Translations under genes and position numbers: made by a program
Notes under the pieces: model-generated
Seen by the model: only the letters and a program-made list of their open reading frames with translations
Databases searched by the model: none
Told to the model about the DNA's origin: nothing
Shown: piece after piece, positions 1-39,219 of the stretch
Layout: every line of letters starts with the position of its first letter
How positions within the stretch are numbered: position 1 is the first letter of the stretch
Origin: Ignavibacteria bacterium
GTDB lineage: Bacteria; Bacteroidota; Ignavibacteria; Ignavibacteriales; Melioribacteraceae
Assembly (NCBI GenBank): GCA_009773205.1
Contig: WPAE01000032.1
Span: 1-39,219, forward strand
DNA length: 39,219 bases
Direction of reading: 5' to 3'

Positions 1-104
1 GAAACATCTTTTATGTTAAAAAGCAAGCTGCTTCAATAAGTAAGGGAGTAAAGATTTTGTCTTATTTCATATAATAATGTGTTTGATAAAGTCGTTAATC
101 AATT

Positions 105-250
105 CAATTATTCTTTTATTAGCGGTCATACTTCAATGGGTTTAGTAGCCGCAAGATAGTGGTTAAAATAAAATTGTTGTGGCTTGCAATCTGAAAAAAG
201 CGGACAACTTACTTTAGTGCCGCAGATGTTTCCCTGCAATCAGCCACAAA
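105..250 (-). ncRNA. Bridge/seeker RNA of the IS110-family element
   Basis: Read on the minus strand, this noncoding end folds into two successive internal-loop hairpins, the architecture known for IS110/IS1111 guide RNAs. First (target) loop: outer stem UUGUGGCU/AGCCACAA (complements of 242-249 and 177-184), then GAAACAUCU (224-232), a GCGG/CCGC hairpin (220-223 with 200-203), then UUUUUUCAG (191-199). GAAACAUCU is identical to the left target flank including the CT core. UUUCAG is the complement of CTGAAA at the right flank. Second (donor) loop: ACUAUCU (154-160) matches the IS right end ATTATCT at 6 of 7 bases, a second GCGG/CCGC hairpin follows (149-152 with 122-125), then AUAAAAG (113-119), the exact complement of the IS left end CTTTTAT (8-14). 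A weak CAAUU/AAUUG stem closes it. Transcript ends are estimated. Confidence 0.82.
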
Positions 251-278
251 TAAAATTATTCTTTGATTAAGACTCCTG

Positions 279-1355
279 TTAATTAACAACACTTATTGCA
301 TACCGCTGTTTATTCTTTAGAACAAATCTTATTCTGTTTAGTAATTTTCTAGCAATTTTAATGATTGCTTTTTGTGCTATCATTTTTTTCTTGTAATCAG
401 TGTAAGCCATCATAAGTGCCGGGTCTTTTCTTATGGCTATCCAGGATGCTTCTATAAGTAAATATCGTATGTGGCTTTTTCCTCTCTTTGTCATTTTACC
501 AGTAATTATTTTTTCTCCGCTGGAATGTTCTCCGGGAGATAGACCAATATAGGATGCCAATTCATCTAAATTCTTAAATCGGTTGATATCAACAATCTCC
601 ACTAAAAAGTGCATGGCTGTCAATAACCCTATCCCGCTGATACTTATTAACAGTTCTGTAAATTCACGATAACGGTCAGTTTTTGACAGATGACGTATTT
701 GTATTACTAATGATGCTATTGTCTTTCGTGTAGAAAGTAATCTTTCTATTTGTATGTCCAGCGCTAAACGTCCACTTTCGGTTTTGAATTCAATTTTCTC
801 TAACCACTTTATAAATGCTCTTGACCAGTTACCAACAGCTTTTTCTTCTGATATTGTTATGCCGTAAAAACCAAGAATCGATTTTATCTGATTCTTTATT
901 CTAGTTTGTTCTTTTGTTAATTGAATATGTAACCGAAGAAGCGTTCTATCTTCTTGGACTTCTCTGCTTGGTGTGTAAATGCTCATTAATTCTCCACTAC
1001 GTAAACAACGAGCTATTTTTCTACAATCCACTTTATCATTTTTTGTGCGTCTCTCTTTGTCCATCGTTGGCACATCTGCTGGGTTTACTACTATGGAGTT
1101 TATTCCCAACTGTTCCAATTGTTCGTGTGCCCAGAATCCACAATACCCCGCTTCGTATGCGCTAAAATAATTACCTTGTGGAAAATTTTTACGTAAATAT
1201 TTATTTAATATTTCGGGTGCGGGTTCCATTGTAAATGTTTTATGGTCTATAGATTCACACAATATATTTACCTTCCAACTTTTTTTATGATTATCGATTC
1301 CTATAAATATATTTTTGTTTGTAAAATCTAATGTCCTTCTTTCTCTTGTTTCCAT
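279..1355 (-). CDS. IS110-family (DEDD) transposase
   Basis: 358 aa, the usual length for this RNA-guided recombinase family. The N-terminal RuvC-like DEDD domain shows IGIDNHKKSW (D21), YEAGYCGFW (E68) and KNDKVDCRKIA (D107, D110). The C-terminal Transposase_20 domain has the SISGIG helix-hairpin region near residues 238-243 and GLSPGEHSSGEK, with the candidate nucleophilic serine at 278/279, followed by TKRGKSHIR. The ATG has GAGGAG about 6 bases upstream. A short inverted repeat (TCCTCAAAG/CTTGAGGA, 1371-1398) overlaps that ribosome site and could dampen translation. No frameshift or stop is present, so the enzyme is probably functional. The transposase acts with the RNA encoded just downstream to recombine the circular IS junction with a target carrying a CT core. 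Confidence 0.93.
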   Translation of the reverse strand: METRERRTLDFTNKNIFIGIDNHKKSWKVNILCESIDHKTFTMEPAPEILNKYLRKNFPQGNYFSAYEAGYCGFWAHEQLEQLGINSIVVNPADVPTMDKERRTKNDKVDCRKIARCLRSGELMSIYTPSREVQEDRTLLRLHIQLTKEQTRIKNQIKSILGFYGITISEEKAVGNWSRAFIKWLEKIEFKTESGRLALDIQIERLLSTRKTIASLVIQIRHLSKTDRYREFTELLISISGIGLLTAMHFLVEIVDINRFKNLDELASYIGLSPGEHSSGEKIITGKMTKRGKSHIRYLLIEASWIAIRKDPALMMAYTDYKKKMIAQKAIIKIARKLLNRIRFVLKNKQRYAISVVN

Positions 1356-1419
1356 TTTGTTCTCCTCAAAGATTTTCCCTAATTTACTTGAGGAACTCTA
1401 CTTTTTAAACATATTATCT

Positions 1420-1558
1420 GAAATATTTACGCTAAGTCATGGTGAGCTTGTCGAACAATGACACTACAAACGAAATTACCACACTTCCTGCCTCGCCTTC
1501 GGCTCATCAGGCGGGCGACTGGCTCAGTGTGACAATAGATTAATTATTCAGAGGTTTC
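1420..1558. repeat. Inverted-repeat element, copy 1 (split by the IS)
   Basis: With bases 1-9 this forms one copy of a small element also present at 26228-26412. Shared blocks are GAAATATTTACGCTAAGTC followed by ATGGTGAG near the left end, GGCTCATCAGGCGGGCGACT in the middle, and TGACAATAGATTAATTATTC near the right end. Terminal inverted repeats are GAAACATCTGAA and TTCAGAGGTTTC (one mismatch). The IS at 10-1419 separates the first nine bases from the rest. No coding capacity. The left target duplication lies outside the window. Confidence 0.75.
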
Positions 1559-1588
1559 TGCTTAATTAATTATTTTTTTGGAGATTAG

Positions 1589-2428
1589 ATGAAAAACAAA
1601 ACTCTTCCAGTTCTTTTAGTAATTATCATTAACACTATAATCTTTTCTGCAGGCGGCAAAACCAAATCCTTAGATGGAGTAGAAATTGCTTACACTGTTT
1701 ATGGTAAAGGTGATACCGCTCTTGTTTTTGTTCACGGCTGGGGCTGGGATCAATCTCTATGGAAAGGACAGGTTTCTAAGTTTTCTTCGAGACACAAAGT
1801 AGTTACGCTTGATTTAGCAGGACACGGACAATCGGGTAAAAACAGAAAGAATTTTACTATTAAAGCATTTAGCGATGATGTTGTTTCTGTCATCAATAAA
1901 CTGAAACTTTCTAAAGTTATTCTAGTTGGTCACTCAATGGCAGGAATTATAAACCTTGAAGTTTATAGACAAGCAAAAGAAAAAATAGTTGGCTTGATTG
2001 GCGCTGACACATATCAGATTTTTCAACAAGGAGAAAACCCTAAAAACGCGGAAGATTATTTAACCACCTTCAAAGAAAATTATTTAGCAAGTGTGCGCGA
2101 GTATGTTAGAACCTTGTTCTTAGATGATGCAGATACTACTTTTGTTGAAAACATTGTGAAGAGAATGCAAAAATTACCGTCTAAAACCGGAATGGATATC
2201 TTTAGAAATATTTATCAATACAACTCTCTAAAAGCGGCAGCCGATTTACAGCCAAAGATAATTACAGTAAACGGGCAAAAATTTAAAGTTAAAGAGGCAG
2301 AAAATATTAAACTTATACCAGGCTTTTCTGCTAAATATATTCCTGGCACAGGTCACTTTCCAATGTTAGAAAAACCAGAAAAATTTAATGAACTGCTGCA
2401 GGAAGCTATTATTGAAATAGTTAAATAG
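1589..2428 (+). CDS. Secreted alpha/beta-hydrolase
   Basis: 279 aa. Residues 1-21 form a hydrophobic export signal (MKNKTLPVLLVIIINTIIFS), so the product is probably periplasmic or membrane-anchored. The fold is recognised from the oxyanion strand VFVHGWGWD (47-54), the LDLAGHGQS segment (74-82), the nucleophile elbow GHSMAG with Ser116, and the C-terminal GTGHFPMLEKP with His256. The catalytic acid is not certain; D140 is a candidate by position. The closest general class is the lipase/esterase or haloperoxidase-like hydrolases; the substrate cannot be read from sequence. GGAG lies about 8 bases upstream of the ATG. It stands alone, with an IS-disrupted repeat before it and over 400 bp of spacer after it. 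Confidence 0.8.
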   Translation: MKNKTLPVLLVIIINTIIFSAGGKTKSLDGVEIAYTVYGKGDTALVFVHGWGWDQSLWKGQVSKFSSRHKVVTLDLAGHGQSGKNRKNFTIKAFSDDVVSVINKLKLSKVILVGHSMAGIINLEVYRQAKEKIVGLIGADTYQIFQQGENPKNAEDYLTTFKENYLASVREYVRTLFLDDADTTFVENIVKRMQKLPSKTGMDIFRNIYQYNSLKAAADLQPKIITVNGQKFKVKEAENIKLIPGFSAKYIPGTGHFPMLEKPEKFNELLQEAIIEIVK

Positions 2429-2859
2429 TATTGCAGCATGTAAGAGATTGTTGTTTCGATTCAGCCGCAGACATTGAAAGAATCTCTATTCTAATAATTG
2501 CGCCAACTCTAAATTGAAGTTAGAGATTCTTCGTTCCTAAACTCGTTCGGAATGATATATTCGAGTTGTGCAACACTCTCAAATATTTTTCGAAAGCTCC
2601 CGTAAATTTTAATTAACAACAGTAAAAGCTAATAATTCAGTGTTATAAATTCTCGTCCCAAAAACTTTTCTGTTTTTCCGTACAGCACGGCTTCTGCAAA
2701 AGAGGCGGAAATTAATTCAACCAGAATGTTTGAGAAAACTAATTTACTAAAGCTACTAAATCGTATATTACTAACTCGTAATATAATTTTTATTCTTTGT
2801 TTTTGCATTCTTGTTACTGCTGTTGAATTATGATAATTTTGCACTTCAAAGGAAAAAGT
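2429..2859. other. Intergenic region with an inverted repeat
   Basis: About 430 bp without a convincing gene. It holds a perfect 10-bp inverted repeat, AAGAATCTCT (2478-2487) and AGAGATTCTT (2522-2531). The right arm continues into CGTTCCTAAACTCGTTCGG, which resembles the small palindromic repeats common in this bacterial group. The rest is AT-rich and presumably includes the mnmE promoter, which I cannot place. Confidence 0.5.
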
Positions 2860-4227
2860 ATGTTGCAAAGTCTCTCTCAAAACGAAGATACAATAGTTGC
2901 TCTTGCAACGCCAAACGGTGTTGGCGCAATTTCTGTTATTCGTGTAAGCGGTCCAAATTCAATTTCATCAGTAGATAAAGTTTTTTTAGGCAAGAAGAAA
3001 TTAGCCGATTGCACATCTCATACAATTCATTATGGAAAAATTATTGATGCTTACGGAGAAACCATTGACGATGTTTTGGTTTCAATTTTTTTGAACGGAC
3101 AGTCTTTTACCGGCGAAGACAGTATAGAAATAAGCACACACGGAAGTCCTTTTGTAGCACAAAAAGTTATTTCAATTTTGCTTAATGAAGACGTAAGATT
3201 AGCAGAGCCGGGCGAGTTTACAAAGCGAGCATTCTTAAATGGAAAGATAGATTTAGCTCAAGCCGAAGCCGTTGCCGATGTTATTAATTCCCGCACAGAG
3301 GTTTCTCTTCGCGGTGCGCGCAATCAATTAGATGGAATACTCTCCAGCAAAATTGATTATCTGAGAGAGAAGCTAATTCAAACTTCGTCACTTATAGAAC
3401 TTGAGCTCGATTTTGCCGAAGAAGACATACAGTTCATGTCAATGCCAGAAATTGTTAAAAATTTAGAGGAGATTAGTGATGAGCTTGATCAACTCCTCTC
3501 AACTTTTTCTTTTGGAAAAGTAATTCGCGATGGAGTTAATGTAGCGCTTGTAGGCCCGCCAAACGCCGGTAAGTCTTCGCTATTAAATTATTTCCTTAAA
3601 GAGGCAAGAGCAATTGTCAGCGAAGTTCCCGGCACAACACGAGATATAATTCGAGAAGACCTTTTCATTGATGGAATTTTATTTAGACTGTCTGATACAG
3701 CAGGCATACGCGCGACAGATGACCATATTGAAAAAGAGGGAGTGTTTAGAAGTCGTAATGCTCTTAAAGAAGCCGATATTGTTCTTTTTTTGAACGATAC
3801 AACAATTGAATTTTCCGAGAACCTTTATCAAGAAATATTAGAGCTAAACCACAAAGAGAGAGTTGTTTCTGTAGGCAACAAAGTAGATTTGGAAAAACCA
3901 CATAATGAAAATTACGATGTTTTGATTTCGGCAAAAACCGGCGAAGGGATTGAAAAGCTATTTGCAAAGTTGAAAGAGGTTGCTCTTGGCTCATCCAGTT
4001 ATACCGAAAAAACAGCAATAGTAACCAACATTCGACATTTTGAAGCGTTAAAAAAAGCCAACGAAAGTATAGAATCTGCAATGAACTCTATAAAAGAAGG
4101 TTTAACCGGAGAATTTATTTCTGTTGATCTGAGAAATGCAGTAAGCTCGTTAGGAGAAATAATAGGAATAATTACCGCAGACGATATTCTGAACAATATA
4201 TTTTCAAAATTTTGTATAGGAAAGTAA
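2860..4227 (+). CDS. mnmE: tRNA uridine-5-carboxymethylaminomethyl modification GTPase MnmE
   Basis: 455 aa from the ATG at 2860, preceded by AAAGGA; an in-frame start 30 bases upstream lacks a ribosome site. MnmE and MnmG together modify U34 of certain tRNAs. The N-terminal folate-binding domain starts at DTIVALATPNGVGAISVIRVSG. The inserted G domain has GPPNAGKSS (about residue 232), PGTTRD, DTAGIR and NKVD. The protein ends FCIGK, carrying the conserved C-terminal cysteine (C452). Length and motifs are complete. Its stop codon abuts a parS-like palindrome, and mnmG follows after 149 bp. Confidence 0.97.
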   Translation: MLQSLSQNEDTIVALATPNGVGAISVIRVSGPNSISSVDKVFLGKKKLADCTSHTIHYGKIIDAYGETIDDVLVSIFLNGQSFTGEDSIEISTHGSPFVAQKVISILLNEDVRLAEPGEFTKRAFLNGKIDLAQAEAVADVINSRTEVSLRGARNQLDGILSSKIDYLREKLIQTSSLIELELDFAEEDIQFMSMPEIVKNLEEISDELDQLLSTFSFGKVIRDGVNVALVGPPNAGKSSLLNYFLKEARAIVSEVPGTTRDIIREDLFIDGILFRLSDTAGIRATDDHIEKEGVFRSRNALKEADIVLFLNDTTIEFSENLYQEILELNHKERVVSVGNKVDLEKPHNENYDVLISAKTGEGIEKLFAKLKEVALGSSSYTEKTAIVTNIRHFEALKKANESIESAMNSIKEGLTGEFISVDLRNAVSSLGEIIGIITADDILNNIFSKFCIGK

Positions 4228-4243
4228 TGTTTCATGTGAAACA
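4228..4243. promoter_or_regulatory. parS-like site 1
   Basis: TGTTTCATGTGAAACA, a 16-bp near-perfect palindrome, starts on the base after the mnmE stop codon. It differs at one position from TGTTTCACGTGAAACA, the chromosomal ParB/Spo0J binding consensus. parS sites cluster near the replication origin in many bacteria, and the mnmE-mnmG-rsmG genes are often origin-proximal. parA and parB are not in this window. Confidence 0.75.
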
Positions 4244-4349
4244 AGCTGAAGTACTAGGGGCGATTTATGAAGTAGGAAGTTTGGAGCGCTATATAATATT
4301 GAAAAATTCATTTTCTTCTGATTTCCATCTCCTCACTTATAACTTCTCC

Positions 4350-4365
4350 CGTTCCACGTGAAACC
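4350..4365. promoter_or_regulatory. parS-like site 2
   Basis: CGTTCCACGTGAAACC matches the Bacillus-type parS TGTTCCACGTGAAACA at 14 of 16 positions; only the outermost bases differ. It lies 11 bp before the mnmG start and partners the site at 4228-4243. Two sites 122 bp apart in one spacer make coincidence unlikely. Confidence 0.75.
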
Positions 4366-4376
4366 GAAAGGATGTA

Positions 4377-6248
4377 ATGAAGAGTTTTGATGTTTTAGTA
4401 GTTGGAGGCGGACACGCTGGCATAGAAGCGGCAGTAGCTTCCGCAAAAATGGGCTGTTTGGTCGGTCTCATTTCTATGGAAAAAAATGGAATGGGAAAAA
4501 TGTCTTGCAATCCGGCTATAGGCGGAAGTGCAAAAGGACATTTAGTTCACGAAATTGATGCTTTAGGCGGGGCAATGGGCTTGTTAGCCGATAGGTCCGG
4601 TATTCAGTTCAGAACTTTGAATAAATCTAAAGGACCAGCTGTTTGGGCAGGAAGAAGCCAAAACGACAGAGATATTTATACTTCGATAGCATCTAAGCTA
4701 GTTACCGAAACAGAGAACATCACAATTGTTGAAGAGATGATTGTTGAGGCAATTGAGGAAGATCAAAATATTGTTGGTGTAAGAACTTCTAAGGGCGAAG
4801 AGATAAAATGTAAAGCACTTGTTGTATGCAGCGGAACTTTTCTTAACGGATTGATGCATACAGGAATGACTTCTACAAAAGGGGGAAGGTTTGGTGAACA
4901 GCCCGCTGTCGGTTTATCAGAATCGTTCCTTAAAATGGGTTTTGAAGCGGGAAGGCTCAAAACCGGTACGCCGCCTCGTTTACACAAGGATTCTGTTAAT
5001 TGGAAAATTTTGGATGAGCAGCCGGGCGATATTCCACCACTGCCATTTTCTTTAAGAACTTCTAAAGATAAATTTCCTTATCTGCCGCAAGTAAGCTGCC
5101 ACATAACTTACACTGATAAAACAGTACACGGAATTTTAGAAAAGGGTTTTTCAGAATCTCCTATGTTTACAGGAAAGATACAAGGAGTAGGACCGAGATA
5201 TTGCCCTTCGATAGAAGATAAGATAAATCGTTTTTCTGATAAGGAAAGGCATCAACTATTCTTAGAGCCTGAAGGGTTGCACACAGATTTAATTTACATC
5301 AATGGGTTTTCAACATCGCTTCCGGTTGAAATACAATTGGAGGCATTGAAAAAAATTAAAGGACTTGAAGAAGTTCAAATGGTACGCCCAGGCTATGCCG
5401 TTGAGTATGATTACTTTCCTCCTTACCAAGTTGATTTAACATTAGAGACAAAATTAATAAAGGGATTATATTTTGCAGGGCAAATAAATGGAACATCGGG
5501 ATATGAAGAGGCTGCTGGGCAGGGAATTGTTGCTGGAATTAATGCTGCTTTAAGAATTCAGAAACGTCCTGAGTTTGTTTTAACAAGAAACGAAGCTTAC
5601 ATAGGTGTATTGATTGATGACCTCGTTGGCAAATCTACAAATGAACCTTACAGAATGTTTACTTCAAGAGCAGAACACCGATTGGTTTTGCGTCAAGATA
5701 ATGCAGACCAACGATTGTTGAAATATGGTTTTGAATTTGGGCTTATTCAAAAAGAAATGTATGATGAGCTAAAACAAAGAGAAATTATTATTAGCAATGC
5801 AAGAGAGATTGCCGATAAGAAAAGAATAACACCAGGCGAAATAAACCCTATGTTTGAAAAGAAAGGGATTGCTTTTGCAGAGAACTCCGATACTGTTTCA
5901 AAATTAATTAGAAGACCGGAACTAGAATTAATAGACGTGCTGAACGCATTACCCAAAGAAGATGAGTTTAGACAATTGATTAATAGCTCTAAAATTTATG
6001 AACAAGTTGAAATAAATATTAAGTATGAAGGATACATTAAGAGGCAGCAAGAGTTAATAAAGAAAATGGAAAAATATGAAAAGATTAATATTCCATTAAA
6101 CTTCGATTATTCAAAAATAAAAGTTATATCAACTGAGGGCCGAGAGAAACTGAGTAAGGTAAAGCCAAGAACAATTGCGCAGGCTTCAAGAATATCGGGT
6201 GTAACTCCTTCAGATATTTCTGTTTTGTTAGTATATTTGAAAAGCTAA
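4377..6248 (+). CDS. mnmG: tRNA uridine-5-carboxymethylaminomethyl modification enzyme MnmG (GidA)
   Basis: 623 aa, normal for the family. It is the FAD-dependent partner of MnmE in making the carboxymethylaminomethyl group at tRNA wobble uridine. The N-terminal FAD fold has [12 protein letters not shown] (G10-G12), followed by [14 protein letters not shown] and the GTFLNG motif. The [13 protein letters not shown] signature carries a conserved cysteine. [20 protein letters not shown] is the second FAD-contact motif. The C-terminal helical domain ends near [21 protein letters not shown] precedes the ATG. rsmG follows after 15 bp, so they are likely cotranscribed. Confidence 0.98.
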
Positions 6249-6263
6249 TTCTGGAAAAATTGT

Positions 6264-6944
6264 TTGGATCTTCAAGAAAAGTACTTACACGAGTTAAAGG
6301 TTTTCTTTTGGGATAATGGGATTAATCCCGACGAATTTCAATTAGAGCGTTTAGCATTATTTGGAACATTAGTTAATCAAAAGAACACAAAGCTAAATAT
6401 CATCTCCCGAAAAGATGTAGAGAAAATAGTAGAAAATCATATTTTTATTTCTTCTTATGTATCTGAATTCATTCCCCCAAAAGTTACACGCTTTTTAGAT
6501 ATAGGAACTGGCGGCGGCTTTCCCGGAATTCCGCTTGCAATTACTAGACCAATTTTACGCGGCGTGCTTGTTGATTCAACCGCAAAAAAAATTGATGCAG
6601 TGAAAGAATTTATCAGCACACTTAAGATGAATAATTTAACCGCAGAAAATGCACGCGTTGAAAGCGATCAGTTTATTCAAAAGTATGCTAACTATTTCGA
6701 TCTTGTTGTCAGCCGCGCAACAGTTCCGCTAATAATTTTATTCCGCTATGCTCTGCCGCTCATAAAAGAGAAAGCTTATATAGTTGCTCTTAAAGGTGGC
6801 GATTTAATGGATGAATTTAAAACCGCAGAGCTTAAATATAAATCGCACATTAAAAAATCTACAATATTTGAACTTGCCTACAAACCAACAAATACTAGAA
6901 ACGAAAAAGGTAAAAAGTTGGTGTTAATCGAACTAAACAAATAA
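6264..6944 (+). CDS. rsmG: 16S rRNA (guanine-N7) methyltransferase RsmG (GidB)
   Basis: 226 aa, starting at TTG; no in-frame ATG occurs until deep in the methyltransferase domain, so TTG is the best start. RsmG methylates N7 of G527 in 16S rRNA using S-adenosylmethionine. The SAM-binding loop FLDIGTGGGFPGIPLAI is complete, followed by the acidic strand position in GVLVDSTAKK and the VSRATVPL segment typical of RsmG. It lies 15 bp behind mnmG in the same orientation, the usual gidA-gidB pairing. In many genomes parA/parB follow; here a SIR2-domain gene does. Confidence 0.95.
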   Translation: MDLQEKYLHELKVFFWDNGINPDEFQLERLALFGTLVNQKNTKLNIISRKDVEKIVENHIFISSYVSEFIPPKVTRFLDIGTGGGFPGIPLAITRPILRGVLVDSTAKKIDAVKEFISTLKMNNLTAENARVESDQFIQKYANYFDLVVSRATVPLIILFRYALPLIKEKAYIVALKGGDLMDEFKTAELKYKSHIKKSTIFELAYKPTNTRNEKGKKLVLIELNK

Positions 6945-6991
6945 TTGCGGCGCGGTTTTTTCGTAGCAAACAAAGGCGAAACGGGTATTAA

Positions 6992-8107
6992 ATGAGCGAA
7001 GAAAAATTTTTACGCTACTTCCCAGAACGTGATGCCGTTTTTATCTTGGGCGCAGGCACATCTAATCCAGATGGAGTTCCTCTTCAAAAAGAAATGCTTC
7101 CGATGATTATGTCTCGCGAAGCAGAAGAAATCTGTAACTCAGAAATTGGTAAAATTGTAATCGAGTTTATAATTGAAAATTTCCATATAGATGTAAAAAA
7201 TAATCTTTATCCGCAGTTAGAAGCCGTTTTTGGCTTTATAGATTATTTTATTCAACAAGATGAAAGCCTAAATGCGAAATACACCAATGAAAAAATCCGC
7301 GATATAAAGGAATATTTTATAAAGATTTTACATTTTGTTGTAAACATCAAAACGAATCAGCGCAGTCCATATTACCACAAATTTTGGGAAGCAATAACAA
7401 AACATTCTACAAACACTTCTATTATAACACTCAATTACGATACACTTTTAGAACAAGCATTTGATTTTCTTTTTCAGAAGAAAGCAGGCTATATAGACTA
7501 TTGCATTCCATTAATGAATTATGAAAAGCACGAGCAGCTTAAAGGATACAATTTTTGGGTGAACCCAAGAGAACCTGTAATGCTGACTAAACAAGAAAAC
7601 CCATTCACGTATAAAATTATAAAAACACATGGCAGCTTAACTTGGAAGTATTGTAATTGCTGCAATCAGACTTTGCTAACGCCCTGGGACAGGAAGATAG
7701 ATTTAAACCATGGAAAATTTTTGGGCTATTCGTATCCAGAGAATGAGGAATATGAATACCGCTGCCCAATAGATGGTACAGAATTTCAAACTTTGATAAT
7801 GCCGCCATCGTATCTAAAAGCGTTACATCACCCAATTATTTCTCTTCTGCTAAGTGAAGCAGCAAGAGAAATAAGAGCCGCAAAAAAAATAATTTTCATT
7901 GGTTACTCGCTTTCAAATGCAGATGTGCATGTGAAGGCTCTCTTCAAAAAACAAATTACAGAAGAAAAACAAATTATAGTAATTAATCACAAACAGAAAG
8001 CGGAATCGGAAATGAATTACCGCTCACTTACTAAAAATGTGAGATTCATCTACGAACCATTTGAAAAGTTGGTGAATAACGACGAGTTGCTCTCTACGGT
8101 ATTTTAA
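6992..8107 (+). CDS. SIR2-domain protein (SIR2_2-like)
   Basis: 371 aa. The NAD-binding Rossmann motif AVFILGAGTSNPDGVP (15-30) is followed by ITLNYDTLLEQAF and the catalytic-type THGSLTWKY with His213. Next come cysteines YCNCCNQ and YRCPIDG, which could be a degenerate zinc site, and the late Rossmann strand IIFIGYSLSNADVHVKALF. This form of SIR2 domain occurs in prokaryotic proteins of uncertain function, including NADases of antiviral systems. No partner gene (TIR, Argonaute, helicase) is adjacent, so a defence role is only a possibility. It lies 47 bp after rsmG. Its stop codon TAA falls within the first bases of a dispersed 132-bp repeat, so the C-terminus may have been reset by that insertion. 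Confidence 0.8.
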   Translation: MSEEKFLRYFPERDAVFILGAGTSNPDGVPLQKEMLPMIMSREAEEICNSEIGKIVIEFIIENFHIDVKNNLYPQLEAVFGFIDYFIQQDESLNAKYTNEKIRDIKEYFIKILHFVVNIKTNQRSPYYHKFWEAITKHSTNTSIITLNYDTLLEQAFDFLFQKKAGYIDYCIPLMNYEKHEQLKGYNFWVNPREPVMLTKQENPFTYKIIKTHGSLTWKYCNCCNQTLLTPWDRKIDLNHGKFLGYSYPENEEYEYRCPIDGTEFQTLIMPPSYLKALHHPIISLLLSEAAREIRAAKKIIFIGYSLSNADVHVKALFKKQITEEKQIIVINHKQKAESEMNYRSLTKNVRFIYEPFEKLVNNDELLSTVF

Positions 8108-8235
8108 TCCGCCAGAGGCGGACGAGGGTCAAATTTCCCGCCTCTTGAGGCGAATAAATAAAATTTGTTTTCAGAAACCTCGCTGCCCCGCCTACCAAAG
8201 CAAAGCGGCGGGCAGGTTGCGGCGAGGAGATTCAT
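8104..8235 (+). repeat. 132-bp palindrome-rich dispersed repeat, copy A
   Basis: Nearly identical, in opposite orientation, to 11824-11955 and 29515-29645. It begins TTAATCCGCC and ends GGAGATTCAT. Internal hairpins include CCGCC-AGA-GGCGG (8109-8121), CGCCTCTTGAGGCG, and a longer GC-rich imperfect palindrome near 8188-8218. No clean target duplication was found. Bases 8236-8437 up to the next gene contain a weak partial echo (GACGGCGGACAGGTTG, about 8266-8281) and otherwise nothing recognisable. Confidence 0.85.
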
Positions 8236-8437
8236 TTTAGTTGTGCATCATGCTCTAAGTACAAGACGGCGGACAGGTTGAGGCAACAACAAGAAATTCT
8301 TTTTTGCGAAAACAATACAATGCTAAAGAATGAAGCTGTTTGTAAAATATAGAGTTTGATTTTACAGTCAACAGGCTCTATGTAGAACACAATCTTGCTT
8401 ATAAATATTTTCTAAAAATCAAAAATGAGGACAATGG

Positions 8438-9382
8438 TTGTATTTTCAATCTAACAAAGTATTAGAGGTTAAAGCAATTGGAAAAGAGTATGGAAAGATT
8501 AAAGCCGTTAATGGTTTATCCTTTCATATAAACAAGAGAGAAATCTTTGCACTTCTTGGTCCTAACGGAGCAGGCAAAACAACTACTGTTAGAATGCTAA
8601 TGAATATAATTAAGCCTGACACAGGTGAAATAAAATATTTTTTAGAAAACTCACAAGAAGAATTTCCGAAAACAGAATTGCTTGGCTATTTACCTGAAGA
8701 AAGAGGTTTATATCAAGATGTAAAAATTTTGAAAACGCTAGTGTTTATGGGAATTGTTAGAGGGATGGACAAAACACATGCTAAGAAAGAAGCGGAAATG
8801 TGGTTAGAACGGTTTGAACTAAGTGATAGAAAAAATGAAAAATTAAATACTTTGTCTAAAGGAAATCAGCAAAAAGTTCAGTTGATCTCGGCAATATTAC
8901 ACAAGCCCAAGTTTTTAATTTTAGATGAACCTTTCTCCGGGTTTGATCCAATTAACCAAGAAGCTGTTATTGAAATAATGACGGATATGAAAAACGACGG
9001 CACTACAATTTTGTTAAGCGCCCACCAAATGCATTTAGTAGAAAAAATTGCAGATAGAGTTCTTCTGATGAATAGCGGCGCATCCGTTGCTTATGGCACA
9101 GTTGAAGAACTTAAAAGAGATGTTGCAGTTGATGAAAAAATCATAATTCATTTTAGCGATGTGCCATTGTTAAGCGTTTTTGAAAACGATGATACAGTTG
9201 AAAGCGTTAAACAATTAAGCAAAAACGAGATTGTAATTTATTTAAAAAATAAAGAGTCTTTATCGGCAACGCTAAATAAAGCTTCATCTTTGTACAATAT
9301 AACCAAAGTTAAAACAGAAGATATTTCGTTGCATGAAATCTTTCTTAAGAAACTTGGCGTTACAGCGGAGCAAAAACTTTGA
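8438..9382 (+). CDS. ABC transporter ATP-binding protein (NatA-like)
   Basis: 314 aa. The TTG start has GAGGA about 6 bases upstream; the nearby ATG at 8434 is out of frame and closes after six codons. The nucleotide-binding domain is complete: Walker A GPNGAGKTT, Q-loop region GYLPEERGLYQD, signature LSKGNQQK, Walker B FLILDEPFSGFDP, and switch histidine SAHQMH. The C-terminal 80 residues resemble the accessory domain of drug/Na+ exporter ATPases. The stop overlaps the start of the permease gene by 4 bp, implying translational coupling. It energises export by the membrane protein encoded next; the substrate is unknown. Confidence 0.9.
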   Translation: MYFQSNKVLEVKAIGKEYGKIKAVNGLSFHINKREIFALLGPNGAGKTTTVRMLMNIIKPDTGEIKYFLENSQEEFPKTELLGYLPEERGLYQDVKILKTLVFMGIVRGMDKTHAKKEAEMWLERFELSDRKNEKLNTLSKGNQQKVQLISAILHKPKFLILDEPFSGFDPINQEAVIEIMTDMKNDGTTILLSAHQMHLVEKIADRVLLMNSGASVAYGTVEELKRDVAVDEKIIIHFSDVPLLSVFENDDTVESVKQLSKNEIVIYLKNKESLSATLNKASSLYNITKVKTEDISLHEIFLKKLGVTAEQKL

Positions 9383-10578
9383 AAAATAATCACCTTTTCT
9401 TTGAGGTTATAAAATGGGAGTTTAGCCGCTGGTTCAAAATAAAAGAGCAGATAATCTCCATTTCGTTAGGAATAGTTCTAAGTTTTATAATCTTTGGCGG
9501 AAAAAGTCTTTTTGATAAAAACGAAAACAAAGAAGCAACAATTGCTCTGTTGAACTCGCCCAAAATCTCTTTTGTATTACAAAAGGATACAAAAATTAAA
9601 CTGTTAGAAAAAGATACAAGCGAATTGGAAAATCAAAAGAAATTGTTAGCCGATGAAAAGATAGACGGAATAGTTCTGATAGAGAGTTACGAAAAAATTA
9701 AAGTTTATCTTAGAGAAAAAGAACAATGGGTTGATGAAATTCATCAATCCATTTCCGAATCGTTTAGGAACAAGAAGTTAATTGAACACAACTTAAGCGA
9801 AGCCGATCTCAAAAAGATATTCTTGCAAACAGAGCTGGAGGAAGTATTTACCGGACAACAAAAGAAGAAATTTGAATTAGCGGATGTAATTGCGGCAGGA
9901 GTTTTTCTTGGAATTATGCTCGTAGGTGTATTTGTAGGGCTTGCATATCAGTTTGTTGTAATAACAGGAGAAAAACAGTTAAGAATAACCGAGGTTTTAG
10001 TTTCTGCAATTAAGCCGCAAACATGGATAGATGGAAAAATTGCAGGCATTTCATTGCTTTCTTTTGTTTCGATTGTTAATTATTCAATAAGCGGAGTTTT
10101 CTTTGTTTTTATTTCGCAGTTGTTTGGAGAAGGACTAGCGCTTCCTAATTTATTAGTTAATCCGGCAGGCATTATAACAATGTTGTTATTTTCTCTTGCG
10201 GGACTTCTTTTGTGGAACACATTTTATTCGGCAATAGCGGCAACAATCAGCGATCCAAACACCTCTGCAAGAAGCTCTTTAATGCTTCTTCCTTTACTAC
10301 CAGTAACTATTGCATTTTTTGCCTTGAAGAATCCAGAAGCTATAATAGTAAAAATCTTATCATGGTTTCCATTTACATCATTTGCGGTTATGCCCATTAG
10401 AATTGCACTTACACATGTTAGTGTATTAGAAATAATTGGATCGCTTTTGCTTATGTGTATCAGCATTTATTATATGAGGAAAGCGGCTGGCAGAATATTT
10501 GCTCTTTCAATACTATTATACGGCAAGGAACCAAGTTGGAAAGAAATGGCAAGGTGGCTTAAAGAAGCAAAAAATTGA
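9379..10578 (+). CDS. ABC-2 type permease (NatB-like)
   Basis: 399 aa with a TTG start overlapping the upstream TGA (TTGA). Topology matches the ABC2_membrane_3/NatB family: one N-terminal membrane helix (about 22-42), a large soluble extracytoplasmic segment (about 45-165) rich in K and E, then five or six helices from VIAAGVFLGIMLVG to the C-terminus. Together with the preceding ATPase it should form a homodimeric exporter; Na+ or small toxic compounds are the substrates known for relatives. No terminator hairpin is visible before the convergent gene that ends 56 bp away. Confidence 0.87.
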   Translation: MKNNHLFFEVIKWEFSRWFKIKEQIISISLGIVLSFIIFGGKSLFDKNENKEATIALLNSPKISFVLQKDTKIKLLEKDTSELENQKKLLADEKIDGIVLIESYEKIKVYLREKEQWVDEIHQSISESFRNKKLIEHNLSEADLKKIFLQTELEEVFTGQQKKKFELADVIAAGVFLGIMLVGVFVGLAYQFVVITGEKQLRITEVLVSAIKPQTWIDGKIAGISLLSFVSIVNYSISGVFFVFISQLFGEGLALPNLLVNPAGIITMLLFSLAGLLLWNTFYSAIAATISDPNTSARSSLMLLPLLPVTIAFFALKNPEAIIVKILSWFPFTSFAVMPIRIALTHVSVLEIIGSLLLMCISIYYMRKAAGRIFALSILLYGKEPSWKEMARWLKEAKN

Positions 10579-10634
10579 TTGCAGCAAAAACCTGAAAACA
10601 AAAAACCTTAAAAAAGTCTTACTGCTTTACAGCT

Positions 10635-11798
10635 CTATTCTGGTAATTGTTTTGATTCTTCAGGTAGAAAGTTGAGTTTGATGTTTACAATTTCTGGTCT
10701 ACTGCCGGTTCTTACCGGCGGACCCCAATTGCCAACACCGCAAGAAACGTAGTAATGAGTATTTTCACTAACTTTATAACCCCATGCAAGTTCGTAAATT
10801 TTTTCGACAATGTAATTTAAAGGCCAAAGCTGCCCGTTATGAGTGTGCCCGCTAAGCTGAAGATCAACTCCATTTCGAGCGGCTTGTTCTAAATTATGCG
10901 GTTGATGATCCATCATAATTACCGGAAAAGTTTTATCAACATCTTTCATTATCTCAGAAAGTTCTTTGCGCTGCTTGCCGTTAAACCGAATGCTTGAGCT
11001 GTCTTCTCTACCTACAAGATAAAACGCATTATTAATTTTTAATGCTTGATCGCGAAGCACATTTATATTGTGCTTTTGCAAATAATTAACCGCTTGTTCA
11101 GAGCCGCCTATAAACTCGTGATTGCCTGTAACAGCATAAACGCCATACTTTGATTTCAACCGCTTCAAATGTTCGCCAACATCATACTTAATTACTGGTC
11201 CTAAATCTTCATCTATAATATCTCCGGCAAGAAGAATTACGTCGGGGTTAAGATCGTTTATTTTCTCGCTAACTTTATACATAAACTCGTAGCTGTTAAT
11301 CATTCCAAGATGAAGGTCTGATGCAACGGCGAGATTTAGGGATTTCAACTCACCTGCATTTTTCTTTATATCAACGGAATATTTTTTTACAACAATCATT
11401 TTAGTGTTAATGTAACCGCCAATAACAGAACTTAAAACCAGTACGCCTACAATAATTGCCACAACGCGCTTGGCATGCTCTTGGTTTGCTGTTATAAAAG
11501 AAGGAAAAAACGGAATAAGGTAATTAATAAAGCGAAACAGATCAACAGCAATTAAAAAAAGAAATGTGTAAACCATAATTGCAAGCCAGAAAGAACCAAT
11601 CCAAATTAAAACAATGCTTATGGGAGAAATCCAAACATTTTCAATCAACCTTCCGGCTAAGTAAGAAGCCGCAATTAAAGAGGCAACAATAATAAAAACC
11701 GTTTTGTATTCAGAGGGAACAATAGACAAGCCGCGCCTGATAATGTAGAAGTTAATCAACCCGTAAACAGAAAAAACAATTCCAAAGAAGAAGAGCAT
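10635..11798 (-). CDS. Membrane-anchored calcineurin-like metallophosphoesterase
   Basis: 387 aa from the ATG at 11796-11798, which has AAAGG 8 bases upstream. The reading frame stays open another 32 codons, but those are mostly encoded by dispersed repeat copy B, so I exclude them. Four hydrophobic helices (about 1-130 aa) are followed by the phosphoesterase domain: DLHLG, LLAGDIIDE, VTGNHEF, MMDHQPHN and LSGHTHNGQ supply the two-metal ligands. The arrangement fits YkuE/YaeI-type enzymes, some of which act on lipid phosphates at the membrane. The substrate here is unknown. Confidence 0.85.
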   Translation of the reverse strand: MLFFFGIVFSVYGLINFYIIRRGLSIVPSEYKTVFIIVASLIAASYLAGRLIENVWISPISIVLIWIGSFWLAIMVYTFLFLIAVDLFRFINYLIPFFPSFITANQEHAKRVVAIIVGVLVLSSVIGGYINTKMIVVKKYSVDIKKNAGELKSLNLAVASDLHLGMINSYEFMYKVSEKINDLNPDVILLAGDIIDEDLGPVIKYDVGEHLKRLKSKYGVYAVTGNHEFIGGSEQAVNYLQKHNINVLRDQALKINNAFYLVGREDSSSIRFNGKQRKELSEIMKDVDKTFPVIMMDHQPHNLEQAARNGVDLQLSGHTHNGQLWPLNYIVEKIYELAWGYKVSENTHYYVSCGVGNWGPPVRTGSRPEIVNIKLNFLPEESKQLPE

Positions 11799-11823
11799 TT
11801 GAGAAACCTTTATAAAGCCTAAA

Positions 11824-11955
11824 ATGAATCTCCTCGCCGCAACCTGCCCGCCGCTTTGCTTTGGCAGGCGGGGCAGCGAGGTTTCTGAAAACAAATTTTA
11901 TTTATTCGCCTCAAGAGGCTGGGAATTTGACCCTCGTCCGCCTCTGGCGGATTAA
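11824..11955 (-). repeat. 132-bp palindrome-rich dispersed repeat, copy B
   Basis: Reverse-oriented near-identical copy of 8104-8235. It lies 26 bp upstream of the metallophosphoesterase start codon and provides an in-frame open stretch that makes the gene look longer. It probably altered the promoter or leader of that gene. Confidence 0.85.
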
Positions 11956-12022
11956 ATTTCGATATATGAATGAGCCTACTCTAAAAAGCCATGATCATTA
12001 TTAAAAACGTAATTTTCGACTT

Positions 12023-12079
12023 ACCCGCCCAACCCTCCATAAAACGGCGGGCGGGCCCTACACAAAACGGCGGGCGGGT
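12023..12079. repeat. GC-rich direct/inverted repeat
   Basis: Two near-identical blocks, AAAACGGCGGGCGGG at 12041-12055 and 12064-12078, with ACCCGCCC at 12023-12030 able to pair with GGGCGGGT at 12072-12079. This is an isolated GC-rich stem in an AT-rich spacer, similar in wording to the GC blocks of the 132-bp repeat. No T-run follows, so it is not a typical terminator. Confidence 0.6.
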
Positions 12080-12141
12080 TAGATTCGGCTCATGAATAAC
12101 AACAGAAAAGTCGTTAAAGTTTCTATCCGGAAGGAAAAACC

Positions 12142-13611
12142 TTAAGTGCGCTTTTTAATTACGGCTTGCTTGTAAAGTTGGACATACTTTTCGGCAGACC
12201 TTCGCCAAGAATAATTTTTGTTCATTCCGTTCTGCTGTATTTTTTGCCAAACATCTTTTAATTGAAAATCATGAATTGCTCGTTGAACGGTTTGAACAAG
12301 AGCATGAGCAGTATAATCGTAGAAAGAATAACCTGTTCCAATTTCTTCGCCTTTAGCGAGATGCTCGTTCCAATCCAAAACAGTATCGGCAAGTCCGCCG
12401 GTTTTTCTTACAACAGGAACGGTTCCATACCTAAGCGAGTAAATTTGATTAAGTCCACACGGTTCAAATCTGGAAGGCATTAAAAAAATATCTGAAGCGC
12501 CCTCAATAAAGTGCGAAAGCTCGTTATTAAATCCTCTGTAAAAATATACTTTGTGCGGGTGATGTTTTTTAGCATGCAAAAACATTTCTTCGTATCGCTG
12601 TTCGCCGCTGCCAAGTATAACCCATTGAGCATTCAAACTCATTAGCTCGTTCAAGCAATAGCCAATAATATCGAACCCTTTTTGAGAAACCATGCGGGAA
12701 ACAATTCCTATCAACGGAACCTCTTCGTTGAACTCAAAGCCAAGCTGTTCTATTAAGAATTTTTTGTTTTGTAGTTTGCCCGAAAGATTTGTTGATGAGT
12801 ATTGAAACGGAATCAGCACATCTTTTTCCGGGTTCCATATTTGATAATCAATTCCGTTTATTATTCCGTAAAAATCATGAGATCTCTTACGGAGATAACT
12901 TTCCATTCCTTCGCCATACTCTGGTGTTAGCAGTTCGTAAGCGTATGTTTGGCTTACAGTGTTAATTACATCGCTGGTAAGAATGGCGGTTTTCATAAAA
13001 TTTATATCGCCTTCAAATTCGCCAAGCCCGCCGCTTAAATAATGCTCTTCTTTAATTTCGGCTTTAACAAAAGTATCTTTAGAAAATCTTCCTTGATAGG
13101 CAATGTTATGAATTGTAAAAACTGTTGCTGTATTATTAAACAACAAATCCCAGCCGTAATTTTCTTTGAGCAGCAGAGGAAGCAGCCCGGTTTGCCAATC
13201 GTTGCAATGAATTACATCCGGTGCCCAGCCAATGCGCTGCAAAATTTCGATAACGCCTTTCATGAAAAGTATAAAGCGCTCATCTTCATCGCGATCGTTT
13301 GTATAAACGCGAAAGCGGTGAAAGAAATATGGACAATCAACAAAGTAAACTTCTACATTAGAGCGAGGAATTTTAGCCGTATGAACGTGAACAGAGTGAA
13401 CCTGCCCGGCTACGCGAACCGGAATTTCGCCAATGTTCCATTGATAGTGTAATCCGTGTTCGGCTTCGCCAAACATATTATACTTTGGCATAAAAACTTT
13501 TACTTCGCAGCCGAGTTTGCTAAGCTCTATAGGCAAGGAACCTGCTACATCTGCAAGTCCACCTGTCTTGGCATATGGAAAAACTTCGCTTGCAACAAAA
13601 GCAATTTTCAT
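12142..13611 (-). CDS. glgA: Glycogen synthase (ADP-glucose), GT5
   Basis: 489 aa, standard length. It extends alpha-1,4-glucan chains from ADP-glucose. The N-terminal domain has the K15-T-G-G-L motif that binds the ADP-glucose pyrophosphate, plus HCNDWQTG. The C-terminal Rossmann domain has IGIVSRMVSQKGFD, LMPSRFEPCGLNQIYSLRYG and VRKTGGLADTV, which include the catalytic E-X7-E type region. Start ATG at 13609-13611. No other glycogen genes are adjacent. It lies 33 bp downstream of the acyl-CoA synthetase gene on the same strand and may be cotranscribed, linking carbon storage to acetyl-CoA status only by inference. Confidence 0.96.
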   Translation of the reverse strand: MKIAFVASEVFPYAKTGGLADVAGSLPIELSKLGCEVKVFMPKYNMFGEAEHGLHYQWNIGEIPVRVAGQVHSVHVHTAKIPRSNVEVYFVDCPYFFHRFRVYTNDRDEDERFILFMKGVIEILQRIGWAPDVIHCNDWQTGLLPLLLKENYGWDLLFNNTATVFTIHNIAYQGRFSKDTFVKAEIKEEHYLSGGLGEFEGDINFMKTAILTSDVINTVSQTYAYELLTPEYGEGMESYLRKRSHDFYGIINGIDYQIWNPEKDVLIPFQYSSTNLSGKLQNKKFLIEQLGFEFNEEVPLIGIVSRMVSQKGFDIIGYCLNELMSLNAQWVILGSGEQRYEEMFLHAKKHHPHKVYFYRGFNNELSHFIEGASDIFLMPSRFEPCGLNQIYSLRYGTVPVVRKTGGLADTVLDWNEHLAKGEEIGTGYSFYDYTAHALVQTVQRAIHDFQLKDVWQKIQQNGMNKNYSWRRSAEKYVQLYKQAVIKKRT

Positions 13612-13644
13612 TTGCGCTTCATTTTTATTGGGACGAAAAAAAAA

Positions 13645-15714
13645 CTATTTAGCTTTTACTCTTACATCAACAGCGAAAAACTTGCCGTTTGTATCAACAA
13701 TTAATGGGTTCAAATCAAACTCTTCAAAGTTTTTGTTTTCGAGCATCATCAAAGAACATTGTTTAATTATGAGTTTCAGTTCATTCAAATCAACAGAAGT
13801 CTCGCCGCGCACGCCGTGTAAAATTTTTCCGATGTTAGTCTTGTTAATAATATCGTCAATGTCTTCAGCGCACAAGTAGCAAGATTTTATCTTTACGTCA
13901 TCAAATATTTCTACATACTTGCCGCCGGAGCCAAACATAATAATTGGACCGAAAGAGGTATCGCGGAAACCGCCAATTAGCAGCTCATGTTTTGCTTTAA
14001 CAAACTGCTGAACTAAAAATTCGTTTACTTCAAAACCGGCTTGTGCAAAACTGCTTTTAATTTCGTTAGCGGCGGCAAACAGTTCTTCTTTAGTTTGTAT
14101 GTTCAACTTAACCGCATTCAGTTCAGATTTATGAATTATGTTTGGGTTAATTCCTTTGAGTACAAGCGGATAGTAAACTTGTTCAACTTTTTCAAGCTCG
14201 GCTGGTTTTAACAGAATGTTTTTAATTAATGGCAGATGATAATCAGAGCACAACGAAGCAATTTCCGGCTGTGTAAGAAAACCGCAAGAAAAAGAATTCG
14301 TTTTGTGTTGTATGCTAACAGCTTTTGTGTATTCGGCTTTGTTACGTTCTAGTTTACTTATAACAGAAGAATAGAAAAGCATATTAGATAGAATTTCCGC
14401 CGGGTCTTCGGGGTTTCTGAAAAGCGGAAGTTTCTTATCGCTTTCACTTCTGTATTTCTGCCAAAACTCCGGCAAAGGAAGAACCGCTTGTATAACCGGT
14501 TTTTCATTTACAATAGAAGAGACACTTTCTACAACTGCAAATGGTTCAACCATTACGGGTTCTACAAAAAGAGAAATTACCGCATCAACATTATCATCGT
14601 TGCATGTAATTTCAATAACACTTTTAAAGCTGTCTTTATTTCCACCGGGTAAAAGATCAACAGGGTTTTCAACACTTCCTTCTGGATGAACAATTTCGCG
14701 CAGCTTCTTTTTTGTTTCATCAGAAAAAACAGCAAGTGTTAAATTTTGTTTTTCAAGCGAATCAACACATAGTACGCCAGGCCCGCCAGCGTTAGTAACA
14801 ACCGCAATTTTATTTCCTTTAGGAAGCGGAAAATTTTCAAATCCTTTTGCTGTGTTAAAAAGTTCGTTCAAAGTTTCGGCACGTATAATTCCAAATTGAT
14901 TAAGCAGCGCATCAACAACTTTATCTTTACTGCTTAGCGCGCCGGTGTGAGAAGAAGCGGCTTTCATTCCTATTTGAGATTTACCGGCTTTTAGAACAAT
15001 TGCAGGTTTAGTAATCTCTCCTTTAACGAATGGTAAAATAAAATCTTCGCCATTGACAAAACTTTCCAAATAGAACGTTAGCGAATAGATGTTTTCATCC
15101 TTTTGCCAAAAGTGTAAAAGATCATTTTCGTTCAAATCGCCTTTGTTGCCAACACTTATAAAGTGTGCAAGTTTGATATCAGATTCGCGCAGAGAGTTTA
15201 ACACAGCCGCGCCAAGTCCGCCGCTTTGAGACAAAAATCCTGTTGCGCCTGTTTTTGGTTTCTCGGCAACAAAAGTAGCGTTGAGTTTTACAACATCAAG
15301 CGAGTTGATAACACCCATGCAGTTTGGCCCAACCATTCTTGCGCCGGCATTTACAATTTTTTGCACAATGCGCTGTTCAACTTCTTCACCGGATTTTCCT
15401 GTTTCTTTAAATCCTGCAGTAATTAAAATTATTGACTTAACGCTCTTTGCAAGCAATGCATCAACTGTTTCCTCTGCAAATTGTTTTGGTACTACAATAA
15501 TTCCAAGATCAATTGGCTCATCAATTTCTTCGATTGAGTGAAAACATTTGTAACCAAGAACATCGTTGGCTTTTGGATTAACCGGGAATACTTTCCCCGT
15601 GTAATTGTAACCCTTGATGGATTTCAAAATTTCGTAGCCAATGCTTTTTTCTTTGGTTGAAGCACCTGCAACACAAATAGATTTGGGATAAAAGAAATTA
15701 GAGATAGGGTTCAT
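13645..15714 (-). CDS. Acyl-CoA (acetate-CoA) synthetase, ADP-forming
   Basis: 689 aa from the ATG at 15712-15714. The upstream in-frame extension is repeat-like (FSQRRKDAKN from CGCAAAGACGCGAAG) and is excluded. Such enzymes convert acyl-CoA, ADP and phosphate to acid, ATP and CoA. Domain order is CoA-binding (about 5-100), succinyl-CoA-ligase-like flavodoxin domains (about 125-430) with the phospho-histidine motif SSHTGALSS (His256), and a C-terminal ATP-grasp domain (about 475-689) containing LLIGGFRDTSFGPIIMFGSGG. All parts are present in one chain, as in bacterial fused AcdAB proteins. Acetate is the likeliest acid; this cannot be proven from sequence. Confidence 0.9.
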   Translation of the reverse strand: MNPISNFFYPKSICVAGASTKEKSIGYEILKSIKGYNYTGKVFPVNPKANDVLGYKCFHSIEEIDEPIDLGIIVVPKQFAEETVDALLAKSVKSIILITAGFKETGKSGEEVEQRIVQKIVNAGARMVGPNCMGVINSLDVVKLNATFVAEKPKTGATGFLSQSGGLGAAVLNSLRESDIKLAHFISVGNKGDLNENDLLHFWQKDENIYSLTFYLESFVNGEDFILPFVKGEITKPAIVLKAGKSQIGMKAASSHTGALSSKDKVVDALLNQFGIIRAETLNELFNTAKGFENFPLPKGNKIAVVTNAGGPGVLCVDSLEKQNLTLAVFSDETKKKLREIVHPEGSVENPVDLLPGGNKDSFKSVIEITCNDDNVDAVISLFVEPVMVEPFAVVESVSSIVNEKPVIQAVLPLPEFWQKYRSESDKKLPLFRNPEDPAEILSNMLFYSSVISKLERNKAEYTKAVSIQHKTNSFSCGFLTQPEIASLCSDYHLPLIKNILLKPAELEKVEQVYYPLVLKGINPNIIHKSELNAVKLNIQTKEELFAAANEIKSSFAQAGFEVNEFLVQQFVKAKHELLIGGFRDTSFGPIIMFGSGGKYVEIFDDVKIKSCYLCAEDIDDIINKTNIGKILHGVRGETSVDLNELKLIIKQCSLMMLENKNFEEFDLNPLIVDTNGKFFAVDVRVKAK

Positions 15715-15719
15715 ATCGT

Positions 15720-15747
15720 TCTTCGCGTCTTTGCGTCTTTGCGAGAA
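15720..15747. repeat. Short repeat-like insertion upstream of the acyl-CoA synthetase
   Basis: CTTCGCGTCTTTGCGTCTTTGCGAG-type wording, with an internal GCGTCTTT duplication. Similar strings occur widely in bacterial intergenic repeats. Here it sits 5 bp from the start codon and supplies a weak GAAG ribosome site. Confidence 0.45.
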
Positions 15748-15885
15748 ACTACTCTTAAAGCCGCCAAGCATCCACCTTATTTTTATTATATGCAAATTAA
15801 GAAAGAGCTAATAACTTTCCGAAGGCGACTTGCCAAATTCTTCCTTATCTTTTGTCATAAAATTCACAAGTAGAAAGGCTGATAT

Positions 15886-16278
15886 ATGTTCAACCAATTG
15901 AGAGTTTCAGCAAAATTTCCTATTCGTGCAAAAGAAATTTACAAAGCTTGGCTCAGCAGCAAACTACACACAGAAATGACAGGCGGCGAAGCTGTTATTT
16001 CATCGAAAATAGGGGGCAAGTTTAAAGCGTGGGATGGCTACATAACCGGAAAAAATTTAGACTTGATAAAAGACAAAAGAATAATTCAACTGTGGCGATC
16101 ATCCGAGTTTACCGAAAGAGATTTGGATTCTATTCTCGTTGTAAATTTTGAAGATGTTTCCGACGGATGCAAAGTAACAATTGTTCACAGCCAAATTCCA
16201 AAATGGCAAGGCGCAAGCTACAAACAAGGGTGGATAGATTATTATTTACTGCCAATGAAAGCTTACTTCTCAAAATAA
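15886..16278 (+). CDS. SRPBCC (AHSA1-like) domain protein
   Basis: 130 aa, a single small START/SRPBCC domain. The opening strand-helix RVSAKFPIRAKEIYKAWLSSKLHTEMTGG is characteristic, followed by GGKFKAWDGYITGKN and the closing helix GWIDYYLLPMKAYF. These proteins form a hydrophobic ligand-binding cup; some are Hsp90 co-chaperone-like, most have no assigned role. AAAGG precedes the ATG. The lipid kinase gene follows after 16 bp on the same strand, so a lipid-related role is possible but inferred. Confidence 0.82.
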   Translation: MFNQLRVSAKFPIRAKEIYKAWLSSKLHTEMTGGEAVISSKIGGKFKAWDGYITGKNLDLIKDKRIIQLWRSSEFTERDLDSILVVNFEDVSDGCKVTIVHSQIPKWQGASYKQGWIDYYLLPMKAYFSK

Positions 16279-16294
16279 ATTTTAAGGCAAAAAA

Positions 16295-17218
16295 TTGAAA
16301 AAAATTACCTTCGTACTTCATGGAAAACATTTGCGTAAACACAGAATTCAGCATGAAGCGGATAAGCATCTAGGAAAAGAATTTGTAACGGATTACTTCA
16401 TCACGAGATCGAGCAAATCTGCCGAAGACTTTGCAGAAAAAATAGCAAACAGCGGAACAGATTATTTGATAGCCGTTGGCGGCGATGGAACAATGCACGA
16501 AGTTATTAACGGCATAATGCACGTTCCACAAAAACAGAGAGAAAAATTAATTACTGGATTGCTGCCGGTTGGAAGTGGAAACGATTTTGCCCGAACGCTT
16601 AAACTTTCCGGAAAGATTTCTTATCTGCAAAAGCTGATAACGAGCAACAGCGTTATTAACCTCGATGTTGGTAAAATTGAGTGCACTACTTTGGATGGAA
16701 AAGAAACAACGGTTTACTTTAATAACATTGCAGGCGTTGGCTTGGACGCTGAAGTTGCTAAGCGCGTTAACGAGGGAAACAAAATCTACGGACCAAACAT
16801 TGCTTATTACACTGCAACAATAAAATCGTTTTTGAATTACAGAAAGAAACAAATTAAAGTAAGTTCTGCAGATTTTAACTACGAAGGAAATGTTTTGCTT
16901 CTCAGTTTTGCAAACGCAAAATATTTTGGCAGCGGACTTGGGATAGCGCCGCACGCAAAAGTAAATGATGGTAAGTTGGCGCTTACTTTAGCCGGAGATG
17001 TGAGCTTACTTGATTATTTAAAGAATGTAGGAAAACTAAGAAAGTGCGTGCAGCTAAACCTTCCCGGAGTGGTTTACGGCGAAACCGAAAGTATAAACAT
17101 TGAACCGATTGGCGAACCGTGTTTTATTGAAGCCGATGGCGAGCTTGTTGGCAAACTTCCGCTAAAAGCAACTATGCTGCATAATGAAATAAAGTTTTTA
17201 ACGGAAGTAAAAGAATAA
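16295..17218 (+). CDS. Diacylglycerol kinase-family lipid kinase (YegS/BmrU-like)
   Basis: 307 aa, TTG start with AAGG upstream. The kinase core has LIAVGGDGTMHEVINGI (GGDGT at 62-66) and LLPVGSGNDFART, the two nucleotide-binding motifs of the family. A later GVGLDAEVAKRV and AAPHA-like GIAPHAKVNDGKL support the C-terminal beta-sandwich domain. It should phosphorylate diacylglycerol, sphingosine-like or related lipids at the membrane surface. It is the middle of a tight cluster (16 bp before, 6 bp after). Confidence 0.9.
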   Translation: MKKITFVLHGKHLRKHRIQHEADKHLGKEFVTDYFITRSSKSAEDFAEKIANSGTDYLIAVGGDGTMHEVINGIMHVPQKQREKLITGLLPVGSGNDFARTLKLSGKISYLQKLITSNSVINLDVGKIECTTLDGKETTVYFNNIAGVGLDAEVAKRVNEGNKIYGPNIAYYTATIKSFLNYRKKQIKVSSADFNYEGNVLLLSFANAKYFGSGLGIAPHAKVNDGKLALTLAGDVSLLDYLKNVGKLRKCVQLNLPGVVYGETESINIEPIGEPCFIEADGELVGKLPLKATMLHNEIKFLTEVKE

Positions 17219-17224
17219 TTAATC

Positions 17225-18013
17225 ATGATATTTAATGAAACAAGCACTAACAAATCTTTGGTTGATCAACTTCTTGGCAAAGGGCGACCGGTGAAATTAA
17301 ACGACATACGAATTCCCCCGTCCTTAAAAGTAATTTTGTTAGCGCCTCATCCAGATGATTTTGATGCGATTGGAATTACAATGCGCATGCTTCATCGAAA
17401 TGGAAATGAAATTTATTTAGCTGTGCTTACAACAGGAGTAAGCGGCGTTGAAGATGTTTATGCAGAGAAAACTGAAAATCAAAATAAAGCCGCAATACGC
17501 GAAGAAGAGCAGAAAGAAAGCATTAGCTTTTTAGGATTAGACGAAACGCATCTTACTTTCCTTCGTTTAGAAAACGATGAAACAATGCACATGGCTATGA
17601 ACGAAAGCAATTTTCTTCGCATCAAAGAAATTTGGGATAGACACAAGCCGGATATTGTTTTTCTTCCTCACGGCAACGACACGAATCTTGATCATCAGCG
17701 GACGTATGCAATGTTTAAGAAAATTTTGAAAACGGAAACCAAGCCGGTTATAGCTCTCTTAAACAAAGATCCAAAAACAATTGGAATTAGAAATGATGTA
17801 GTTACTGCTTTTGATAAAGAAGAAGCAGAGTGGAAGGGAGAACTACTTAGGTTTCATAACTCTCAGCACCAAAGAAATTTACGCACACGCAACTATGGCT
17901 TTGATGAACGCATACTAAGCGTAAACAAGAAAGATGCCGATGCGCTTGGACTTCCAAATCAATATGCAGAAGTCTTCGAGATTGAAATTCATTTACAAGT
18001 GGAGTACAAATAA
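17225..18013 (+). CDS. PIG-L/LmbE-like deacetylase
   Basis: 262 aa. The zinc-binding motif reads PHPDDFD (H42, D44, D45); the usual glutamate after HPDD is replaced by F, with D one position later. A third ligand is expected in LPHGNDTNLDHQRT (H149 or H157; position suggests the DHQ histidine). The family removes acetyl groups from N-acetylglucosaminyl-type substrates. It starts 6 bp after the lipid kinase gene. A glycolipid substrate would fit the neighbours but is inference. The next gene is convergent. Confidence 0.87.
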   Translation: MIFNETSTNKSLVDQLLGKGRPVKLNDIRIPPSLKVILLAPHPDDFDAIGITMRMLHRNGNEIYLAVLTTGVSGVEDVYAEKTENQNKAAIREEEQKESISFLGLDETHLTFLRLENDETMHMAMNESNFLRIKEIWDRHKPDIVFLPHGNDTNLDHQRTYAMFKKILKTETKPVIALLNKDPKTIGIRNDVVTAFDKEEAEWKGELLRFHNSQHQRNLRTRNYGFDERILSVNKKDADALGLPNQYAEVFEIEIHLQVEYK

Positions 18014-18083
18014 CATCAACTTCTTTTACTACACATTACGATTTTTACATTGATGCGTTAACGGGGTTAAATTTTACAACCAA

Positions 18084-18620
18084 CTACTCAATTACTCTAT
18101 CTGGATTAGCGGCAACAAACTCTTTCCAATTTTTGCTTTTGCGAATTGGTGAAGAAACTTTGAAAGCGTGGCAGACTGCAACGGCAAGAGCGTCGGTTTC
18201 ATCAAATTTAATTTTACTTTTTCTTATAGAAACAAGCTTCTTTATCATAAACTGAACTTGTTCTTTGGAAGCAGCCCCGTTTCCAACAACAGATTTTTTT
18301 ATTTCGCGCGGGGCGTATTCTTTTACATCTAATCCGTTGTGTACTGCAACAAGCATAGAAACACCGCGCGCGTAGCCAATCTTTAATGCAGACTGAACGT
18401 TCTTTCCGTAGAATGCAGTTTCTAAAGCAAACTCTTTCGGTTTGTATTTTTTTATAACAAGATTTATTTCATCGTAAATTTTTTGAAGGCGCAGAGCTTG
18501 TTGTTTAGAAGGCGGTATTTTTATAACTCCAGAAGCAACATACTTTAATTCATTCTTTTCGAACTCAATTATTCCGTAGCCGGTAAATAATGTACCAGGA
18601 TCAATTCCAATTATTCTCAT
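18084..18620 (-). CDS. ruvC: Holliday junction endonuclease RuvC
   Basis: 178 aa, full length. It resolves Holliday junctions as a dimer with RuvAB. Catalytic acids are all visible: D7 in IIGIDPGT, E67 in FALETAFYGKN, D140 and D143 in FDETDALAVAVCHA. The ATG is at 18618-18620. It lies downstream of recJ on the same strand, with a 97-bp MITE between them; ruvA and ruvB are not present here. Confidence 0.97.
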   Translation of the reverse strand: MRIIGIDPGTLFTGYGIIEFEKNELKYVASGVIKIPPSKQQALRLQKIYDEINLVIKKYKPKEFALETAFYGKNVQSALKIGYARGVSMLVAVHNGLDVKEYAPREIKKSVVGNGAASKEQVQFMIKKLVSIRKSKIKFDETDALAVAVCHAFKVSSPIRKSKNWKEFVAANPDRVIE

Positions 18621-18667
18621 TCAATAACTCTAAGACTTTGCCACAACACTGTTTGCTACAATTTAAT

Positions 18668-18764
18668 GGGCGCCTCTAAAAATATCAACTTCCTTTGTGA
18701 GCTTTGCTTTTTCTTTGCGAACACCGCGTTAAAAAATTTAAAATACTAATTTTTAGAGGTGCCC
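18668..18764 (+). repeat. 97-bp MITE, copy 1
   Basis: Terminal inverted repeats GGGCGCCTCTAAAAA and TTTTTAGAGGTGCCC. Direct duplication TAAT at 18664-18667 and 18765-18768. Same length as copies at 28372 and 30783 but more diverged inside, so probably the oldest. Its last base completes the recJ stop codon (TAG on the minus strand); without it the stop would be TAA. No coding capacity; mobilisation would need a transposase encoded elsewhere. Confidence 0.9.
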
Positions 18765-20494
18765 TAATGTGTACCGTTAGATTTTTCTTTTACTTTTATA
18801 TCTCTTAGACGAATTTGCGGATAGGGCTTACCATCTTTAATAATTGATTCTATAGTATAAACAATATCCAACATGTTTTTGTCTTTATCAATTTCTTTTG
18901 CAAACGAACCAAGATTAAACCCAATTGAATCGAAAACTTTATCGTGCCCATTTTGCTTGAAAGTAGTTACAAGATGGTTCGTTCCAACAATTTTAGGTTG
19001 AGTAGCAAGTGAAACATTTTCACTTAAAAATGTTGGTCTCATGTTTCCAGGTCCAAACGGAGAGAATTGATCTAAAATTCGAATAAACTTTGGTGAGATT
19101 TCGGAGAAGTTAATTTTCGCATCAATTTTAATTTCTTGGATAACTTGTTCTTCTTTCATGCACTTTTTGAGTACTGCATTGAACTTGGTTTTAAACTCTT
19201 CGAGTTTATCAACTTCTATTGCAAGTCCCGCAGCGGCTTCGTGTCCACCAAACTGAACTAAAAACTCTTCACAATTTTGGAGCGCTTCATAAATATTAAA
19301 GCCCGAAACACTTCGTGCGGAGCCTTTAGCAACTCCATCTATAGTTGTAAGCATTATTGTTGGGCGGTGAAATTTCTCAACCATACGAGAGGCAACAATT
19401 CCAATAACGCCTGGATGCCAATCTTCGTAGTGAAGCACAATTGCCAGTTCATTATCAAGATCAATTGTTTCTTCAAGCAAGGTCATCGCATGAGAAAAAG
19501 TCATTTCGTCAATCTTTCGGCGTTCAGTATTTTCTTCTTCAAGAACTTGTGCAAACTCAATTGCTTTTTGATGGTCTTCTGTAGTAAACAAATCCACCGC
19601 GCGGTTTGCATCTCCCAACCTGCCTACGGCGTTAACACGCGGCGCAATAGTAAACACAACCTGTCCCGCTGTTAAATTGCCCGGTTCCATTCTTGCAGAG
19701 CGAATTAAAGCAGCAATTCCAGGCCTTGGGTTTAAATTAATCTGTTCTAAACCTTCTCTAACTAAAACTCTATTCTCATCAACTAAAGGAACAATATCGG
19801 CAGCGCCGGCTAATGCAACCAAATCCAAATATTTTAGTGGCAGTTCTTTTTTGCCAATTCTTTGAGCAACCGCCATTGCAAGCTTAAAGGCTACGCCCGC
19901 GCCGGAAAGATGTTTGAAAGGATAACCGCAACCCGGTTTTATGGGATCAAGAATTGCATAAGCTTTTGGTAAAACCTCTTTTGGCTGATGGTGATCGCAA
20001 ATTATTGTATCTATTCTGTGAGAGTTAGCGTGTTCAATTTCTTCAATAGCAGTAATTCCGCAATCAACAGAAATGATAAGAGTAACACCATGTTCTTTAA
20101 TAATATCTATGCTTTGATTTGACATTCCGTAGCCTTCGGTTAACCGGTTTGGAATGTATGTTTCAACCTTAGCGCCTAGTTCCTTTAAAAAAAGATACAT
20201 TAGAGAGGCAGAACAAGTGCCGTCAACATCATAATCGCCATAAACGCAGATTTTCTCATTTCCGGTAAGCGCTTTAATAACGCGCTGTGTTGCTTCTTGC
20301 ATTCCATCCATTAAAAAAGGATCGTGAAGAGACTCTAGCGTTGGGCGAAAAAAAGATTTCGCTTCAAAAAAGTTTGTTATTCCGCGGTTTAAAAGTAGAG
20401 ATGAGAGAACATTAGATACATTAAGACTATCTGCAAGAGCCAAAACAGATTTTTCATCTGCAGGTTCCTTTAGCTTCCAACGTTTAGTTTGCAT
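18764..20494 (-). CDS. recJ: Single-stranded-DNA-specific exonuclease RecJ
   Basis: 576 aa, typical of the RecJ family. A 5'-3' exonuclease in recombination and mismatch repair. The DHH domain shows VYGDYDVDGT (D87, D89, D91), ISVDCGI and ICDHHQPKE (D167, H168, H169). The DHHA1 domain carries FGGHEAAAGLAI, followed by the OB-fold (FGPGNMRPTF). The ATG has AAGGA upstream. The RNase P RNA gene lies 26 bp upstream on the same strand. The stop codon is formed jointly by the target duplication and the first base of a MITE. Confidence 0.96.
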   Translation of the reverse strand: MQTKRWKLKEPADEKSVLALADSLNVSNVLSSLLLNRGITNFFEAKSFFRPTLESLHDPFLMDGMQEATQRVIKALTGNEKICVYGDYDVDGTCSASLMYLFLKELGAKVETYIPNRLTEGYGMSNQSIDIIKEHGVTLIISVDCGITAIEEIEHANSHRIDTIICDHHQPKEVLPKAYAILDPIKPGCGYPFKHLSGAGVAFKLAMAVAQRIGKKELPLKYLDLVALAGAADIVPLVDENRVLVREGLEQINLNPRPGIAALIRSARMEPGNLTAGQVVFTIAPRVNAVGRLGDANRAVDLFTTEDHQKAIEFAQVLEEENTERRKIDEMTFSHAMTLLEETIDLDNELAIVLHYEDWHPGVIGIVASRMVEKFHRPTIMLTTIDGVAKGSARSVSGFNIYEALQNCEEFLVQFGGHEAAAGLAIEVDKLEEFKTKFNAVLKKCMKEEQVIQEIKIDAKINFSEISPKFIRILDQFSPFGPGNMRPTFLSENVSLATQPKIVGTNHLVTTFKQNGHDKVFDSIGFNLGSFAKEIDKDKNMLDIVYTIESIIKDGKPYPQIRLRDIKVKEKSNGTH

Positions 20495-20520
20495 AACGTC
20501 CTTGGAAGCAGAAAATCAAT

Positions 20521-20915
20521 AGATGGTTTATGTCTATAAGCCGAATTCTGTAATCCCGCGTTTTTGCGGGACGGCAATTATTTATCTAGCCACAGCATTA
20601 CTGCTGTAATCTTGCGGTCTACCCGAAGGAATTAAAGCGAGCAACTCTTTCATCCTAAGATGAAGGTGGGGTTTGCCTTGTTCCGCACTTATGCGGAATC
20701 TCTTACGAGACCCTCGATGTTACCATCGAAGCGGTGAGCTCTTACCTCGCCTTTTCACCCTTATCCCGCTTTAGGCGGGACGGTATTTTTTCTGTGGCAC
20801 TTTCCGTATCTCAACAAAGAGATCCCGGGTGTTACCCGGCACCATGCTCTGTGGTGTTCGGACTTTCCTACCTCCCGAGTAAATCGGGTGATCAACTGCC
20901 CAACATAAACCATCT
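20521..20915 (-). ncRNA. rnpB: RNase P RNA (bacterial class A type)
   Basis: The minus strand contains the universal elements in order: GAAAGTCCGAACACCACAG near the 5' end, GGTAAGAGCTCACCG in the middle, and ACAGAATTCGGCTTA near the 3' end. The ends are set by a perfect 12-bp P1 helix: AGATGGTTTATG at the 5' end (complement of 20904-20915) pairs with CATAAACCATCT at the 3' end (complement of 20521-20532). Length about 395 nt is normal. It is the catalytic RNA that matures tRNA 5' ends. recJ follows 26 bp downstream. Confidence 0.96.
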
Positions 20916-21035
20916 GCTGTTCTTCTACTTACTTATTTATTTAACAATTAACAATTATAACTGAGCAAATATAGTGAAATAATAATGAGATACATTACCG
21001 CCGTTTAAAGGAAGATATTATGGGAATCACAAATT

Positions 21036-22178
21036 TTAATTACTCATCAAATTTGTAATAAAGCGCATATTGCGGCTTTTGGAGTTCGAAATGATGATTT
21101 TTAGTACTGCTGTAAGCGGAACAGAAATAAACATACCAACTATTCCCCATAAATAGCCCCAAAGCAGCAACGAAAGTAAAATGACTAATGGATTTAGACC
21201 AAGCCGGTTTCCAAATATTTTTGGCTCTAAAATGTTGCCAATTATATTCTGAACAACAATTAGAACTACAGTAACAAGAAGCGCATAGCCGAAAGATTCA
21301 TACTGAACGAGAGTCATAAGCGCAGGCATAATTACGGCAATAACCGAACCAATGTTGGGTATAAAATTTAGAATAACAGCGAGTGCCGCCCAAATAACAA
21401 AAAACTCAACTTCAAAAGACCAAAGAATAAAACCCATTATGAGTCCAACCGAAAGACTTATTAAAAACTTTGTGATAATATATTTTTGCACTTGTTCGGT
21501 TATGTCTTTGAAAGTTCGCTGTAAAGTTTCTTCACGCTGGATTGTTATAGTTGCAAAATTCAGTTCTTCAGAAGAAGCCGCTTCTTCATCCGAAGAAGAA
21601 TTTTTGTGCTCTCTTTTCATTTTCTTTAACGAGTCCTTCACTTCTTTTTCAACAAACCTTGCGCGAATTGCCTGTAAAGTTTTTTCGTGCCCGCTAGAAA
21701 TAAATATGAAAAAGAAGAGAACCAAAAGTACGGTTGTAACTAAAGAAAGCGTTGATTCAAAAACACCGGTTGCTAAAACCGAGTAATCTAATTTGTGTAA
21801 AACGCGCTGTATGCTAAACTGAGTTAGCGAAGAATCCCATAACCCAAGAGATTTTGCAGCATCACTAACAATGCTGTTTAACTTTTGCTCGTAAACCGGA
21901 AACTGCTCGCCAAACTGTATTGCAGAATCAATAATTACATGGGAAACGCCATAAATAAGAAACGCAGTTAGTGCAATATCTATAAAGATTACAATTCCTA
22001 ATGGTATTTTGTGCCGCTCAAGAAAATTATTTAGCGGTTCAAAAAAGAAGAACATGAAGTAAGCAACAACAAGAGGAATAAAAACATGCTGCAACTCTTT
22101 CAAAAAAATAAAAATTACGAATAAACCGATAACCGAGACGAAAAATTTAACCGTTGGGTCTGTAAGCAGCCGTTTCAC
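21036..22178 (-). CDS. AI-2E family transporter (YdiK/PerM/TqsA-like permease)
   Basis: 380 aa, GTG start at 22176-22178. Seven or eight hydrophobic helices: two or three within residues 10-85, one near 145-165, then several from about 235 to the end with FIPNIGSVIAVIMP, ILEPKIFGNRLGLNPLVILLSLLLWGYLWGIVGMFISVPLTA, the signature of the family. A charged Ser/Glu-rich loop (about 185-210, KNSSSDEEAASSEE) is inserted before helix 5, longer than usual. Proposed roles in the family include autoinducer-2 export and Na+/H+ antiport; which applies is unknown. Confidence 0.88.
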   Translation of the reverse strand: MKRLLTDPTVKFFVSVIGLFVIFIFLKELQHVFIPLVVAYFMFFFFEPLNNFLERHKIPLGIVIFIDIALTAFLIYGVSHVIIDSAIQFGEQFPVYEQKLNSIVSDAAKSLGLWDSSLTQFSIQRVLHKLDYSVLATGVFESTLSLVTTVLLVLFFFIFISSGHEKTLQAIRARFVEKEVKDSLKKMKREHKNSSSDEEAASSEELNFATITIQREETLQRTFKDITEQVQKYIITKFLISLSVGLIMGFILWSFEVEFFVIWAALAVILNFIPNIGSVIAVIMPALMTLVQYESFGYALLVTVVLIVVQNIIGNILEPKIFGNRLGLNPLVILLSLLLWGYLWGIVGMFISVPLTAVLKIIISNSKSRNMRFITNLMSN

Positions 22179-22280
22179 TTTAACACACTAATTATTTCGC
22201 TTACAAAATAGCAAAAATGATTTTATATCGCTGTAATTTTTCTGTAATTTGTAATACGGGTTAAACGTTATGGAGAAAAC

Positions 22281-23636
22281 ATGCCGCATATTTTTAATGT
22301 AAAGAAAATTGCTTTTTCATTTGTATTTGTTTTTGTAATTCTGCTATCCAATCTTTCTGCTCAAAGCGAAAAAAAGCAAAAAGAACATCCGGAGTGGTCT
22401 AAAAATCTTTCCATCTACGAAGTTAATCTTAGGCAGTTTACCAATGAGGGAACTTTAGAAGCCTTCTCTTCTCATTTACCTGCTCTAAAAAAAATGAATG
22501 TTGGAATTTTATGGTTTATGCCGGTTACTCCTATTGGAGAAGTAAACAGAAAAGGGAGTTTAGGAAGTTATTACTCGGTTAAAGATTATACCGCATTAAA
22601 TCCAGAGTTTGGTACACTCGCCGATTTTAAGAAAGTTGTTGAACAAGCTCATGAACTTGGTATGTATGTAATTATAGATTGGGTTGCAAACCATACCGCT
22701 TGGGATAACATTTGGATGAATACGAATCCCGAGTTTTATTCTAAAGATAAAGATGGCAAGTTTATTTCTCCTTTTGATTGGACAGACGTGGTTGCTCTCA
22801 ATTTCGATAACAAAGAATTGTGGAATGCTATGCGCGATGCAATGAAATTTTGGGTTGATGAATGCAACGTTGATGGCTTTCGGTGCGATGTTGCCGCTAT
22901 GGTTCCACTTGAGTTTTGGAATTGGGTAATGCCTCAGTTACAAGAGAAGAAAAAACTCTTTATGCTTGCAGAAGCTCACGAACCGGAACTTCACGAAGCA
23001 TTTGATATGACTTACAGCTGGCAGCTTAAAGATTTATTTGTTGGTGTTGGCAAAAATGAAAAAACAGTATTAGACTTTTACAATCATTTTGAAAAAGAAA
23101 AAAATGAATATCATAAAGATGCTTACAGAATGACTTTTACATCTAACCATGATGAAAACAGTTGGCACGGAACCGACAAAGAAAGATTTGGAGACGCAGC
23201 TAAAATGTTTGCTGTTATCTCTAACATAGTTCCTGGAATGCCTTTAGTTTATTCTGGACAGGAAGCCGGACTAGATAAGCGTTTATTGTTCTTTGAAAAA
23301 GACCCGATTGAATGGAAGCAAAGTGAAATGAGAGATTTATATACAAGGTTGTTCGCTCTCAAAAAGAAAAATAAAGCATTGTGGAACGGCGCTGCGGGAG
23401 GCGAGTTCTCTAAAATAAAGTCGAACAACAAATCGCTCTTTACTTTTATGCGGGAAAAAGACAATAACAAAATTGTAGCGATGTTTAATATTTCAGATTC
23501 TCCAATAGATGCTGTTATTGAGGGCAAATCAATCAGCGGCTCTTATAAAGATTTTTCTACTAACAAAAAATGCGTTATTAAAAACAGCTATTCTACCAGG
23601 CTTGAAGCTTGGGGCTATAAAATACTTTACAAATAA
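22281..23636 (+). CDS. Secreted alpha-amylase family protein (GH13)
   Basis: 451 aa. Residues 1-27 form an export signal ending near LSAQ. The (beta/alpha)8 barrel has the four GH13 regions: DWVANHT (133-139), GFRCDVAA with the nucleophile D203, LAEAHEP with the acid/base E231, and SNHDENS with D291. A short all-beta C domain follows. It should hydrolyse alpha-1,4 glucan outside the cytoplasm. GGAG precedes the ATG. The adjacent glucan synthase glgA is 8.7 kb away and not in an operon with it. The histidine kinase begins immediately after. Confidence 0.93.
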   Translation: MPHIFNVKKIAFSFVFVFVILLSNLSAQSEKKQKEHPEWSKNLSIYEVNLRQFTNEGTLEAFSSHLPALKKMNVGILWFMPVTPIGEVNRKGSLGSYYSVKDYTALNPEFGTLADFKKVVEQAHELGMYVIIDWVANHTAWDNIWMNTNPEFYSKDKDGKFISPFDWTDVVALNFDNKELWNAMRDAMKFWVDECNVDGFRCDVAAMVPLEFWNWVMPQLQEKKKLFMLAEAHEPELHEAFDMTYSWQLKDLFVGVGKNEKTVLDFYNHFEKEKNEYHKDAYRMTFTSNHDENSWHGTDKERFGDAAKMFAVISNIVPGMPLVYSGQEAGLDKRLLFFEKDPIEWKQSEMRDLYTRLFALKKKNKALWNGAAGGEFSKIKSNNKSLFTFMREKDNNKIVAMFNISDSPIDAVIEGKSISGSYKDFSTNKKCVIKNSYSTRLEAWGYKILYK

Positions 23637-23655
23637 TTTGCAGAGCTTTCGGCAA

Positions 23656-26208
23656 GTGAGTTACTTTAACAAAACATATTCTTCTCGAAAAGTTGTATAT
23701 ACAATTACCGCTGTTGCAATACTGCTAATTATTGTTACATCAACAGCAAACATAATTATTCAAAGCAGAGTAAATGCACTGTACGCTTCATGGTATAGTT
23801 CTGTTCTTAAAACAGAAACACACATTTCGAAAGCAAGAACTGCCGCTTTAATTACATTAGCAAACCCAACGGATGAATCTAAGAAAGAATTTTGGGATGA
23901 ACTAAGCAAAGCCGAACTGCTTTCTTTTTCTCTCTCCGATGAAGAAGACTCTTTTGTTATGTCTTTACTTCCTTTTGATGACTTTGCTTTTCGAGTATCT
24001 ATTAAACAGTTACAAGAATTTTTAGCAGAGTATAGAGAGCAGTTTGCTAAGATTCTTGATAATACTAATACGCCTTCAGATTCTTTAATGAAGCAATGGA
24101 ATTCAGCTTATTATAGAATTGCAAATCAGAACAAGTTTATTGAAGCTGAACTAAACAAATTGTTAAACAAGCAGCATAAAATTTTCTGGTATGCACAAAT
24201 TGGATTGGTAGGCTTTTTTATTTTGCTTACACTTTCGGCTGTATTCATTTTCTTTCTTATCCAAAGACAAAATTTAGCGTATGTTAAAAAATTAGAAGAG
24301 GCAGGCAAATATTTAGATCTTAGTTCAAGAAAAGCATTACTGGCAGAAGATTCTTTACATGAAAGCCAGCGGCAGCTAAATACTTTAATCAATAATCTGC
24401 CAGGTTTGGTTTACAGGTTCAAAGCAGAGTCTATCTGGTCTATGAGTTTTGTTAGCGAAAAATCTGAATTAATAACAGGCTACCGACCTGAGCAGCTTAT
24501 CAACGATAAAGAAATTTCTTATTACAATCTTATACATCAAGAAGACCGGGAAAAAATATTTGAGCAGGTTCAAAAAGCAATTGAAGAAAGAAAACCATAT
24601 CAGTTAGTTTACAGAATTAAAACTGCGGGCGGTTACGATAAATGGGTTTGGGAACAAGGCAGTGGAATTTATAACGGAACAGACGATGAGCTAATTGCTC
24701 TTGAAGGCTTTATTGCTGATGTAACCGAACGAAGAGGTTTTGAAGACCAGCTTAATTTGCAAAGCAATGCGCTTGAAGCAACTGCAAACGGAATAATTAT
24801 TACAGATAAAGACGGGTTAGTAGTTTGGGCTAACAGTGCATTTAGTAAACTTACCGGATATACGCTAAAAGAAGTGTTAGGAAAAAAAACAAATTTCCTT
24901 AGAAGCGGCAAACATTCTTCTGATTATTACACTTCGTTATGGCTGAAAATTTCGCTTGGCGAAACTTGGGCGGGAGAAATTATTAACCAACGTAAGGACG
25001 GCTCTCTTTATACTGAAGAAATGACAATTACGCCGGTTAAATCTTCCGACGGAGAAATATCTAATTATGTAGCAATTAAGCAAGATATTACCGAGCGCAA
25101 GCATGCCGAAGAAGCTCTGCGCGAAAGCGAGAACCGTTTCCGCGAGCTTTATGAATACGCAGCAATAGGTTTATACAGAACAACTATAGATGGCGAAATT
25201 TTGATGGCTAATCCCACTCTATTAAAAATAGTTGGCGCAGAAAGTTTTGAAGTATTGAAAAATATGAAAGCAAATCAAATTTATGCTGATCCGGAAACAA
25301 GAACAATCTTTCAAAAAGAGTTGGAATTGAAGGGAAGAATTTTTGGTTTTGAATCTATGTGGAAACGTACCGACGGCCCAAAAATTTATGTTAGAGAAAG
25401 CGCAAGAGCTATTAAAGATAGCGATGGAAATGTTTTGTACTATGAAGGAACAGTTGAAGACATTACGGAAAAGAAGAAAGCTGAAGAAGAAATTATTCAA
25501 GCAAAAGAGAAAGCAGAAAAATCCGACAGACTGAAATCCGAATTTCTCGCTCAAATGTCTCACGAAATTAGAACTCCGCTTAATGTTATTTTAAACTTTT
25601 CTTCTATTCTTAAAGAAGAATTACAAAGTCTGGTTGATTCTGAATTAAAAAACGCATTCGATGTTATTGATATGGAAGGCAAACGTATAATGCGTACGGT
25701 AGAACTAATTCTTAACATGGCGGAGCTGCAAACCGGAAATTATACTTACCGCGCTGCGTCTGTAAATGTATCAGAGATTCTCAAAAAACTTCATCACGGG
25801 TTTGAGCCGCTTGCCACCGCAAAAAGAATTTTATTTGAAGTTAATCTGCTCGATAAAGAAGTTGTTTTTACAGGAGATGAATATTCGATCAATCAAATTT
25901 TTTATCACTTAATTGATAACGCTGTTAAATACACAAACAACGGCAAAGTTTCTGTTAATGTAACCCGAAGTTCTTCAGATCAAATTTATATAGATGTAAT
26001 AGATACTGGAATAGGAATTGATGACGAGTATTTTGCAATGTTGTTTACGCCGTTCACACGCGAAGAAAAAGGCTACACACGCAACTTCGAAGGAAATGGT
26101 CTTGGTCTTGCACTTGTAAAACGTTACTGCGAGCTTAACGGAGCAGAAATTAAAGTTATCAGCCAAAAAGGTAAAGGTTCTACTTTCCGTGTTTCTTTTT
26201 CTGCATAA
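23656..26208 (+). CDS. Membrane hybrid-sensor histidine kinase with three PAS domains
   Basis: 850 aa from GTG at 23656; TTG at 23638 is equally possible. Open frame extends back into the amylase gene, but those codons overlap it and are unlikely to be used. TM helices at about 13-34 and 177-203 bracket an extracytoplasmic segment of some 140 residues. Then come PAS 1 (about 244-361), PAS 2 (369-482), PAS 3 (494-609), a short coiled coil, the dimerisation domain with the phospho-acceptor His636 in MSHEIRTPLN, and the ATPase domain with DNAVKYTN, DTGIGID and GNGLGLAL. No receiver domain is fused and no response regulator is adjacent, so this is an orphan kinase. Confidence 0.9.
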   Translation: MSYFNKTYSSRKVVYTITAVAILLIIVTSTANIIIQSRVNALYASWYSSVLKTETHISKARTAALITLANPTDESKKEFWDELSKAELLSFSLSDEEDSFVMSLLPFDDFAFRVSIKQLQEFLAEYREQFAKILDNTNTPSDSLMKQWNSAYYRIANQNKFIEAELNKLLNKQHKIFWYAQIGLVGFFILLTLSAVFIFFLIQRQNLAYVKKLEEAGKYLDLSSRKALLAEDSLHESQRQLNTLINNLPGLVYRFKAESIWSMSFVSEKSELITGYRPEQLINDKEISYYNLIHQEDREKIFEQVQKAIEERKPYQLVYRIKTAGGYDKWVWEQGSGIYNGTDDELIALEGFIADVTERRGFEDQLNLQSNALEATANGIIITDKDGLVVWANSAFSKLTGYTLKEVLGKKTNFLRSGKHSSDYYTSLWLKISLGETWAGEIINQRKDGSLYTEEMTITPVKSSDGEISNYVAIKQDITERKHAEEALRESENRFRELYEYAAIGLYRTTIDGEILMANPTLLKIVGAESFEVLKNMKANQIYADPETRTIFQKELELKGRIFGFESMWKRTDGPKIYVRESARAIKDSDGNVLYYEGTVEDITEKKKAEEEIIQAKEKAEKSDRLKSEFLAQMSHEIRTPLNVILNFSSILKEELQSLVDSELKNAFDVIDMEGKRIMRTVELILNMAELQTGNYTYRAASVNVSEILKKLHHGFEPLATAKRILFEVNLLDKEVVFTGDEYSINQIFYHLIDNAVKYTNNGKVSVNVTRSSSDQIYIDVIDTGIGIDDEYFAMLFTPFTREEKGYTRNFEGNGLGLALVKRYCELNGAEIKVISQKGKGSTFRVSFSA

Positions 26209-26227
26209 CTTATGAAACTAACTTACA

Positions 26228-26412
26228 GAAACATCTGAAATATTTACGCTAAGTCATGGTGAGACTTCGACACAATCACTGCCTTCGCAGTGATTGGCTC
26301 AGACTGACATCCAGTACTCAATATTTTTTTGTGTCGGCTCATCAGGCGGGCGACTGGCTCAGCTTGCCTGCTGCAAGCAGGTGTGACAATAGATTAATTA
26401 TTCAGATGTTTC
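26228..26412. repeat. Inverted-repeat element, copy 2 (uninterrupted)
   Basis: 185 bp with perfect terminal inverted repeats GAAACATCTGAA and TTCAGATGTTTC, and a 5-bp direct duplication TTACA at 26223-26227 and 26413-26417. Inside are hairpins such as AATCACTGC-CTTC-GCAGTGATT (26274-26295). It is the empty-site reference for the IS at 10-1419. No gene inside. The remaining spacer 26418-26693 is AT-rich and shows nothing recognisable except the TlpA ribosome site. Confidence 0.88.
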
Positions 26413-26693
26413 TTACAAATTGTAATGGAGCAAAAACTGAACTCAAGTGTTCTTTTACCGTCTAAAAAATTATTATTTTAGAAAACTTAATCACGCAAAT
26501 CTAGCCGATTAAAACACAAAGCTCGAAAAAGACCGCTGTGGCGTATTGATGGTTAAGATATACCATTAGGTAAAAAGACTTTAACTGTGTAATTAGATAT
26601 GCGTTTTGATTTGTTTGAAGTAATGAGTTTATTGAAGAAGCAAAGTTAATTCGATTATGAGAGTGTATTTTAAACATAACTAAAGAGGTAAAA

Positions 26694-27209
26694 ATGAGAA
26701 AGAAAATTGTAATATTATTTTTGGTTTTAACTGCCGGCTTTTCTTTTGCACAGGATGATCTTAAAGAAACAACTCTGATTAATGTTGGAGATAATCTTCC
26801 AAAGTTTACGGCAAAAGCGCTTAACGGAAATGACTTAACCAGCGATGAGTTAACTGGAAAAGTTGTGCTAATAACTTTTTGGGCTACTTGGTGCGGTCCA
26901 TGTAAAGCAGAAATGCCATTTATACAAAAAGATATTTACGAAAAAATTAACGATTCTAATTTTGTAATTGCCGCAATAAGCCGAGGCGAAGAAAAAGAGA
27001 TCGTAAAAAAATTTATTGATCTTAACAAATACCCTTTCCCAATTTATTTGGATAAAGAGGCAGCGGTTTACAACTTGTTTGCAAGCAAATACATTCCAAG
27101 AAATTTTGTTATCGGAAAAGATGGAAAGGTTAAATGGACTTCTGTTGGTTTTAAGCATGAAGAATTTGCAGAAATGGTAAATACTATAAATGACGAACTT
27201 GCCAAGTAG
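26694..27209 (+). CDS. Secreted TlpA-like thioredoxin-family protein
   Basis: 171 aa. Signal peptide 1-19 (MRKKIVILFLVLTAGFSFA). The thioredoxin fold begins at VGDNLPKFTAKALNG; the redox motif is FWATWCGPCKAEMP with C67 and C70. The cis-proline region is in SKYIPRNFVIGKDGK. TlpA/ResA-type proteins reduce disulfides in the periplasm, for example during cytochrome c assembly; no cytochrome genes are nearby. AGAGG precedes the ATG by 5-6 bases. Transcription probably ends at the hairpin at 27217-27247 shared with the convergent lipoprotein gene. Confidence 0.9.
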   Translation: MRKKIVILFLVLTAGFSFAQDDLKETTLINVGDNLPKFTAKALNGNDLTSDELTGKVVLITFWATWCGPCKAEMPFIQKDIYEKINDSNFVIAAISRGEEKEIVKKFIDLNKYPFPIYLDKEAAVYNLFASKYIPRNFVIGKDGKVKWTSVGFKHEEFAEMVNTINDELAK

Positions 27210-27216
27210 TTTATAT

Positions 27217-27247
27217 GCGGCTTTTATTTTTCAACAATAAAAGCCGC
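27217..27247. terminator. Bidirectional intrinsic terminator
   Basis: A perfect 12-bp stem, GCGGCTTTTATT and AATAAAAGCCGC, with a 7-base loop. It lies between convergent genes, 7 bp after the TlpA stop, and overlaps the last codons of the lipoprotein gene. T/A-rich arms give a U-run-like tail in both directions. Confidence 0.75.
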
Positions 27248-28369
27248 AGTATTTCCGCCAAAAGTTTTTATGTAGGATTTCTCTGCAAGCACATCAACTG
27301 CTTTGGCTGTAATCATTTTATAAACCCACATCGTCCATTCTTTGTAAGATGTTTCTTCTCTGTAGGGCGAGTTTAAATACCATTTTACAAAAAGTGTCTG
27401 CCTGTTTTCAAAATAATTGATTATATCTTGAGATGCCGAACTATAGAAAGTTTTTACTTTTTCAAAATCTTCTTTTGTTAAAAAATGAATCGTTGATTTT
27501 TCGTTTACCACCATTCCGGTTTTTACAAAGCCATTATAAATATTTTCGCCCGGTTTATAATCTGGGTTAATATTCAGTTTTATAATTTCTTTTAGAAGAT
27601 AAAACTGATAAACCGAATCGCTTTCAGTTACAGGTTTTTCAAAATCACGCGTTAATTCCGAAGTAGAGTATGTTGCAATATTTCTCTCGTAATAAGTTGA
27701 TGCAAACGAAACAAGATAAAAAGCAGGGTAGTTATAATACAGCGTTTCATAAAATTTAGGATTACTTTCTTTGCGCCTGTTTTGAAGGAGACACATATAA
27801 TAGTTCGTGTTACCGCGTTGAGGAACAAAAGCTTTAATAAACTGTTCTTGATAAATTCTCAACTGCTCAAAATCATGCACAACGCCGCCTAAAACCAACA
27901 TTGATAAATTTTCGAAAGGAATATTCTTTAGCGATGAAATCTTTTGATAAGCTTCTTTAATCTTGCTCAGCCGGTCAATAGCTATTCCGCTCATTTCAAT
28001 ACCGAGTGAGTCGGTAAACTTCCTCAAAGCAATTCCATTTTCTTCATCGAGAACAAATATTGTTGGAATAAAGCTGCTGTCATTAAACTTTTTAATTAAG
28101 CCTTCGCCAAACAAAAAATTTGTTCTTTCGTTCCAAATGCTGTCGTTCATTTTGAAATGCTTCTTAATTTCCAACGGCGTTTTTCTGTGATGTAGTAAAA
28201 CGAGAATATCTTTCAAATTATCCTTCTCAAGATTTATATTCGGTTTATCCTCTTCGAAAGTAATTGTGTGCATGCTGAAATTGCCTTCGAGCAGCTGCGG
28301 TATCTCTTTCTTGTTGCTGCACGAAGCAAACAATGAAACTGTTAAAATAATTAGCGCAATGTTTTTCAT
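27224..28369 (-). CDS. Lipoprotein of unknown function
   Basis: 381 aa from the ATG at 28367-28369. MKNIALIILTVSLFASC carries a lipobox (FAS-C17), so the protein is lipid-anchored. I do not recognise the rest. It is mostly alpha-helical by composition, with the segment LRKFTDSLGIEMSGIAIDRLSKIKEAYQ and several Tyr-rich stretches (YYNYPAFYLVS). A further 24 in-frame codons upstream come from a MITE and are excluded. The TIR of that MITE supplies AGAGG 7 bases before the ATG. Before the insertion this gene began 2 bp after the methyltransferase stop, so the two were a tight operon. Confidence 0.8.
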   Translation of the reverse strand: MKNIALIILTVSLFASCSNKKEIPQLLEGNFSMHTITFEEDKPNINLEKDNLKDILVLLHHRKTPLEIKKHFKMNDSIWNERTNFLFGEGLIKKFNDSSFIPTIFVLDEENGIALRKFTDSLGIEMSGIAIDRLSKIKEAYQKISSLKNIPFENLSMLVLGGVVHDFEQLRIYQEQFIKAFVPQRGNTNYYMCLLQNRRKESNPKFYETLYYNYPAFYLVSFASTYYERNIATYSTSELTRDFEKPVTESDSVYQFYLLKEIIKLNINPDYKPGENIYNGFVKTGMVVNEKSTIHFLTKEDFEKVKTFYSSASQDIINYFENRQTLFVKWYLNSPYREETSYKEWTMWVYKMITAKAVDVLAEKSYIKTFGGNTAAFIVEK

Positions 28370-28371
28370 AA

Positions 28372-28468
28372 GGGCACCTCTAAAAACTTTTGTTTTAAAA
28401 TATTTCACGCTAAGAACACAAAGAAAAAGGAAAGCCCGCAAAGGAAATTGATATTTTTAGAGGCGCCC
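28372..28468 (-). repeat. 97-bp MITE, copy 2
   Basis: Inverted relative to copies 1 and 3 and nearly identical to copy 3. TIRs GGGCACCTCTAAAAA and TTTTTAGAGGCGCCC; target duplication ATAA at 28368-28371 and 28469-28472. It lies exactly between the methyltransferase stop and the lipoprotein start codon. Confidence 0.92.
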
Positions 28469-28472
28469 ATAA

Positions 28473-29468
28473 TCAATTTTTAGTTCCAATCATTAACGCC
28501 CAGCCGTAACTGGAGTTTATTCTTTCAATCTTCGAAAAGCCTGCATTTGCAAACCAATCGCGTATTTCTTTTTCAGTATAAGTATCGCCGCATTTTGTGC
28601 TAACAAGCAGGTTAAGTGCAAACAAAGCGCCTCCAAGCGGATCGGTTCTGTTTTCGTTCATCACCCAATCTTTTATAACAATTTGTCCGCCTCTATTTAG
28701 CGCACGCTCACATTTCTTGATCAGATTAAGATTTTGTTCGTAGTTGTTAATGTGAACAACATCAGAAAGTAAAATTAAATCGTAGCTGCTTTCAAAATCA
28801 TCTGTTAAATAATTTCCTTCTATGTAATTAATTTTCTCTTTAAGGGAAAAAGAATCCACATAATTTTTTGTTAACGGAATTACGTTTGGCAGATCAAAAA
28901 TTACAGCATTTAATTCAGGATTGTGTTCAATCATTCTCATTGAATAAACACCTGAGCCTCCGCCAACATCAAGCATAATTTTAGCGGATGTTAAGTTTAG
29001 CAGCATAGCCAAAATTTTTGCTTCTTTTACAGCGCGGCTGTGCGTTGCGTAAATAAACATATCTGTGCAATTGTTATTCAAATCATCGTTTTGACAAAAA
29101 GATGCGCCTTTTTTAACGGCGTTTGTTAATGTTCCCCAAGAGTTCCAAAGCTCGTTTGTGTGGAATAAGCCGCCGAGAAAATCTGGACTGCCTTTAACTA
29201 AATGAAGCGAAGCGGCATCTGTGTTGTAAAACTTTCCATGTAATTTCTTTAGGAAACCGAGAGAGACAAGAGCGTTTAGCAATCTTTCGGCAGCGTGTTC
29301 ATCGCAATTAATTTGTTTTGCTGTTTCGCTCGAAGGCAGCAAGCGTTTATCAAGAATTGTAAAAACGTTCAACTCAAGGGCAGTTAAAATAATTCTGCTA
29401 ACTTGAAATCCATTAGCAAGTTCTAAAATTTTATTTTGGTCAAGAACATCATTTGCTATAGAACTCAT
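28473..29468 (-). CDS. SAM-dependent O-methyltransferase-like protein
   Basis: 331 aa. An N-terminal winged-helix dimerisation domain (about 10-105, ILTALELNVFTILDKRLLPSSETAKQINC cut into shorter recognisable helices) precedes a class I methyltransferase with LDVGGGSGVYSMRMIEHNP, FDLPNVIPL, LILLSDVVHI and GGQIVIKDWVMNE. This layout matches the acetylserotonin/caffeate O-methyltransferase family (PF00891 type), used in bacteria on polyketides, carotenoids and quinone-like compounds. The substrate is not predictable. ATG at 29466-29468 with AGGA upstream. Confidence 0.85.
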   Translation of the reverse strand: MSSIANDVLDQNKILELANGFQVSRIILTALELNVFTILDKRLLPSSETAKQINCDEHAAERLLNALVSLGFLKKLHGKFYNTDAASLHLVKGSPDFLGGLFHTNELWNSWGTLTNAVKKGASFCQNDDLNNNCTDMFIYATHSRAVKEAKILAMLLNLTSAKIMLDVGGGSGVYSMRMIEHNPELNAVIFDLPNVIPLTKNYVDSFSLKEKINYIEGNYLTDDFESSYDLILLSDVVHINNYEQNLNLIKKCERALNRGGQIVIKDWVMNENRTDPLGGALFALNLLVSTKCGDTYTEKEIRDWFANAGFSKIERINSSYGWALMIGTKN

Positions 29469-29514
29469 ATTAATTCCTAAAACATTTTCGTCAACTTAGC
29501 ATGGTTGAAAAGTG

Positions 29515-29645
29515 ATGAATCTTCTCGCCGCAACCTGCCCGCCGCTTTGCTTTGGCAGGCGGGGCAGCGAGGTTTCTGAAAACAAATTTTTTTATTCGCC
29601 TCAAGAGGCGGGGAATTTGACCCTCGTCCGCCTCTGGCGGATTAA
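29515..29645 (-). repeat. 132-bp palindrome-rich dispersed repeat, copy C
   Basis: 131 bp, same orientation as copy B and highly similar throughout; it differs by a short deletion in the AT-rich centre. It lies in the 250-bp gap between yitT-like and methyltransferase genes. Its CCGCC/GGCGG hairpins could form in a read-through transcript. Confidence 0.85.
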
Positions 29646-29718
29646 AACTAAGCTACCTCATTTCTCGGCAGCACCATGCACGATTTGCAAGGCGAGTTAT
29701 AAATTACAACTCCTTTTA

Positions 29719-30654
29719 TTATATTCTTCTTCTAAAACCTTCGCCAAGAACTTCGTGAACGTTGTAAACAATAACAAACGCATGCGGATCTACTTCTTTA
29801 ACAATTTCTACCAATCGAGAAACTTCTCTAAGAGGAACAACTGCAAGAAGCATTTCTCTTTCTATATTTTTATAAACGCCGCGTGTATCAATGGCTGTAA
29901 CACCTCGCTCCATTTTTGTTAAAATTGCTTCAGAAATTTCTTCATACTTATCCGAAATTACATAAGCGGCGCGTGCATAATCGAATCCATCTATTATTAT
30001 GTCTATTAACCTTGCAGAAATAAAAAGTAAAAAGATTGCGTAAAATGTAAGCGAAAGAGCTGGCTTATCCGGCGATAAATCTTTTAATTCTATTATAATT
30101 CCGGCGAGAGCAATTACAAAGAAATCAATTATCATAATAGATTGCCCTGGCTTAATACCGAAACGCTTGTGCATTATAGAAGCCACAATATCGGAACCGG
30201 CAGTTGTGCCTTTAAATTTGAAAATGATACCAAGACCAACACCAAGAAGTACAGCGCCAATAAGAACCATAAACAAAAAATCGTGTTTGTATAAATCTTG
30301 TATTGTAGCAGAGTCCTGTAATTTCAAATATTCAAAACCGGGGATATCGCCTCGGAAAAGATCTATAAAAAATGAATTAATTGAAAAACCTACAAAGGTT
30401 CTTAGCCCAAACTCTTTGCCTAATTCTTTCATTCCCCAAAGGAAAAGAGGAATGTTTAATATCCAGATCAGAATTCCAACAGAAATTGTATTGCCCGATA
30501 AATAATGAAGCGCCATAGCTAGCCCGCTAACGCCGCCGGGCACAACTTTGGCATCTACTAAAAAGACTCCAATTCCTATTGCCATTAACGCAGCGCCAAT
30601 GGTTATTGCAATGTAATCTATTATTGGATACTTTTTTAAAAATGACTTGCTCAT
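29719..30654 (-). CDS. YitT family membrane protein
   Basis: 311 aa. Five or six hydrophobic helices in the first 200 residues (for example YIAITIGAALMAIGIGVFL and FLFMVLIGAVLLGVGLGIIF) with the family's PGGVSGLAMAL and GTTAGSDIVASIM motifs. The C-terminal soluble domain (about 225-311, DUF2179 type) contains ITRGVTAID-like ERGVTAIDTRGVY and VVPLREVSRLVEIVKEVDPHAFVIV. Function in the family is unsettled. ATG at 30652-30654. Confidence 0.9.
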   Translation of the reverse strand: MSKSFLKKYPIIDYIAITIGAALMAIGIGVFLVDAKVVPGGVSGLAMALHYLSGNTISVGILIWILNIPLFLWGMKELGKEFGLRTFVGFSINSFFIDLFRGDIPGFEYLKLQDSATIQDLYKHDFLFMVLIGAVLLGVGLGIIFKFKGTTAGSDIVASIMHKRFGIKPGQSIMIIDFFVIALAGIIIELKDLSPDKPALSLTFYAIFLLFISARLIDIIIDGFDYARAAYVISDKYEEISEAILTKMERGVTAIDTRGVYKNIEREMLLAVVPLREVSRLVEIVKEVDPHAFVIVYNVHEVLGEGFRRRI

Positions 30655-30713
30655 TAACCTGCTCTTTAGTTATTAAGTAAGCAAAAATAGTTAGAGGCGG
30701 GGCATCTTCAAAA

Positions 30714-30748
30714 CAACTCTGCTGAAGTAAAAGCGTTTCACAGAGTTG
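30714..30748 (-). terminator. Possible intrinsic terminator
   Basis: CAACTCTG and CAGAGTTG pair as an 8-bp stem around a 19-base loop. On the minus strand a TTTT tract follows. It would terminate the small ACT-like gene; the MITE at 30783 now lies between them. Confidence 0.4.
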
Positions 30749-30782
30749 ATAGCCGAGTGTCTAAACTCACAATTTGAATTGA

Positions 30783-30879
30783 GGGCACCTCTAAAAATAT
30801 CAATTTCCTTTGTGGGCTTTCCTTTTTCTTTGTGTTCTTAGCGTGAAATATTTTAAAACAAAAGTTTTTAGAGGTGCCA
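30783..30879 (+). repeat. 97-bp MITE, copy 3
   Basis: TIRs GGGCACCTCTAAAAA and TTTTTAGAGGTGCCA (terminal base changed). Target duplication TTGA at 30779-30782 and 30880-30883. Removing the element restores the palindrome GAATTGAGTCAATTC, so it inserted into a 7-bp-arm inverted repeat. Confidence 0.9.
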
Positions 30880-30942
30880 TTGAGTCAATTCGAGATCACC
30901 ATGCGAATCGTGCGGGGTAAACTCGCGGCAACTTTTAGTTAT

Positions 30943-31200
30943 TTACTCAACTTCAAGTTCAACTAACTTAGAAGAAACGCCGGGCAGAAGAGAAAGTTTG
31001 CGGGCAATTTCTTGATTTTGCTCGTCGCTGCCAACAATTTCTAAAATCAATAAACCGGAGTCTGAGCAATTATCCAGCACGCCATCGTGAATTCCCAAAC
31101 GAGTTTTTATTAAACATCCCCAGCCGGTTAAAATTTGCTGAACTTTTACAGCTTCCTCTTTTCTCCTGCCAATTAGAACCAAAAGAATCGTCTTTTTCAT
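30943..31200 (-). CDS. Small ACT-like protein (TM1266-type regulator candidate)
   Basis: 85 aa, ATG at 31198-31200 with GGAG upstream. The pattern VLIGRRKEEAVKVQQILTGW, then TRLGIHDGV, GLLILEIVG and KLSLLPGVSSKLVELE follows the beta-alpha-beta-beta-alpha-beta plan of the ACT-like TM1266 family, annotated elsewhere as putative iron-only hydrogenase system regulators. No hydrogenase gene is in the window. The assignment rests on pattern only. Confidence 0.6.
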   Translation of the reverse strand: MKKTILLVLIGRRKEEAVKVQQILTGWGCLIKTRLGIHDGVLDNCSDSGLLILEIVGSDEQNQEIARKLSLLPGVSSKLVELEVE

Positions 31201-31287
31201 TTATTTCTCCGAATTATTAAAAATTGCATTTCAAAATAGACAAATCTAATAGAAGCAGCAATTTAGGTTACATGAGAATTTGTTGTT

Positions 31288-31306
31288 GATAAACAATAAA
31301 TTTATC
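31288..31306. promoter_or_regulatory. Candidate operator upstream of the DUF2975/XRE pair
   Basis: GATAAA and TTTATC half sites with 7 bp between, 55 bp before the DUF2975 start. It could be bound by the XRE protein encoded at the end of the same operon. Only symmetry and position support this. Confidence 0.3.
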
Positions 31307-31360
31307 TTGATATACAGAAAATAATTATTTAATTTCGAACAACAACTTACAGGAGCTAAA

Positions 31361-31999
31361 ATGAAAACCAGATTTTTTGAAAACTTCAAAATCTCAGGGA
31401 GTTACAGTGTGTTAAGCGTACTTTTAGGTTCTTTTGGATTAGCAACGGTGCTGTCAGTTCTAATTCCCTTGCTTTTTTTGTTCAGCGGAGAATCGCTGCC
31501 ATCATGGATTGGGTTAATTGTGCAATTAGAACTTCCCGCTTCAGAAGTGAAGAGAATTGCCCAATCTAATTATTCCATATTTCCAATTTGGGGAGAGCTA
31601 ACAATATCTCATCCAAACAGATTGAATGAAATATTGAGTGCGCTCATTCCAATCTTGGCTTTCGGCTCTATTTCTTACGGAATTTATCTTTTACGCAAAC
31701 TGCTTAAGAATATCTATGAACAAAACTACTTTGCAAAAGAAAATAAAAATATAATGTACACGCTTGGTACGTTATGCATTGCTATTCCATACATAGTAAA
31801 ACAACTTCAATTTGCGGTAGCGGCTTCTTTGCCAAAAGATATTATTGTTGATGGAATGAAAATATTATCGGCTCATCATCCTGGAATTGCAGAAGCAATA
31901 TTAAGTCCATATTTCTGTGCTGGAATGCTGCTAATAATTTTTGCGGATGTTTTTAAAGAAGGGAAAAAAATAAAAGAAGAAAACGATTTAACGGTATGA
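31361..31999 (+). CDS. DUF2975 membrane protein
   Basis: 212 aa with four hydrophobic helices (about 15-42, 78-104, 124-148, 178-195) and the ending FADVFKEGKKIKEENDLTV, which is the usual DUF2975 tail. AGGAG precedes the ATG. It is followed 7 bp later by a small XRE regulator, the standard partner of DUF2975 genes in many bacteria. Its biochemical role is unknown. Confidence 0.87.
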   Translation: MKTRFFENFKISGSYSVLSVLLGSFGLATVLSVLIPLLFLFSGESLPSWIGLIVQLELPASEVKRIAQSNYSIFPIWGELTISHPNRLNEILSALIPILAFGSISYGIYLLRKLLKNIYEQNYFAKENKNIMYTLGTLCIAIPYIVKQLQFAVAASLPKDIIVDGMKILSAHHPGIAEAILSPYFCAGMLLIIFADVFKEGKKIKEENDLTV

Positions 32000-32006
32000 T
32001 GACACA

Positions 32007-32228
32007 ATGATAAGAATAAACTTAGATGTAATGATGGCGAAAAGGAAAATGTCGCTGACCGAGCTTGCCGAAAAAGTTGGAATAACAATGGCAAACCTAT
32101 CCATACTCAAAACCGAAAAGGCACGCGCTATTCGTTTCTCTACACTCGAAGCAATTTGTAAGTATTTGGATTGCCAGCCCGGAGATATTTTGGAGTATAT
32201 ACCAGACGCGAAACGAAATGAAATATGA
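32007..32228 (+). CDS. XRE/Cro-CI family HTH regulator (YozG-like)
   Basis: 73 aa, a lone helix-turn-helix: MSLTELAEKVGITMANLSILKTEKARAIRFS gives helices 2 and 3, then TLEAICKYLDCQPGDILEY. This is the HTH_26 form found next to DUF2975 genes. Probably autoregulatory for the two-gene operon. Confidence 0.92.
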   Translation: MIRINLDVMMAKRKMSLTELAEKVGITMANLSILKTEKARAIRFSTLEAICKYLDCQPGDILEYIPDAKRNEI

Positions 32229-32530
32229 CCCAACGACCTTCTTACAAATCTTTTTCGGTTGCTTTATTTATGGTCAAATGCGAAGTAAGAGCGTCATATC
32301 GAAAAATATTCTCAAAAGTAATTAACTTGGTCTGGTCAATTTTGTCCGGAATATTGACGGTTTTTAACGGAAACAACAACAACTAACAACCAACAGCTAT
32401 AACAGGACATTCATTACAACTTTGAACCTTGCGCTACATTCTCTTTCGCAAAGTAAGTCTTCGGAGCCAAGCGGAGATCCCGCAGTTCTTTTGCGGGACA
32501 ATCCGTTTACAATCCGCCAGACAAAATGAA
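32229..32530. other. Intergenic spacer with hairpin
   Basis: About 300 bp between converging genes. A clear 7-bp stem, TCCCGCA (32478-32484) and TGCGGGA (32492-32498), sits about 30 bp beyond the res stop and may serve as a weak terminator on either strand. Nothing else recognisable. Confidence 0.5.
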
Positions 32531-35449
32531 TTACAATAAATCTTTTGGGTTGTTGAACCAAAACTCACGATAACGACGGGGAAGTGCCGTTACATTATCT
32601 GTGAATAATTTGAGAGACACATTAATATTATAGCCCAAATGCTCATAAGACTTTTTACTAAAGATTTTTTCGAAACCGTCAACTTTTAATTGGTAATCTG
32701 TATAAGCAGTTCCTTTCGGATCAACAAAGATAATTTTGTAATCATTACCTTTCTTTAACCAAAAGATAAAATCGGGGAAAAATGATTTTTCCTTATCTGC
32801 TTCCATGTAAGGAATATAAATACTGTCTAACGATTCATTAATTTTACTGAACATCCACCAATCGTATTTCTTCTTTATATCATAAGCATTTGCTACCACG
32901 TATGTATCTAATTCATTTAGGAAAGCAACTTCGCTTGGATGTTGAATTATATGTTTGATGAATTTTACTTTTTCATCAGATGTAATTACAGGAATATAAT
33001 AATGTTCTGATATTCGTTTGATCGTAAGTTCTTCAACTAAGGCCTCTCTTTTAGGCTCGGCTTTTTCTTTAATAGTATTGAAGATTACTTCACTAATGAT
33101 ACCTTGTTTAAATAATTCTTCTGATTTTTTGAAATCTGCGGGATTTATTTGAGCTTGCGATGAAGTAATTTCCTTTATAGTATTGATTAGTTCTGAAAGT
33201 TTTGTGAATTCATTAGAAATAGAGATTTTTTTAAAGTGGATAATTTCTTCATCTAAATTTTTAAAGCCACTAAGATATTTACGCTTTGAATTGATATGAA
33301 ATGAAAAGCGATTTATGATTGAATTTGTATCTGAATATTTTTTAGAATCATCTTCAGCTAAAAGTGTAGTGGAAGAAATAGACGATCTCAATAAAGAAAG
33401 ATCATTTACATTAGCATTTGTGTTGAAAAGTAAGACATTATCATTAACTGACGATAAATAATTATTCAATTTTGTTTTTGAAGCGGCAGCTAAATAGAAT
33501 GGGGTTAAGTCCTCAAAGTGGGATGATTTTATATCGTAATATGGAATAAATAAATCGCACTTGGATTCGTTTTGTGTTAATGACAAGATTGCATGATCAA
33601 TAGCTGTAACGCTATCAGATTTAATTGCTTCAACTACTTTTTGAATCGCACTTTTATTCGTTCCGAAAATAAAAAGAGTTTCAAGCACATTTGAATATTC
33701 ACTCAACTTTTCAAAATCGGATTGAAGAATTTGATTTGAATTGCGGAGCTTAATAATACGTTTTCTTTTACCCGGTAATGGTGATATACGAACACCACGA
33801 CCAAGAGATTGAAGAATGAATTTTTGTGCATCGGTTGAAGTGCCAATATTGATATAATTAATAACATTTGGACGATTAGAATCCCAACCTTCATAAAATC
33901 TACGTGAGCCCATCATTATGTTTAAATGAGGATTTTCATTTAATCTATTGAAATAGCTTTTATCATCATAAGTTTTTGTAAACTCATACCCAATTAATTT
34001 GTTCTTTATCCATTCAGAAATATCACCGATATTTATCAGTGCAAACGGCTTATCAGATTCTTTTAACTTAAATGCAAGTTCATTGGTAGTAGAGTTAGTT
34101 GTAACTTCGATTTCGCCAAAACCATCGGAATTAAAAATAGATTTAAGAACATCCTCACGTTCAACAGTAGAAAAGAATGTAAGTGGAAACGTGTGAGGTT
34201 CATTTTCAAAGATATATTCTTTATGATTTTTAAATTCTTTAATGAGTTCATCTTTGGCTTGATTGAAAACAGATTTGGTTATTCTACCACGCGCAAATTT
34301 AACAAGGACGTTAAAAAAAACCAGTAGATCAGATTCCTCAGTGTTTACAGAATTGACAAGTGTTAACATTAATGGGGAATGGTAAGAAGATTTATCCTTG
34401 CGATGAACCTTCTTGTAGTAATCTTTACTGAATGACAAAGTAAGAAGAGATTTAATAACAATCTTTTCTTTTTCTTCTTGCGAAAAATCGTCTTCGTTTT
34501 TTGAATTAAATGATTTGTATTCTTCGCCACTTACATACAGATGTTTTCCGTAACCTTCCGTAATAAACTTTTCTAAATTGAAATTGAAAAGTGTTGTAAC
34601 TAAATCCCAATTATCAGTAAAAGTAGCGGAGAAGTTAAATAGGAAGCCATTTCTTGAGAGAATACTAAAATAGGATTGCCGTTTGGAATCTTCCTTACCG
34701 CCTTTGTGAGCTTCATCTAAAAGAATATACCAATTGCCATTATTATCATAGTTTCTATAATCAATTTGAACTTCTTTTTGCTCATCGCTGAAGTTAACAG
34801 AACGATAATAGAAAACTGATATTTCATCTGAGAAAGAAAGTTTTTCGTTTTTAATTCTTTCGTAATCTTTGATGCTATAGAGATTGATCCTACGGTTTGA
34901 ACTTGCAGCATTATATTCGTTAATAAGTTCTTTGATTTGATCTAACAAATCTTCGCGCGGAGCTAAAATAAGAATATCATGAGCAGGTATTTCGTCAAAT
35001 GTTATTAGAGAACTTAATAGCTCGATAACTTTTATAATCAATAAACTTTTACCGGAACCGGTAGCCATCCAAAATGAGCAGCGATTAATGAAATTACGAA
35101 AGAGGATTTGGTCGTTTTCTACAGGATAATTGTTTGAAAAAATAGAAAAGAGGTCTTTGTTTGCTGGAGTGATTGAAAATGATTCTTCCTTAAATTCGTT
35201 TGTGTTAAAAAGGTTGAGCAAATGTTCTTTGCGTATGAGATTATTAGCGGGATTTTCAGATAGTGAAAAGTCTTTTGCTTCTTCATAATATAGATGTAGA
35301 AGCTTAGCAGTATTCTGCAAAGATTTTATCTGATAGTCATACAAAGTTTTTGATGCTGAGAAGGAAGAAAAATTAAAATTAGACCAAGACAAAGGAAGGT
35401 CTTCTATTTTTCGCGATGTAATTATCTCTTCTAAAATTAAGGATGGCAT
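32531..35449 (-). CDS. Type III-like restriction enzyme, Res subunit (helicase-nuclease)
   Basis: 972 aa. The SF2 helicase core has MATGSGKSLL (Walker A, about residue 130), ILAPREDLLDQI, LLDEAHKGG (DEAH, about 245), FSATFT, and the late motif QSLGRGVRISPLPGKRKR. The C-terminal nuclease of PD-(D/E)xK type reads FFPDFIFW and IIFVDPKGT (D and K, about residue 910). This layout is that of type III Res proteins, which translocate or slide along DNA and cut near modified sites' unmethylated counterparts with Mod. It is the last gene of the mod-bro-res operon; ATG at 35447-35449. Confidence 0.88.
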   Translation of the reverse strand: MPSLILEEIITSRKIEDLPLSWSNFNFSSFSASKTLYDYQIKSLQNTAKLLHLYYEEAKDFSLSENPANNLIRKEHLLNLFNTNEFKEESFSITPANKDLFSIFSNNYPVENDQILFRNFINRCSFWMATGSGKSLLIIKVIELLSSLITFDEIPAHDILILAPREDLLDQIKELINEYNAASSNRRINLYSIKDYERIKNEKLSFSDEISVFYYRSVNFSDEQKEVQIDYRNYDNNGNWYILLDEAHKGGKEDSKRQSYFSILSRNGFLFNFSATFTDNWDLVTTLFNFNLEKFITEGYGKHLYVSGEEYKSFNSKNEDDFSQEEKEKIVIKSLLTLSFSKDYYKKVHRKDKSSYHSPLMLTLVNSVNTEESDLLVFFNVLVKFARGRITKSVFNQAKDELIKEFKNHKEYIFENEPHTFPLTFFSTVEREDVLKSIFNSDGFGEIEVTTNSTTNELAFKLKESDKPFALINIGDISEWIKNKLIGYEFTKTYDDKSYFNRLNENPHLNIMMGSRRFYEGWDSNRPNVINYINIGTSTDAQKFILQSLGRGVRISPLPGKRKRIIKLRNSNQILQSDFEKLSEYSNVLETLFIFGTNKSAIQKVVEAIKSDSVTAIDHAILSLTQNESKCDLFIPYYDIKSSHFEDLTPFYLAAASKTKLNNYLSSVNDNVLLFNTNANVNDLSLLRSSISSTTLLAEDDSKKYSDTNSIINRFSFHINSKRKYLSGFKNLDEEIIHFKKISISNEFTKLSELINTIKEITSSQAQINPADFKKSEELFKQGIISEVIFNTIKEKAEPKREALVEELTIKRISEHYYIPVITSDEKVKFIKHIIQHPSEVAFLNELDTYVVANAYDIKKKYDWWMFSKINESLDSIYIPYMEADKEKSFFPDFIFWLKKGNDYKIIFVDPKGTAYTDYQLKVDGFEKIFSKKSYEHLGYNINVSLKLFTDNVTALPRRYREFWFNNPKDLL

Positions 35450-35536
35450 TTATATCCGTTAAAATCTTTTAAAAATGTTATTTACATTTAGTTTGAACTG
35501 AAAAGTAATGCTTGACAGTTGAATTATAGCAAAGCA

Positions 35537-35767
35537 TTATTTCAATTTTCGTTTCTCTTCTGTTCTGCCAAGTTGTTTAGCATTCTTTTTTGTAACAACC
35601 CTTTTGCCTGTTTTATCTTCAATTGCTTTGCGCGTATTACCGGCAATAGTTCCACCTTGTTTGGCAATTACACGGTTATCTTCAAAAGTTTCCGGATTCT
35701 TTTCCTTTGAAATTTCTGTTGTAGTAGCTTCTGCAAGCATATTAAGAACAAGTTCAAGGGTTGTCAT
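35537..35767 (-). pseudogene. C-terminal part of the Bro-N protein, in the -1 frame
   Basis: 76 codons open from an ATG that overlaps the upstream stop (ATGA). The product, TTLELVLNMLAEATTTEISK and GGTIAGNTRKAIEDKTGKRV, looks like the C-terminal end of the longer Bro-N/antirepressor-like proteins rather than a separate gene. It joins the upstream frame perfectly if one base is gained in the A-run at 35786-35790. It may be produced by frameshifting, by coupled restart, or be non-functional. Confidence 0.65.
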
Positions 35768-36375
35768 ATTATCGCGGAGATTTTCTTTTTCAAGTTCTTG
35801 AATCTTTTGTATTCTTTAGTAGAAAAACAGGTCCATGCAATTGTAATATCGTCCGTTAAAATTGCGAACTGCTCACCCTTTTTTACACCACGATTTTCCC
35901 ATTCATCAGTAAGTTCTTTACGAACTTCTATACTTTTAAGGCGTTGGTTGATCCATTCTTTGCTGTAACCTTTGCGGAGATAAGTTTCCATAGCGCGGTC
36001 AAAAGTTTTTTCCGGGTCTTCGGTTTCTTCAATTCTTTCGTAACCAACTTTTGCGAGCCAAAGTTTGAACGGCTCTACTTTTGGCGAAGGAATAGACTGT
36101 ATTAAACGAAGAATTTGTTCAGCATCGGCAACATCGGTAAGATAGAGCTTACCGTCTGATGATTGCAATTTCAGTTGGTTACAATTTGTAACCGACTGAT
36201 TTCCTTCTTTTAACATGCGGTGTTTTAGAACTTTCCAATAGTTGCGTGGGTTTGGGCTTTCTGTTAAGACCGCCACAACATCCACAACGGAGAAATACCA
36301 TTTTTCTTGGTCATCATTCCATGAAGATCGTATTTGTTTCGACTCGAATAATTTTATGCTGGTTTCTTTAGCCAT
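35764..36375 (-). CDS. Bro-N/antirepressor-like protein, N-terminal frame
   Basis: 203 aa from the ATG that overlaps the mod stop (TAATG). The Bro-N-like domain shows IKLFESKQIRSSWNDDQEKW, FSVVDVVAVLTES, YWKVLKHRML, and YLTDVADAEQILRLIQSIPS, typical of BRO/phage antirepressor-like DNA-binding proteins that occur as accessories inside restriction-modification operons. It stops after FKNLKKKISAII, whereas a -1 shift at AAAAAG gives KKENLRDNMTTL, continuous with the next frame. Its contribution to restriction is unknown. Confidence 0.8.
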   Translation of the reverse strand: MAKETSIKLFESKQIRSSWNDDQEKWYFSVVDVVAVLTESPNPRNYWKVLKHRMLKEGNQSVTNCNQLKLQSSDGKLYLTDVADAEQILRLIQSIPSPKVEPFKLWLAKVGYERIEETEDPEKTFDRAMETYLRKGYSKEWINQRLKSIEVRKELTDEWENRGVKKGEQFAILTDDITIAWTCFSTKEYKRFKNLKKKISAII

Positions 36376-38900
36376 TACTGCCACCAAATAAATTCTTTGA
36401 GAAGATGATAATTTGGGTTGGTTAAACTTTCCTTTGAGCCGTCATTAAATTCAACTTCTTCTGCGGTTATTCTTTTTATCTTTTTGCCGGTTTTTAAGGA
36501 AAGAGTTTCGGCAACATCAATGTTTGGGTAAAGTTTGTTGAGTGTTACTCTTACTGTTGTGTCTTTGCCGTTAATTTTAATCGCTTTATCTGTTAGCTTA
36601 TCATCACGCATAAAAATATATTGCTCGTATGCGGTTTTATTTTCATTAAAGATTAGAAGTTCATCTTCTTTGTATGATACTTTTTGAAGAGTGTCTTCGT
36701 ATTGTTCAAGCGAATAGTATTTGAAGAAGCCGCCGCCTTTGTAATCTGTTTCTTTTGAGATGCCAGATTGAACACCGGCAACTACTTTTTTCATTCTTGG
36801 AAGAACCACTGTAAAGAAATGCTCACCCATTTCTATACCGAGCCATTTACGACCAAGTTTTTGTGCAACCGCTTGCGTTGTTGCACTTCCCATAAAGAAA
36901 TCGAAAACAAGATCACCGTCTTGATTAATATTACTAAAGATTCTTTGTAATAATAGTTCGGAATTTTCGGTTTTAAAGTCCGTAGTATTTGCATAACCTT
37001 TTATGTCAAGCCAGTTTGTATCAGCTAATACGAACTCACGAGGCGGTATCCAATATTTAATTGAGGATATTCCTTCACCTTCTTTCGTTACAAATTCAAG
37101 TTTGCAATCTTTTCTAAGCCAATACTCTTCTAAAGTTTCATTAGTATGCTGAGATTCCTCAAGATAGTCTTTATAATTTTTAACAGCAGCTAAACCGCGA
37201 TCAGATTCCCACATCCACTGACCCTTTTCTAAATTTACACCAAGAATTTCATAACGCATATTTTTACGATCAAAACTTTTCCAGAAACTATGCCAATGTG
37301 CAGCTTTTTGTTTATCAGTAGTTGGCTTCACAATTTTTGTAAAGCGAGTGGAACCATTTTTTGAATACCAATAAACATTATCATAATTAACCGTCATAGA
37401 TTTCATATCACGGAATTGTTTATTTAAGTCACCCTTTGTTTCTTCTGCTCGGCGCAAAACGATTTCGTTTCTAAAATTTTCCTTGCCCAGTATAGTATCA
37501 AATAAAAAGCGAATCAAATAATTCCCATTGTAATCACAACGGACGAAAATGCTTCCGTCTTCGCTTAGAAAATCTTTAGCGATACTGATTCTATTTTCTA
37601 AAAGAGTAGCCCAGTTAGCGTCTTTATAATTAGTGCGGTAAAGGAATTGATCGCTGCTATCAAGATTAAAAGGTGGATCGATATAAATAGTTTTTACAGT
37701 GCTTCTATATTTTCTTTTAAGAGTGTTAAGTGCCTGGTAATTTTCCGAATGAATTAAAGTTCCGTCCAAAGAATCATCAAGATTATCGAACAAAGAAAGA
37801 ATTTCAAGTTCTAGATCTTTGAAATATTTAGTATCAACCGGAAGGAATTTGAATTTTTTTTTAAGGAATGATTTTTCATCAAGAGTATTTTGATCTGCAA
37901 TAATTTCTTTTGGCTTAAAACTGTCTTTTATAAGTCCAAGTTCTTTCCATTCGGCAATTTGTTCTTTAATACCGGAATGCTTAATAAGTTTATCTACAAG
38001 TTCTTTCGGTAAACGGTCGAGAGTAATTACGTAATTGCTGTTAAGAGGGAATTTGGGTTTATTCCAAATTTTAACAAGTTCATCTTCAAACTGCGAAATG
38101 AAGGAAATAATGTTGTAAGCAATTTCTTTAATGGATTGCAGTTGTTTTATTCGTTTTTCATCAAACTGATTAATTTCCTTAAACATGTATTGATAGAGAT
38201 AAAGATCGAACTGTTCCCTAAGAAATTCTTTAGCGTTCTTGTTTATAAAGAAATCAACTTCGGATTGTTTTTTGAATATTAAAAAAGATTGTTCAAGAAT
38301 TTCTTCGGTTACGTTTCTAAAATCTTCTTTTTTAAGAGCTTTAAGAATATCATCAACTTTGGTTACTCTACCGCGCTGGGAATAATTAACAGACAAAATG
38401 ATTGCAGCTTTCTGATCAATTACAGCAACTTTTGAGAATTCATAAATAAGATCGCGTCTTTCATTATTCTTTTTGTTTTCTATCTGGGAAGCATCAAAGA
38501 AAAAGTTTATGCCTTCAAGCTCAACTTTCATGGATTTGTAAATGGCTTCACTTTTAACATAGTAAAGCATGTGTGTTTTCCAGAAAAGAATTACATCCCG
38601 GTTAGGATCGTAAACTTTATCGTAAATGTTCTGGTAAAGCGGAGTGTAGTTGAAGTAAATACTACCAGTTTGGTTGAAGTACCGAGAGAAAAAGAAGTAA
38701 AGTTTTTCAAACATCTCCTCCCGGAAATCCGGGTAACCGGCAAGTTTTACGTTAATATCTTGGAGTAAAATTGGGAAAATGCTTTCGAAGTATTTCCCTT
38801 TAATGTGCATTAGATTTACGTAACCGGATTGACCTTCAATTTTAGCCCCAACGAAAATGGATTTAAGAGCTGAGAGAAATTTTTGTTCTTGGCTAGCCAT
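36375..38900 (-). CDS. Type III-like DNA methyltransferase, Mod subunit
   Basis: 841 aa from ATG at 38898-38900 (three further in-frame codons upstream begin at TTG). A long N-terminal region of about 390 residues precedes the methyltransferase. Motif IV TIYIDPPFNLD is at about 407 and the SAM-binding motif I region FDFFMGSATTQAVA at about 668; this order, with the recognition region between, is that of beta-class N6-adenine methylases. EMG at GIEMGEHFF continues motif I/II. It protects host sites and, with Res, directs cleavage. The stop overlaps the next start, so the operon is translationally coupled. Confidence 0.88.
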   Translation of the reverse strand: MASQEQKFLSALKSIFVGAKIEGQSGYVNLMHIKGKYFESIFPILLQDINVKLAGYPDFREEMFEKLYFFFSRYFNQTGSIYFNYTPLYQNIYDKVYDPNRDVILFWKTHMLYYVKSEAIYKSMKVELEGINFFFDASQIENKKNNERRDLIYEFSKVAVIDQKAAIILSVNYSQRGRVTKVDDILKALKKEDFRNVTEEILEQSFLIFKKQSEVDFFINKNAKEFLREQFDLYLYQYMFKEINQFDEKRIKQLQSIKEIAYNIISFISQFEDELVKIWNKPKFPLNSNYVITLDRLPKELVDKLIKHSGIKEQIAEWKELGLIKDSFKPKEIIADQNTLDEKSFLKKKFKFLPVDTKYFKDLELEILSLFDNLDDSLDGTLIHSENYQALNTLKRKYRSTVKTIYIDPPFNLDSSDQFLYRTNYKDANWATLLENRISIAKDFLSEDGSIFVRCDYNGNYLIRFLFDTILGKENFRNEIVLRRAEETKGDLNKQFRDMKSMTVNYDNVYWYSKNGSTRFTKIVKPTTDKQKAAHWHSFWKSFDRKNMRYEILGVNLEKGQWMWESDRGLAAVKNYKDYLEESQHTNETLEEYWLRKDCKLEFVTKEGEGISSIKYWIPPREFVLADTNWLDIKGYANTTDFKTENSELLLQRIFSNINQDGDLVFDFFMGSATTQAVAQKLGRKWLGIEMGEHFFTVVLPRMKKVVAGVQSGISKETDYKGGGFFKYYSLEQYEDTLQKVSYKEDELLIFNENKTAYEQYIFMRDDKLTDKAIKINGKDTTVRVTLNKLYPNIDVAETLSLKTGKKIKRITAEEVEFNDGSKESLTNPNYHLLKEFIWWQ

Positions 38901-39040
38901 AGATACCAAAATTGTTAAAAAAGTATGATTTGATATACAAGAAAATATTTACAAGACTATACAAACGTATCAATAAAAATTTATAAATGTTTAAGAAGAG
39001 CAGCATGTTTTTGATAATCAATAATAGACTGCCGGCGACC

Positions 39041-39136
39041 AGATTATTCCCCAGCTGTAGGATCACATTAATCCCCAGTCCCAGGGTCAAATGATTCCTC
39101 AGTTCCATGTTCACATTATTCCTCACCACGCAAGCA
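39041..39136. repeat. 24-bp degenerate tandem repeat, four units
   Basis: Units at 39041, 39065, 39089 and 39113 share AxATTATTCCCCAG and a GxTC end. Percent identity was judged by eye. The period is a multiple of 3; the minus strand reads NNVNMELR, NHLTLGLG, INVILQLG and NNLVAGSL, but the surrounding frame lacks the look of a gene. ATAGACTGC occurs at both sides (39023-39031 and 39181-39189). It lies about 140 bp before the mod start; the spacer 38901-39040 is AT-rich and otherwise featureless. Confidence 0.7.
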
Positions 39137-39219
39137 AAAAATCTAAAAACGAGTGGCATTTTTGCATTTAGCAATCTTGGATAGACTGCTGCACCACTCC
39201 TATCCTTTTTTGATTAACG

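What the first reader, a model, noticed from the sequence alone, without database searches (positions are those of the whole stretch)
10..250. IS110-family bridge RNA whose two guide loops can be read directly from the sequence
The RNA from the minus strand has a target loop with GAAACAUCU and UUUUUUCAG, and a donor loop with ACUAUCU and AUAAAAG. These match, respectively, the left target flank with CT core (9 of 9), the right flank complement (6 contiguous), the IS right end (6 of 7) and the IS left end complement (7 of 7). Both loops hold a GCGG/CCGC hairpin between their halves. Four independent matches in the right order and geometry make this a strong prediction of a functional programmable recombinase with its RNA downstream of the transposase.
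Basis: partly seen in the sequence, partly recalled or inferred. Interest (0 to 1): 0.92.

Follow-up and report, generated by a model that had tools for sequence, protein, structure and literature searches.

The report
RNA-guided IS1111-type jumping gene
This is a small bacterial jumping gene that carries a guide RNA whose two loops spell out both its own ends and the place where it inserts, here the end of another, much smaller repeated mobile element; it is a clear new example of a known kind of system.

Summary
Window 10-1419 is an IS110-family element of IS1111 type: transposase at 279-1355 (-), predicted guide RNA at 99-254 (-). The target is the inverted-repeat end of a MITE-like element; the own genome holds 37 GAAAC[A/C]TCTGAA ends against 1 for the reversed control. 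Two close relatives (92%, 89%) have the loop GAAACCTCT, and their flanks carry the same A-to-C change. In 29 relatives the target guides match their own flanks better than each other's (0 of 20,000 permutations; four flank controls null, one borderline). Anchored donor guides follow the elements' own ends. Twelve of 16 base pairs change on both sides. A covariance model finds the RNA in 32 of 37 sources, 19 of them not used to build it. Guide RNAs, IS1111 architecture and insertion into a MITE are in print, so this is a new member of a known kind. No transcript or activity was measured.

The parts
10..1419 (-). IS1111-type insertion sequence, 1,410 bp, with the terminal-extension convention 7 bp left / 3 bp right
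   Evidence: Uninterrupted target copies in the same genome define the junctions; ends compared with relatives
279..1355 (-). DEDD transposase/recombinase, 358 aa
   Evidence: Pfam PF01548 and PF02371 above cut-off; NCBIfam NF033542 'IS110 family RNA-guided transposase' 209.8 bits, cut-off 140; motifs FIGID, YEAG, KNDKVD, GLSPGEHSSG (reading D21/E68/D107/D110 as the DEDD set rests on recall)
99..254 (-). predicted bridge RNA (long seekRNA)
   Evidence: Covariance model match 130.4 bits (the window is one of the 13 model sequences); compensatory changes
224..232 (-). left target guide GAAACAUCU
   Evidence: Matches flank 1-9, 9/9
191..199 (-). right target guide UUUUUUCAG
   Evidence: 6 contiguous with CTGAAA at 1418-1423
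200..223 (-). hairpin inside target loop (GCGG...CCGC)
   Evidence: Folding; helix 2
154..160 (-). left donor guide ACUAUCU
   Evidence: 6/7 with IS right end 1413-1419; 7/7 in L047
113..119 (-). right donor guide AUAAAAG
   Evidence: 7/7 with IS left end 8-14
122..152 (-). hairpin inside donor loop (GCGGC...ACCGC)
   Evidence: 100% of cells paired, helix 3
13..23 (-). subterminal inverted repeat, copy at the RNA end (CTTTTTAACAT)
1401..1412 (-). subterminal inverted repeat, copy at the transposase-start end (ATGTTTAAAAAG)
21..26 (-). -35-like TTGCTT; with -10-like TATGTT at 1408-1413 it gives a 17-bp-spaced promoter-like junction when the ends are joined
   Evidence: TTG at this spacing in 24 of 25 elements (TATGT[T/A] and ACATAA had been used to find the ends)
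1..9 (+). left target flank, outer part of MITE terminal inverted repeat plus CT core
1418..1558 (+). rest of the interrupted MITE-like element (core CT 1418-1419 counted with the IS by convention); its other inverted repeat at 1547-1558

Best explanation
An IS1111-group insertion sequence that moves by RNA-guided recombination. The RNA downstream of the transposase folds into a target loop and a donor loop. The target loop pairs with GAAACATCT and CTGAAA across the CT core of a MITE terminal inverted repeat. The donor loop pairs with the joined ends of the excised circle. The transposase (RuvC-like DEDD) then exchanges strands at the core. Joining the ends creates a promoter that drives the transposase and RNA together. 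Shown by sequence: ends, target, guide matches, co-variation, structure conservation, junction promoter motif. Inferred: that the RNA is made, binds the protein and directs strand exchange, and that the circle and its promoter form.
For: Exact guides and partners. Repeated uninterrupted target ends in the same genome: 37 GAAACMTCTGAA, reversed control 1. Loop/flank co-change in L047 and L048. Permutation of flanks among elements: LTG 9-mer 7.86 versus 6.27 (sd 0.14, n=29), RTG 6-mer 5.43 versus 4.69 (n=23), both 0 of 20,000. Anchored donor guides: LDG 4.13/6 versus 2.84 (n=23) and RDG 6.52/7 versus 6.11 (n=25), both 0 of 20,000. Held-out loci placed by a covariance model: RTG 6.00/7 versus 3.66 (0 of 20,000, n=12), LDG 4.50/6 versus 3.08 (0 of 20,000, n=12), LTG 4.57/9 versus 2.94 (4 of 20,000, n=14). 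Structure: 90.4% of cells paired versus 77.0% shuffled, 12 of 16 pairs changed on both sides versus 7.1 shuffled. Protein resembles ISCro4 and IS621 transposases in the PDB.
Against: No transcript or activity data. Only one copy in the own genome. The fold of this sequence alone is only mildly better than shuffles, and one of five structure measures, further pair types, does not exceed shuffles (23 versus 21.6, 150 of 500). The LDG matches 6/7, not 7/7, here. Without the structural anchor the LDG is not clearly better than permuted (715 to 3,906 of 20,000 by length), and one of two offsets was null. One flank control, distal left flank, is borderline (6.00 versus 5.78, 1,097 of 20,000). A first attempt to place the LTG slot failed. 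Some relatives show no good LTG match or 61 (L049, L063, L083, L093). In the genome holding L048 the only pattern match, L127, does not continue like the flank, so a repeated target is not shown there. Relatives share ancestry, so permutation counts are not strict probabilities.
Confidence: 0.95

Rival explanations
1. The matches are chance or an internal repeat of the element: the string GAAACATCT belongs to the IS ends and its repetition in the non-coding region has no guiding role.
For: Short strings in an AT-rich region; a single copy in the genome.
Against: GAAACATCT is present in uninterrupted targets without the IS; own-flank matching in 29 relatives beats permutations, while non-complemented, reversed, wrong-strand and distal right-flank controls are null and the distal left flank is borderline.
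Confidence: 0.02
2. A decayed element: the RNA architecture was functional in ancestors but this copy is now inactive.
For: Single copy in the own genome; one mismatch in the LDG.
Against: Open reading frame intact with conserved motifs, all four guides and both ends present, and the loop matches its present target 9/9.
Confidence: 0.15
3. Only the short target-loop RNA acts (seekRNA view); the donor loop is not used as a guide and end recognition is by protein binding to the subterminal inverted repeats.
For: The seekRNA paper found the short 70-100 nt RNA sufficient for ISEc11 (PMC11187229, section 14); the subterminal repeats are strongly alike across the relatives, though the search for them used part of the motif.
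Against: LDG and RDG track the element's own ends across relatives (LDG).
Confidence: 0.15

Closest known systems
IS1111-group insertion sequences with seekRNA (ISEc11, ISKpn4, ISPa11, ISPst6; PMC11187229: abstract, sections 6, 9, 12, 13, 14 and passages seen)
   Same: RNA downstream of the transposase; subterminal inverted repeats with 7/3 bp extensions; top-strand match 5' of bottom-strand match; promoter on joining the ends; GL-P----SG motif
   Different: Different target; transposase 358 aa against the 330-350 aa given for the group; a donor loop readable as a simple internal loop
IS621 / IS110-group bridge RNA (PMC11208160: abstract, sections 7 and 12 and passages seen)
   Same: Target loop and donor loop each with left and right guides around a CT core; DEDD recombinase
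   Different: RNA lies at the opposite end of the element; guide order relative to the transposase strand is reversed
IS1111 inserting into QMITE2 (PMC5896051: abstract and passages seen); IS4321/IS5075 targeting Tn21-family terminal inverted repeats (only the reference title seen)
   Same: An IS1111-type element aimed at a MITE or at another transposon's inverted repeat
   Different: Different mobile element; here the guide RNA that explains the aim is read out

Membership tests
IS110 family (DEDD transposase) | DEDD_Tnp_IS110 plus Transposase_20 domains | tested here: met
IS1111 group | Long non-coding region downstream of the transposase | tested here: met
   269 bp downstream (10-278) versus 64 bp upstream (1356-1419)
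IS1111 group | Subterminal inverted repeats, usually 11-13 bp, with extensions of 7 and 3 bp | tested here: met
   ATGTTTAAAAAG / CTTTTTAACAT, 12 and 11 bases (one base missing in one copy); extensions AGATAAT and AAA; rule from PMC11187229
IS1111 group | Top-strand match 5' of bottom-strand match in the RNA | tested here: met
   LTG complements the transposase strand at the right flank, RTG the other strand; rule
IS1111 group | GL-P----S(T)G motif; 330-350 aa | tested here: inconclusive
   motif met (GLSPGEHSSG); length 358 aa slightly outside; rule
IS1111 group | Transposase falls within the IS1111 clade of a tree | not tested
   No reference set of IS1111/IS110 transposases was fetched and no tree was built
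Bridge RNA systems | Two loops whose guides co-vary with target and donor | tested here: met
Bridge RNA systems | RNA expressed, bound by recombinase and required for recombination | not testable with these tools
   needs RNA-seq of the complex and a recombination assay

The most novel reading that the evidence does not exclude
In this subgroup the target core and the donor core need not be identical. The left junction reads AG in 25 of 25 elements with a left end. The right junction is not AG in 8 of the 23 elements whose LTG could be placed, and in 5 of those 8 the LTG's own core bases follow the right junction (1 has AG, 2 neither). This would mean RNA-guided recombination across mismatched cores, leaving donor bases at one junction and target bases at the other. 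No empty site was examined for these relatives.
Probability: 0.35. Interest if true: 0.5.

Novelty: new member of a known kind. Interest (0 to 1): 0.33.

Why it matters
It adds a natural example in which all four guides can be read from sequence, within a family where the model finds the RNA in 31 further loci. That tests the two-loop bridge model in IS1111-type elements, and it explains by base pairing why the element sits in the inverted repeat of a MITE. The family supplies candidate programmable recombinases with varied targets.

Tried and rejected
Weight-matrix placement of the LTG slot worked poorly: own 3.24 of 9 versus 2.68, with most slots misplaced. It was replaced by a whole-region best match and then by a covariance model. 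The first donor-loop anchor often picked the target-loop hairpin; one offset was null (1.86 versus 1.99) and the other positive (3.14 versus 2.20). The nearest-hairpin rule was set after seeing that. In one search several LTG slots are off by one (for example L053, L056, L057, L090) and were scored as they stood. The 13 RNA regions behind the model had been cut at a fixed distance from their best flank match; the held-out loci were searched whole.

Rows dropped: of 37 loci placed, 29 were used. Dropped were L050 (right end not of the expected form), L055 and L094 (flank shorter than 9), and L064, L082, L084, L088, L095 (no right end found). The rule for right ends was changed; four loci (L056, L086, L087, L092) were re-set by a motif, which altered L087 and L092 relative. 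The structure alignment A3 used 13 of the 27 RNA regions listed. Weaker and second-copy matches were not examined. In one search the motifs TATGT[T/A] and ACATAA had been used to find the ends, and a TTG or TTT was favoured, so only the constant spacing of the TTG is informative there. An earlier count said 31 sources and 18 held-out; the answer gives 32 and 19.

The viral-contig scan found no relative. Chance and internal-repeat explanations were rejected. Joining flanks to find an empty site of this exact locus in a relative was considered and not done; uninterrupted paralogous targets served instead.

Full report
What is there. On the minus strand, a 358-aa transposase (279-1355) carries both IS110-family Pfam domains and matches NCBIfam 'IS110 family RNA-guided transposase' above its cut-off. 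By sequence its solved relatives are the ISCro4 and IS621 transposases (E 2.8e-6 and 2.3e-5).

Ends and target. The window begins nine bases outside the element. Contig C465 overlaps it by 99 bases and continues the flank. The own genome has one copy of the transposase. The target, however, is repeated. One search printed 14 places found through the right flank: the window's own interrupted copy and 13 uninterrupted ones. Of these 13, 12 read AAACATCTGAAATATTTACGCTAAG (10 with a G in front) and 1 reads AAATAT before the core. The 12-base end GAAACMTCTGAA occurs 37 times (35 with A, 2 with C, one of the two being the far end of the interrupted copy in the window) against 1 for the reversed control. 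Among the loci read, 11 complete copies of 138-312 bp have this end, or a near variant of it, inverted on both sides, and 9 of the 11 have identical 5-base direct repeats outside (read from the flanks printed there). This is a MITE-like element. The interrupted copy in the window does not show such a direct repeat (ACTGC outside one end, TGCTT outside the other). The IS lies in the end that reads CTGAAA; in 10 of the 11 copies the opposite end reads CTGAAT, which would pair one base less with the RTG.

Close relatives. One scan of genome contigs gave two relatives: L047 (Melioribacter MAG, 92%) and L048 (a MAG labelled Patescibacteria, 89%). Their RNAs are closely similar to the window's, but the LTG reads GAAACCTCT. 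Their flanks read GTAACCTCT and GAGACCTCT (8/9 each), so the A-to-C change is shared by loop and flank. Since both relatives share it, this may be a single event. A search of their two genomes for RWRACCTCTGAA gave 3 and 1 matches against 2 and 1 for the reversed control, so the string itself is not enriched. Read out further, 2 of the 3 matches in the genome of L047 (L128, L129) continue like its flank, as uninterrupted repeat copies; L126 and, in the genome of L048, L127 do not. A variant MITE with GAGACCTCTGAAAAA at one end also occurs in the window's own genome (L041). The LDG of L047 matches its end 6/6 where the window has 5/6.

Family-wide test. Relatives came from 97 genomes and 391 genomes of the class, which overlap. 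Of 37 loci placed, 29 had usable right ends and flanks. Permuting flanks among elements: LTG 9-mer own mean 7.86 against 6.27 (sd 0.14, maximum 6.79), 0 of 20,000; without the window and its two close relatives 7.81 against 6.25, 0 of 20,000 (n=26). RTG 6-mer 5.43 against 4.69, 0 of 20,000 (n=23); the signal fades when the RTG is taken longer (9 bases: 8 of 20,000; 10 bases: 408). Uncomplemented, reversed and wrong-strand flanks and the distal right flank gave nothing; the distal left flank is borderline (1,097 of 20,000). The donor side was weaker in this unanchored test: RDG 93, 1 and 25 of 20,000 for 6, 7 and 8 bases; LDG 715 to 3,906. With the hairpin as anchor it is clear: LDG 4.13 of 6 against 2.84 (n=23) and RDG 6.52 of 7 against 6.11 (n=25), both 0 of 20,000 (4 of 29 could not be anchored). 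Related elements share ancestry, so these counts are not strict probabilities.

RNA structure. On 13 aligned RNAs, three helices (target-loop outer stem, target hairpin, donor hairpin) have 90.4% of cells paired against 77.0% shuffled and 33-50% when slid. 12 of 16 pairs change on both sides against 7.1 shuffled; four of five measures beat all 500 shuffles, and 'further pair types' does not (150 of 500). A covariance model built from them matches 32 of 37 sources, 19 of them not in the model (E 1.4e-15 to 0.013); missed were L050, L063, L082, L089 and L095. In the held-out loci the model, which was not given flanks, places the RTG slot so that it matches the own flank 6.00 of 7 against 3.66 (0 of 20,000, n=12; 4 of 12 are 7/7), LDG 4.50 of 6 against 3.08 (0 of 20,000, n=12), and LTG 4.57 of 9 against 2.94 (4 of 20,000, n=14, with several slots one base off).

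Circle junction. Joining right end, core and left end gives TTGNNN - 17 bp - TATGTT in 24 of 25 elements; L080 lacks the TTG. TATGT[T/A] and ACATAA had been used to find the ends, so the informative part is the constant position of the TTG. In the window the junction is TTGCTT and TATGTT. The seekRNA paper reports a promoter made by joining the ends (PMC11187229, sections 12 and 14).

Classification. Downstream RNA, subterminal inverted repeats with 7/3-bp extensions, top-strand match 5' of bottom-strand match, and the GL-P----SG motif put it in the IS1111 group by the criteria of PMC11187229. The protein is slightly longer than the stated range, and no tree was built. Bridge RNAs were predicted in 93.0% of IS1111 elements by PMC11208160 (section 12). 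Insertion of IS1111 into a MITE is in print (PMC5896051, abstract and passages). This particular element was not seen in the listings of the paper searches; those searches cover only the held library.

Verdict. The element is a well-supported new member of a known kind. What is new is the particular guide set, its MITE target with a loop that has changed together with the target, and family-level support for the donor loop in IS1111-type elements.

Noticed in passing
window 26228-26412: An intact copy of the MITE-like repeat (185 bp, inverted repeats GAAACATCTGAA, direct repeat TTACA) lies in the same window.
   Followed up: yes
L053, L056, L057, L061, L090 (also L049, L051, L052, L062, L086, L091): The dinucleotide at the right junction differs from the AG usual at the left junction; in the five named first the LTG follows the right one.
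   Followed up: partly
own genome, L097-L123 and L021, L041: MITE-like family with short inverted repeats and, in 9 of 11 complete copies, 5-bp direct repeats; the transposase that moves it was not looked for.
   Followed up: partly
L048: A close relative of the element lies in a contig binned as a Patescibacteria MAG, either transfer or mis-binning.
   Followed up: no
window 20521-20911 (-): Bacterial RNase P RNA class A (206.2 bits).
   Followed up: no
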